Shown: piece after piece, positions 1-38,012 of the stretch
How positions within the stretch are numbered: position 1 is the first letter of the stretch
Layout of the letters: each line of letters opens with the position of its first letter
Source: a virus
Length of the DNA stretch: 38,012 bases
Direction: 5' to 3' (one strand)
Virus record (IMG/VR): IMGVR_UViG_3300030329_003069
Location: 1-38,012 of that record
The notes under the pieces: model-generated
Told to the model about the DNA's origin: nothing
Databases searched by the model: none
What the model saw: only the letters and a program-made list of their open reading frames with translations
Made by a program: the position numbers and the translations under genes

Positions 1-35
1 CGTACGCATGTAAGGGCTGGCGATTGTGTGTTAAG

Positions 36-59
36 CTTTTAACTTTTAACTTTTAACTT
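36..59. repeat. Heptamer tandem repeat (CTTTTAA x3)
   Basis: The 7-bp unit CTTTTAA occurs three times in a row at 36-56, followed by a partial CTT. It is AT-rich in an otherwise mixed-composition leader. Such runs can be easily melted or bent DNA next to an origin or promoter, but nothing here proves a role. Confidence 0.7.
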
Positions 60-99
60 GTGGAGAATGTTAGACGTTGAGCTTTCCACTTATAGCTTT

Positions 100-200
100 G
101 ACAAAATGTCACTAGATCTGTCAGGTTTTGAACGTATTATGACAGAATGTCTAGGCAATGACAGAATGTCTCAGGTAAGGGAGTCACTTGTCATAATGTC
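100..200. repeat. Cluster of four operator-like GACANAATGTC sites
   Basis: Three copies of the interrupted palindrome GACA-NNN-TGTC lie at 100-110 (centre AAA), 141-151 (GAA) and 160-170 (GAA). A degenerate fourth copy, GTCATAATGTC, is at 190-200. All share the AATGTC half on the same strand. Centre-to-centre spacings are about 41, 19 and 30 bp, near four, two and three helical turns. That arrangement suits binding sites of a dimeric DNA-binding protein: an operator cluster for the late genes, or terminase or initiator sites. The candidate proteins in the window are the small-terminase candidate, the ribbon-helix-helix-like protein and the winged-helix proteins. The assignment is inference. 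Confidence 0.65.
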
Positions 201-241
201 ACTTCCTGCCCACCCTTCTAAAGCCTACGTGGTCCCTACAC

Positions 242-297
242 CCCAGGGGAATAGTGTGTAGTCCCAGGGGGGTAGTGTGTAATCCCAGGGGAATGAG
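242..297. repeat. 21-bp direct repeats (about 2.7 copies)
   Basis: The unit starting CCCAGGGG begins at 242, 263 and 284, an exact 21-bp period (two helical turns). The first two copies continue into a TAGTGTGTA block, and the third diverges after GGGGAAT. It resembles an iteron array for a sequence-specific binding protein (origin, packaging or regulatory site). The function is not established. Confidence 0.65.
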
Positions 298-431
298 GGC
301 TGAGACGGGGTCTTTGCTTTATAGGGGGGTTTAGTCATGGGGGGAGATCTCTATCTCTTTACCACACCCCATTTAAAGCTGGTCTACCAGGCGGGATGAC
401 AAAAGACAAAAGTTTCATGTACACAAAGGGG
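298..431. other. Non-coding leader, no clear feature
   Basis: No convincing gene or RNA was found here. The stretch has G-runs (for example GGGGGG at about 323-328 and 340-345), a short GAGATCTC palindrome near 345-352, and a near-direct repeat of GACAAAA around 398-411. No confident sigma-70 promoter was found anywhere in 1-569, so either promoter strength depends on phage factors or the promoter is not canonical. Confidence 0.4.
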
Positions 432-450
432 ACTTACTTTATAAGTAAGT
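432..450. repeat. 8-bp inverted repeat, ACTTACTT-TAT-AAGTAAGT
   Basis: Positions 432-439 and 443-450 are perfect reverse complements around a TAT centre. In DNA this is an operator-like palindrome and in RNA a short AU-rich hairpin. It begins the structured part of the leader just upstream of the first late gene. Confidence 0.6.
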
Positions 451-509
451 AGGAAGGACTTAACACGAAGCTATCGAGGACGTACTATAGAGTAAGCTAG
501 AAGGACCTA
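444..509 (+). repeat. 19-nt imperfect direct repeat pair
   Basis: The block at 444-462 (starts AGTAAGTAGG) and the block at 491-509 (starts AGTAAGCTAG) match at 15 of 19 positions and both contain AAGGAC. They lie 47 bp apart in the leader of the late operon. They could be paired protein-binding sites or remnants of a duplication. Confidence 0.5.
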
Positions 510-546
510 GTATGGAGCTACAAGGTATAGATTACGTCCTAGGTCC
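477..546 (+). promoter_or_regulatory. Leader with two mutually exclusive stems
   Basis: AGGACGTA (477-484) is perfectly complementary to TACGTCCT (533-540). GGACCTAG (503-510) is perfectly complementary to CTAGGTCC (539-546). The two downstream arms share bases 539-540, so both full stems cannot form at once. The structures end about 24 nt before the GTG start at 570. Competing stems of this kind are typical of attenuators or other leader-RNA switches, but no ligand class or terminator U-run is visible, so the regulatory role is inferred. Confidence 0.45.
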
Positions 547-569
547 GAATTGTAACGGAGGTTAAAACC

Positions 570-734
570 GTGTCAAGGAAAAAGTCACCAGTGTCAAAGA
601 AGATTAAGAAATTGAAGCGTGAAGGTAAGAGTAAGAAGCAGGCTGTGGCCACTGCGTTGTCGATGAAGAAAGCTGGACGTTTGACGAAGAGTGGTGCATA
701 CAAGAGGGTGAAGCCTAAGACGAGGAGTCGGTGA
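570..734 (+). CDS. Small very basic protein, DUF6496-like (54 aa)
   Basis: A 54-residue protein starts at GTG with a strong GGAGG site seven bases upstream. Nearly every third residue is Lys or Arg. The central segment GKSKKQAVATALSMKKAG resembles the small phage and bacterial DUF6496-type proteins, which carry a KKQAvAiALS..KAG core; this recognition is from memory of the family. Its stop overlaps the next start (TGATG), so it is translationally coupled to the packaging and head operon. Its charge suggests nucleic-acid binding, but no function is known. It is shorter than most gene callers accept. Confidence 0.7.
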   Translation: MSRKKSPVSKKIKKLKREGKSKKQAVATALSMKKAGRLTKSGAYKRVKPKTRSR

Positions 735-1123
735 TGGCAGTCTTACCTGATTATTTGAACCTGTCGTTGTTGCTTCGCATCAGCAACAAGCAGCAGACGG
801 ACATCGAGTACGAGTTGCCTGATGACATCCGTAAGTGGGAGGACTTTGTTCTCCCTGACGGGTACACACTTGTTCGGGGGACGATCCCGCCTGCTGCTAT
901 CGCTACGGTGGCGATGCCCGCCAACAGCGTCCTTGTGTTTGCCCAGACATCTGGGTCGGCCATTTTCCGGGTAACTGCGGGTGCCGTTGCTGGGTTTACC
1001 GGGACAATGTTTATGGCCGCTGCCGGGTCTGACGCTACGCTTGGGATTACTGCGCTGCAAATTACGGCTCCTGCTGCCCCGGCCCCTGCCATTGAATACA
1101 CCGTGCTCACGCTGCCCACATGA
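734..1123 (+). CDS. Hypothetical virion-region protein (129 aa)
   Basis: The ATG at 734 is preferred to the GTG at 731 because it is better spaced from GAGGAG and overlaps the upstream stop. The first 45 residues are polar. The C-terminal two thirds is small-residue and hydrophobic, with beta-like alternation (AVAGFTGTMFMAAAG, LGITALQITAPA), suggesting a small beta-sandwich such as a decoration or fibre-tip domain. It ends four bases into the next gene (ATGA). No family was recognised. Its place just before the terminase genes suggests a structural or packaging accessory protein. Confidence 0.65.
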   Translation: MAVLPDYLNLSLLLRISNKQQTDIEYELPDDIRKWEDFVLPDGYTLVRGTIPPAAIATVAMPANSVLVFAQTSGSAIFRVTAGAVAGFTGTMFMAAAGSDATLGITALQITAPAAPAPAIEYTVLTLPT

Positions 1124-1479
1124 GTGGTAAAAAGCCTGTGTCTAGCCTGGGGTTGCAGCTTGGCAACCTCCCTCCTGCTACGGTGGACGCTATGTTCGCT
1201 GGTCTTAGTTGGGAGGCTGAGAAGGCCCACGGGCCCGCTGTAAGGGCTGCAATCGCCGCTGTGTTCGCCTCGGCTACTGTGGAGGCTGATGTGATGGCGG
1301 ATGAGTCTGCCAGCCCCAGGGACAGGCTAGCCGCAGCCAAGCAATTCAAGCAGGGATTCATCGAAGCGTGTAAGCTCGTCTCTGCGCCCCCTACCGCCCG
1401 TGTGGCTACTGTGGTAGTGGATGACACTCGGGAGAGTGTTGATGTGGCGTTAGGGAGTTTGTATGGAGACGAGGGCTGA
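1120..1479 (+). CDS. Probable small terminase subunit (119 aa)
   Basis: This 119-residue protein lies directly upstream of the large terminase and overlaps it by 17 bases. That is the usual place for TerS, which recognises the packaging site and feeds DNA to TerL. The sequence is Ala-rich and predicted helical: an N-terminal segment up to about residue 60, then a second helix with SPRDRLAAAKQFKQGF, like the oligomerisation core of small terminases. No clear helix-turn-helix can be read by eye. The call rests mostly on size, composition and neighbourhood. Its start overlaps the upstream stop as ATGA. Confidence 0.5.
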   Translation: MSGKKPVSSLGLQLGNLPPATVDAMFAGLSWEAEKAHGPAVRAAIAAVFASATVEADVMADESASPRDRLAAAKQFKQGFIEACKLVSAPPTARVATVVVDDTRESVDVALGSLYGDEG

Positions 1480-3562
1480 GAGATTCAAGCAGGACTGTCT
1501 GTCGGACATAGACTTCTTTGCGTCCAACCCAGTAGCCCCTCTTTTCATCGCGCCGGAAGACGGGCCTATCGCGAAGGTAGAGCTTCGCCGGGTTCAAAAG
1601 CGCATCGCTCATATCGTCAACCGCCAGTGGTACACTAAGGGTTGCTTGCGGATTATCCTCTGCAAGGCACGGCGGATTGGGTCTACGACCTTCTTTTGTA
1701 TGGATGCCTTTCGTCAGGCAGCGCTCAAGCCGAACACCAATGTAGTGATCGGGGCCCAGCTAGACGATATGGCAGAGCGGATCCACGAAAGAAACCACAT
1801 CTTCTACGCAAACTACCCACCATCACTACGGCCAGAGAGAGCAGGAAGGAGTCGCTCGTTCAAAGAGCCGATGGACTTCAGGCGACATGTGACAGAGGAA
1901 GAGCTTATGGCATGGGAGAGGGGAGGACCCAAACCAGACCATGGACTCAACTCCTCCATCTCCATCTTCACCGAACGCACTCCGCTGGCCAGAACAGGTG
2001 CGACCATCCAGTACCTGCTACTCTCTGAGTTCGCCAAGTACAGAAACCAAAGCACCATCATCAAAGAGATGTTTCCCACCGTCAGGAGAGGCACCGGGGC
2101 CATCGTCATCGACACCACCGCTGAGGGCAGAGGGGACTCGTACAGCAGGCTGTGGGAAGAGGCAGTGGCTGGGCGCTCAGAGTTTGAGCCTGTGTTCGTC
2201 TCCTGGCTGGATGACGACCAACAATGCCACCAAGTGCCAGAGGCATACCAAGTTGAGCAGTTCTACCACTGGATGGCCTGTGTACAGCGAGAAGACGCAG
2301 GTGGGATAGAGAAGTACAGCAACAACCTAAACCTCAATGAGGACGAATCGCTGCTGCTCAGGGACTTCATCGTACCCAGATGGGCCAAGTCCTCCATGGA
2401 AGAGCAGGACAGATTGCACCCAATGGGGTGGATTTGCTGGAGAAGATGGGCGATCCAGGACAGATGTGACGGAAAAGTACAGATTTTCCGCAATCAATAC
2501 CCAACACACTGGCGAGAAGCATTCTTATCCAGCGCGATAACAATCTTCGATATGGGCCAAATTGCAGCCCAATCTGACCGCATTTCGACTGAAAAGCCCC
2601 CTGAACGCGGGGAATTGATAGAAATAAGCGGTAGAAGGGCCCTAGATGTGGACCAGCAGGCCATGATGGCGCAGGTAAGTCATACTAGGATGCAGGTAAA
2701 TTCTGGGATGTTTAGCTTTGTCAAGGAGAGCTTCGGCCCTCTACGCATTTATGAGCACCCTGTGGCTGGGGAGGAGTATATTATCTCGTCTGATTATGCG
2801 GAGGGTGTGAGTGACAACTGTGACTACAACACGATCCATGTCTATCGGCGGGGAGATAAGCTAGAGCAGGTGGCTCATTTCAGGGAGAAGTGTTACCCGG
2901 AGGAGTGTGCATCTGAGGCGTTGGCGTTGGGTGCGTACTACAACATGGCGTGGCAGATACCGGAGGTGAACTCTTGTGGTGCTGCGGCGTTGGCTCTGTT
3001 CAGGACGTGCTATCCGGTGCATCGGATCTTCAGACGTAAAGTTGCGGACAATGCGAGGAAGTTTTCGCCATCAGATTTGATGGGCTGGAAAATGACCGGA
3101 CGGTCCAAGGCAGAGGCCGTAGGGGGAGCTACAACCTATTGGAAGCAGGGGCTTTGCATCATCCGCAACAAAAATACGTTGAGGGAGTTGGAGGTCTTTG
3201 TAAAGAAGTCTTCCAGAATGTTGCCAGAGGCGATGGAGGGCACAGACCCAATTACGGGGGAGAGATACCACGACGATGAGGTCACAGCCTTTGTGCTCGC
3301 AATCTTTGCAAACAGGCAGCTTCCCTTTAAGGGAAGGTCTGTTGTGGAGCGGGAGTCGAAGGAGAAGAGGGAGTGCGCCCATCCAGTTATTGCTGGGGCC
3401 AAGTGCCTCAAGTGCCGCAAGGAGTTCCCCGAAGCAAAAGAAGAACCCTTGACTTTCGAGGCGCTACGCAAGATGGTTAAGGCCAGGAACAGCCAAGCTG
3501 GGAATAGGCGGGAATCTGCCATCGCCAATTTCTGGACAGGAGGGTGGGGTGCCATCCGCTAA
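1463..3562 (+). CDS. terL: Terminase large subunit, TerL (699 aa)
   Basis: TerL is the ATP-driven motor and nuclease that cuts concatemeric DNA and pumps it into the prohead through the portal. Visible here are a deviant Walker A (KARRIGSTT, residues 68-76), a Walker B-like LLLSEF (185-190, Glu189), a coupling motif DTTAEG (217-222), and an RNase H-like nuclease domain with Asp444 (IISSDYAEG) and Asp604-Asp605-Glu606 (DDEVTAF). A CxH-x7-CxxC cluster follows at residues 638-651 and looks like a small zinc-binding knuckle, which is not a standard part of TerL. The start at 1463 has an AGGGAG site inside the upstream gene. At 699 residues it is longer than typical TerL proteins (about 450-600). 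Confidence 0.93.
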   Translation: METRAERFKQDCLSDIDFFASNPVAPLFIAPEDGPIAKVELRRVQKRIAHIVNRQWYTKGCLRIILCKARRIGSTTFFCMDAFRQAALKPNTNVVIGAQLDDMAERIHERNHIFYANYPPSLRPERAGRSRSFKEPMDFRRHVTEEELMAWERGGPKPDHGLNSSISIFTERTPLARTGATIQYLLLSEFAKYRNQSTIIKEMFPTVRRGTGAIVIDTTAEGRGDSYSRLWEEAVAGRSEFEPVFVSWLDDDQQCHQVPEAYQVEQFYHWMACVQREDAGGIEKYSNNLNLNEDESLLLRDFIVPRWAKSSMEEQDRLHPMGWICWRRWAIQDRCDGKVQIFRNQYPTHWREAFLSSAITIFDMGQIAAQSDRISTEKPPERGELIEISGRRALDVDQQAMMAQVSHTRMQVNSGMFSFVKESFGPLRIYEHPVAGEEYIISSDYAEGVSDNCDYNTIHVYRRGDKLEQVAHFREKCYPEECASEALALGAYYNMAWQIPEVNSCGAAALALFRTCYPVHRIFRRKVADNARKFSPSDLMGWKMTGRSKAEAVGGATTYWKQGLCIIRNKNTLRELEVFVKKSSRMLPEAMEGTDPITGERYHDDEVTAFVLAIFANRQLPFKGRSVVERESKEKRECAHPVIAGAKCLKCRKEFPEAKEEPLTFEALRKMVKARNSQAGNRRESAIANFWTGGWGAIR

Positions 3563-3574
3563 TTGGCTCCTTTT

Positions 3575-3663
3575 GGGGACGACTGTCGTAGCGACAATTG
3601 GAACAAGTGCTTCGCTCCCTTGCACTCCAGTTGGCGCTTACCCCCCCATCGGCAGTCGTCCCC
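3575..3663 (+). ncRNA. Candidate structured RNA after terL
   Basis: The 119-base gap between terL and the next gene contains a perfect 11-bp closing stem (GGGGACGACTG at 3575-3585 with CAGTCGTCCCC at 3653-3663). Inside are a small TCG/CGA hairpin (3586-3594) and a longer hairpin pairing 3595-3602 with 3626-3633, continued by GTGC/GCAC (3607-3610 with 3622-3625). The T3598-G3630 pair is a valid U-G wobble only in plus-strand RNA. No U-run follows, so it is not an ordinary intrinsic terminator. It may be a processed mRNA element, a stability element, or a packaging-related RNA. Confidence 0.45.
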
Positions 3664-3681
3664 TGCTTACGAGGTGATTAA

Positions 3682-4359
3682 ATGTTGAATTTTTTTGCGG
3701 GCCTTGGTGGTGGTAATGTCATTCCTGCTATCAAGGGGAAGTCGCCCAAGGATTTTGCGCCTGCCGTGCCGGGGGCGGCACCCGGATTTGGGTCGCTTGC
3801 TGGCGGATCGAGCCCCTACCCCCAGAGTTGGGGCGTTGGAACCCAAAAAATCGGAGCCCCTCTCGCGCAACAGGCTGTTGGAGGGAATTACGGCACGATG
3901 CAGGTGCCGCTAACAAATGCCCCCCAGCGAGACCAGAGGGAGGCTGAGTTTTTGGTAGATATTGGGCTTGGGGCACTCAGGAATGCGTATGAGGCGACGC
4001 TCAGAAAAGAGAGCGCGGTGGCTGGAACGAGACCTCCCCCCACACCCGGAAGGATAGAGTCCTTTAGGCAGGGCATCGGAGCCCCCGCAGCGAAGCGGCA
4101 AAAACCGCATTTCCAGCAGCAGTTGCAGAGTGGAAATTTCCCATTGTTGCAGGGCAATTACCAGCCGCAAATGCAGCAGGTTGGCTTCCGGACGCAACCC
4201 ACTCCTCCCCCGATGTACGGCGGGTTCGGTACGGCAGCGCCCCAATTCCAGCAACCCCAATTCCAGCAACCCCAATTCCAGCAACCCCAATTCCAGCCGC
4301 GCCCTCAGTTTCAGCAGCAAGGACAGGCTCCCCAGTACGCCCAACACGGCAGGTACTAG
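3682..4359 (+). CDS. Gln/Pro-rich low-complexity protein (225 aa)
   Basis: A GAGGTG ribosome site precedes the ATG. The protein is largely disordered: a Gly/Pro-rich N-terminus (1-70), a more ordered charged segment (about 75-125, with REAEFLVDIGLGALRNAYEATL likely helical), then a Gln/Pro/Phe tail ending in repeated QFQQP units (about residues 188-208). It sits between terL and portal, where phages often carry head-assembly accessory proteins. No family was recognised. The tail could be a sticky, linker-like virion segment. Confidence 0.65.
   Translation: MLNFFAGLGGGNVIPAIKGKSPKDFAPAVPGAAPGFGSLAGGSSPYPQSWGVGTQKIGAPLAQQAVGGNYGTMQVPLTNAPQRDQREAEFLVDIGLGALRNAYEATLRKESAVAGTRPPPTPGRIESFRQGIGAPAAKRQKPHFQQQLQSGNFPLLQGNYQPQMQQVGFRTQPTPPPMYGGFGTAAPQFQQPQFQQPQFQQPQFQPRPQFQQQGQAPQYAQHGRY
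4243..4297 (+). repeat. 15-bp coding tandem repeat (QFQQP units)
   Basis: The unit CAATTCCAGCAACCC is repeated exactly at 4243, 4258 and 4273, with a fourth partial unit from 4288. It is in frame and encodes the pentapeptide series QFQQP. Perfect identity between copies means recent expansion by slippage, so the copy number may vary between relatives. Confidence 0.85.
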
Positions 4360-4782
4360 ATGAGTTGGACGGCACCGACTCCACCACATGAGCAAGAGGT
4401 CGTTGACCAAAGCTCAGTCCGTACCGGTGAGGCGGCTGGCGGGATTGGTGGTGGGATACTTGGGGCGGTAATTGGTTTTCTGGCAGGTGGCCCTCCTGGC
4501 GCTGTGGCTGGTGCCACCATTGGAAGCAGCGCTTTGTCTGGGGTTGGTGGTGCCATTGGCGCGACAGACACAGAGATTATAGAGGTTCCTGGCGGTGGCG
4601 GTGGATATGTCCAGAGTCCCCTGCCCTCTTATGGTGGAATTGCCATGGGTGACCCATGGTTGTGGGAGCAGTATTTCTCAAATGCAAAGAAAAACGAGAC
4701 GCCGGAACAGAACGAGCAGGCAAAAGCATTTGAGAGAATGCTTGCCGATGGGTACTTCAAGCCATCCCAGATGATTGGTTGA
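4360..4782 (+). CDS. Glycine-zipper protein (140 aa)
   Basis: It begins at the base after the previous stop. Residues about 26-68 form a Gly/Ala-rich hydrophobic stretch with GxxxG-type spacing (GGIGGGILGAVIGFLAGG, then GAVAGATIGSSALSGVGGAIG). This is the pattern of glycine-zipper membrane segments, as in outer-membrane and pore-associated proteins. The C-terminus is soluble (DPWLWEQYFSNAKK onwards). Lying just before portal, it may be a virion protein that inserts in a membrane during DNA entry. That role is inference; the glycine zipper is directly visible. Confidence 0.65.
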   Translation: MSWTAPTPPHEQEVVDQSSVRTGEAAGGIGGGILGAVIGFLAGGPPGAVAGATIGSSALSGVGGAIGATDTEIIEVPGGGGGYVQSPLPSYGGIAMGDPWLWEQYFSNAKKNETPEQNEQAKAFERMLADGYFKPSQMIG

Positions 4783-4788
4783 TTTCCA

Positions 4789-6852
4789 ATGGCCAAAGAC
4801 AAGGTATTAGAGTATGTGAAGCGGTGTGTGCGTCGCAACAAAGAGGCGCGCAAGCCGCTTGAGTGGCGCTGGTATGAGAACGCCGCTTTTGCTGCCGGGT
4901 ACTCCAACATTGATTATGATCCTCGCACTGCCCGGCCTGTGGTATTGGGCGGATCTTCTGATGAGTCCCCTTCTCCCCAGGTGCAGGACAAGCTCCGCAA
5001 GTACCACGCAAAGCTGGTGGCTCCCAGGATGATGCCCCAGTGCATACCGGCGACAAATGATAGGGACGCTCGCAAGAGGGCTGAGGTTGCCAACGCCCTC
5101 ATTCTTCACTTTTGGGAGAAGAGGGAGTTCATTTACGCAGATCATGCGGCCAAGATGAACATGATGGTTTTTGGCAATGGTTTGTGGTGCATGCAGTGGA
5201 ACCCTCGTGCTGGTGAGTGGGCGAAAGAGTATGTCTACAACTCTGGGGCTCCGGTGCTGGATGAGATGATGATTCCTGGCATGAACGATGCCGGTGAGCC
5301 AGTTCTGGTTGATGAGCCATTCGAGCGGGTTGTGGAGCCCAGGACATCAATGTGGCAGTCTGGATTGCCGCAGATTCGTTCTGTCCACCCATTTAATTTT
5401 TTTCCAGACCCGCAGTGGCGTCATCTGACATTAGAGCAGTGCCTGAATTACGCAGAACGAAAGTTCATGCCGCTGGATATGGTGGAGTATTACTTCCCAG
5501 ACGTGGACATGGACAAAGTCCAGGCGAAAGAGGTGTCAGAGGACCATTTCCTCTTCAGGGAGGTGGACCAGACGTTTGGGTTCCGCCATGACCAGGGGTC
5601 AATCGAGAACCAGAAGATGGTTGAGGTGTGGGATTTCTACCACTCTCCCGTTGTTATGAAGAGCATCGGCCTGGATCATCCCCGTGGGTTCCGGTGTATT
5701 TATGTAGGTGACCAGGTAATCGACTTGGTCGATGGCTTGCCATACAACCAGTACCCCCACACCACTTTTAGGGACCGTCAGTACAGTGACCGGGGTTGGG
5801 GCATGTGCGTGACTGACGTTTTGCGGATGGCCCAGCGTAGGTTGGACTTGGTGGAGAGAATTCAGATCCGCGCCGCAGAGAGGAGCGCTGACCCGCCAAT
5901 CCTGAAACCGCAGGGGTCAAATGACCAATCATTCCAGGGGCGACCGGGCGAGATATACGAGTACACCCCATATGGAGAGGAAAAGCCTACGTTTATGATG
6001 CCGCCCCCGTTTTCAGGGGAATATCAGTACATGCGAACAAATGCCATGACTGACCTGGAGACATTAAGCCTCACATCAGCGCCTGTTGGCGGTCAGTCTC
6101 CTGCGAAAGGAGAGAGTGGCGCGTACTTAGATCGCCTACTTGAGGAGAATCAGGTTGCGATGTCACCGACTGTCCAGGAGATCGAAGCATCTCAGGCTCA
6201 CCAAGCAAATGCTTTGGTTAAGCTGTGCCAAGACCATTTGCCGGTTGGGTACAAATTCGCGGCGCTTGGAATTGATAAGATCCCCCAGGTTGAGGTTTTT
6301 GACGGGGAGGATTTCAACCTGCTTGAAATCAGAATGGTTCCCGGCTCTGCGTCGATGACGTACCCAGGTCAATTGCGAACATCTGTCATGCAATTAGCCG
6401 CCAATGGGATTTTGACAGATGAAAGCCCGAAATCAGCGATCATTACGGAACTGATGCTTGGAGCGCCAATGGCAGCAAAGCTAACTGATTTGGATGAGCC
6501 GGGAGATAAAGCGGTTGCCGAGTTGAATATCCGGAGGATTCTTGATGGCGCTAATCCTTATTTTAAGCCGTGGATGAACCATGAGAAACATATTGCCTCG
6601 TTGCTTGCGTTTATGAGGTCTCCTAAATTCTTTTTGGAAACAACATTTGACCAACAACAAAAACTTGAGGCATTGTTGGCACAGCATCAGTCTGCTATTG
6701 CTCCGCAACAGGGAATGGAGCAACAGGGTCAGCAGCAACCGGGTGCTCCGCAAGCTGCTCCACGGGGAGCAGCCCAGGTTCCGGCTGCTGCTTCAGGGTT
6801 TACAGGAGAGCTAGGGCGAGGGAAGAGCCCATTAGAGCTTCTGAAGGGGTAA
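4789..6852 (+). CDS. Portal protein (head-tail connector, 687 aa)
   Basis: The portal is the dodecameric ring through which TerL packages DNA and to which the tail attaches. The sequence has the usual mixed alpha/beta portal layout. A helical start contains KPLEWRWYENAAFAAGY, followed by a wing region (FNFFPDPQWRH, about residues 202-212). A long central helix holds MAQRRLDLVERIQIRAAERS, followed by PPILKPQGS. A Gln/Ala/Pro-rich disordered tail covers about 625-687. Length (about 690-720) and its place between packaging genes and scaffold/capsid match podovirus-type portals. The ribosome site is weak, so expression may depend on coupling to the upstream gene. Confidence 0.85.
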   Translation: MAKDKVLEYVKRCVRRNKEARKPLEWRWYENAAFAAGYSNIDYDPRTARPVVLGGSSDESPSPQVQDKLRKYHAKLVAPRMMPQCIPATNDRDARKRAEVANALILHFWEKREFIYADHAAKMNMMVFGNGLWCMQWNPRAGEWAKEYVYNSGAPVLDEMMIPGMNDAGEPVLVDEPFERVVEPRTSMWQSGLPQIRSVHPFNFFPDPQWRHLTLEQCLNYAERKFMPLDMVEYYFPDVDMDKVQAKEVSEDHFLFREVDQTFGFRHDQGSIENQKMVEVWDFYHSPVVMKSIGLDHPRGFRCIYVGDQVIDLVDGLPYNQYPHTTFRDRQYSDRGWGMCVTDVLRMAQRRLDLVERIQIRAAERSADPPILKPQGSNDQSFQGRPGEIYEYTPYGEEKPTFMMPPPFSGEYQYMRTNAMTDLETLSLTSAPVGGQSPAKGESGAYLDRLLEENQVAMSPTVQEIEASQAHQANALVKLCQDHLPVGYKFAALGIDKIPQVEVFDGEDFNLLEIRMVPGSASMTYPGQLRTSVMQLAANGILTDESPKSAIITELMLGAPMAAKLTDLDEPGDKAVAELNIRRILDGANPYFKPWMNHEKHIASLLAFMRSPKFFLETTFDQQQKLEALLAQHQSAIAPQQGMEQQGQQQPGAPQAAPRGAAQVPAAASGFTGELGRGKSPLELLKG

Positions 6853-6855
6853 GTG

Positions 6856-7557
6856 ATGAGTAAAAGTGCAGAGGAACGGATTGCAGAACTTGAAGGACAG
6901 ATAAAGGCGCGGGATGCGGAGTCTGCTAAGATTAAGCAGAACTACAACACCCTCTACAAGCACATGCAGGAGGCGGAAAGAGCCGCCATGTACTATAAGG
7001 GACAAATTGATTCCGGTCCTCCGCAGCAGGCGCAAGCAGCGCCAGAGGTGGACTTGTCCCAATTTACAGATGCCGGTGTCGATCCGAGTAAGATCGAATC
7101 CTACATCGAACGCATTGTGCGCGAGCGGATCGACCCACGATTGGCGGAAGCCGAAAGGGTGGCAACTGATGCTCTCCAGCAGACTGCTGGTAGAGAGGTT
7201 GACCGCGCTCTTCAGAGTTTCAAGGAAAGCAACCCAACCTCTGGGCAAATCATGGATTTTGAGCGCTTGGTCCTGATGGACGCGAGTGACGAGATCCGAC
7301 GCAGGCAAAACATTGGTGAGCCTGTGGATGACATCAAGAAGATCGCTGTTGATGCCGCGAATAATCGAGTGAAGGTGTATAGCGCCCAGCAAGAGAATCT
7401 CCAAAAGGAGAATGCGCGTCGAAGAGAGGAGGCCCATAAAAAGGCTATGCTCCCAGACGTGTTCGCGGCAGCAGGCTTTGAAGAGGCTCCCACAGCGCCG
7501 AAGAGTGCCAAGGAAGCTGGGGACCTCTTGGACAAACTGTTGCACAGCCGCCAGTAG
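6856..7557 (+). CDS. Scaffolding protein (233 aa)
   Basis: The protein is highly charged and helical. An N-terminal coiled coil (about residues 1-50, SAEERIAELEGQIKARDAES) is followed by a Gln/Pro linker, more helices (ESYIERIVRERIDPRLAEAE) and a basic Lys/Arg-rich helix near the C-terminus (KENARRREEAHKKAM). Scaffolds direct capsid assembly and are then lost from the head; they are typically coiled-coil proteins encoded between portal and capsid, as here. ATG 6856 is preferred to GTG 6853 because of spacing from AAGGGG. Confidence 0.8.
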   Translation: MSKSAEERIAELEGQIKARDAESAKIKQNYNTLYKHMQEAERAAMYYKGQIDSGPPQQAQAAPEVDLSQFTDAGVDPSKIESYIERIVRERIDPRLAEAERVATDALQQTAGREVDRALQSFKESNPTSGQIMDFERLVLMDASDEIRRRQNIGEPVDDIKKIAVDAANNRVKVYSAQQENLQKENARRREEAHKKAMLPDVFAAAGFEEAPTAPKSAKEAGDLLDKLLHSRQ

Positions 7558-7575
7558 CGGCTTAGGAGAATTGAG

Positions 7576-8982
7576 ATGGCATTTGCAAAACCGACCCCTG
7601 GGTTCGCTACGTCGTTTGGGGCGTTTAATGAACTCTTTCAATACACGTATGCAGACGTAATCATCAAGCTGCTCGACACGGTTGACGATGTTGAGAAGTG
7701 GATTGACAGCGTTAATTTTGAGGATTGGACAGGTGGTGATTCCAAGTACTACCTGTACAAAACCCAAGAGGGTTCTGGTTCCCGGTTTGTCGGTGGTACT
7801 GGACCTGGCGCGGCTGCTCCAGTTTTGCCACAGTACAACCCGCCTGCTTACCAAGAGGCTGCGATTCGGCTCTTCCCCCACATGGACATTGTGGAGATCA
7901 CTGGACCCAAGCTGGTCCGGGCTCACAGCAAGCCGGGGATGTACCGTCAGATCATGGACGAGTTGGTGATGGATGCGAAGAACTCGCACCGCAACCGAAT
8001 CGGACCCAAATACTGGTGGGGCACGAGTGGTGGTGCTTCTGCGGATCCGGGCGCTGCCCTCCCCGTAGGTCCCAACTCTGGTGTGCTTGCAATCAACCAG
8101 ACGGCTGGTGCCCCTGTCCTCGCTGGCGCTGCAATTACAGCCTTTCAGCGTGAGACTGATGCGGCGCTGCCAAACACAAAAGCGTACATGAACGCTTACG
8201 GTGGTTGCCGGTATCTGCGCCCTGGTCAGCAGGTTGCCATTGGCACTGGTGCCCAGCTTGCTGCTGGCACGGCTGACACTGCAATTGTTGCAACGGTAAA
8301 CCAGGCTGCTCAGACGTTTACGCTGGACCGCAACGTGACCATCGCCGCTGGCGACTTCATCGTTGAGGGTGACGCGAACGGTAATGAGTGGGGCGGATGT
8401 CTGACGGGTCTCCATGACGCCATCAATGACAACGGCAACTACCACGGCATTGCCCGTGGAACTGGTGCTGCCCCAACGAATACGCCTTGGCATTCGTTTG
8501 TGGTTCGTAATGGTAACGTCTTGCGGGACTTCAACCACTGGCGTATCACATCATTGTTGATGCGGATGGCTGAGCTTGGACCGAAGGATATTGATGAGAT
8601 GGATCCGGTGATCTTCTCTCACTCCTCGCTACTCCAGGTGTACCTCCAAGAGATTGATCCGGTCTACATGCAGACCGACCTCAAGGCTCTCAAAGGTCAC
8701 ACCACCATCGCGTACCAGTACGGTGCACGGCAGATTCCTTGGGAGACTGCACGCAGCCACCCGACGAACAGCTACCATGTGATGGATCGGTCTGCGATGA
8801 AGCGCGTCCGTCTCGGTGAGTACGGCTGGGATACCTCTACCGGAGCAATCTGGAAGCAAATCCCCGGCACATTCGCCTTCCAGGCATTCGCCTACAACGA
8901 GTTTGAACTCGCCGTTGAGAACCCGCGATGTCAGGGTAAAGAAGAAGACATCCGCGTTCCCGCTGGCCTGATCTTCACCTAA
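7576..8982 (+). CDS. Major capsid protein (468 aa)
   Basis: The gene has a good GGAGAA ribosome site and follows the scaffold gene. The protein is of capsid size, with an N-terminal helical arm (AFNELFQYTYADVIIKLLD) and a spine-helix candidate (YRQIMDELVMDAKNSHRNRIG). A Gly/Ala/Val-rich insertion at about residues 210-265 alternates like a beta domain (TAIVATVNQAAQTFTLDRNV). The C-terminal part returns to mixed fold (PGTFAFQAFAYNEFELAV) and ends with a short beta segment. The HK97-type fold is inferred from context and layout, not from a match. It is followed by a GC-rich hairpin that could tune capsid expression relative to downstream genes. Confidence 0.85.
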   Translation: MAFAKPTPGFATSFGAFNELFQYTYADVIIKLLDTVDDVEKWIDSVNFEDWTGGDSKYYLYKTQEGSGSRFVGGTGPGAAAPVLPQYNPPAYQEAAIRLFPHMDIVEITGPKLVRAHSKPGMYRQIMDELVMDAKNSHRNRIGPKYWWGTSGGASADPGAALPVGPNSGVLAINQTAGAPVLAGAAITAFQRETDAALPNTKAYMNAYGGCRYLRPGQQVAIGTGAQLAAGTADTAIVATVNQAAQTFTLDRNVTIAAGDFIVEGDANGNEWGGCLTGLHDAINDNGNYHGIARGTGAAPTNTPWHSFVVRNGNVLRDFNHWRITSLLMRMAELGPKDIDEMDPVIFSHSSLLQVYLQEIDPVYMQTDLKALKGHTTIAYQYGARQIPWETARSHPTNSYHVMDRSAMKRVRLGEYGWDTSTGAIWKQIPGTFAFQAFAYNEFELAVENPRCQGKEEDIRVPAGLIFT

Positions 8983-8995
8983 TGCCTAGTGGTTG

Positions 8996-9011
8996 GGGGG
9001 CTCACGCCCCC
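8996..9011 (+). terminator. GC-rich hairpin after the capsid gene
   Basis: GGGGGC (8996-9001), loop TCAC, GCCCCC (9006-9011) forms a perfect 6-bp stem, extendable by G-U pairs, 13 bases after the capsid stop. No U-run follows, so full intrinsic termination is unlikely. It probably acts as an mRNA 3'-end stabiliser or partial attenuator between the very abundant capsid message and the next gene. Confidence 0.5.
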
Positions 9012-9031
9012 TGGCCCATAAAGGAGGAAAT

Positions 9032-9556
9032 ATGAGCTTTCAAAAAGCACATAACATCTCAAATGAATTGGCAGAGGTGGTGGTCACAACCGGGCTAATC
9101 TCACTTGATGGGTGGGCGGCGGCTTCTCCCGCGTACTTCTCAATGAGTCCTACTGTTGCCGGGAAAAGCTACCGGGTTCTTGAGGTTGGATACACGGTCC
9201 AAGCATATGCAAATCCCGCGACAAACGGGGTAGCCAACTGCTTTGACTTTGGAATCGAGAGTGATCCAGATGCTTTCTTAAGGGCCGTGCCAGTTCCAAC
9301 GACGTTCGCAACGTCCCCAGCGGCAACCGCTGCCGCCTATGGAGCCGGTGCAACTATCAGCACATCCAGTGGTGGTGCGGAGACGCTTTCTTTCCGGGAC
9401 GCAGGAAATGGTAATATCGACTCGGATGGTGTTGGCTTTCTTAACCCAGGTCAGGTATTGCGGGTGACGCGGAATGCAGATACTGCCGCCGCCCAACTTG
9501 ACGTTGTATTTTTTGCTCGACTCGCACCTGTTGTGTCACGCGACGTGTTCGCTTAA
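9032..9556 (+). CDS. Probable capsid decoration protein (174 aa)
   Basis: The ATG at 9032 directly follows an AAGGAGGAAA site and is clearly better than the in-frame upstream start at 8993. The protein is beta-rich with little helix and many Gly/Ala/Thr/Ser residues. It has alternating hydrophobic strands such as SYRVLEVGYTVQAY and QLDVVFFARLAPVV, like a jelly-roll or Ig-like head protein. Strong translation signals immediately after the capsid gene suit a stoichiometric head decoration or cement protein. No family was recognised. Confidence 0.65.
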   Translation: MSFQKAHNISNELAEVVVTTGLISLDGWAAASPAYFSMSPTVAGKSYRVLEVGYTVQAYANPATNGVANCFDFGIESDPDAFLRAVPVPTTFATSPAATAAAYGAGATISTSSGGAETLSFRDAGNGNIDSDGVGFLNPGQVLRVTRNADTAAAQLDVVFFARLAPVVSRDVFA

Positions 9557-9567
9557 GGAGAAATGAA

Positions 9568-10263
9568 ATGGCTAACGATCTGATGAGAACAGGGCCACGC
9601 GGTGCGAGTGATCAAGCCGCCAATCTCAGCCCAAGAGTAATCCGACTGCTCCCAATTGCCGCCGCAAGTGTTACCTATGCAAACCTTAAAACAAAAGTGG
9701 AACAAGGGATTAGCAATGTTGGGAATCCTGGGACGGGGACTAACCCGCTTGACACCGAGGCTTCCAACGGAACTGCCACAGTCTTCTATGGATTTCCTGG
9801 TCTCGGGCAGGATGACACATGGTATGGACAATGGACTGTTCGGAAGATTTTTGCGGTGTGCAACCGAACGGGCTGGGCAACGGCAAATAGCGGTCAGATT
9901 ACAGCGGGAATCTACGCCCTGACCCCTGTCGGCGCTCCTGCTGCTGTAACGACTGTTGATGCCAATGCGATTAAGGCCAGCGGCGTCATTCCGTTCGCCA
10001 CGTTGCCCACTTCTGGGGCTAAGTACGAACTCGGACTTAATGGAGTTGGTGCTGGCCTTAATGACAACGGTGGGACGGTTGAGGACCAGAATCTTGTTTC
10101 TTACAAGATTGGAGTTGGCGCTGGCCAGTTCACCGATGGCGGGGTATCTGTACAGGGCTGCAATCAGTTCCTTGGTGTTGTTGCCCCTACCGCTGGAGGA
10201 ACTGGCACATACGTAATGTATGCAGAGCTTGTTCCTGCTGGTGGTGAGAATTACAGCAGCTAA
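9568..10263 (+). CDS. Probable head decoration or fibre protein (231 aa)
   Basis: It is preceded by AAGGAGAAATGAA. After a basic, helical first 60 residues the protein is Gly/Thr/Asn-rich and beta-like (GQITAGIYALTPVG, YKIGVGAGQF, TYVMYAELVPAGG). Together with the previous gene it forms a pair of well-translated beta proteins next to the capsid gene, so a surface decoration role is likely. The sequence itself was not recognised. Its stop overlaps the next start. Confidence 0.65.
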   Translation: MANDLMRTGPRGASDQAANLSPRVIRLLPIAAASVTYANLKTKVEQGISNVGNPGTGTNPLDTEASNGTATVFYGFPGLGQDDTWYGQWTVRKIFAVCNRTGWATANSGQITAGIYALTPVGAPAAVTTVDANAIKASGVIPFATLPTSGAKYELGLNGVGAGLNDNGGTVEDQNLVSYKIGVGAGQFTDGGVSVQGCNQFLGVVAPTAGGTGTYVMYAELVPAGGENYSS

Positions 10264-10886
10264 TGATAACCAGCGCCAAAATAAAAACTCGGGCTGACCT
10301 CGATCAGTCCGAGGATGACTTCTTTGCCAATCTGGTGCGAACAAGGACTGCCGAACCCTTTGCCGATTGGGAGAGAAGGGCGAATGGACTCGACGGCTTA
10401 TTGCCGGGAGAGGCATTCCACCTACGGTTTGTTGAGAAGAATTTCGACGGGGTTCTACTCAACAGGTGGATTGTTTTCTGCAATAAGCCGCCGTGTTCCG
10501 TTCATCCTGGGCGTAACAGGATTATCACGGTGATGACGATTGAGGAGCCTGGGGTTGCCGGGTCTTTCTCGACTCCTAATGAGTCTCACCTGGACGGCTT
10601 ACGCATTGTTGTATTAGATTGGCGTCAGGGACGTCACGCGGCTCTAGAGCGTATGAAGGAGTTGCGGGACAAGAAAGAGGCCATCAACGACAAGGATGCG
10701 TTGAACGAGGCCGGTGGCAAGGTAGATGAGGTCTTCTGGATCTGGAAGAGGACTATGGGCGAGAGCCTGAACATGTGCCTTGGTGAAGAGGGAACTGGCC
10801 CTAATTACGGCTCTAAGTATTTTGGAGCCCCTGTGTCTCGGGTTGAAGAACCCAAGAAGACAGCGAGTGGTTTGTATTTGCCATGA
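10263..10886 (+). CDS. Hypothetical head-tail region protein (207 aa)
   Basis: The ATG overlaps the previous TAA by one base. The protein is soluble with mixed alpha/beta content. The N-terminal half has aromatic and charged strands (EAFHLRFVEKNFDGVLLNRWIVFCNKP), and residues 120-160 form a charged helix (RHAALERMKELRDKKEAIND). No family was recognised. It lies between decoration proteins and the head-tail adaptor, so it may be a connector or minor head protein, but this rests only on position. Its stop overlaps the next gene by four bases. Confidence 0.6.
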   Translation: MITSAKIKTRADLDQSEDDFFANLVRTRTAEPFADWERRANGLDGLLPGEAFHLRFVEKNFDGVLLNRWIVFCNKPPCSVHPGRNRIITVMTIEEPGVAGSFSTPNESHLDGLRIVVLDWRQGRHAALERMKELRDKKEAINDKDALNEAGGKVDEVFWIWKRTMGESLNMCLGEEGTGPNYGSKYFGAPVSRVEEPKKTASGLYLP

Positions 10887-11629
10887 ACGTCGAAGAAGCC
10901 CTGCGCCGCCTAAACGGATACCTCCAACGGAGAGGCAAAGTTGACGGCTCTGGGGGCTGGACGGAGCAATGGCTACTCGACATCCTCACTGACGCTAATC
11001 AGGACATGTACCACCGTATAATTCAGTACGGTCCTGAGATATTTCAGCGGTCAACCCGGTTCACTTACGCATCAGGATCTGAATCAATCGTGCTGAAAGA
11101 CATGCTTGGCTCAAGCCCTGCCGCGCTGTGGTATGTTGGCACACTGGCTGACAATGCTGCCGTAAGTGCCACGAATATGCCAATGCCTGTCGATATGAGC
11201 CGCAGGACAGACTTGGACAATACGCAGATGTCATCTCAGGTTGGATCTGCGTGGATTGCGGCGATGAACTTGGTGGGGTCTGGTGCGGTATTCGGACAAT
11301 ATTCTGGACATTTTCTTGGGAAGGATTTCCTTCTACGCCCTCTTCCTCAGCGGGATGTTTTTATGTTTGTGCGATGGACTCCTTCTGAGCTTCCTGCACT
11401 AACTGACCCCCAGGATGAGTTGTTGCTTGGAGAACTTCCCCAGTTCCACCAGGCTGTCGTGTACCGTGCGGCAATCTGCGCAAAGTCTGCCAAGGGCGAG
11501 GACGCTTCCCAGCTTGAGAAGATGTACATTGAGATGGTGGGCCCATATGATGCCAACCTGAAGATGGGTGCGCGCAGCAGGCAGCGTCAGCAACCCTCCC
11601 AGCGGGAGTCAATGCGATGGGAGTATTAG
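10883..11629 (+). CDS. Probable head-tail adaptor protein (248 aa)
   Basis: The start overlaps the previous stop (ATGA). The protein opens with helices (NVEEALRRLNGYLQRRG; WLLDILTDANQDMYHRI), has a beta middle section, and ends with DELLLGELPQFHQAVVYRAA followed by an ExA-rich helix and a basic disordered tail. Short N-terminal helices, a beta core, and a late 'LP..HQA..YRAA' helix with a following acidic helix are typical of podovirus adaptor proteins, which extend the portal ring and receive the tail nozzle. The call is based on architecture and position. Confidence 0.55.
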   Translation: MNVEEALRRLNGYLQRRGKVDGSGGWTEQWLLDILTDANQDMYHRIIQYGPEIFQRSTRFTYASGSESIVLKDMLGSSPAALWYVGTLADNAAVSATNMPMPVDMSRRTDLDNTQMSSQVGSAWIAAMNLVGSGAVFGQYSGHFLGKDFLLRPLPQRDVFMFVRWTPSELPALTDPQDELLLGELPQFHQAVVYRAAICAKSAKGEDASQLEKMYIEMVGPYDANLKMGARSRQRQQPSQRESMRWEY

Positions 11630-13690
11630 ATGGTTGCTTTATCGCAGGAACTCACAGCCTTCAGGGCTCCCCTTGCGGGAATGGATGTACGCAAACTTGG
11701 GTCACCCGAGTCTCCTGAGCTATTATTCAACATAGATCTGTCCCTCGATGGTTCCTGGCGTAACAGGCCTGGACTTACCATTGTGAGGTCCACCCCTCCA
11801 GGCATCGGTGCGGTTGACTCTCCAATCCTTGGGATGTACGTATTTGATGTTGCTGGTGAGTCATTTGTGATGATCATCCAGCCTGTCTCTCTGACGGCTG
11901 TCATCCAAGTCCCCACCCTGTACATCTATAAGAATGCAATTAGCGGGTCGAATGGTGAACTGCCCATTATCGTCAATGCGGCTGGTGTTGCCACGCCATT
12001 CCCTATTAACGCAGACTCGTACACCCTCGGCCCGAGGGGTAAGTATTACGACTTTGCCCAGGCGGGGCGGTTCCTCTATTTCTCCAATGGGTATGGCCAG
12101 TACAATGAGCTTGAGTGGACAGGCGGGGATACTGCGGAGTCATTCGTCCTTCGGTCCTCATTTTTAGAGACGGGGAATGCCCCATCTGTAATGAGCTATC
12201 TCAATGGCCCCATGAAGCCCTCTTCGCTTGAGTTCTTTTATGACCAAATTGTGGTCAGTGGATTTCGGGAAGATCGTCAGGTGTCTTTGTCAAACCCACT
12301 GGCAGAGAGGCAGACAGAGGTTCCGTCTGAGCTTCTTAACCAAACTAGGACTGAGTTGACCGTCACTCGTGGGCACATCTTTGTTGCAGAGCCTGGCCTT
12401 TGGCGGAGTTTCCCACTTGAGGATTCTGGAGGGATGTATTGGCTCTTCAATGAAGAGATCGTTGCCACATCCAACTTCAGGGATACCATTCTCGTCTTCA
12501 CTAAGAAGGCTCTCTATCGGATTGTTGGCCACGGCAGTTCCACCCCGCGCAGGGAATGGGTGGCTGATGTATCACTGGTGAGCGCAAGGGCCATTGCGAA
12601 GATCGAGGCGTTTGTATTTTTTGTTGCCCAGGGCGGCTGTTACATCACAGATGGCGCAAGCGTCACAAAGGTGTCTGAGGAGATGGATCCGCTGTGGCGC
12701 TCTCAGTACCGTCCGCATGTGACTCGTAAGGCCCAGCGTGAGTTGCGGAGGACTGCTTACCCGTTCTACGTCAACCGTCGCGCCCTGGATAGTGCTTTGT
12801 GCATTAACGACAGGGACCGAAAGCAGATCATGGTAGCCCTACCATCCAGCGGCTTCGCTGAGAACAACATGGTGTGGGTGTGGAATTACGAGCAGTTCAT
12901 ACGACAACAAGGCCCAGGTAAGTGGTGCGTCTGGGCAGGCAAAGAAGAGCCACTTGATACAAACAATGGGATAACAACTCCTATGGGTACAGGTGCAAAC
13001 ACTAGGCTTAATGCAGCCACCTCTGTATCCGCATGGCATATCACCTCTATGGCGGTGAGCAAGGGAACGTCTGGGGACACGATCTACATCGGCACATCGG
13101 ATGGGAAGGTTTACACCCTTGGTGATGGCAGCGACAACCTATCCCTTGGAGCGGGTGGAGGGGGAGTGCCTCGCGGGATACCAACTCCAACTGGTTACCC
13201 CATCCTCATTGGCCTCGGTCGGGTTGGGCGAGTAGATCCAGACGGCAGGACTGTTTACACAGACGTGGCAATTCGGCACCTGCAAGAGACAAGGAACCAG
13301 GAGGATGATTCATCTGTCAACCAAACTACCGTCATTGTGCGATCTGAGGGTGATGCCCAGCGTCTAATAAACGCCAATGATGACGACGTTGAGGATGAGA
13401 AGACAACGCCCAATATGCAGTATGGGGTGAGCGAGAGGACGATGTCTGTGATGGGCAACGCTGCCAACGCGGCTATGGTGCTTGGAAACACCCCAACGGG
13501 CACAGCCTCTCCGCTGCTTTCTTCTGAGTACACCGAGTCTTACGCCAGGATTAACGCTCCAGATGAAGAGGCTCGCACTGTCACTGTGGACATTTACCGC
13601 CCAACGATTGCTGGCCCGCAGAATCTTAGCGTGTCCGAGGTCCGCCTGTACGGCACTGTAAAGGGTGGCTCCCAGAGGAATCAGTCATGA
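11630..13690 (+). CDS. Probable tail nozzle protein (686 aa)
   Basis: It starts at the base after the previous stop. The N-terminal segment with FNIDLSLDGSWRNRPGL resembles the 'N-x-D ... RPG' opening seen in podovirus tail nozzle (T7 gp12-type) proteins. The rest is rich in beta strands and blade-like repeats (SNFRDTILVFTKKALYRIVG, FVFFVAQGGCYITDGASV, TIYIGTSDGKVYTLGDGS), consistent with a beta-propeller body. Length fits the nozzle family (about 600-800 aa). Directly following an adaptor gene supports the same role: closing the tail channel and carrying fibres. An alternative is a tail-associated propeller with another function. Confidence 0.6.
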   Translation: MVALSQELTAFRAPLAGMDVRKLGSPESPELLFNIDLSLDGSWRNRPGLTIVRSTPPGIGAVDSPILGMYVFDVAGESFVMIIQPVSLTAVIQVPTLYIYKNAISGSNGELPIIVNAAGVATPFPINADSYTLGPRGKYYDFAQAGRFLYFSNGYGQYNELEWTGGDTAESFVLRSSFLETGNAPSVMSYLNGPMKPSSLEFFYDQIVVSGFREDRQVSLSNPLAERQTEVPSELLNQTRTELTVTRGHIFVAEPGLWRSFPLEDSGGMYWLFNEEIVATSNFRDTILVFTKKALYRIVGHGSSTPRREWVADVSLVSARAIAKIEAFVFFVAQGGCYITDGASVTKVSEEMDPLWRSQYRPHVTRKAQRELRRTAYPFYVNRRALDSALCINDRDRKQIMVALPSSGFAENNMVWVWNYEQFIRQQGPGKWCVWAGKEEPLDTNNGITTPMGTGANTRLNAATSVSAWHITSMAVSKGTSGDTIYIGTSDGKVYTLGDGSDNLSLGAGGGGVPRGIPTPTGYPILIGLGRVGRVDPDGRTVYTDVAIRHLQETRNQEDDSSVNQTTVIVRSEGDAQRLINANDDDVEDEKTTPNMQYGVSERTMSVMGNAANAAMVLGNTPTGTASPLLSSEYTESYARINAPDEEARTVTVDIYRPTIAGPQNLSVSEVRLYGTVKGGSQRNQS

Positions 13691-14457
13691 TTATTCCTCG
13701 TCAATACCTTGGCAAGAGACAGGGTGCCAGTATCACCGAAGGGAACATGGTCTACCAGTTTGAGGACTTGGTAAACACTCTCCCCCATCGGCTGACACCT
13801 TATGATGATCTGAGCTATCAGGAGTCCAAGGCTTACTTCTCTCAGTCGCAGATGATCTTGTCTGCTGGCGAGTGGACAGTCCATTCAGCAATGGCGCTGG
13901 ACAGCAATAACGGAATCTACATCACCGGCTCTGGCTACCACACGATACTCAAGTGCGGACCAAATAACACAGCAGGTGTGATGGTGGTCAACGGGGATGA
14001 TGTGGTGATTGAGAACGTCAAGTTCTCCCGGACTACCGACTCCAGTGTTCCAGATGTTGGCTCCTTACTCCACGTCACGGGCGAGCGAGTTGTTATCCGC
14101 AACTGCTGGTTTGACGCGAGCAATGCCTTGAACGCTATCACTGCTAACGTGGCAGACAATTTGACTATCGAGTCCTGTGTGTTTGCTGGTGGTGCTGGTG
14201 ACATTGTCTACGTGCTGGACTCTGACAACACGATGGTGAAGAATAACAGAATTGTCCCCGTCGCCGGATGGGACTCGGTTGCGTACAATGCCATCTTCCT
14301 TGCATCCACTAACACTGGAGTTGTGGCCCAGCGGTGCAATGATGGTATTATCGTGGGGAATCATGTTGGAAGTGGATCGCGCATCCGGCATAACAACACA
14401 GGAGCCCACATGTTAGCTGGCAACAACACGAGCGCGATACTGGTGGGATACCCATAA
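13687..14457 (+). CDS. Beta-helix tail protein, pectate-lyase-like fold (256 aa)
   Basis: The start overlaps the nozzle stop (ATGA). From about residue 55 the sequence runs as short repeating strands with regularly spaced Asn, Val and Ile (GIYITGSGYHTILKCG, VMVVNGDDVVIENVKF, VVIRNCWFDAS, LTIESCVFAGG, NTMVKNNRIVP, DGIIVGNHVG). This is the pattern of right-handed parallel beta-helices found in tailspikes and polysaccharide lyases. It is short for an enzymatic tailspike and no catalytic residues can be assigned. It may bind or trim host surface glycans, or be a structural fibre. Confidence 0.7.
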   Translation: MIIPRQYLGKRQGASITEGNMVYQFEDLVNTLPHRLTPYDDLSYQESKAYFSQSQMILSAGEWTVHSAMALDSNNGIYITGSGYHTILKCGPNNTAGVMVVNGDDVVIENVKFSRTTDSSVPDVGSLLHVTGERVVIRNCWFDASNALNAITANVADNLTIESCVFAGGAGDIVYVLDSDNTMVKNNRIVPVAGWDSVAYNAIFLASTNTGVVAQRCNDGIIVGNHVGSGSRIRHNNTGAHMLAGNNTSAILVGYP

Positions 14458-15137
14458 TGGGAACGATAAGCATAAATCCAGACGCTGATGGCGATCTCCA
14501 TGATGCGTCACTGCACAATGACAAGTTCCAGACGATCTTAAACGAGATCAATGGCAACCTGGACGCCAACAACCTGGCCAACCCAAACAGCTTCCTGACG
14601 TTCACATCCAACGCGGGCAGATCCTACACAGGTGCAATACCGGGAGGTGCCCATGCCGTATTCTACCCGTGGACCGGGTGGAGCCCAACAGCCACAGTTA
14701 CGGATCCCACAACGCAGATGTCCACCGCCCTCCCGTGGGTTCCAATAAGCGGTGCTAATGAGTGCAATATCATTGTAAATTCTCAGGCGTATAATACAAG
14801 TGGCCAGATAATCGCTTTGGTGTCAGCGGGTGCGATTTACAGGCAAACACCTGGGTACAACAATGCAAATGTAACACTTAGGCTCCAGAGGAGCGCCACA
14901 ACATCTGTTGCCGGGGCCTGGGAGGACATGGCGACGATGGTGTTTAATCCGTTCGCCGCTGCTGCCGCAAACAACAGCGTGTCTGCATTTGCATCAACTA
15001 GCAACATGACCGTGGCCAATGGACACTATTTTCGCGCACTTGTTCAAAACAATGCGGGCACTGCCCTGAGCGGGACCGAGTTAGCTGTCGCTGCTATCTC
15101 GCTGACGATGACATTCAAAGTTGCCCACACGAACTAG
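14457..15137 (+). CDS. Tail-fibre-like protein (226 aa)
   Basis: The first 40 residues include DLHDASLHNDKFQTILNEIN followed by GNLDANNLA. This resembles the N-terminal attachment segment common in phage fibre proteins (an 'inG.ld..Nla' helix). The remainder is beta-rich with Asn/Thr/Ser (NECNIIVNSQAYNTSGQIIAL; ELAVAAISLTMTFKVAH) like a trimeric fibre tip. It follows the beta-helix protein with a one-base overlap, so the two could form one receptor-binding assembly. No chaperone or enzymatic domain was seen. Confidence 0.6.
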   Translation: MGTISINPDADGDLHDASLHNDKFQTILNEINGNLDANNLANPNSFLTFTSNAGRSYTGAIPGGAHAVFYPWTGWSPTATVTDPTTQMSTALPWVPISGANECNIIVNSQAYNTSGQIIALVSAGAIYRQTPGYNNANVTLRLQRSATTSVAGAWEDMATMVFNPFAAAAANNSVSAFASTSNMTVANGHYFRALVQNNAGTALSGTELAVAAISLTMTFKVAHTN

Positions 15138-15146
15138 GATCACGCT

Positions 15147-16493
15147 ATGGCAAATGGAAATCAGTCAGGATTCGGCACGCCAGGAACGCAACGCACTGCA
15201 CAAAGAAACGTGCAGACAGGCGGGGTGAACCCCAACATGCCCGTGGGGCAGCAGCTAGCCAGACAGGGTGCAAGCTCTTACCAGCGGTCATTGACCACTG
15301 GCGGGACTTCCCCTGGCGTTAATCTGGCCAAGGCTGCGTACACAGCAGCGCCTCCTCCTGTTGCCAAACCCTCTCCACTAGCCGGATTCCCTTACAAGGA
15401 GTCCTTGGGGATGAATGCTTCCCTGGGGTTCTCTAACGAGGTTCCTGGTTTTGGGCTTCACGGTGGCGGTGGTGGGTATCAGATCCCCTCTGGTGGGGCA
15501 ATGCCTCGCCAGGGAGGGGGTCCAGCGCCTGGGCAGTTGTACAACCCAAATACTGGCAAATGGCGAACTTTCGGAGGACAGACTGCCGTTGGCACATCGC
15601 CAAGTGATACGTATGTCATTGACGACAGAAAGGGGTCTGACACTTTTGGGAAGTCAATCCCTATTGAGGATTACAGCGGTAGCGTGCCGGTACAGGTTAG
15701 TGCAGAGGATTCATCTGCTCTCCCCGCTAAGGAGCCGAAGACTCCGCTTCAGATGCTTCCTGGGGCAATGGGCAATGTTGCGGAGGAAAAGAAGGCCACG
15801 GCGGAATGGGAAGCATCTCCGGCTGGAAAGGCTGCGAAGGCTTCTGGTGTCGTTGAGGACATCTACGGTGGTGAGCCGATGGAAGATGTCCCTGGTATTG
15901 ACCCGGATGAGTACGCAAAAATAGAACAATCCCTGATTGACAATGCTGAGTTTGCGTACCAGCAGGGGATAAACACGATTTCTAGGCAATATGCGATGAT
16001 GGGGATGACAGGGTCTGGGGCCAATATCGCGGCAAATAATGCGCTAATGGCCGAGATTGCAGATCAGTTGCTCAGGGAACAGTCTGCCCTTGCGACTGCC
16101 AACCAGCAGCAGATTGAGATTGACCTGGCAGAGCGCGCAGAGGCGGCAAACAAAGAACTCTCCAATGCAATCGCCCTGATGACATCTGGGGCTCAGGTTG
16201 ACCAGATTGGTATCAACAACCAAATCAACTTGCTAACCGCAATCGACACAACTCTCGGCGGGTATGCATCTCAATTCTGGTCAATGACAGAGCAAACTCC
16301 CACTCCACAGGAGGCATCTGCTTACGCATGGATTCTTGCGGAGTTCCAGAAAACCGGCGATGTGGAGCTTGCCAATCTGAGAATGTCTGAGTTGTTGGCC
16401 GGAAAGCTCCCGCAGGAGTTTATTGAAGATGGGCCTTATGCGGATGCGTATAAGTTTGCCACAGAGGGTGGGCTTGGGATGACGGGGTATTGA
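15147..16493 (+). CDS. Probable internal virion protein 1 (448 aa)
   Basis: It has a disordered Gly/Gln/Ser-rich N-terminus (1-240). A helical, coiled-coil-like block follows (about 250-350, with LIDNAEFAYQQGINTISRQY, ALMAEIADQLLREQSALATA and an Ala/Glu-rich helix), and then a short C-terminal helical domain. In podoviruses such as T7 and P22, three consecutive genes downstream of the tail genes encode proteins ejected before the DNA. This gene, the next one and the giant gene occupy those positions. The assignment to ejection is inference from order and composition. Confidence 0.55.
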   Translation: MANGNQSGFGTPGTQRTAQRNVQTGGVNPNMPVGQQLARQGASSYQRSLTTGGTSPGVNLAKAAYTAAPPPVAKPSPLAGFPYKESLGMNASLGFSNEVPGFGLHGGGGGYQIPSGGAMPRQGGGPAPGQLYNPNTGKWRTFGGQTAVGTSPSDTYVIDDRKGSDTFGKSIPIEDYSGSVPVQVSAEDSSALPAKEPKTPLQMLPGAMGNVAEEKKATAEWEASPAGKAAKASGVVEDIYGGEPMEDVPGIDPDEYAKIEQSLIDNAEFAYQQGINTISRQYAMMGMTGSGANIAANNALMAEIADQLLREQSALATANQQQIEIDLAERAEAANKELSNAIALMTSGAQVDQIGINNQINLLTAIDTTLGGYASQFWSMTEQTPTPQEASAYAWILAEFQKTGDVELANLRMSELLAGKLPQEFIEDGPYADAYKFATEGGLGMTGY

Positions 16494-16494
16494 T

Positions 16495-17583
16495 ATGGGA
16501 AATTGGCAAGCGCCGCCTAATATTGTGGCGGCTGAGAAGGTTAAGCAGGCTGGTCTGAATGCACGCCACAGGAGCATTGCTGAGGAGATTGGCCTTCAGG
16601 TTGTCAACACGGCGCTGTCGTTGGGTGGGTCTTACGTTAAGGACTACATAACGGGTGGTCCTGAGAAGAGGGAGATCCTTGGCAAAGAAGCTGAGTCCAA
16701 GCAACAGACAGCCAATGCGGCAATGATGGAGGCCAGGTCTAAGGCCATGACCGCCAGATCAGGGCAGGACTTGGCATGGCTTGCCCAGGAGAAGATGATT
16801 GACCCAGCGACCGGATTGCCACGGCCAGGGTACGATGTCCAAATTGGAGATGCCAGATTCATAACACCGGATGCCGCACCCCCGCCCTCCCAAAAGGATT
16901 GGATATGGGATGAGAAACTGAAAAACCCCGATGGCTCCCTGGGAGGGATGCGTCCTCGCACACAGAGCGAGTGGGAGAGCTACAACAAAAGCAAGCTTCC
17001 CCGACGCGGGTCTACAGTTAGAACAGAAAACCGATACCAAGAACAGTTGGCCGGGATCGCACTTCTTGGCAGAGAAATCGCTGCCCTAGAGAAAGGTCCC
17101 ATGAGTTTCGGAACCGGATCCCCCGCATTCGTGGATGCAAGCCAGAAAAGAAAAGATAAGTGGGCTGAGAGAAATGCCCTTTACAAAACAATGGGGCTTG
17201 AGGGTCCTACGTATGCAGAATATGACCCCTACGCCAAGCCAGCGCGCATACTTAAACTGCAAGAAAGCCTTCCTTTGTCTGGATGGAACAAGGGGGATTT
17301 AAAGCGATTTAATGAAGCTGATATGTATGGAGATGATGGCATTCTCAATGACATGGTAAGCAAATTCTCTAGCGACTATGATTTTATGCTTGGAAATCCA
17401 TACATAGCGTGGCCCACTCCAGGAAACCCAGAACAGGTCGTTGCCAAAGACGCCCTGCTTGATAAAGTCTCTGGAATGTCGAGGGCGCATAAGGTCGAAT
17501 TCTTCAGGCAGCTTTCGGAAGAGGCTGCTAATGGCAATGGAGACGCTTCTATTATGCTTGAATGGATCCGCTTCAATATGTAG
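16495..17583 (+). CDS. Probable internal virion protein 2 (362 aa)
   Basis: It starts two bases after the previous stop (TGATATG). An amphipathic helix (about residues 8-60, with IGLQVVNTALSLGGSYVKDY) could interact with membrane. A charged coiled-coil-like segment with Ala/Met (KEAESKQQTANAAMMEARSK) follows, then a soluble mixed domain rich in Pro/Asp/Tyr. It was not recognised as a family. It sits between a helical virion protein and the giant gene, so it may belong to the same ejection complex. Confidence 0.55.
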   Translation: MGNWQAPPNIVAAEKVKQAGLNARHRSIAEEIGLQVVNTALSLGGSYVKDYITGGPEKREILGKEAESKQQTANAAMMEARSKAMTARSGQDLAWLAQEKMIDPATGLPRPGYDVQIGDARFITPDAAPPPSQKDWIWDEKLKNPDGSLGGMRPRTQSEWESYNKSKLPRRGSTVRTENRYQEQLAGIALLGREIAALEKGPMSFGTGSPAFVDASQKRKDKWAERNALYKTMGLEGPTYAEYDPYAKPARILKLQESLPLSGWNKGDLKRFNEADMYGDDGILNDMVSKFSSDYDFMLGNPYIAWPTPGNPEQVVAKDALLDKVSGMSRAHKVEFFRQLSEEAANGNGDASIMLEWIRFNM

Positions 17584-17608
17584 CAAAATGTGACGTGGGA
17601 GATTCTCA

Positions 17609-20600
17609 ATGCCGTCTGGTAAGGACTTATTTTCTGATGTGGCGGTCGGCAGTGAATTGTCGCAAAACCCACCCACTGCCCCTGAGCGCATCACCGATTC
17701 AACTGGTCGTGTGGATTTGTTTTCCGATGTGGCAGTAGGAGCCCCATCTCCTGCGCCCACTCGCCCGTCCACACCGACTCCAGCACCAACCCATGACGAT
17801 CCAATCTTTGGGAATGAGACCCCTGTCCCAATGACAGAAATTGTGTCCAGTTATCCAATTGGAGAGGCATTTGATCTCGTCAGGGGTGATAGCTTTGATT
17901 CTGCGGATTGGGGGAGTAAGGCAGGGACGCTGGACACCCTTGCGAACAGGCTCGTGCAGGATGGCATTTACAGCAGAAAGTCCCTCCTATTCCCAAGGCA
18001 CTTGAGAGATTCTCTTGAGAGCAAGGGGTTTCATGTTGGATTCCCCATGACCCAGACCCAGTTGCTTTCTGGGGACGATGCTGGCAGTCCTGGATACCAA
18101 TGGATGCGGGGCCTTGTTGATGCTTCCAGGCCGACCCAGGAAGAGGGTGATGGCGTTCCTGGTGATCAATTGCCATCGCTTGTTCTAGACCCTGATCTTG
18201 CTCGGCGTTCCGAAAATCCAGACTACGAAGACCCTGAAAAATTTGTTGGCGCTGGGCTTGTTACCGCCGATGGGCTGGCCGATCAGTTGCGCTTAAAGGG
18301 TGTTCTTAGAAAGAAGTTCATCAATTCCCTTGAGCAGGCAGACCGGCAAAAAAGCCTCTCATCTGTGCAGATTGGGGAAGTAAGCATAGCGGATCCTGAG
18401 TCATGGTGGATCACTAAGCTGATGACAGAATTGACGGTTGGGGTGACATTCCTGCCAACATTCATGGCCGGTTCTGCGGAAACAATCGGGACAGACCTGG
18501 AGAATTGGGCGCTAAACTCCCGAAGCCCAATACCTGGCGAGGGGAACTCTCCAGAAGAAAAGGAAGTGCTGAGTGCAATTGATGGGGTGTGGGCGATCAA
18601 TTCGCTAAACTCTGCCAAGTATCCAAAAACATCCATGGCCCAAAGCATCGTCCCCACTCGCGGGGATGTGAAGCGAATCCGAGAGCAGTCTGCTGCAAGT
18701 GTTGCCAAAGAGATCGGCACCGCATTTGATATGGTCGGAAGGATTTCGAGAAGAACTGGGATACCATTCGCTGACATAATGAAGGCTCTCAGGGATGCGG
18801 AGAGGGCTTCCGGTGGAGATGAAGAGAAGCTATTTGACTACATCCGAGGGTACGTGAACTCTCAGTGGCGAGTCACAGCCCCGGAGGGTCAGAATCTCCC
18901 GCCAAACATGATCGGGAAGTCAGACACAGAGCGTCGCATACTTGCAGAGATGTTTGAGGAAGACCCGCGTAAATTCGGCAGCAGGGCTGGCATCATAACG
19001 AAGGGAGGGATGCGTAGCGAGTCTGAGGATTTGCGGATTGCGAAAGAAGTGGAGATGCGCCTGGAGAGGTACAACCAGGCAAACATTATGAAGATGGCGG
19101 AAGAGGGGGCCCTTGGCCCAGCACTTCAGGCCAGCCCAAACTCAGCGCTTGGATTGTATGGCGACGTAATGGGCGTCTACAAAGAGGGGATGTACGGAAG
19201 TGCATTCTTAAAGTTCCTTGAGCTTCAGGCCGAGTACATGGCGACAGAGATGCCGGTGAACACGGCGAAAGCAGTCGCTGCGATTATTGGTTATGGGGCC
19301 TCGTGGGGAGGCGGTGTTAAGCCGTATGAGACTCCATCCGAGTGGGATAAATTTGTCCAAGATGGCCAGGACATGTTTAGGGACCACCCCGGTCTTACCA
19401 TAATTGATTTGTGGGGCATGTCTGGGCTTGGTGGTAAGGCGTTGAAGGGCGCTTTAATGGCCCCAGAGGCAATGATGTGGGCCATGTTCCCGAGCCTCAA
19501 TGGTTTGAAGAAATCCATTCAGGATGGTGTTTCTGCGGACAAGTTATTGGCGGCAGAGATACTAGGCGCGAAGCCTGGGGTCGCGGAGAGGATTTCGGAC
19601 AGGGTTCCGGAGGCTCCTTATGCGCCAGAGCTTCCGCAGTTGATGGGGTCTGGTCCTGCTCCTTTGCTAGCGAGGGCTACTGATTACGCACTACGTGCCT
19701 CCTCCATGGGCAGGGACGCCCTGGCTGGGGGGAGAGACGCCCTAGTTGGTGGCGGGAGGGCTCTCCTTAGCGGGGATACGTACTCTGGGGCATACGACGC
19801 CATTTCAGGCGGCATATCTCATGCGGGCAGGGTCGCCCTTGCTACCGCTCTACCAGATCCAAAGATGGCGTCTAGGTACGCAAAAGAAGCCCATGATGCG
19901 GCTCCACGGCCAACTGAGATGCCGACAGGGCCGAGCCACCCTCGGGGGTTTTCCGATAGAACCAGATTGATGGAGTGGAAGAGGGACAGGAAGGGCCGAC
20001 CATCCAAGGACAACGAACTGCTCGCAGAGCTTGATAAGTTAGACACGTCAATAATGCCATACTCGTGGACAGTAGAGCTTGCCTCTCTTCTGAGGAACAG
20101 GGCTGATGCTTTCTCCAAGCAAAAGGAGATAATGCAGGGCTCTCGCGATGGCTCGAAAACGGGGAAGGCGGCAAATGAGTTCAGGGAGTCTGTCCATGAA
20201 GGGGTTGTGTATGACATCAAGCTGAGAGAGAAGATGTCAGAATTGCACTCCGCCCTTGAAGAGAGGTTCCTCGTTGCCGACTTGGAGTCATCTGCCACCA
20301 ATAAGTCAAAGGAATTGCACAGGGAGAATGTTTCCGCTGCCAGGGAAGAGGGTCGTGTGGTTGTGGATACAGACACAGGTCTTCCTTTGGCCCCTGAAGA
20401 TCCAATGGATCCAAGGAAGGCAGCAAGCGATAGGCGGGGCGACGTTGACATCGAGGCCGTCATTACAACCCCAGTTCTTGAACAGGGTGCCGCTATACGC
20501 ACAGCGGCAGAAAGGAGGGGTCAAAATAACAACGCGGTAGCGTCTGCTGTTGATGAGATATCCTCTGAGGTCTCGCGGGTGGATTCCCCTCGCAACATGC

Positions 20601-23600
20601 TTGCGCGTAGCAGGAGAGATGAGGTCAAGGATGATCTCGCGGTGGAGGGTGTCACTGATGCGTTAAACCTTGTCGGAGATGCCGTTAGCGCCGAGAGGGT
20701 TTCGGGATGGCTAGGCGAGGCCAGGGACAGCCTCTATTTGTATGAGGACTCAAAGGGTGTCATCCACGAGGTTGTAGACCCATCAAAAGCGACAATCAAA
20801 GATGATTGGACACTGCTCCCGCGAACCGAGACGAGAGGTGGGCCAACAGCTAGCGAGCGAATATTCGGTGACGCTACAATCGTTGAAAGGGGCCGCAATC
20901 GCAAATGGTTTCGGACCACAGACCCTCCCGATCCAACGACAACGCGCATCACATCCGGCGAGCCTGGGCAACAGCCAGGGGTGTTCCGAGAAAGCCTGCC
21001 TATATTTGACCTGGGCCAGAGAAGAAGTGTCGGCGCACCCACCCTTGATGTTGAGATTAGGCGGATTGATGGTGGCGTTGAGGTGACAGCCCGCCACAGC
21101 GAAGGGCGACCCGGCGACACCCTTTTCCGCTCCGTATTTGAGTTTGGCAAGGGGGGCGTTACACGAGAGAACCTGACCCTCTACATCAGAAGAGGTGTGC
21201 TGGCGCAGTACATGAAGTCAATCGCCGGTAGAGCGAAGAAAACCCAAGAGAGAATTGAGAATACAGGAGTTGAGCCCACTGGCTACCTGTACGATCCATC
21301 AATTGGCATTTCAGCGGATAAAATTCTCAGCGTTGCAAATCAAATGAAGAACATGGACGTCTTTAGCCCCATTGGGGATATTCAAAAGATGTTCATTGAC
21401 GAGGGATTTGTAGCTGGAGAGACCCCATCAACCCCCGCGCAACTCTCCCTAAAAGAGTTCCGCGCAGCCCGAGAGGCTGGGGGTGGCGATAAATTCTTGG
21501 TAGACCCGGTGGCCGTTGTTGGCGAGGATGTAGCCAGGTCTCTTGATATGGCAGAGGCGCGCATTGCGTTAGAGAAGGGTTTTGTCAACCTTTCTGAGGC
21601 GACAAACATCCCAGACAATGCTGGAGTGCTGGATGTTGCAGACTTGGCAGCTTATCGCGCAAACCTAACACCACAAATGAGGGCGTCAGAGTTAGTTGCT
21701 CGCGGGCTTGGCGACTTTGCCACCTTTGAATATATGAGTAGCAGGAGAACATGGGACACTGCTGGTGATTGGGCGGATTGGGGGGCCTACCCGGACACAT
21801 CGCAGTATCTGGCGTGGAGGGCGATGAAGAACAGGTCTGGCGGTAAGGGTGCGGTTGATTATGCCAGTGAGTACAACAAGGCCCTGACGGACGCTGCCAC
21901 GAGGGATGGGTTGACGCCTGTGCAATGGCTTGTCAAGAATTCAAGGGAGCAGCGAGCGGAGTCTATGATCAGGGCGGGCATATCAGATGCCTCCATCTAT
22001 GAGCAGATTGGATTTAGCGCAGCGGAGGCATCGTCGCTCGCGCTATCAGGGAACACCCTTCACCCCAAACCCGTCACTATCCCAAAGACCCCCTTCTCTG
22101 CCGCAAAGGTTGTGGCAGGGACTACTCCAGCAAAAGCAAAGAGGAAGATAAGCGAGGAGAGCGCAAAGAACATCAGGGAAACAGAGTCCGCTTTGTCAGG
22201 GAGGGAGTCCAGGACGGCGGGATATGCGCCTTCGTTTGAAGCGGATGTGCGTCCAATGTGGCACCGAATTGCCAGCGTATTCTTAGACAGGTCTGGCCTG
22301 GATATAATCTCTGGGCACAAAAAGAGCCCGTATGAAACAGGGAGCAAGAGGGCCAACATATACGCCCTGTCAGAGTTCATGGAGCGCCCATTTGCCTTTG
22401 TCAAAGCCCCTGTAACACTGCTTGATTTCGCGGGAAATCGGCTGCGAAAGAAATATGAAGGCCGCGTTGACAGCGCAGATGGGCTTTCAGGGTTTTGGGA
22501 CAATGTCATCTGGTTCTTCAGCGGGCCAAGCGCAAAGCTGGGGTATACAAACTTTCACGAACTGGCAACGGCTGGAAGGGTAGGCGGGATACTGAACGAA
22601 AGGATTTCTCCGGTACTGAGAGAGCTTGCAGGGGAGAATGTTACGTTTACAAACAAAGACATCCAACTGCTAACAGAAGCCCTCGATGCGCCATTCAAGG
22701 ATACCGGATATGCGGGGCAGTATGCGTCAGATGGGTGGCAAATAGTCGGAGCGTCTGACAAGCAGTTTATATTTACAGATAAGTATGCAAACCGGGTTGT
22801 GGATGCCACGAAAAGGTGGGAGAAAGAGTTCATCATAGAGGACGCAAACGGGAACAAAACAAGGTTGACCGACTTTGCGGACAAGTACGCGAACTTTGAG
22901 GGAAGGCGAATAACTGTTGATGCCCTGCAAGATATGGTTCGTTTTGGGGAGATAACCATCCAAAGGGCTCAGAGGGGTGTTCGTGGATTTGAGTATCGCC
23001 ACAAAGAGGGGATGCAATGGAGTGATCTGACAGACCAGCAAAAAAGCATCCTCCTCATTGCGAATAGGCTCACTGCGCCATTGGATACGGCGTTCTTTGA
23101 CTCAGCGATACAGCTAGCAACGAGCCCAGAGGGGATGAGACTAACCCTCGGAAGCGGCGATGTGGCGAGGCTTGACCCGCTACTCAATGCATCAAAGGCC
23201 AACATCATCAAGATGGCCTCCAATTGGATGTCTGATTTCTATGACCCTCGTGGGGCGTTCTCTTTCCTGGTTGACACGCTTCACAAGATGGCGAAAACGG
23301 GTATCGACCCAAGCTCTCTCGACGGCCCAGGCGGTACAGCGGCTGGAATGGACGTGATGCTAGGACGTGTTGCGCCCGGTGGCGGCACTCGTGAGATATC
23401 AATATCAACCATAAGAAAGTACCCAAATCATTTCACAACCAAGAGACTGAAAAAGCGCTTGGAGGATTGGAACATTGGGCCAATCACTGAGGAGTTAGAT
23501 GGCATTGGAGTTCTACCCGCATCCAGGGAGAGGCTGCTTCAGTTGCAGCCAGAGCTTGGATTGTCTGAGATTGTCGAGTTGTGGAACAGTCCAACTTCTG

Positions 23601-26062
23601 GCGCTGCGTTTAGAAAGCAGTTTGGGGTTGGTGGTGGCCCGCCAGCAGTTGTTGAGCGGTATTACAACTCCCGCATTTGGGACAAGTATCTGACATACGA
23701 CGAGAAGATAGAGTGGGGCTTGTGGGACTTGAGAGAGGCTGCATCGAAGGCTTCACTTGATATGGGGTCTGCCCTTGCCCACCAGAAGTTGATTGTTGGA
23801 ATGCGAGAGTCTGGAATGCTGCTAACACATTCCGAGTGGCACTCTCTAAAGAGGGATGCAGCAAAGGATGCGGAGGCCGTCTTTGGCCGTGACTCTAGCG
23901 GGGCCAGATTGTCTGCCGAGAGGATGCAGAGATTGCATGACCAATATGTGAACCCAGGCGAGGGCTTTGCCGACATAGGCGGCCCAAAGGTTTGGGACGA
24001 GCTTAGTAATGAGTTCGTCATTCACAAGGCAATCCGTAAGCATATATACGAGCAGGCAAAGATGTTTGAGTCCATGAAGAGTGGGCTATCAAGAGCGCAC
24101 CAGAATATTAAGCTGGGCCTTGTCTTTGACCCGATTGGCGGGACGTTATTGCGCAACTATTTTTCCAATAGGTGGATGATGGGCTTGATGGCCGATATCC
24201 CGTGGAATCAGCGACACAATAAATCTGCCAACCGCATGATCAAGGACTTCTATGAGCGCGGAATTATTGACCCTCTCTATATGGAGATCCGGCAGAACGG
24301 CTACGGAAAGGCCACGGCAGCGGCGACTGAGTTCCAGACTGCGGAAGCGTTCATGAAGATGGACTTGCAGATGTCTGAGATGTCTGCGGGATTGACTGAC
24401 GGGCTGCTTGAGGCCGGGGTTTCCCCGGAAAAGGTGCAGCGGTTTGGAGACATGCTCTGGTATGGTGCCGGGGCGACCAAGGCCAGAAGGGCCAAGAAGA
24501 GCCGTGTGATTGGTGAGGGGATAGCCCCGGAAGAAGCATTTCTCCGTCAATTACGCATGCACGAGCAGAGGTCGCCCCTTGGTGATTGGACAGGCAGGGG
24601 TGGGCTTGAGGGAACGAGGACTGCGTCAACTGCTGACAGGATTGGGCGTAAGGCGTCTGAGGCGAAGCGATGGATGGTGGAGGAGTACGGCATAATCGAC
24701 GACACCGCCAAACTCAGCTATATTCTACAGCTTGTAAAAGACCACCATTATTCCGTAAAAGAGGCCATCAAGGCGGCAGACAAGGCATTTATGGCCTACG
24801 ATGACGTTGCCCCCATGATAAACCTGCTCAGGAACAATGCTAGCGGTGCAATCCTCTCCTCTCCGTTCATCGTGTTCGCAGCAAAGGCCGCGTCCAAGGC
24901 CCTTGAGTTTATGGCAGACCACCCTGGTCGCGGGTTTGTCGCCACAAACCTACTACAGGCTTATTCACACGCAGTTTCTGCCATGATTAACTACGACAAG
25001 GAAGAGATACTTAGCCTGATGTTAGATGACAACAAGGTTCTTCTTCCGACCATTGGTTCGCAGGAAACTCTCCGCAGGAGGGGCAGTCGCTCTCGCTCGG
25101 TTGACCCCGGAAAACTCATCGGGGAAAGAGACCTGTCTCTCATGGAGAGTGGGCCAAAGGCTGTTGATATTGGCTTATGGCAGTTTTGGTGGAGGCAATT
25201 GGCGGATGGGGAGAGGGGGGCTCGCCAGGTGGATTCCCCGCTGCTAAAGTCTCTCGCAATGATCAGCGCATTCACTGGCGGTACTGCCCCATGGGGAGAG
25301 GTAATGGCCAATGCGATGCACCCACATAGGGCAAAAAAGATAGATAGGGAGTTGGAGGAGGAGGGGTTCAGGAATCCAGCGGACTCGACAATTGAGAGCT
25401 TTACTCGACATGCCGCAAAGGTATTCGATCCGGTATTGCCGTCTGCCTACCGGTCTGGTGCCAAGCTAGCAAGTGCTATTTTGGGCGAGAGTGTTGGTGG
25501 GCAGAGGGGTAAGATGGTCGAGAGGGTGTCAACCTTCACCGGGGTAAAGGAGACGATTGTTGACAGGAATAAGGCCCTTCTAGATGCGGAGAGGAACGTC
25601 GAGTTTGCCCTCAACGCTCTAATAAAAGAGTATCATTCACTCAATGATGACCGCCTGGATTGGACGCGGGAGAATAGTGGAGAAGCATTCCCGCAACAGG
25701 ATAGACTGAATGATCTTAAATGGGTCTATGAAAACAGCAAGCACATAAAGCGCGGAATCAAGTCGGAGAAAAACGCCAAAATAATACTCAATTATAGAGA
25801 GTGGTTGCCAAAGATGTACACATTGTTGGAGGATGTCGATGGTATGGCACTTAACAGCGCGCTGTTGCGCATCCAGAAGGGCGCGGAAAGAAGTGACCTG
25901 TCAGAGCGGGAGAGAAGAGCCTTCGACTCTCACGAGCAGAGAGAGTCCATGCAGAAGGCGCTCCGGGGTATTGGTGCAATAGCGCAGGAGATCGGAATCG
26001 GAGGAAGCGGAGAGGCCGCAATCCCGTACCTGTTTGAAGAGGCGGCAGGTGGACCGCAATAA
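17609..26062 (+). CDS. Giant polyvalent/internal virion-like protein (2,817 aa)
   Basis: An 8.45-kb gene with a GGGAGA ribosome site. The N-terminus carries the nonapeptide DLFSDVAVG twice (residues 6-14 and 36-44) in a Pro-rich, disordered segment. Helical and charged regions follow, with two hydrophobic stretches (about 270-295 and 545-570). A long low-complexity, highly charged middle runs from about 750 to 1540. A large, mostly helical C-terminal part (about 1545-2817) has segments typical of phage 'large polyvalent proteins' (FMAYDDVAPMINLLRNNASG, SSPFIVFAAKAASKALEFMA). Such proteins are packaged and ejected with the DNA. No RNA polymerase, transglycosylase or protease motif could be found by eye. 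It takes up about 22% of the window. Confidence 0.75.
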   Translation: MPSGKDLFSDVAVGSELSQNPPTAPERITDSTGRVDLFSDVAVGAPSPAPTRPSTPTPAPTHDDPIFGNETPVPMTEIVSSYPIGEAFDLVRGDSFDSADWGSKAGTLDTLANRLVQDGIYSRKSLLFPRHLRDSLESKGFHVGFPMTQTQLLSGDDAGSPGYQWMRGLVDASRPTQEEGDGVPGDQLPSLVLDPDLARRSENPDYEDPEKFVGAGLVTADGLADQLRLKGVLRKKFINSLEQADRQKSLSSVQIGEVSIADPESWWITKLMTELTVGVTFLPTFMAGSAETIGTDLENWALNSRSPIPGEGNSPEEKEVLSAIDGVWAINSLNSAKYPKTSMAQSIVPTRGDVKRIREQSAASVAKEIGTAFDMVGRISRRTGIPFADIMKALRDAERASGGDEEKLFDYIRGYVNSQWRVTAPEGQNLPPNMIGKSDTERRILAEMFEEDPRKFGSRAGIITKGGMRSESEDLRIAKEVEMRLERYNQANIMKMAEEGALGPALQASPNSALGLYGDVMGVYKEGMYGSAFLKFLELQAEYMATEMPVNTAKAVAAIIGYGASWGGGVKPYETPSEWDKFVQDGQDMFRDHPGLTIIDLWGMSGLGGKALKGALMAPEAMMWAMFPSLNGLKKSIQDGVSADKLLAAEILGAKPGVAERISDRVPEAPYAPELPQLMGSGPAPLLARATDYALRASSMGRDALAGGRDALVGGGRALLSGDTYSGAYDAISGGISHAGRVALATALPDPKMASRYAKEAHDAAPRPTEMPTGPSHPRGFSDRTRLMEWKRDRKGRPSKDNELLAELDKLDTSIMPYSWTVELASLLRNRADAFSKQKEIMQGSRDGSKTGKAANEFRESVHEGVVYDIKLREKMSELHSALEERFLVADLESSATNKSKELHRENVSAAREEGRVVVDTDTGLPLAPEDPMDPRKAASDRRGDVDIEAVITTPVLEQGAAIRTAAERRGQNNNAVASAVDEISSEVSRVDSPRNMLARSRRDEVKDDLAVEGVTDALNLVGDAVSAERVSGWLGEARDSLYLYEDSKGVIHEVVDPSKATIKDDWTLLPRTETRGGPTASERIFGDATIVERGRNRKWFRTTDPPDPTTTRITSGEPGQQPGVFRESLPIFDLGQRRSVGAPTLDVEIRRIDGGVEVTARHSEGRPGDTLFRSVFEFGKGGVTRENLTLYIRRGVLAQYMKSIAGRAKKTQERIENTGVEPTGYLYDPSIGISADKILSVANQMKNMDVFSPIGDIQKMFIDEGFVAGETPSTPAQLSLKEFRAAREAGGGDKFLVDPVAVVGEDVARSLDMAEARIALEKGFVNLSEATNIPDNAGVLDVADLAAYRANLTPQMRASELVARGLGDFATFEYMSSRRTWDTAGDWADWGAYPDTSQYLAWRAMKNRSGGKGAVDYASEYNKALTDAATRDGLTPVQWLVKNSREQRAESMIRAGISDASIYEQIGFSAAEASSLALSGNTLHPKPVTIPKTPFSAAKVVAGTTPAKAKRKISEESAKNIRETESALSGRESRTAGYAPSFEADVRPMWHRIASVFLDRSGLDIISGHKKSPYETGSKRANIYALSEFMERPFAFVKAPVTLLDFAGNRLRKKYEGRVDSADGLSGFWDNVIWFFSGPSAKLGYTNFHELATAGRVGGILNERISPVLRELAGENVTFTNKDIQLLTEALDAPFKDTGYAGQYASDGWQIVGASDKQFIFTDKYANRVVDATKRWEKEFIIEDANGNKTRLTDFADKYANFEGRRITVDALQDMVRFGEITIQRAQRGVRGFEYRHKEGMQWSDLTDQQKSILLIANRLTAPLDTAFFDSAIQLATSPEGMRLTLGSGDVARLDPLLNASKANIIKMASNWMSDFYDPRGAFSFLVDTLHKMAKTGIDPSSLDGPGGTAAGMDVMLGRVAPGGGTREISISTIRKYPNHFTTKRLKKRLEDWNIGPITEELDGIGVLPASRERLLQLQPELGLSEIVELWNSPTSGAAFRKQFGVGGGPPAVVERYYNSRIWDKYLTYDEKIEWGLWDLREAASKASLDMGSALAHQKLIVGMRESGMLLTHSEWHSLKRDAAKDAEAVFGRDSSGARLSAERMQRLHDQYVNPGEGFADIGGPKVWDELSNEFVIHKAIRKHIYEQAKMFESMKSGLSRAHQNIKLGLVFDPIGGTLLRNYFSNRWMMGLMADIPWNQRHNKSANRMIKDFYERGIIDPLYMEIRQNGYGKATAAATEFQTAEAFMKMDLQMSEMSAGLTDGLLEAGVSPEKVQRFGDMLWYGAGATKARRAKKSRVIGEGIAPEEAFLRQLRMHEQRSPLGDWTGRGGLEGTRTASTADRIGRKASEAKRWMVEEYGIIDDTAKLSYILQLVKDHHYSVKEAIKAADKAFMAYDDVAPMINLLRNNASGAILSSPFIVFAAKAASKALEFMADHPGRGFVATNLLQAYSHAVSAMINYDKEEILSLMLDDNKVLLPTIGSQETLRRRGSRSRSVDPGKLIGERDLSLMESGPKAVDIGLWQFWWRQLADGERGARQVDSPLLKSLAMISAFTGGTAPWGEVMANAMHPHRAKKIDRELEEEGFRNPADSTIESFTRHAAKVFDPVLPSAYRSGAKLASAILGESVGGQRGKMVERVSTFTGVKETIVDRNKALLDAERNVEFALNALIKEYHSLNDDRLDWTRENSGEAFPQQDRLNDLKWVYENSKHIKRGIKSEKNAKIILNYREWLPKMYTLLEDVDGMALNSALLRIQKGAERSDLSERERRAFDSHEQRESMQKALRGIGAIAQEIGIGGSGEAAIPYLFEEAAGGPQ

Positions 26063-26078
26063 CAATTAGGAGAACAAG

Positions 26079-26255
26079 ATGCCTGACTACGGACAAGACT
26101 TCAGCCTTCCAGGCTACTCGCACACAAAGTTGACAGACTCTGCCAAGGCGTCTGATTCCAAGTCTACCCCTCCCTCCACCAGTTCTGCTGGCAAGGGCGG
26201 TGGCAAGAAGAAAGCAAAGAACAGCAATCCAAAGAAGGGTAAAGGCGGGTACTAG
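26079..26255 (+). CDS. Small Lys/Gly-rich protein (58 aa)
   Basis: The ATG at 26079 is well placed behind TTAGGAGAACA and the frame is open to the TAG at 26253-26255. The protein has an N-terminal tip MPDYGQDFSLPGY, a Ser/Thr/Lys spacer, and a very basic tail built of KGGGKKKAKN and NPKKGKGGY. The tail resembles nucleic-acid-binding extensions. It stands two bases before the next start. No family was recognised; it is too short for many gene callers. Confidence 0.65.
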   Translation: MPDYGQDFSLPGYSHTKLTDSAKASDSKSTPPSTSSAGKGGGKKKAKNSNPKKGKGGY

Positions 26256-26257
26256 AC

Positions 26258-26749
26258 ATGGCCTTCAATCACCAAAGAGTCCTAGTATCCAACCTTGGTG
26301 ATGGAAACTGGGGCGACGGTACAGAGAACAACCTCAACACCGCTGCTGGGACTAGCGTGTACTTCCCCCCCGGTGCGGCGAAGGGTACGCAGCCGACTGC
26401 TGACGAGTGTTTCTTCGGGAACCTCGATTACATTGGATGGAACAGCAAGACCAATTGGATGGTGCAGGTTGATGACGCGACAGGTGCAGCGCCTTACGGC
26501 TGGAACGGCTCTCGCGTGAGTGTCTATGTTGGGCGTCCGAGCGGTGTGGAGGAGCTTATTGTCGCTTCTGCGGCTGCTGATTTCACATTTGGTGGGATCG
26601 GTGGTGAAGAGGTGTATGGCCCCATCACCTACATCAGGTTCCGCGTGGACACACTTGCTGCAACCCCGACAGGGCTTCTTTGCTTTGTCACCGCATGGAA
26701 TTACGGCGATATTATTGATGGCACTGCGCCCACAATCTCACTTCCGTAG
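26258..26749 (+). CDS. Beta-rich small virion protein (163 aa)
   Basis: The start is two bases after the preceding stop. The sequence is beta-like throughout, with Gly/Thr/Asn turns (FNHQRVLVSNLGDGNWGDG, NWMVQVDDATG, SRVSVYVGRPSG, ITYIRFRVDTLA, LLCFVTAWNYGDII). It resembles the probable decoration proteins at 9032 and 9568 in composition rather than in alignable sequence. A minor structural or fibre-tip role is likely, but the product was not recognised. Confidence 0.6.
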   Translation: MAFNHQRVLVSNLGDGNWGDGTENNLNTAAGTSVYFPPGAAKGTQPTADECFFGNLDYIGWNSKTNWMVQVDDATGAAPYGWNGSRVSVYVGRPSGVEELIVASAAADFTFGGIGGEEVYGPITYIRFRVDTLAATPTGLLCFVTAWNYGDIIDGTAPTISLP

Positions 26750-26760
26750 TAGGAGCACTT

Positions 26761-27045
26761 ATGAGAAGCGACGGAATGCCTAGTGGCAAGCCATCATGTT
26801 TGGTGGTTGACTTGTCTGAGATGGAGAAGAAGGTCTCTTCTTTGGAGAAGAAGGTCGCCACCCTCCAGGGTCAACTCGTTGACCTTGCCTCTGTGGTGTC
26901 CACAGTGCTTAACCAGCAGAAGGCTGCTGATAAGAAGCCTGCGGCTCCCAAGGTATCTCCTCCAGCCCCCAAGCCAGTGGCCAAGAAGGCTCCGGTTAAG
27001 AAGGCTGTTGTCAAGAAGAAGCCAGCGACTAAGAAGAAGAAATGA
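26761..27045 (+). CDS. Coiled-coil protein with histone-H1-like Lys/Pro tail (94 aa)
   Basis: The GGAGCACTT leader is a good ribosome site. Residues about 18-52 form a heptad coiled coil (SEMEKKVSSLEKKVATLQGQ). Residues 56-94 are almost entirely Lys, Pro, Ala and Val (APKPVAKKAPVKKAVV, ending KKKPATKKKK). This tail is like the disordered C-terminal domain of histone H1 or the repetitive tails of bacterial Hc1/Hc2. An oligomerising coil plus cationic tail suits DNA or RNA binding, or condensation of packaged DNA. Its stop overlaps the next gene (ATGA). Similar tails are also found in non-histone proteins, so the role is inferred. Confidence 0.65.
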   Translation: MRSDGMPSGKPSCLVVDLSEMEKKVSSLEKKVATLQGQLVDLASVVSTVLNQQKAADKKPAAPKVSPPAPKPVAKKAPVKKAVVKKKPATKKKK

Positions 27046-27476
27046 CCATCAAGGATGTGGCCTCCAACCCAGGCCCTATCTGGGTGACTCTTCTGGCTGC
27101 TGTCGGTGCTATTCTCACGGGTTACTCTGAGAACAAGACTGCGACTGAGTCTATTGGTGTGTTTTGTCAGCAGGCAGAGGACTCTAGTTATCAGGCATTG
27201 GTTGATCTTAGGGATAAGGTGAACTGGATCCACATGAGGGTGAAGACCAATGAGGAGAGGCTGGCCTTTGTATCGTCGCCCCCTGGCGGTCCAGCGCAAG
27301 AGGAACCGCCTACCCCCTCCGAGAGTGATGAGAGCGGAGAGAAACCTGAAGAGGTTCCGCCCAATGAGAAGAAAGAACCGGCGGATAAGTCTGTACCATT
27401 AAAGGATGATGGCACTATTGATTGGGCTCCCATAAAGCGCCCCGCAGAGCAGACGACATCCCCAGTAAAAAAGTAG
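27042..27476 (+). CDS. Membrane-anchored protein with acidic/Pro-rich tail (144 aa)
   Basis: A probable transmembrane segment lies at about residues 12-28 (GPIWVTLLAAVGAILTG), followed by a short helical region (QALVDLRDKVNWIHMRVKTN) and a disordered Pro/Glu/Lys tail. One N-terminal TM with a soluble coiled-coil-like segment resembles inner-membrane spanins or holin-associated proteins, but the tail is more disordered than usual. It sits upstream of the glycosidase-like and holin-like genes, so it may belong to the lysis module. It was not recognised as a family. Confidence 0.6.
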   Translation: MTIKDVASNPGPIWVTLLAAVGAILTGYSENKTATESIGVFCQQAEDSSYQALVDLRDKVNWIHMRVKTNEERLAFVSSPPGGPAQEEPPTPSESDESGEKPEEVPPNEKKEPADKSVPLKDDGTIDWAPIKRPAEQTTSPVKK

Positions 27477-27482
27477 GTCCCC

Positions 27483-28214
27483 ATGCCTCCTCGCACAACA
27501 GGAAAGGGTTCTCAGGCCATTGTAGATGTGTATGCCGAAGATGAGGCTATTGACGCTGGAAAGGTTGATCCAAAGATAAAGGCTGAGATGGAGGCAATAT
27601 TGTCTCGCCTAACGTCTGACGAGCCGTACAATCGTGGGCCAAGAACGATCACATTTGGACCAGGCGACGAGGTGACAGAGTCATACCGCGCTATGCCCTC
27701 ATATGAGGACTTGGCGGATTCATATGGCGATGATGACCCCTCATGGGCAGAGGGATCTCCACTGGCTGGAGACCTCAATAGCGATGGGGTTGTTGATGGG
27801 TGGGACACATTTCTGGCTGGCGAGCCAGTAGGAGTTGCAACTGACCCATTTGTCGCAGAAGAGCGAAGCCGGAATGCCAAAATTGCTGTCGAGTCAAACA
27901 CCGCTTCAGGCGGAAGCCACCAGATGCTGAAGAATTGGCTTCGGACTATGCTCCCAAAGGATTCAACCATTGGGTTCGAGGACATGATTGTCCCCGTTGG
28001 AGTTGGAGGGGAGCCCGATGTAAAGGCGGCACTCAGGATAAACATATTCCCCTACGTAAAGAAGGATGACTATGACCACCCGTACTATGATGAGGCCATG
28101 CTTTATCAGGTGCGAGAGGACAACAGGGCACCCAGGCGACCTGCGATTGATCTGGGCGGCACATCCGGGGTGGACTTTGCCACAAGGCTTATGAACTCAT
28201 TCCTAAACAGGTAG
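27483..28214 (+). CDS. Unknown protein with dockerin/EF-hand-like calcium loop (243 aa)
   Basis: An AGGT site precedes the ATG. Residues 97-108 (DLNSDGVVDGWD) match the calcium-binding loop of dockerin/EF-hand type (D-x-N-x-D-G-x-x-D), flanked by a Gly/Pro-rich acidic segment. Only one loop is seen; dockerins have two and EF-hands are usually paired. The rest is mixed alpha/beta, with a conserved-looking WLRTMLPKDSTIGFEDM. It may be a calcium-stabilised virion protein or lysis accessory. The function is unknown. Confidence 0.6.
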   Translation: MPPRTTGKGSQAIVDVYAEDEAIDAGKVDPKIKAEMEAILSRLTSDEPYNRGPRTITFGPGDEVTESYRAMPSYEDLADSYGDDDPSWAEGSPLAGDLNSDGVVDGWDTFLAGEPVGVATDPFVAEERSRNAKIAVESNTASGGSHQMLKNWLRTMLPKDSTIGFEDMIVPVGVGGEPDVKAALRINIFPYVKKDDYDHPYYDEAMLYQVREDNRAPRRPAIDLGGTSGVDFATRLMNSFLNR

Positions 28215-28218
28215 CATC

Positions 28219-29088
28219 ATGGCAAATTCATTCCTTAACAGTTTCATCTCCCACCTCGCCAGACGCATTGAAGAGGACTGTAACAAGTCTGAGGAGGTCT
28301 GGAGACCCACGTTTATATTGACTATTTGGCGTGAGTCTCAGCTAGCAGATGGGTGGGAGGATTCTCTCGCCAACTTCGATGCTGTATCAGTCAAGATTAT
28401 GGACGGGACTAAGCCATTTGATCACAAAGGCGTCGAGTCCATCATGTCCAAGCTAAGAGGCTCCCCGATTGATGTGCATGGCTGGGGCTACCACTACTGC
28501 CAGGAGCCCGCCAGGGCGAGAGATGAGGCCATTGCTGTGGCCATGCGGTGCGAAGAGTTGGGCATCACCCACTACCATTGGAACGCAGAGCGACACTGGA
28601 AGGAGGGGGTAGGCACTCCGTCTGACAATGCGGTTGTGTTCGCTGAGGAACTAAAGAAGCTAGCTCCGAATGTTGTGCTGTATGCGAACTGCTTTGTGTC
28701 TCTTACAACAAAGGAGATGTCCAGGCATTTCGACTACTTCGAGCCCATGTGTTACGGAACGAAGCGAAAGACGATAGCATCCAAGGTGGCCAAGAGGATG
28801 AGTGGAAAGCCATTCCCTGCCGTAAGGACAGGTGTTATGGTGGGGACGGGTCGTGTGAACGACAAGGTTGATGGTCAGTATTGGGGATATGTGTCCCCTC
28901 CTGGCAAGGAGAGTGAGCCGCTTGGTCTTGCACAGTTGGTTAAGGTTCATTCCCCTTGCTTTGTTAATTTCTTCAGAGCGGGGAGTATTGATGGCCAGGA
29001 TATGGGGATGTCTGGCAATGAAGTGAACCCTAAGTTATCGGAACAGGTTGGGATAATCCTAGACCACCTGGGCCAAGCACAGGTATAA
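28219..29088 (+). CDS. TIM-barrel glycosidase-like endolysin candidate (289 aa)
   Basis: Strand-ending motifs VHGWGYHY (86-93), YHWNAERHW (119-127), VLYANCF (153-159) and FDYFEPMCYG (171-180) are spaced as in a (beta/alpha)8 barrel and recall GH25-like lysozymes or related phage glycosidases. In that group an acidic residue follows strand 4; here Glu124 is the best candidate, and the usual DxE is NxE. It lies directly before a holin-like gene, so cleaving peptidoglycan to release progeny is the likely role. It lacks an obvious signal peptide, so it would need a holin. A virion hydrolase or a catalytically changed barrel is the main alternative. Confidence 0.6.
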   Translation: MANSFLNSFISHLARRIEEDCNKSEEVWRPTFILTIWRESQLADGWEDSLANFDAVSVKIMDGTKPFDHKGVESIMSKLRGSPIDVHGWGYHYCQEPARARDEAIAVAMRCEELGITHYHWNAERHWKEGVGTPSDNAVVFAEELKKLAPNVVLYANCFVSLTTKEMSRHFDYFEPMCYGTKRKTIASKVAKRMSGKPFPAVRTGVMVGTGRVNDKVDGQYWGYVSPPGKESEPLGLAQLVKVHSPCFVNFFRAGSIDGQDMGMSGNEVNPKLSEQVGIILDHLGQAQV

Positions 29089-29090
29089 CG

Positions 29091-29393
29091 ATGGCAACGA
29101 CCGATACGGGAGAGCCTTTTGTGAGTGATAACGAGGCCAAGACAATGTTGCAGGAGATTCTCCGCAAGCAAGAGGAGTCACTGGACCTGAAGGGTCAGCT
29201 TGTTCTAATCAATGAGAAGATGGACGCCTTGATTGCAGCGGTCGAGAGTAAAATCAAGCCCCAGGGAACCCTGGCTGCGCTTATTGAGTCATCTCCGCAG
29301 ATCCCCCTGTTCATCTTCATCATCGTGATGGTAGCCTTGTTCCTTGGCTTTGGCCCGGAACTCGTAGGACTACTAGGTGGAGCAAGTGAGTAA
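29091..29393 (+). CDS. One-TM holin-like protein (100 aa)
   Basis: It starts two bases after the endolysin-candidate stop. Residues 1-65 are soluble and charged, with a coiled-coil-like stretch (LQEILRKQEESLDLKGQLVL). One strong hydrophobic segment lies at about 71-92 (IPLFIFIIVMVALFLGFG). A cytoplasmic domain with one TM near the C-terminus matches small holins of the one-TM type, which permeabilise the inner membrane or trigger endolysin action. The call rests on size, topology and location. It could instead be a spanin-like or fusion-type protein. Confidence 0.6.
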   Translation: MATTDTGEPFVSDNEAKTMLQEILRKQEESLDLKGQLVLINEKMDALIAAVESKIKPQGTLAALIESSPQIPLFIFIIVMVALFLGFGPELVGLLGGASE

Positions 29394-29898
29394 GCACAGC
29401 ATCCTCATTGCCACATTCATGCTAGCCATGGCGCTGGCATTTATCATCTCATCCACCAAAGGTTGTGCCTACGTAGAGAAGCTGGGGCCTGCGCTGTCTA
29501 GCGTAGGTGGGTGTGCCTTACATACAACGCTGAGTTGCGTTACGAGGGCTGGAGGCGACTGTCCACCTCCCTCTGACATGTGGGGCAAGGATGATTGGCG
29601 CGAGTATGGAGCATGTCTTTCAGATAGAAGTTCCAGTTGTTCTTTTGATGGTCTTGCTGGATGTCTTTATAGGTCTCTGGATAGGGCTATGGGTTCTTCG
29701 CTCACCCGAACATCACTGTCATCAGGCATTGGACCCTCAGCGAGGGTTGCCTTTGAGGTGGAGGGGAGCATCGACAATGAGGTCGCAAGAGGTAGGATAC
29801 AATCCTGCGTCGCTATCTCGGAGATTACGACAGAGGATGAGGCGATTGCTGCGGTGGCTGCTTGCCAACGCAAGGCGTGCATGGGGATGGTGGAGTGA
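29386..29898 (+). CDS. Cys-rich exported or anchored protein, lysis region (170 aa)
   Basis: The GTG at 29386 has AGGTGGAG eight bases upstream, overlaps the holin-like stop, and gives a typical MSKHS start; GTG 29377 is an in-frame alternative. Residues 5-22 are hydrophobic (SILIATFMLAMALAFIIS), followed by STKGC, a poor lipobox. The mature part has about ten cysteines, often paired (GGCALHTTLSC, ACLSDRSSSC, AACQRKAC), which points to a disulfide-containing periplasmic protein. It may be an outer-membrane spanin-like or other lysis factor. Its stop overlaps the next start. Confidence 0.55.
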   Translation: MSKHSILIATFMLAMALAFIISSTKGCAYVEKLGPALSSVGGCALHTTLSCVTRAGGDCPPPSDMWGKDDWREYGACLSDRSSSCSFDGLAGCLYRSLDRAMGSSLTRTSLSSGIGPSARVAFEVEGSIDNEVARGRIQSCVAISEITTEDEAIAAVAACQRKACMGMVE

Positions 29899-30158
29899 TG
29901 GAAGTCCAGGAAGAGGCAGTGGAGGGGGAGGTTATCCTCCTAGAAGGATTCGACAAGGCGATCCTTGGATACGCTGAGAGGTATGGGATGCCAACCTCTG
30001 TCTGCTATGACAGGGAGACAGTCATCGACATCATCATGAAGGATCGGGGGGCAGACAGGGCTACGGCAGAAGAACACTTCACCATCAACATACTCGGTGG
30101 ACACTTCGGACCATCAACCCCCGTCTTCGTTACCATCGACCCCTACCTTGAGCACTAG
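29898..30158 (+). CDS. Conserved small phage protein (86 aa)
   Basis: The ATG at 29898 overlaps the upstream stop (TGATG) and is preferred to 29862. The sequence ILLEGFDKAILGYAERYG...VCYDRETVIDIIM...AEEHFTINILGGHFGPSTPVFV follows a pattern seen in many phages, with a 'lDdAilG...YD...i...m..eeA.e.f.fNi.g...G..TPvf' core. The function of that family is not known to me. It is the last rightward gene and overlaps the leftward block by 29 bases. Confidence 0.7.
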   Translation: MEVQEEAVEGEVILLEGFDKAILGYAERYGMPTSVCYDRETVIDIIMKDRGADRATAEEHFTINILGGHFGPSTPVFVTIDPYLEH

Positions 30159-30459
30159 CGCTCCTAATAATCCCCCTCAAGATAAGCGCACCAGTTGCCC
30201 TGCTCTGGGGACCTCGTAATAACCCAACCCGCTTGTACTCAGCCTCGCCACACCACCTGAACTTACTACCCAGGATGGCCCCTGCCTTGGCCGCTATGGA
30301 CTTGGTCTCGCAGATGGCATAGTCACCCCCTGGCCCTCCCCACAAGAGCGTTGCGCCAGCTTCCAGTAGCTTCTCCTCCAAGGCGTACCTCTCAGTCAGC
30401 CTGCCCGTCCCCCAGTAGATTTGGATGCATGTTGGCTTCTTCTTTTTTCTCCAGAACAT
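30130..30459 (-). CDS. Hypothetical protein at the convergent junction (109 aa)
   Basis: Leftward gene with GGGAGTTCAG before its ATG; the first 68 bases lie within the 3' end of the RusA-like gene. The N-terminus is basic (MFWRKKKKPTC), followed by a small alpha/beta-like region (LLEAGATLLWGGPGGDYAIC). No family was recognised. It ends inside the last rightward gene (29-base tail-to-tail overlap), so transcripts from both blocks converge here. The frame is supported by its ribosome site but not by similarity. Confidence 0.5.
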   Translation of the reverse strand: MFWRKKKKPTCIQIYWGTGRLTERYALEEKLLEAGATLLWGGPGGDYAICETKSIAAKAGAILGSKFRWCGEAEYKRVGLLRGPQSRATGALILRGIIRSASAQGRGRW

Positions 30460-30958
30460 CTGAACTCCCTTTTTGTTCTTCTAGAAATGGTAGTTGCACG
30501 GTGTAGATATGCTCTGCTGCCAGCCTATGGGCCAAGAATGGCTCCTCAGACAGAGACACCGCTGTGATATACACGGCTGGGTTTGGGTCTGGTTTCTTCC
30601 TGGAGATGAGTAGGCAGTGTATGTCCTTGTCATCTTTGGATGTGAGGATGTCCTCTTGCAGTGCATCGAGCAGTACCTTAATGGGTGCGTCGATGTCTGG
30701 TGACCTGGGGAATGAGTGCTCAATGATAACAAATGCAGGTGGCTTTACGGGCTCCCCCATTATCTGGACGTTTGCCTTGTAGGCATTCAGCCATTTCTTC
30801 TTGGCGTTGTGCGCGCTCCTCCAGTGGGTAGAGCGTAGCTTGTTGCCAAGACACTGGCGCAGTAGCCAGATGGGGTCTGTCTTCTTCCACAATGCGTTGT
30901 CGTCAGGGGCTTTCGCTTTCGATGGGGCCTTGGTTCCCTCTAGCTTCACAGTGATCAT
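30392..30958 (-). CDS. RusA-like Holliday junction resolvase (188 aa)
   Basis: RusA-family endonucleases cut branched recombination or replication intermediates as dimers. The family core is visible: PDID (Asp88, Asp90), IKVLLDAL (Lys94, Asp98) and then SKDDKDI (Asp109, Asp110), matching the D-x-D-x3-K-x3-D and DD pattern. The N-terminal part (about 1-75) is basic and carries RSAHNAKKKW. At 188 aa it is longer than E. coli RusA (120). The start overlaps the upstream stop (ATGA). It is likely used to clear junctions before packaging. Confidence 0.65.
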   Translation of the reverse strand: MITVKLEGTKAPSKAKAPDDNALWKKTDPIWLLRQCLGNKLRSTHWRSAHNAKKKWLNAYKANVQIMGEPVKPPAFVIIEHSFPRSPDIDAPIKVLLDALQEDILTSKDDKDIHCLLISRKKPDPNPAVYITAVSLSEEPFLAHRLAAEHIYTVQLPFLEEQKGSSDVLEKKEEANMHPNLLGDGQAD

Positions 30959-31272
30959 CCCAACCCCTTGCCCTTGCTTTGGTAGCGAGGCATCGTCCTG
31001 CCACTTATGTTCTGTGTCTTTTTTGTACCCATGACGGACCTGAGAACAATCTCCATCCTATGGATGGCCTCAATGGCGGGTGGGATATTCGACTCCACCT
31101 TGCTCTCGTAGAATGCCTCCACCCTACGGGGTCCTATGAACGGGTGGATTGCTTCCAATAAGTCTGTAACGCAGGCGTCTACAAACCGCATCCTGTCTCG
31201 TATGGAGTGGTCTGATATGGAGTCTGTGTCCCCGTGTTTAATTGAATCTGCTATGTCTGTTATCGGTGTCAT
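30955..31272 (-). CDS. Hypothetical replication-operon protein (105 aa)
   Basis: The frame is open far upstream (to a GTG at 31500). The chosen ATG at 31272 forms a clean ATGA overlap with the stop of the membrane protein gene, and the segment upstream of it lies antiphase to that gene. The protein is helical and charged (MTPITDIADSIKHGD, FVDACVTDLLEAIHPFIGPR, IEAIHRMEIVLRSVMG). It was not recognised. It overlaps the resolvase start by four bases, so it is co-translated with helicase, membrane protein and RusA. Confidence 0.6.
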   Translation of the reverse strand: MTPITDIADSIKHGDTDSISDHSIRDRMRFVDACVTDLLEAIHPFIGPRRVEAFYESKVESNIPPAIEAIHRMEIVLRSVMGTKKTQNISGRTMPRYQSKGKGLG

Positions 31273-31502
31273 TGTATTGCATCCATTGTTTCGCATGCCA
31301 ATATGAACATTCCAATCGCTGGCAATGCCAGATGGAATGGTTTTGGGCGGAAGTGGGGCTCTGCCAGCTTCAACATTGGGCTTACTATTGGGTCCAGGCG
31401 GTGTGTTTTCTTTAACTCTCTGTAGCTTTTCCCTGCCTTCCATATTATTAAGTAGTCTTCTGCTGGTATTAGAATAAGTAAGGCTCCTATCATCCACCAC
31501 AT
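31269..31502 (-). CDS. Small two-TM membrane protein in replication operon (77 aa)
   Basis: The ATG at 31502 overlaps the helicase stop as TGATG, with AGGGAG about six bases upstream. Two hydrophobic segments (WWMIGALLILIP at 2-13, continuing to residue 21, and HLALPAIGMFILAC at 57-70) flank a basic cytoplasmic-like loop (KAGKSYRELKKTHRL). The overlapping longer frame in the same strand has Pro-rich, unstructured sequence and no such start. It may tether replication proteins to the membrane, but this is inferred only from position. Confidence 0.6.
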   Translation of the reverse strand: MWWMIGALLILIPAEDYLIIWKAGKSYRELKKTHRLDPIVSPMLKLAEPHFRPKPFHLALPAIGMFILACETMDAIQ

Positions 31503-32857
31503 CACATCTCCCTTATCTGGCATCCTGCCGGATCAAAGTAATACTCAATCGCTTTCGACTCCCCCTGCTTGCACTTCTCCACGTTCACAATCAGCTTGTT
31601 GAACTCCCTGTCTTGCTGCTCAGTCGAGACCCTTGGGTCTCTGTATGGCCTGTACAAAATGGCCCCCACGTAACACTTCTGCTCCGCAGCACCCATCCAT
31701 TCGACATTCCTCAGCCCTGGCTTTACTGATATCGGCTCCATCTCCCATTGGCGGTTCAATTGGGCGGTTATCATCAGCGGAACCTGGAGCCTCTCTGCCT
31801 CGCGCTCCATCATCGCCCAGGCATACTCCAAGAAGTCACGCCTTGAACGGCTGTCCGTAGACCCCGCATAGATGGCTTGCAGATAGTCGATCCAGATTAT
31901 CTCCACCCCCTTGCGCACAACCAAGTCATTGAGAATGCGCAGCACATCCACAAGACGCGCTCCCTTAGCATCTACAAGCTCAATGTTATCAAGGTGTGTG
32001 ACGTGTGAGGTATTCGATATGGCAACCTCTTCCTCCTCTGACAGGGGCGCTGTGTCCTCCCCAGGGCTCGATAGGACTGCATCCCTAATGCGCCTCAACT
32101 GGACCCCGGATACGCGGGAGATCCAACGAGAGGCCCACACACTAGGACTGTCCTCCAAACCAATCACACCCACCTTATGACCAGCCATAGCCTGATGGCT
32201 GACCACCTGTGAGACCCACGAGGACTTACCGTGTGACGTCCGCGCAGCCCAGAGGTAGGTGCACCCAGGAACCAACGTGCCAATCGTCTCGTCGAGCTTT
32301 GCAAAGCCTGTCTTTATAGATGCTGCGGGTTTATTTTTCCTGTCATCCCAGATAGACTGCACAATCGACCTAACACTACCTGGCTCATACTGCGTATTGG
32401 CATGTATTGAGACGATATCCTGCTGGATATTGTTAATAGTGTCCTCTGGGCTCAGGCTTCCGTCCGTTAGCTGCCCTATTCTTGTGCATACTTTCTGGTC
32501 TATGAGCCTGGCTGTCGCATAACATTCTAGTAGGTGGTGTAGTCTTTCTGGTGAGCCTTTGATGGATGGGTCTTTGGCTGATGTCCATACTTCTTTGAGG
32601 TTGTGTATGCGTGCCTTTTCAAACTCAGCGGTGAGCACAATCTCTTCGTAGGCTACGGGGTCGAGTAGTGGATCACTCTTCCCTCGGAGGTTGATAGCCT
32701 GCTCCACCATTCGCCACAGACTAAGCATGTCTTCATTGGCGAAGATGATATGCGGTCTGTTGACGCTGAATGCGTAGCGGGGTGTGCGTATGACAGAGGC
32801 CAGGAAGTAGTGTTCAGCCCTCCATGTGAACTCCGGTTTTATCTGTGGTTGTCTCAT
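31502..32857 (-). CDS. DnaB-like replicative helicase (451 aa)
   Basis: The hexameric helicase unwinds DNA ahead of the polymerase. Visible motifs are Walker A in ARTSHGKSS (residues 205-213), Walker B IIWID (320-324) and the H3-like MITAQLNRQ (362-370), in the order and spacing of the DnaB RecA-like domain. The N-terminal domain (about 1-165) is helical and poorly conserved, as is usual. ATG 32857 (TAATG overlap with the preceding stop and GGAGATACTA ribosome site) is preferred to the upstream in-frame start at 32935. No primase domain is present, so priming must come from another protein or the host. Confidence 0.88.
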   Translation of the reverse strand: MRQPQIKPEFTWRAEHYFLASVIRTPRYAFSVNRPHIIFANEDMLSLWRMVEQAINLRGKSDPLLDPVAYEEIVLTAEFEKARIHNLKEVWTSAKDPSIKGSPERLHHLLECYATARLIDQKVCTRIGQLTDGSLSPEDTINNIQQDIVSIHANTQYEPGSVRSIVQSIWDDRKNKPAASIKTGFAKLDETIGTLVPGCTYLWAARTSHGKSSWVSQVVSHQAMAGHKVGVIGLEDSPSVWASRWISRVSGVQLRRIRDAVLSSPGEDTAPLSEEEEVAISNTSHVTHLDNIELVDAKGARLVDVLRILNDLVVRKGVEIIWIDYLQAIYAGSTDSRSRRDFLEYAWAMMEREAERLQVPLMITAQLNRQWEMEPISVKPGLRNVEWMGAAEQKCYVGAILYRPYRDPRVSTEQQDREFNKLIVNVEKCKQGESKAIEYYFDPAGCQIREM

Positions 32858-33435
32858 TAGTATCTCCAACTCGACTTTTGCTGGGTCGCAAGTTGTGTGG
32901 CAATGCGGAAGAATACGCTGAACCTGTATCCCCACTGTGCATTTTTCTTATCTTCAAAGAACAGCTTGATTGCATCATAGACCTTCTCACCCATTGAGTG
33001 ATGGAGTGACATCCAATCTTTTCGCTCTCTCCAGAAGTCGTTTTGCGCACGCAGGTAGTCAGCCCCGGTAGCCCGTAGAAAGGCTTTGTCCCAGGCTGAC
33101 ATCATTTCCCTGATGGGTACGGATTCTGGAACTGGCAGTGACCAATCGCCATGTAGTAGATGGGCGCTTGGGCTCATGTCTATTGTCCACACACCGCGCT
33201 TGTCCTCACCTTTGGTGAGTCTGATCACACCGAAAGAGCCGAGCTTGGTGATGGCGTTTTCTATCTTAGACCGGGTGGTGTTCAGCCTATCGGATAGGTC
33301 CACCGGTCTGAGAGTAAATGTCAGGTTGTCTTTCGGAGCGGCTAGAGCCGCCAGGTACACAAACACTCCAAGCCTTGTGGGTGTTGCGAACGCTGGCGAC
33401 TCCATCAACTCCCTTACGTTGATGCTGATGTCCAT
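32857..33435 (-). CDS. Winged-helix replication initiator-like protein (192 aa)
   Basis: Start 33435 overlaps the SSB stop (TAATG). Residues about 42-85 form a winged helix: LRPVDLSDRLNTTRSKIENA followed by ITKLGSFGVIRLTK, then a strand ending KRGVWTI. The C-terminal half is helical and aromatic-rich. Directly upstream of DnaB, this matches phage replication proteins that bind the origin or load the helicase (lambda O/P-like role). No sequence family is claimed. The tandem iterons near 100-300 are potential binding sites, which would have to be tested. Confidence 0.6.
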   Translation of the reverse strand: MDISINVRELMESPAFATPTRLGVFVYLAALAAPKDNLTFTLRPVDLSDRLNTTRSKIENAITKLGSFGVIRLTKGEDKRGVWTIDMSPSAHLLHGDWSLPVPESVPIREMMSAWDKAFLRATGADYLRAQNDFWRERKDWMSLHHSMGEKVYDAIKLFFEDKKNAQWGYRFSVFFRIATQLATQQKSSWRY

Positions 33436-34025
33436 TAGAACGGTAAGTCTGCATCTTGTTGGACTTCGCCAAACACTTCCCACTTCTCGCCGGATAGCTC
33501 AAAGATTGTCCCACCCATGGTGGGTTTCTTATCGTCAATCCATGCGATACAAAGTTGCTTGCCGAGTTCTGTAACGAATGAGTAGCCCTCGTCGTTAGGC
33601 TTGGGCCAGTTGATCCCATTCTTCTTATCAGAAAACGGAAAAGTTTCCCTGGGGGGGCCTTTTGGGGCCACCGGAGAAGGCTCCTTGTCTTGGTCATTGG
33701 GGTGGGCAGAGCGTTTCCTGCGCACCAATGCAACAGACTCAGCAACTACCTCTGTCTTGTACCGCTTGTTGCCATCACGGTCCATGTAGTTGGAGTTGGA
33801 TATGCGTCCCCTCAGTGACACAAGGTCTCCCTTGTTGAGGTTCCTGCAATCCTCTGCGTCATACCCCCAGGCTACGCAGCGTTGGAAGTTGGTGTACTCG
33901 TTGTCACCGACTTTGCTGGTGGTTGCGATGGTGATGTTAGCCACCGTCTTGCCACTGTTTGTCTGTTTCACATCGGGCTCGTCTGCCACGCGCCCTTCAA
34001 GTAGAACCTGATTGATATCTGCCAT
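33435..34025 (-). CDS. ssb: Single-stranded DNA-binding protein (196 aa)
   Basis: SSB coats single-stranded DNA during replication and recombination and recruits partners. The OB-fold is clear (residues 1-103: INQVLLEGRVADEPDVKQTN, VANITIATTSK, NFQRCVAWG, LVSLRGRISNSNYMDRDGNK, TEVVAESVALV), with the usual 'GR...P......G..v....iA' opening. The C-terminus is the canonical acidic tip DADLPF (191-196). Between them, instead of a plain disordered linker, residues about 138-185 look folded (YSFVTELGKQLCIAWIDD; TIFELSGEKWEVF). It has a strong GAGAAAGGGAG ribosome site. Confidence 0.9.
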   Translation of the reverse strand: MADINQVLLEGRVADEPDVKQTNSGKTVANITIATTSKVGDNEYTNFQRCVAWGYDAEDCRNLNKGDLVSLRGRISNSNYMDRDGNKRYKTEVVAESVALVRRKRSAHPNDQDKEPSPVAPKGPPRETFPFSDKKNGINWPKPNDEGYSFVTELGKQLCIAWIDDKKPTMGGTIFELSGEKWEVFGEVQQDADLPF

Positions 34026-34041
34026 CTCCCTTTCTCTCCTT

Positions 34042-34218
34042 TTATCCCATGTCGAGGGATGCCTTGCGGATCTCTTTAGCAGCGTCCCGGATCTCGGAAG
34101 CTGTCTTACGCACCCGCCGACCGGCGGCCTTGTTACCTTTGTGCTCTTGCTTTATCGCATCCGCTTTGATGGACTGTGTGAGTCCTTCCAGTTTCTCTAC
34201 CAGTGCATTCAAGCTCAT
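34042..34218 (-). CDS. Hc1-like histone H1 family protein (58 aa)
   Basis: A 58-residue frame with GGAGGAAGAG before the ATG. The core KGNKAAGRRVRKTASEIRDA followed by AKEIRKASL closely resembles the N-terminal helical domain of bacterial histone H1-like Hc1 proteins (family motif around GNKAAaqRvRk...e..ak..RkeS), known from Chlamydia and also from Bacteroidetes-type relatives. The long basic C-terminal tail of Hc1 is missing. Hc1 binds and compacts DNA. The gene sits between a terminator and ssb in the replication operon, so it probably acts on phage or host DNA during infection. Confidence 0.7.
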   Translation of the reverse strand: MSLNALVEKLEGLTQSIKADAIKQEHKGNKAAGRRVRKTASEIRDAAKEIRKASLDMG

Positions 34219-34234
34219 CTCTTCCTCCGTATAT

Positions 34235-34256
34235 AAAAAAGCTAGTCTCTCCTAGC
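34235..34256 (-). terminator. Short intrinsic terminator upstream of the Hc1-like gene
   Basis: In the leftward direction GCTAG-GAGAGA-CTAGC is followed by TTTTTT (plus-strand 34256 down to 34235). The 5-bp stem is weak but the U-run is perfect, so it may end the non-coding RNA next to it or act as partial attenuator before the histone-like, ssb and helicase genes. Confidence 0.5.
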
Positions 34257-34446
34257 AGTCACACCACTCTGGGCAGGTGTCGCAACCTATTGGCACGTCT
34301 GGGTGAGGACGACCGGGCCAAGGTCAGGGGAGTCCATGGCCCCTCGGGTCTTCCGAGTGTCACGCTGCCCAAGCAACGCTCCCAGCCCTCCAAGGTATCC
34401 CAAGGAAGGTGCCCCTGGATAACGGGGGAGCAACTCCCCGCTACCC
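34257..34446 (-). ncRNA. Structured non-coding RNA candidate (about 190 nt)
   Basis: The 228-base gap between the histone-like gene and the upstream leftward gene has no convincing frame. It holds many hairpins: CTCCCC/GGGGAG (34425-34430 with 34434-34439), a GCAACG/CGCTGC stem (34363-34368 with 34373-34378) whose G-U pair is valid only in leftward RNA, CTCGG/CCGAG (34343-34347 with 34353-34357), a nine-position stem with one mismatch (34315-34323 with 34334-34342) and ACACC/GGTGT (34261-34265 with 34276-34280). An intrinsic terminator follows. This is the pattern of a small structured RNA; no known class was recognised. Confidence 0.45.
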
Positions 34447-35493
34447 TCACCGCGCCAATGCCGACCTGATCTTGTCCATTGCCTCCACTGTCATCACATT
34501 GTGCGCATGAGCTTCGCGCACAGAGGGAAAGCCAGTGAATTCGCGGGTGACATTAGCCAACTCAATGAAGTTCACTCCGGAATTCATAATCCCATCTGTG
34601 AACTCCCGAACCATGTCCTCCGTTGCCAATGTACCAGCCTGCGGAACGCTAGGTTCCTCTGGCTGTACAATATCAGGCACAGCCTCTAGTGGGGGAGCAG
34701 CCCGCTCTACCGTTGGAGCAGGGTCACCCTCTCCCACCGTCATGCCAGATAGTAGCCGCCACTTGGCCCCACGTTTCTGACCAAACATGGCTACCTCTCC
34801 ACTATCCCTCAGCCTGGATATTGCCCCATTGAATACCCCAATGGTTAGCCCGGTGGCCTTCAGGATAGCTCCTCTTGATGCCTCACCGCCACACTCTACG
34901 AGATAGTTTCTGATGACGTCAATGGGATCTGCGCCCGTATTTGCAGATTTTGACTCAACAGGGGGCCGACTACGCTCGTAAGGTGGAGGCGCTCCCTGGC
35001 TGATCTTACGAGGAGGAGGCACCGCCACAGGAGGTTCCTTTGGCAGAGATATCTCCGTCGCAGTTGAAGCCTTCGGCTTGGGCGCATCACCGCCACTGGG
35101 ACGATTAGGAGCAGACTTCTTAAACTCGTCAGCCTCCTCCTCTGAGTACACATGCCCACTCAAACCAGCCAGCTTTAAGATGACACGGTCCTTCGCACGC
35201 TTCTCACTCATCGCCACCGGGTACTCGTTCTTACAGTTCTTAGGCGTGACCTCACCAAATGACCAAGCGCTGTTCTCTCCCAGGTGGCCACGCACAAACA
35301 TGCAGACAAGACCCTTATCCAAGTCCAGCACCTTCACATCCGGGTCATCAAAGGTGATGCCCGCCTTGTCAGCGATGCGCTCAAGGTAACGGTGGTAGAT
35401 GACCAACGTGCCTCGGCAATCCCAGCACGCACGCTGAGGGTCAATGCCGAACTGGTTGAGTATCTTCAGCACATGCTCTTCAATCTTCTTCAT
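34447..35493 (-). CDS. Conserved phage DNA-metabolism protein with winged helix (348 aa)
   Basis: Residues 1-125 carry a pattern common in phages (CWDCRGTLVIYHRYLERIAD; YPVAMSEKRAKDRVILKLAG; GHVYSEEEADEF). Its role is unproven; a recombination or single-strand annealing function has to be considered because it lies beside a nuclease and SSB. A Pro/Lys-rich linker (about 126-188) follows. Then comes a winged-helix-like domain at about 189-248 (VIRNYLVECGGEASRGAILK onwards, ending KRGAKWRLL), another linker, and a helical C-terminus (about 290-348). The GGAGGAACT ribosome site is good. It may bridge DNA to a replication protein. Confidence 0.65.
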   Translation of the reverse strand: MKKIEEHVLKILNQFGIDPQRACWDCRGTLVIYHRYLERIADKAGITFDDPDVKVLDLDKGLVCMFVRGHLGENSAWSFGEVTPKNCKNEYPVAMSEKRAKDRVILKLAGLSGHVYSEEEADEFKKSAPNRPSGGDAPKPKASTATEISLPKEPPVAVPPPRKISQGAPPPYERSRPPVESKSANTGADPIDVIRNYLVECGGEASRGAILKATGLTIGVFNGAISRLRDSGEVAMFGQKRGAKWRLLSGMTVGEGDPAPTVERAAPPLEAVPDIVQPEEPSVPQAGTLATEDMVREFTDGIMNSGVNFIELANVTREFTGFPSVREAHAHNVMTVEAMDKIRSALAR

Positions 35494-35501
35494 AGTTCCT
35501 C

Positions 35502-36341
35502 CTATGCTAGCTCCCTACAAATGTCGTAGCGCCTACACCATCTCGGTGAACACCTGCGCGCAACATGCCTCTTCTTTGTCTTGTCCCATCCACCCCATAC
35601 CATCTCGTCTGATGGGTCAGGGATCGGGGGAAGTGTCTCGTTAGTGATGTGATGCTGTATCAGATCAAACAAGTCAGTCGATGCCTCATGCACGTCCTCC
35701 CCAGCATCAAAGTGAATGAATGCCAGCCTGTCCAACTCCTCCTTCTTGTTTCCAAAGCCCCTGGTAGGGCGCTCCTTTGGATGGTAGATGACAATCATCC
35801 CACCCCACTCATACCCCGGATAGTCCAGGTCCTTCACCATCACGCCACGCTGCAACGGGTAGTCATCGTCATCCACTACGGAATACTTATACCCGGTAAG
35901 CTGCTCCTTATGGGCACGCTTGGGCTCACCATCCTTCACCACCATCGCGTACCCGTAGTTGCTCGTCGTCTTCACGTCCATCAAGTACCGCTTGCCGCCC
36001 ATTGGCAAGCCTTCAGGGATGAGCAGGATGCCATCAATATGACCCGTGATACGCTCACCCATAGGGCTAGAGGCCAACACAGATAGCTGCTGCGCAACCA
36101 CCTGGATGCCAGCCTTCTCCAGATACCTGATAACCCTGGCCTCACCCGAGTGACCCATATCAAAGGTCACCTGGTCACCCCACTCGGGGCGTGGAGGGTT
36201 GCTCCACTTATGACCCTGTGCCTGCAACACAGCGTCCCGAGCACAGCGAGACACACCACTCATGCGATGCGTGTACTCACCGTCACCTGTGGATGTAATC
36301 TTGCTAAGCACGGCCCGAGCTAACTCTACTGTCTCACTCAC
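35502..36341 (-). CDS. Cas4/AddB-type Fe-S nuclease (279 aa)
   Basis: PD-(D/E)XK exonuclease of the RecB/Cas4 type: His64-x2-Glu67 (GHSGEARV), Asp103 (HIDG), Asp122-x-Lys124 (MDVKT) and the QxxxY motif Gln147/Tyr151 (QLTGY). One N-terminal cysteine (Cys33, SRCAR) and three C-terminal ones (Cys264, Cys269, Cys275 in CSPRWCRRYDIC) match the Fe-S cluster ligands of Cas4, AddB and Dna2. It probably resects DNA ends for recombination or degrades host DNA; no CRISPR partners are nearby. It begins at GTG 36341, overlapping the 50-aa gene. Confidence 0.82.
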   Translation of the reverse strand: MSETVELARAVLSKITSTGDGEYTHRMSGVSRCARDAVLQAQGHKWSNPPRPEWGDQVTFDMGHSGEARVIRYLEKAGIQVVAQQLSVLASSPMGERITGHIDGILLIPEGLPMGGKRYLMDVKTTSNYGYAMVVKDGEPKRAHKEQLTGYKYSVVDDDDYPLQRGVMVKDLDYPGYEWGGMIVIYHPKERPTRGFGNKKEELDRLAFIHFDAGEDVHEASTDLFDLIQHHITNETLPPIPDPSDEMVWGGWDKTKKRHVARRCSPRWCRRYDICRELA

Positions 36342-36486
36342 CTCTCGCCTCCTTACGCTCGCTCTCAGCGTCTAGTGAGCCCTTGATAGGGGGTGTGTCC
36401 CCGATAGATGCCAGCAACGCCGTGCCATCCCCCTCAGCCTTGATGATGGCCTCTTCTACCTCGATGTCTTTGTCTGTCAAACTCAT
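36334..36486 (-). CDS. Small acidic protein (50 aa)
   Basis: A 50-residue frame starts at ATG 36486 behind GGAGGAGCT, overlapping the stop of the excisionase-like gene (ATGA), and runs eight bases into the nuclease gene. It is acidic and helical at both ends (TDKDIEVEEAIIKAEGDG; DAESERKEARGE). Unknown function. The two overlaps suggest coupled translation with the nuclease, so it may be a small partner or regulator. Confidence 0.55.
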   Translation of the reverse strand: MSLTDKDIEVEEAIIKAEGDGTALLASIGDTPPIKGSLDAESERKEARGE

Positions 36487-36692
36487 AGCTCCTCCTTTTG
36501 GTAGCCCATCGATTGGCCAGTCTTCACAGTGTGTTCTTTAATCCAAGCGTCCAGGTCGCGCACATCAAACCGGACACACCTCGGACCAAAGCGGATGTGG
36601 GGTATGCGCTTCCGGGCCACCCATGCGTACAACGTGCTCATCTCTATCCCCAGGTGCAGCGCTGCCGCCCTGTAATTAATCAAATTACCCAT
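36483..36692 (-). CDS. Excisionase/AlpA-like winged-helix DNA-binding protein (69 aa)
   Basis: Residues 7-54 match the MerR/excisionase-type DNA-binding fold: YRAAALHLGIEMSTLYAWVA (helix-turn-helix), then RKRIPHIRFGPRCVRFDVRD and LDAWIKEH. Such small proteins bind specific sites and act as excisionases, recombination directionality factors or transcription regulators. No integrase is visible in the window, so a regulatory role is at least as likely as excision. The ribosome site is GGAGGAGCT-like. Confidence 0.75.
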   Translation of the reverse strand: MGNLINYRAAALHLGIEMSTLYAWVARKRIPHIRFGPRCVRFDVRDLDAWIKEHTVKTGQSMGYQKEEL

Positions 36693-36702
36693 AGCTCCTC
36701 CC

Positions 36703-37092
36703 TTAGAGCGCTCTCAATGCGGCCAGTGCCCGAACAACCATCTCGTTTATCAGGTCTGACACAGTCCTATCCCCCCTCTCTGCCCGGTATGCTTCAAGTT
36801 GCTGCGCCTCTGTCTGTGACAACAACAACCACAGCTTCTTCTTCTCTGTTCTGCCAACAACGGCGTACCGCCTCTCCTTGTTTGCGACACCAGCCTTAGA
36901 CTCCCTCGCCGCCATTGGGTTTTTGAGAGCCTGCATTAGCATCTCGCCCATGAACTTCTCATCATCCAACAACTCACCCTTCGCCCGGTTCAGGGCGCTA
37001 GTGATCTGCTCTGCCAAATCACTAATGTTATCTGGCATCTCACCCGAGTGCTCAAGCTCAGATATCTTTACTGGTCTTTTGTCAGAATCCAT
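36703..37092 (-). CDS. Ribbon-helix-helix-like protein (129 aa)
   Basis: The N-terminal 80 residues are helical and charged (LAEQITSALNRAKGELLDDE, then a Met-rich helix). The C-terminus looks like a ribbon-helix-helix domain: a strand KLWLLLS (86-92), a helix TEAQQLEAYRAERG and a second helix RTVSDLINEMVVRALAAL. RHH proteins bind operators as dimers. It may regulate this operon or the 100-200 repeat cluster. No family was recognised. The GGAAG site before ATG is good. A 48-base gap to the right is AT-rich. Confidence 0.6.
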   Translation of the reverse strand: MDSDKRPVKISELEHSGEMPDNISDLAEQITSALNRAKGELLDDEKFMGEMLMQALKNPMAARESKAGVANKERRYAVVGRTEKKKLWLLLSQTEAQQLEAYRAERGDRTVSDLINEMVVRALAALRAL

Positions 37093-37140
37093 CTTCCGGG
37101 GCCAGAATCAAGGGTTTTTATGTCACAGTCAAGCAAAAAC
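37093..37140. other. Short AT-rich gap in the leftward operon
   Basis: This is one of the few spacers in the leftward block not covered by a gene. It is AT-rich and read leftward contains TTGACT, but no good -10 is at proper distance, so a promoter is possible and not supported. It separates an RHH-like gene from the preceding unknown gene. Confidence 0.3.
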
Positions 37141-37656
37141 TTATTTAGTCATGCGTTCGATATACTGCTCCACAGCGCCCGGATCCAGGTTAATCATCCT
37201 GTCCTCCAGGTACAGTGTCTTTGGCCTGCCAACTGCCGATGGCCCTATGGGTAGAACATCGTCCTCCACCCCCAGTATTTTCATATATGCAATGACCTCA
37301 GCCAGGGTGTCCTTGTCAGACACAACTGCCCTAAGAACGCCAAGCCTTTGGATGACTAACTCCCGCACATCCTTCCTCTCAGCGCGTGCATCCATGATGG
37401 CATACCTACACCACCCTAGCTGCCCCTTCACGTTGCGCCTGAACTCAGACCAATCCCACAGGGTCTGCAACATACACTCGCCCAGGTCATGGTGCACACA
37501 GCGCCCCTCATTGCGAGCCTCCACATGCCACTCGTCACTGACCCATGTGTTGTCACTGATTTTTATGGCGCACCTGCGATACGCCGCATCAGCCTCACTA
37601 TTCCCTAATGGCAGAGAGAACACAGCCATATAGGCTTGGGATTGATGACCCATCAT
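37141..37656 (-). CDS. Hypothetical protein (171 aa)
   Basis: A leftward gene with a perfect GGAGGTGA immediately before a double ATG; the second ATG (37653) is better spaced, so the protein may be 170 aa. It is soluble with several Cys/His/Trp-rich segments (CVHHDLGECMLQTLWDWSEF, QLGWCRYAIMDA) and a helical C-terminal part (AEVIAYMKILGVEDDVL). No catalytic motif or family was recognised. Confidence 0.6.
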   Translation of the reverse strand: MMGHQSQAYMAVFSLPLGNSEADAAYRRCAIKISDNTWVSDEWHVEARNEGRCVHHDLGECMLQTLWDWSEFRRNVKGQLGWCRYAIMDARAERKDVRELVIQRLGVLRAVVSDKDTLAEVIAYMKILGVEDDVLPIGPSAVGRPKTLYLEDRMINLDPGAVEQYIERMTK

Positions 37657-37884
37657 TCACCTCCCGCAGATGCGCTCTGCTAGGCGCTCTGCCTTTTTTT
37701 TGGCTTTTTTGAAATTGCTTTCGCAATACACATCCACCCTGCACACATCCCCGTCTGGGTCCATGATGAACAGCATGACTTGATTGTCTGTGGAATCTGT
37801 CTGCATTCGGACTTCATATCCGTCCCCGCTAAACATCTGGTCGCGGTTCCTTGTGAACCTGTTGAACGAATCGATATCCATCAT
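37657..37884 (-). CDS. Hypothetical small protein (75 aa)
   Basis: Starts with a double ATG after GGAGGTGA, just as the next gene does; ATG 37881 overlaps the upstream stop as TGATG. Sequence: SFNRFTRNRDQMFSGDGYEV, a strand-rich middle (NQVMLFIMDPDGDVCRVDVY) and a basic C-terminal helix (FKKAKKKAERLAERICG). Not recognised. A small alpha/beta protein whose basic helix suggests nucleic-acid binding. Confidence 0.55.
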   Translation of the reverse strand: MMDIDSFNRFTRNRDQMFSGDGYEVRMQTDSTDNQVMLFIMDPDGDVCRVDVYCESNFKKAKKKAERLAERICGR

Positions 37885-38012
37885 TCACCTCCAGGGGTTA
37901 TGTCCAGTGCTTTGGCCTTAGCGATTACATCGATTGCCTTGTCCCGCCCGTGCTGCCTGGATTTGTCAAACCCTGCCATTTCGCAACAGGCGTCCAATGT
38001 GGACAACACTGA
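37881..38012 (-). CDS. Partial gene cut by the right edge (43 residues seen)
   Basis: An open leftward frame enters from beyond position 38012 and ends at the TGA at 37883-37881, overlapping the next gene start. The visible C-terminus includes LDACCEMAGFDKSRQHGRDK and AIDVIAKAKALDITPGGE. It is compact and helical-like but too short to name. It shows that the leftward operon and its promoter continue outside the window. Confidence 0.5.
   Translation of the reverse strand, partial: SVLSTLDACCEMAGFDKSRQHGRDKAIDVIAKAKALDITPGGE

Follow-up and report, generated by a model that had tools for sequence, protein, structure and literature searches.

Chlamydial Hc1 is described as compacting DNA in passages of two articles (PMC12619734, PMC1403754), and a passage of a third, citing Pedersen 1996, assigns potential dimerization to its N-terminal part and nucleic-acid binding to its C-terminal part (PMC3469542). 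The same domain, Pfam family Hc1 (PF07432), is encoded by jumbo "moraphages", as reported in 2025 (PMC12619734). We found unannotated, tail-less Hc1 frames in further very large phages, one of 59 aa in Lak-A2 (LR756500; L316:601-780) and one of 57 aa in a 462-kb phage (L315:589-762), and an Hc1 match also in Lak-B2, with all three at 77-79 bits. The Lak megaphages are phages of Prevotella. Moraphage and Lak proteins have in common with the locus described here a phage-encoded Hc1 domain, in Lak-A2 likewise without a tail, but moraphages are jumbo phages, Lak genomes have about 540-550 kb and the other phage 462 kb, whereas the hc1 contig of this study has 38 kb.

The window, by which we mean the whole 38,012-base viral contig that was analyzed, has matches to terminase, portal/adaptor and major head proteins and carries on its minus strand, at 34042-34218, a frame of 58 codons with an ATG start, whose translation is MSLNALVEKLEGLTQSIKADAIKQEHKGNKAAGRRVRKTASEIRDAAKEIRKASLDMG. 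A first-pass annotation made from the letters alone had singled out this 58-aa frame for its strong ribosome site and a core resembling the helical domain of Hc1, and both observations hold: a Shine-Dalgarno GGAGG (34224..34228, minus strand, read from the sequence) stands 5 nt ahead of the ATG, and the protein scores 60.6 bits (E 1.4e-16) against PF07432, for which the cut-off is 23.5 bits, over positions 2-53 of the 57 in the model, and thus belongs to the family by score over most of its length. AlphaFold2, given 10 relatives as input, predicts with confidence a two-helix hairpin (pLDDT 95; helices 3-27 and 30-57), and this prediction agrees with the helical hairpin expected of PF07432. The predicted model consists of two helices only, with neither the three-helix histone fold nor the winged helix of linker histones. 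A PHROG search gave no convincing family for the protein, a sequence search of the PDB yielded nothing useful, and a BFVD fold search returned 543 matches, none at E <= 0.001, the fold being too simple to be informative. The pI of the window protein is about 10, and across the phage Hc1-like proteins pI ranges from 9.5 to 10.1 and net charge from +3 to +6.

Compared with chlamydial HctA/Hc1, the phage protein shares the N-terminal Hc1 domain, including a weak match to model positions 1-54 of NF051889 (chlamydial HctA) that, at 28.1 bits against an equivalog cut-off of 100, leaves it outside that equivalog, but it lacks the C-terminal nucleic-acid-binding tail: the chain terminates at residue 58, in SLDMG, and the lysine-rich extension is missing. 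Since the tail reported to bind nucleic acid is absent, coating or compaction of DNA is not transferable to the phage protein by homology.

The annotation had regarded a tail-less Hc1 as unusual, which the distribution of the family contradicts, in the Lak phages and the 462-kb phage as well as in bacteria. PF07432 was above cut-off in 87 of 148 genomes sampled from the phylum to which a Cytophagales MAG belongs (Bacteroidota, as judged from the record title). We extracted 33 proteins, namely 30 taken from among the best-scoring matches of the 148-genome draw and three from two MAGs, two of these three proteins coming from one probably mobile locus; 30 of the 33 are 57-60 aa long and none has a basic tail, so that tail-less is the ordinary form of Hc1 in the sampled Bacteroidota genomes. 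These short proteins resemble the window protein in length, in the GNKAAGxRxRK motif and in the missing tail, and the three compared with it directly are 33-47% identical to it. None of the 40 aligned phage and bacterial sequences departs from N29, A32, R35, R37, or R51, although the bacterial ones were chosen by a motif that contains three of these residues, so that only R51 and, in part, A32 are independent. The bacterial genes differ in being chromosomal, with varied neighbors at the nine Bacteroidota loci inspected that gave no functional hint. A scan with the single window protein gave matches only in two Bacteroidota MAGs. At one locus of a Cytophagales MAG (L276:1902-2627), two adjacent Hc1 genes lie right after the gene for a 624-aa protein that resembles a viral primase/helicase (subthreshold DUF5906), and this locus is probably a mobile element.

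The position of hc1 just upstream of ssb and helicase, likewise pointed out at first pass, is borne out. The block lies on the minus strand and includes, upstream of hc1, a Cas4-type exonuclease-like protein (35502..36341; PHROG 1990, 7.4e-15) and a 348-aa protein of no family (34447..35493) that keeps its position upstream of an RNA described below. After hc1, which has its own Shine-Dalgarno, come a single-stranded DNA-binding protein gene, ssb, 16 nt downstream (33435..34025; Pfam SSB 4.7e-24, PHROG 44), a 193-aa protein that is DnaD-like by position only, without a PHROG and kept in relatives (32857..33438), and a DnaB-type replicative helicase (31502..32935; Pfam DnaB_C 6.3e-25, PHROG 19). 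In the stretches that were read, the order nuclease, protein of 350 aa, RNA, hc1, ssb, protein of about 200 aa and helicase is common to five phages.

Related phage contigs were gathered through helicase and terminase searches, with one (G022) added later via the RNA, and every contig with a recognizable ssb (G003, G004, G017, and G022) has an Hc1-like frame immediately ahead of it. The four orthologs are 58-63 aa long, sit directly upstream of ssb and have no tail, and their Pfam Hc1 scores are 57.2, 39.3, 25.1, and 23.0 bits, the last of these (G004) falling slightly below the 23.5-bit cut-off and being accepted as an ortholog by synteny. The adjacent ssb is 32-44% identical across the phages in the three contigs measured. 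Among the 10 pairwise comparisons of hc1, conservation is highest at codon position 2 in seven and at position 1 in two, with one tie, and position 3 is the least conserved or tied for least in all 10. Every pair for which dS is computable has a dN smaller than dS, many dS values being saturated; at the level of sequence comparison, these patterns show purifying selection on hc1. Two further viral contigs (L002 and L003) have hc1 among other neighbors, away from ssb. Collectively, these data confirm hc1 as a real, conserved Hc1-domain gene in the replication block of a phage.

Elsewhere in the window, on the plus strand, one 2817-aa frame (17609-26062) without a PHROG match probably encodes a large virion protein, and a small late protein (26761-27045) combines a coiled-coil-like start with a lysine/alanine/proline-rich C-terminal tail resembling histone H1. 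Small tailed proteins similar to the latter are encoded on the minus strand of three related contigs (L006, L007, and L008). A search of the window for tmRNA and tRNA genes found none.

Between the 348-aa gene and hc1 lies a putative leader RNA of about 215 nt, composed of a core domain and a 3' two-hairpin module, at 34232..34455 on the minus strand of the window and at L006:8490-8701, L007:8443-8653, L056:4730-4940, and L126:5419-5630 (minus strand) in the relatives. An alignment of the interval from all five phages contains long invariant stretches, and the consensus fold of this alignment, with five pseudoknot pairs added, comprises 72 pairs in 11 helices. Paired cells make up 91.3% of the total (74.5% in shuffles, 40-46% in slid controls), 43 of the 72 pairs have changed on both sides (21.1 in shuffles, at most 16 when slid) and the covariation score is 0.681 (0.310 in shuffles, at most 0.200 when slid), in a comparison that favors the structure over its slid versions, as it was derived from the same alignment, and that draws on five related sequences, which are few. 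Because the effect is large and is seen in most of the helices, there is little doubt that this is a structured RNA. Single-sequence folding energies are modest (z -1.8 to -3.2), so that the case for structure is one of covariation.

A comparison of the window and three relatives with the 4227 covariance models of Rfam gave no match at the gathering threshold, and the best lax hit in the leader was on the opposite strand (10.3 bits, E 7.7); the RNA is apparently undescribed. Its core (34293..34455, minus strand) has a closing stem, a hairpin with a UUGC-type loop, a conserved AGGGGCA, a multi-branch domain and a possible pseudoknot, in which CAGGG and CCCUG could pair between loop and junction in all five phages; these pairs are almost invariant, which leaves the pairing unproven. 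A covariance model of the core (R2) found only the five related phages in about 1.46 Mb of loci searched. A wide core pattern occurs in at least 119 places, nearly all by chance, and its hairpin is kept together with the downstream module only in the five phages.

The 3' module (34238..34283, minus strand, 46 nt) is, unlike the core, widespread. It consists of an ACACC/GGUGU stem (stem A) followed by GAC-N and a second stem (stem B) with a GGAGAGA loop, and follows the pattern GCGACACCUGC-N-AGUGGUGUGAC-N-[stem]GGAGAGA[stem]. The window copy scores 57.9 bits against the covariance model of the module (R1), having been among the sequences used to build it. Among the matches listed, an exact upstream complement of stem A is present in 133 of 151 relaxed-core instances, against 13 after shuffling, stem B pairs in 127 of them, against 39 with randomly drawn arms, and the arms form at least 106 distinct combinations, many of the copies being related and therefore not independent events. 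In 30 aligned copies, 37 cells have changed on both sides, against 7.6 in shuffled alignments; these copies were selected for an exact stem A, whose pairing is thus partly by construction, while stem B was unselected.

Copies of the module occur in many IMG/VR loci (L034-L152) and at L154:1277-1312 and 1489-1524, L155:1478-1529, L156:1486-1524, L311:1468-1531, L312:1472-1525, L313:1492-1524, and L314:1473-1525. Many lie 10-30 nt ahead of gene starts; some copies precede tRNAs, and tandem arrangements occur as well. Among cultured phages, R1 matches MD18, CS01, Mwe-JY26, mEp390 (two copies), Medea1, and Pokken at 24.5-42.7 bits, with the second mEp390 copy at 20.5 bits, and it weakly matches P1 (18.5 bits) at a site flanked by a tRNA and ban. 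Just downstream of the module in the Cronobacter phage CS01, a stretch at L156:1534-1727 has subthreshold similarity to transfer-messenger RNA. Searched against Rfam, the module-bearing loci gave tRNA matches only. The module resembles the start of the glycine riboswitch, presumably by chance, and this resemblance found no support in Rfam. The put antiterminator RNA of phage HK022 (putL/putR), which lies in a phage transcript close to operon starts, also has two hairpins, but it does not match the module by sequence pattern, R1 has no match in HK022 and the HK022 intergenic regions are free of the motif, so we reject an identity of the two. The module's sequence strings were not found in any relevant paper of the collection searched, which is weak evidence that they are absent from the literature.

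In the window, six U residues follow the second hairpin in the manner of an intrinsic terminator (one such site was found in a scan where 0.6 were expected); in G017 this U stretch is not kept, and in G003 it is only weak, so the module does not generally serve for termination. Leader control, transcript processing and antitermination are candidate roles. For the RNA upstream of hc1, we infer a leader that controls or processes the hc1 transcript. We consider it fairly likely that this is an undescribed RNA of about 215 nt joining a group-specific core, of some eight helices and a possible pseudoknot, to a widespread 46-nt phage module, and that it would regulate or process transcripts, here those of the mini-histone, SSB and helicase.

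As for the protein, we favor, with a probability of roughly 0.45, a small basic protein that dimerizes and acts as an architectural accessory to SSB and helicase. Hc1 would be a small, basic, self-associating helical hairpin made alongside the phage replication proteins; the hairpin would most likely dimerize or oligomerize, R35, R37, and R51 would mediate weak, sequence-independent contacts with nucleic acid, and the protein would assist SSB and helicase in an architectural capacity on phage DNA as it is replicated. Co-transcription, dimerization, nucleic-acid binding and the link to SSB are all inferred here. This reading is favored because only the N-terminal part of Hc1 is present, with invariant arginines, a basic pI and adjacency to ssb: the arginines and a pI near 10 make some contact with nucleic acid plausible, and the constant position ahead of ssb speaks for a function in replication. 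However, the only relative dissected biochemically reportedly binds nucleic acid through the tail that the phage protein lacks, which makes binding by the hairpin putative. For a histone-like protein its charge is modest, the conserved arginines may have a structural role, and the adjacency to ssb is limited to one phage clade, the arrangement being different in L002 and L003.

The hairpin could instead only dimerize and bridge SSB, helicase or the 193-aa protein as an adaptor that binds no nucleic acid. In chlamydial Hc1, the part homologous to the hairpin is described as a site of dimerization and not as the one that binds DNA (title cited in PMC3469542), and adjacency to ssb is strict in five of five phages, but three invariant arginines and a pI near 10 would be surplus to a pure adaptor, and we hold this to be rather unlikely, though the next most probable reading.

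Interference with the host, in which the phage protein would form mixed dimers with a host Hc1-domain protein, or mimic it, and so alter the host nucleoid, would fit the many Bacteroidota that encode at least one Hc1 protein of the same size with the same invariant residues. Host Hc1 proteins are also tail-less, which leaves no room for simple poisoning by a partner that has lost its tail, and the host is not established as Bacteroidota. The Hc1 domain had been offered as a clue to the host lineage and hints at Bacteroidota, but the clue is not supported once the other evidence is weighed: the 3' module of the RNA is present in phages infecting Phaeobacter, Cronobacter, Escherichia, Pseudomonas, and Stenotrophomonas (Proteobacteria) and of Microcystis (cyanobacteria), and was found in none of 99 Bacteroidota-phylum genomes in a search that had no positive control, while terminase matches are remote and mixed, mostly to Vibrio phages, and helicase matches are remote and mostly to Staphylococcus phages. 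We consider host interference improbable. Least probable, by a little, is the original proposal that Hc1 coats phage DNA, condenses the nucleoid or aids ejection in the manner of a histone or packaged protein, which was borrowed from the DNA-compacting chlamydial member of the family (as described in passages of PMC12619734 and PMC1403754) and is close to a suggestion made by the jumbo-phage authors (PMC12619734), but sits poorly with the missing tail, with the place of hc1 in the replication block and not the virion block, and with the separate histone-H1-like, lysine-tailed protein among the late genes of the same phage.

The protein adds small-genome phages, with hc1 fixed beside ssb, to the known carriers of tail-less Hc1 domains. 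Tail-less Hc1 is common in Bacteroidota, where we found no description of what this form does, and the five syntenic examples offer a tractable means of asking. Between protein and RNA, the novelty lies more with the structured RNA: base pairs that covary strongly, in a molecule that Rfam does not match, point to a class of structured RNAs in phages, its module recurs across phages with several kinds of host, some of them in culture, and can thus be tested in the laboratory, and the RNA may matter more than the protein.
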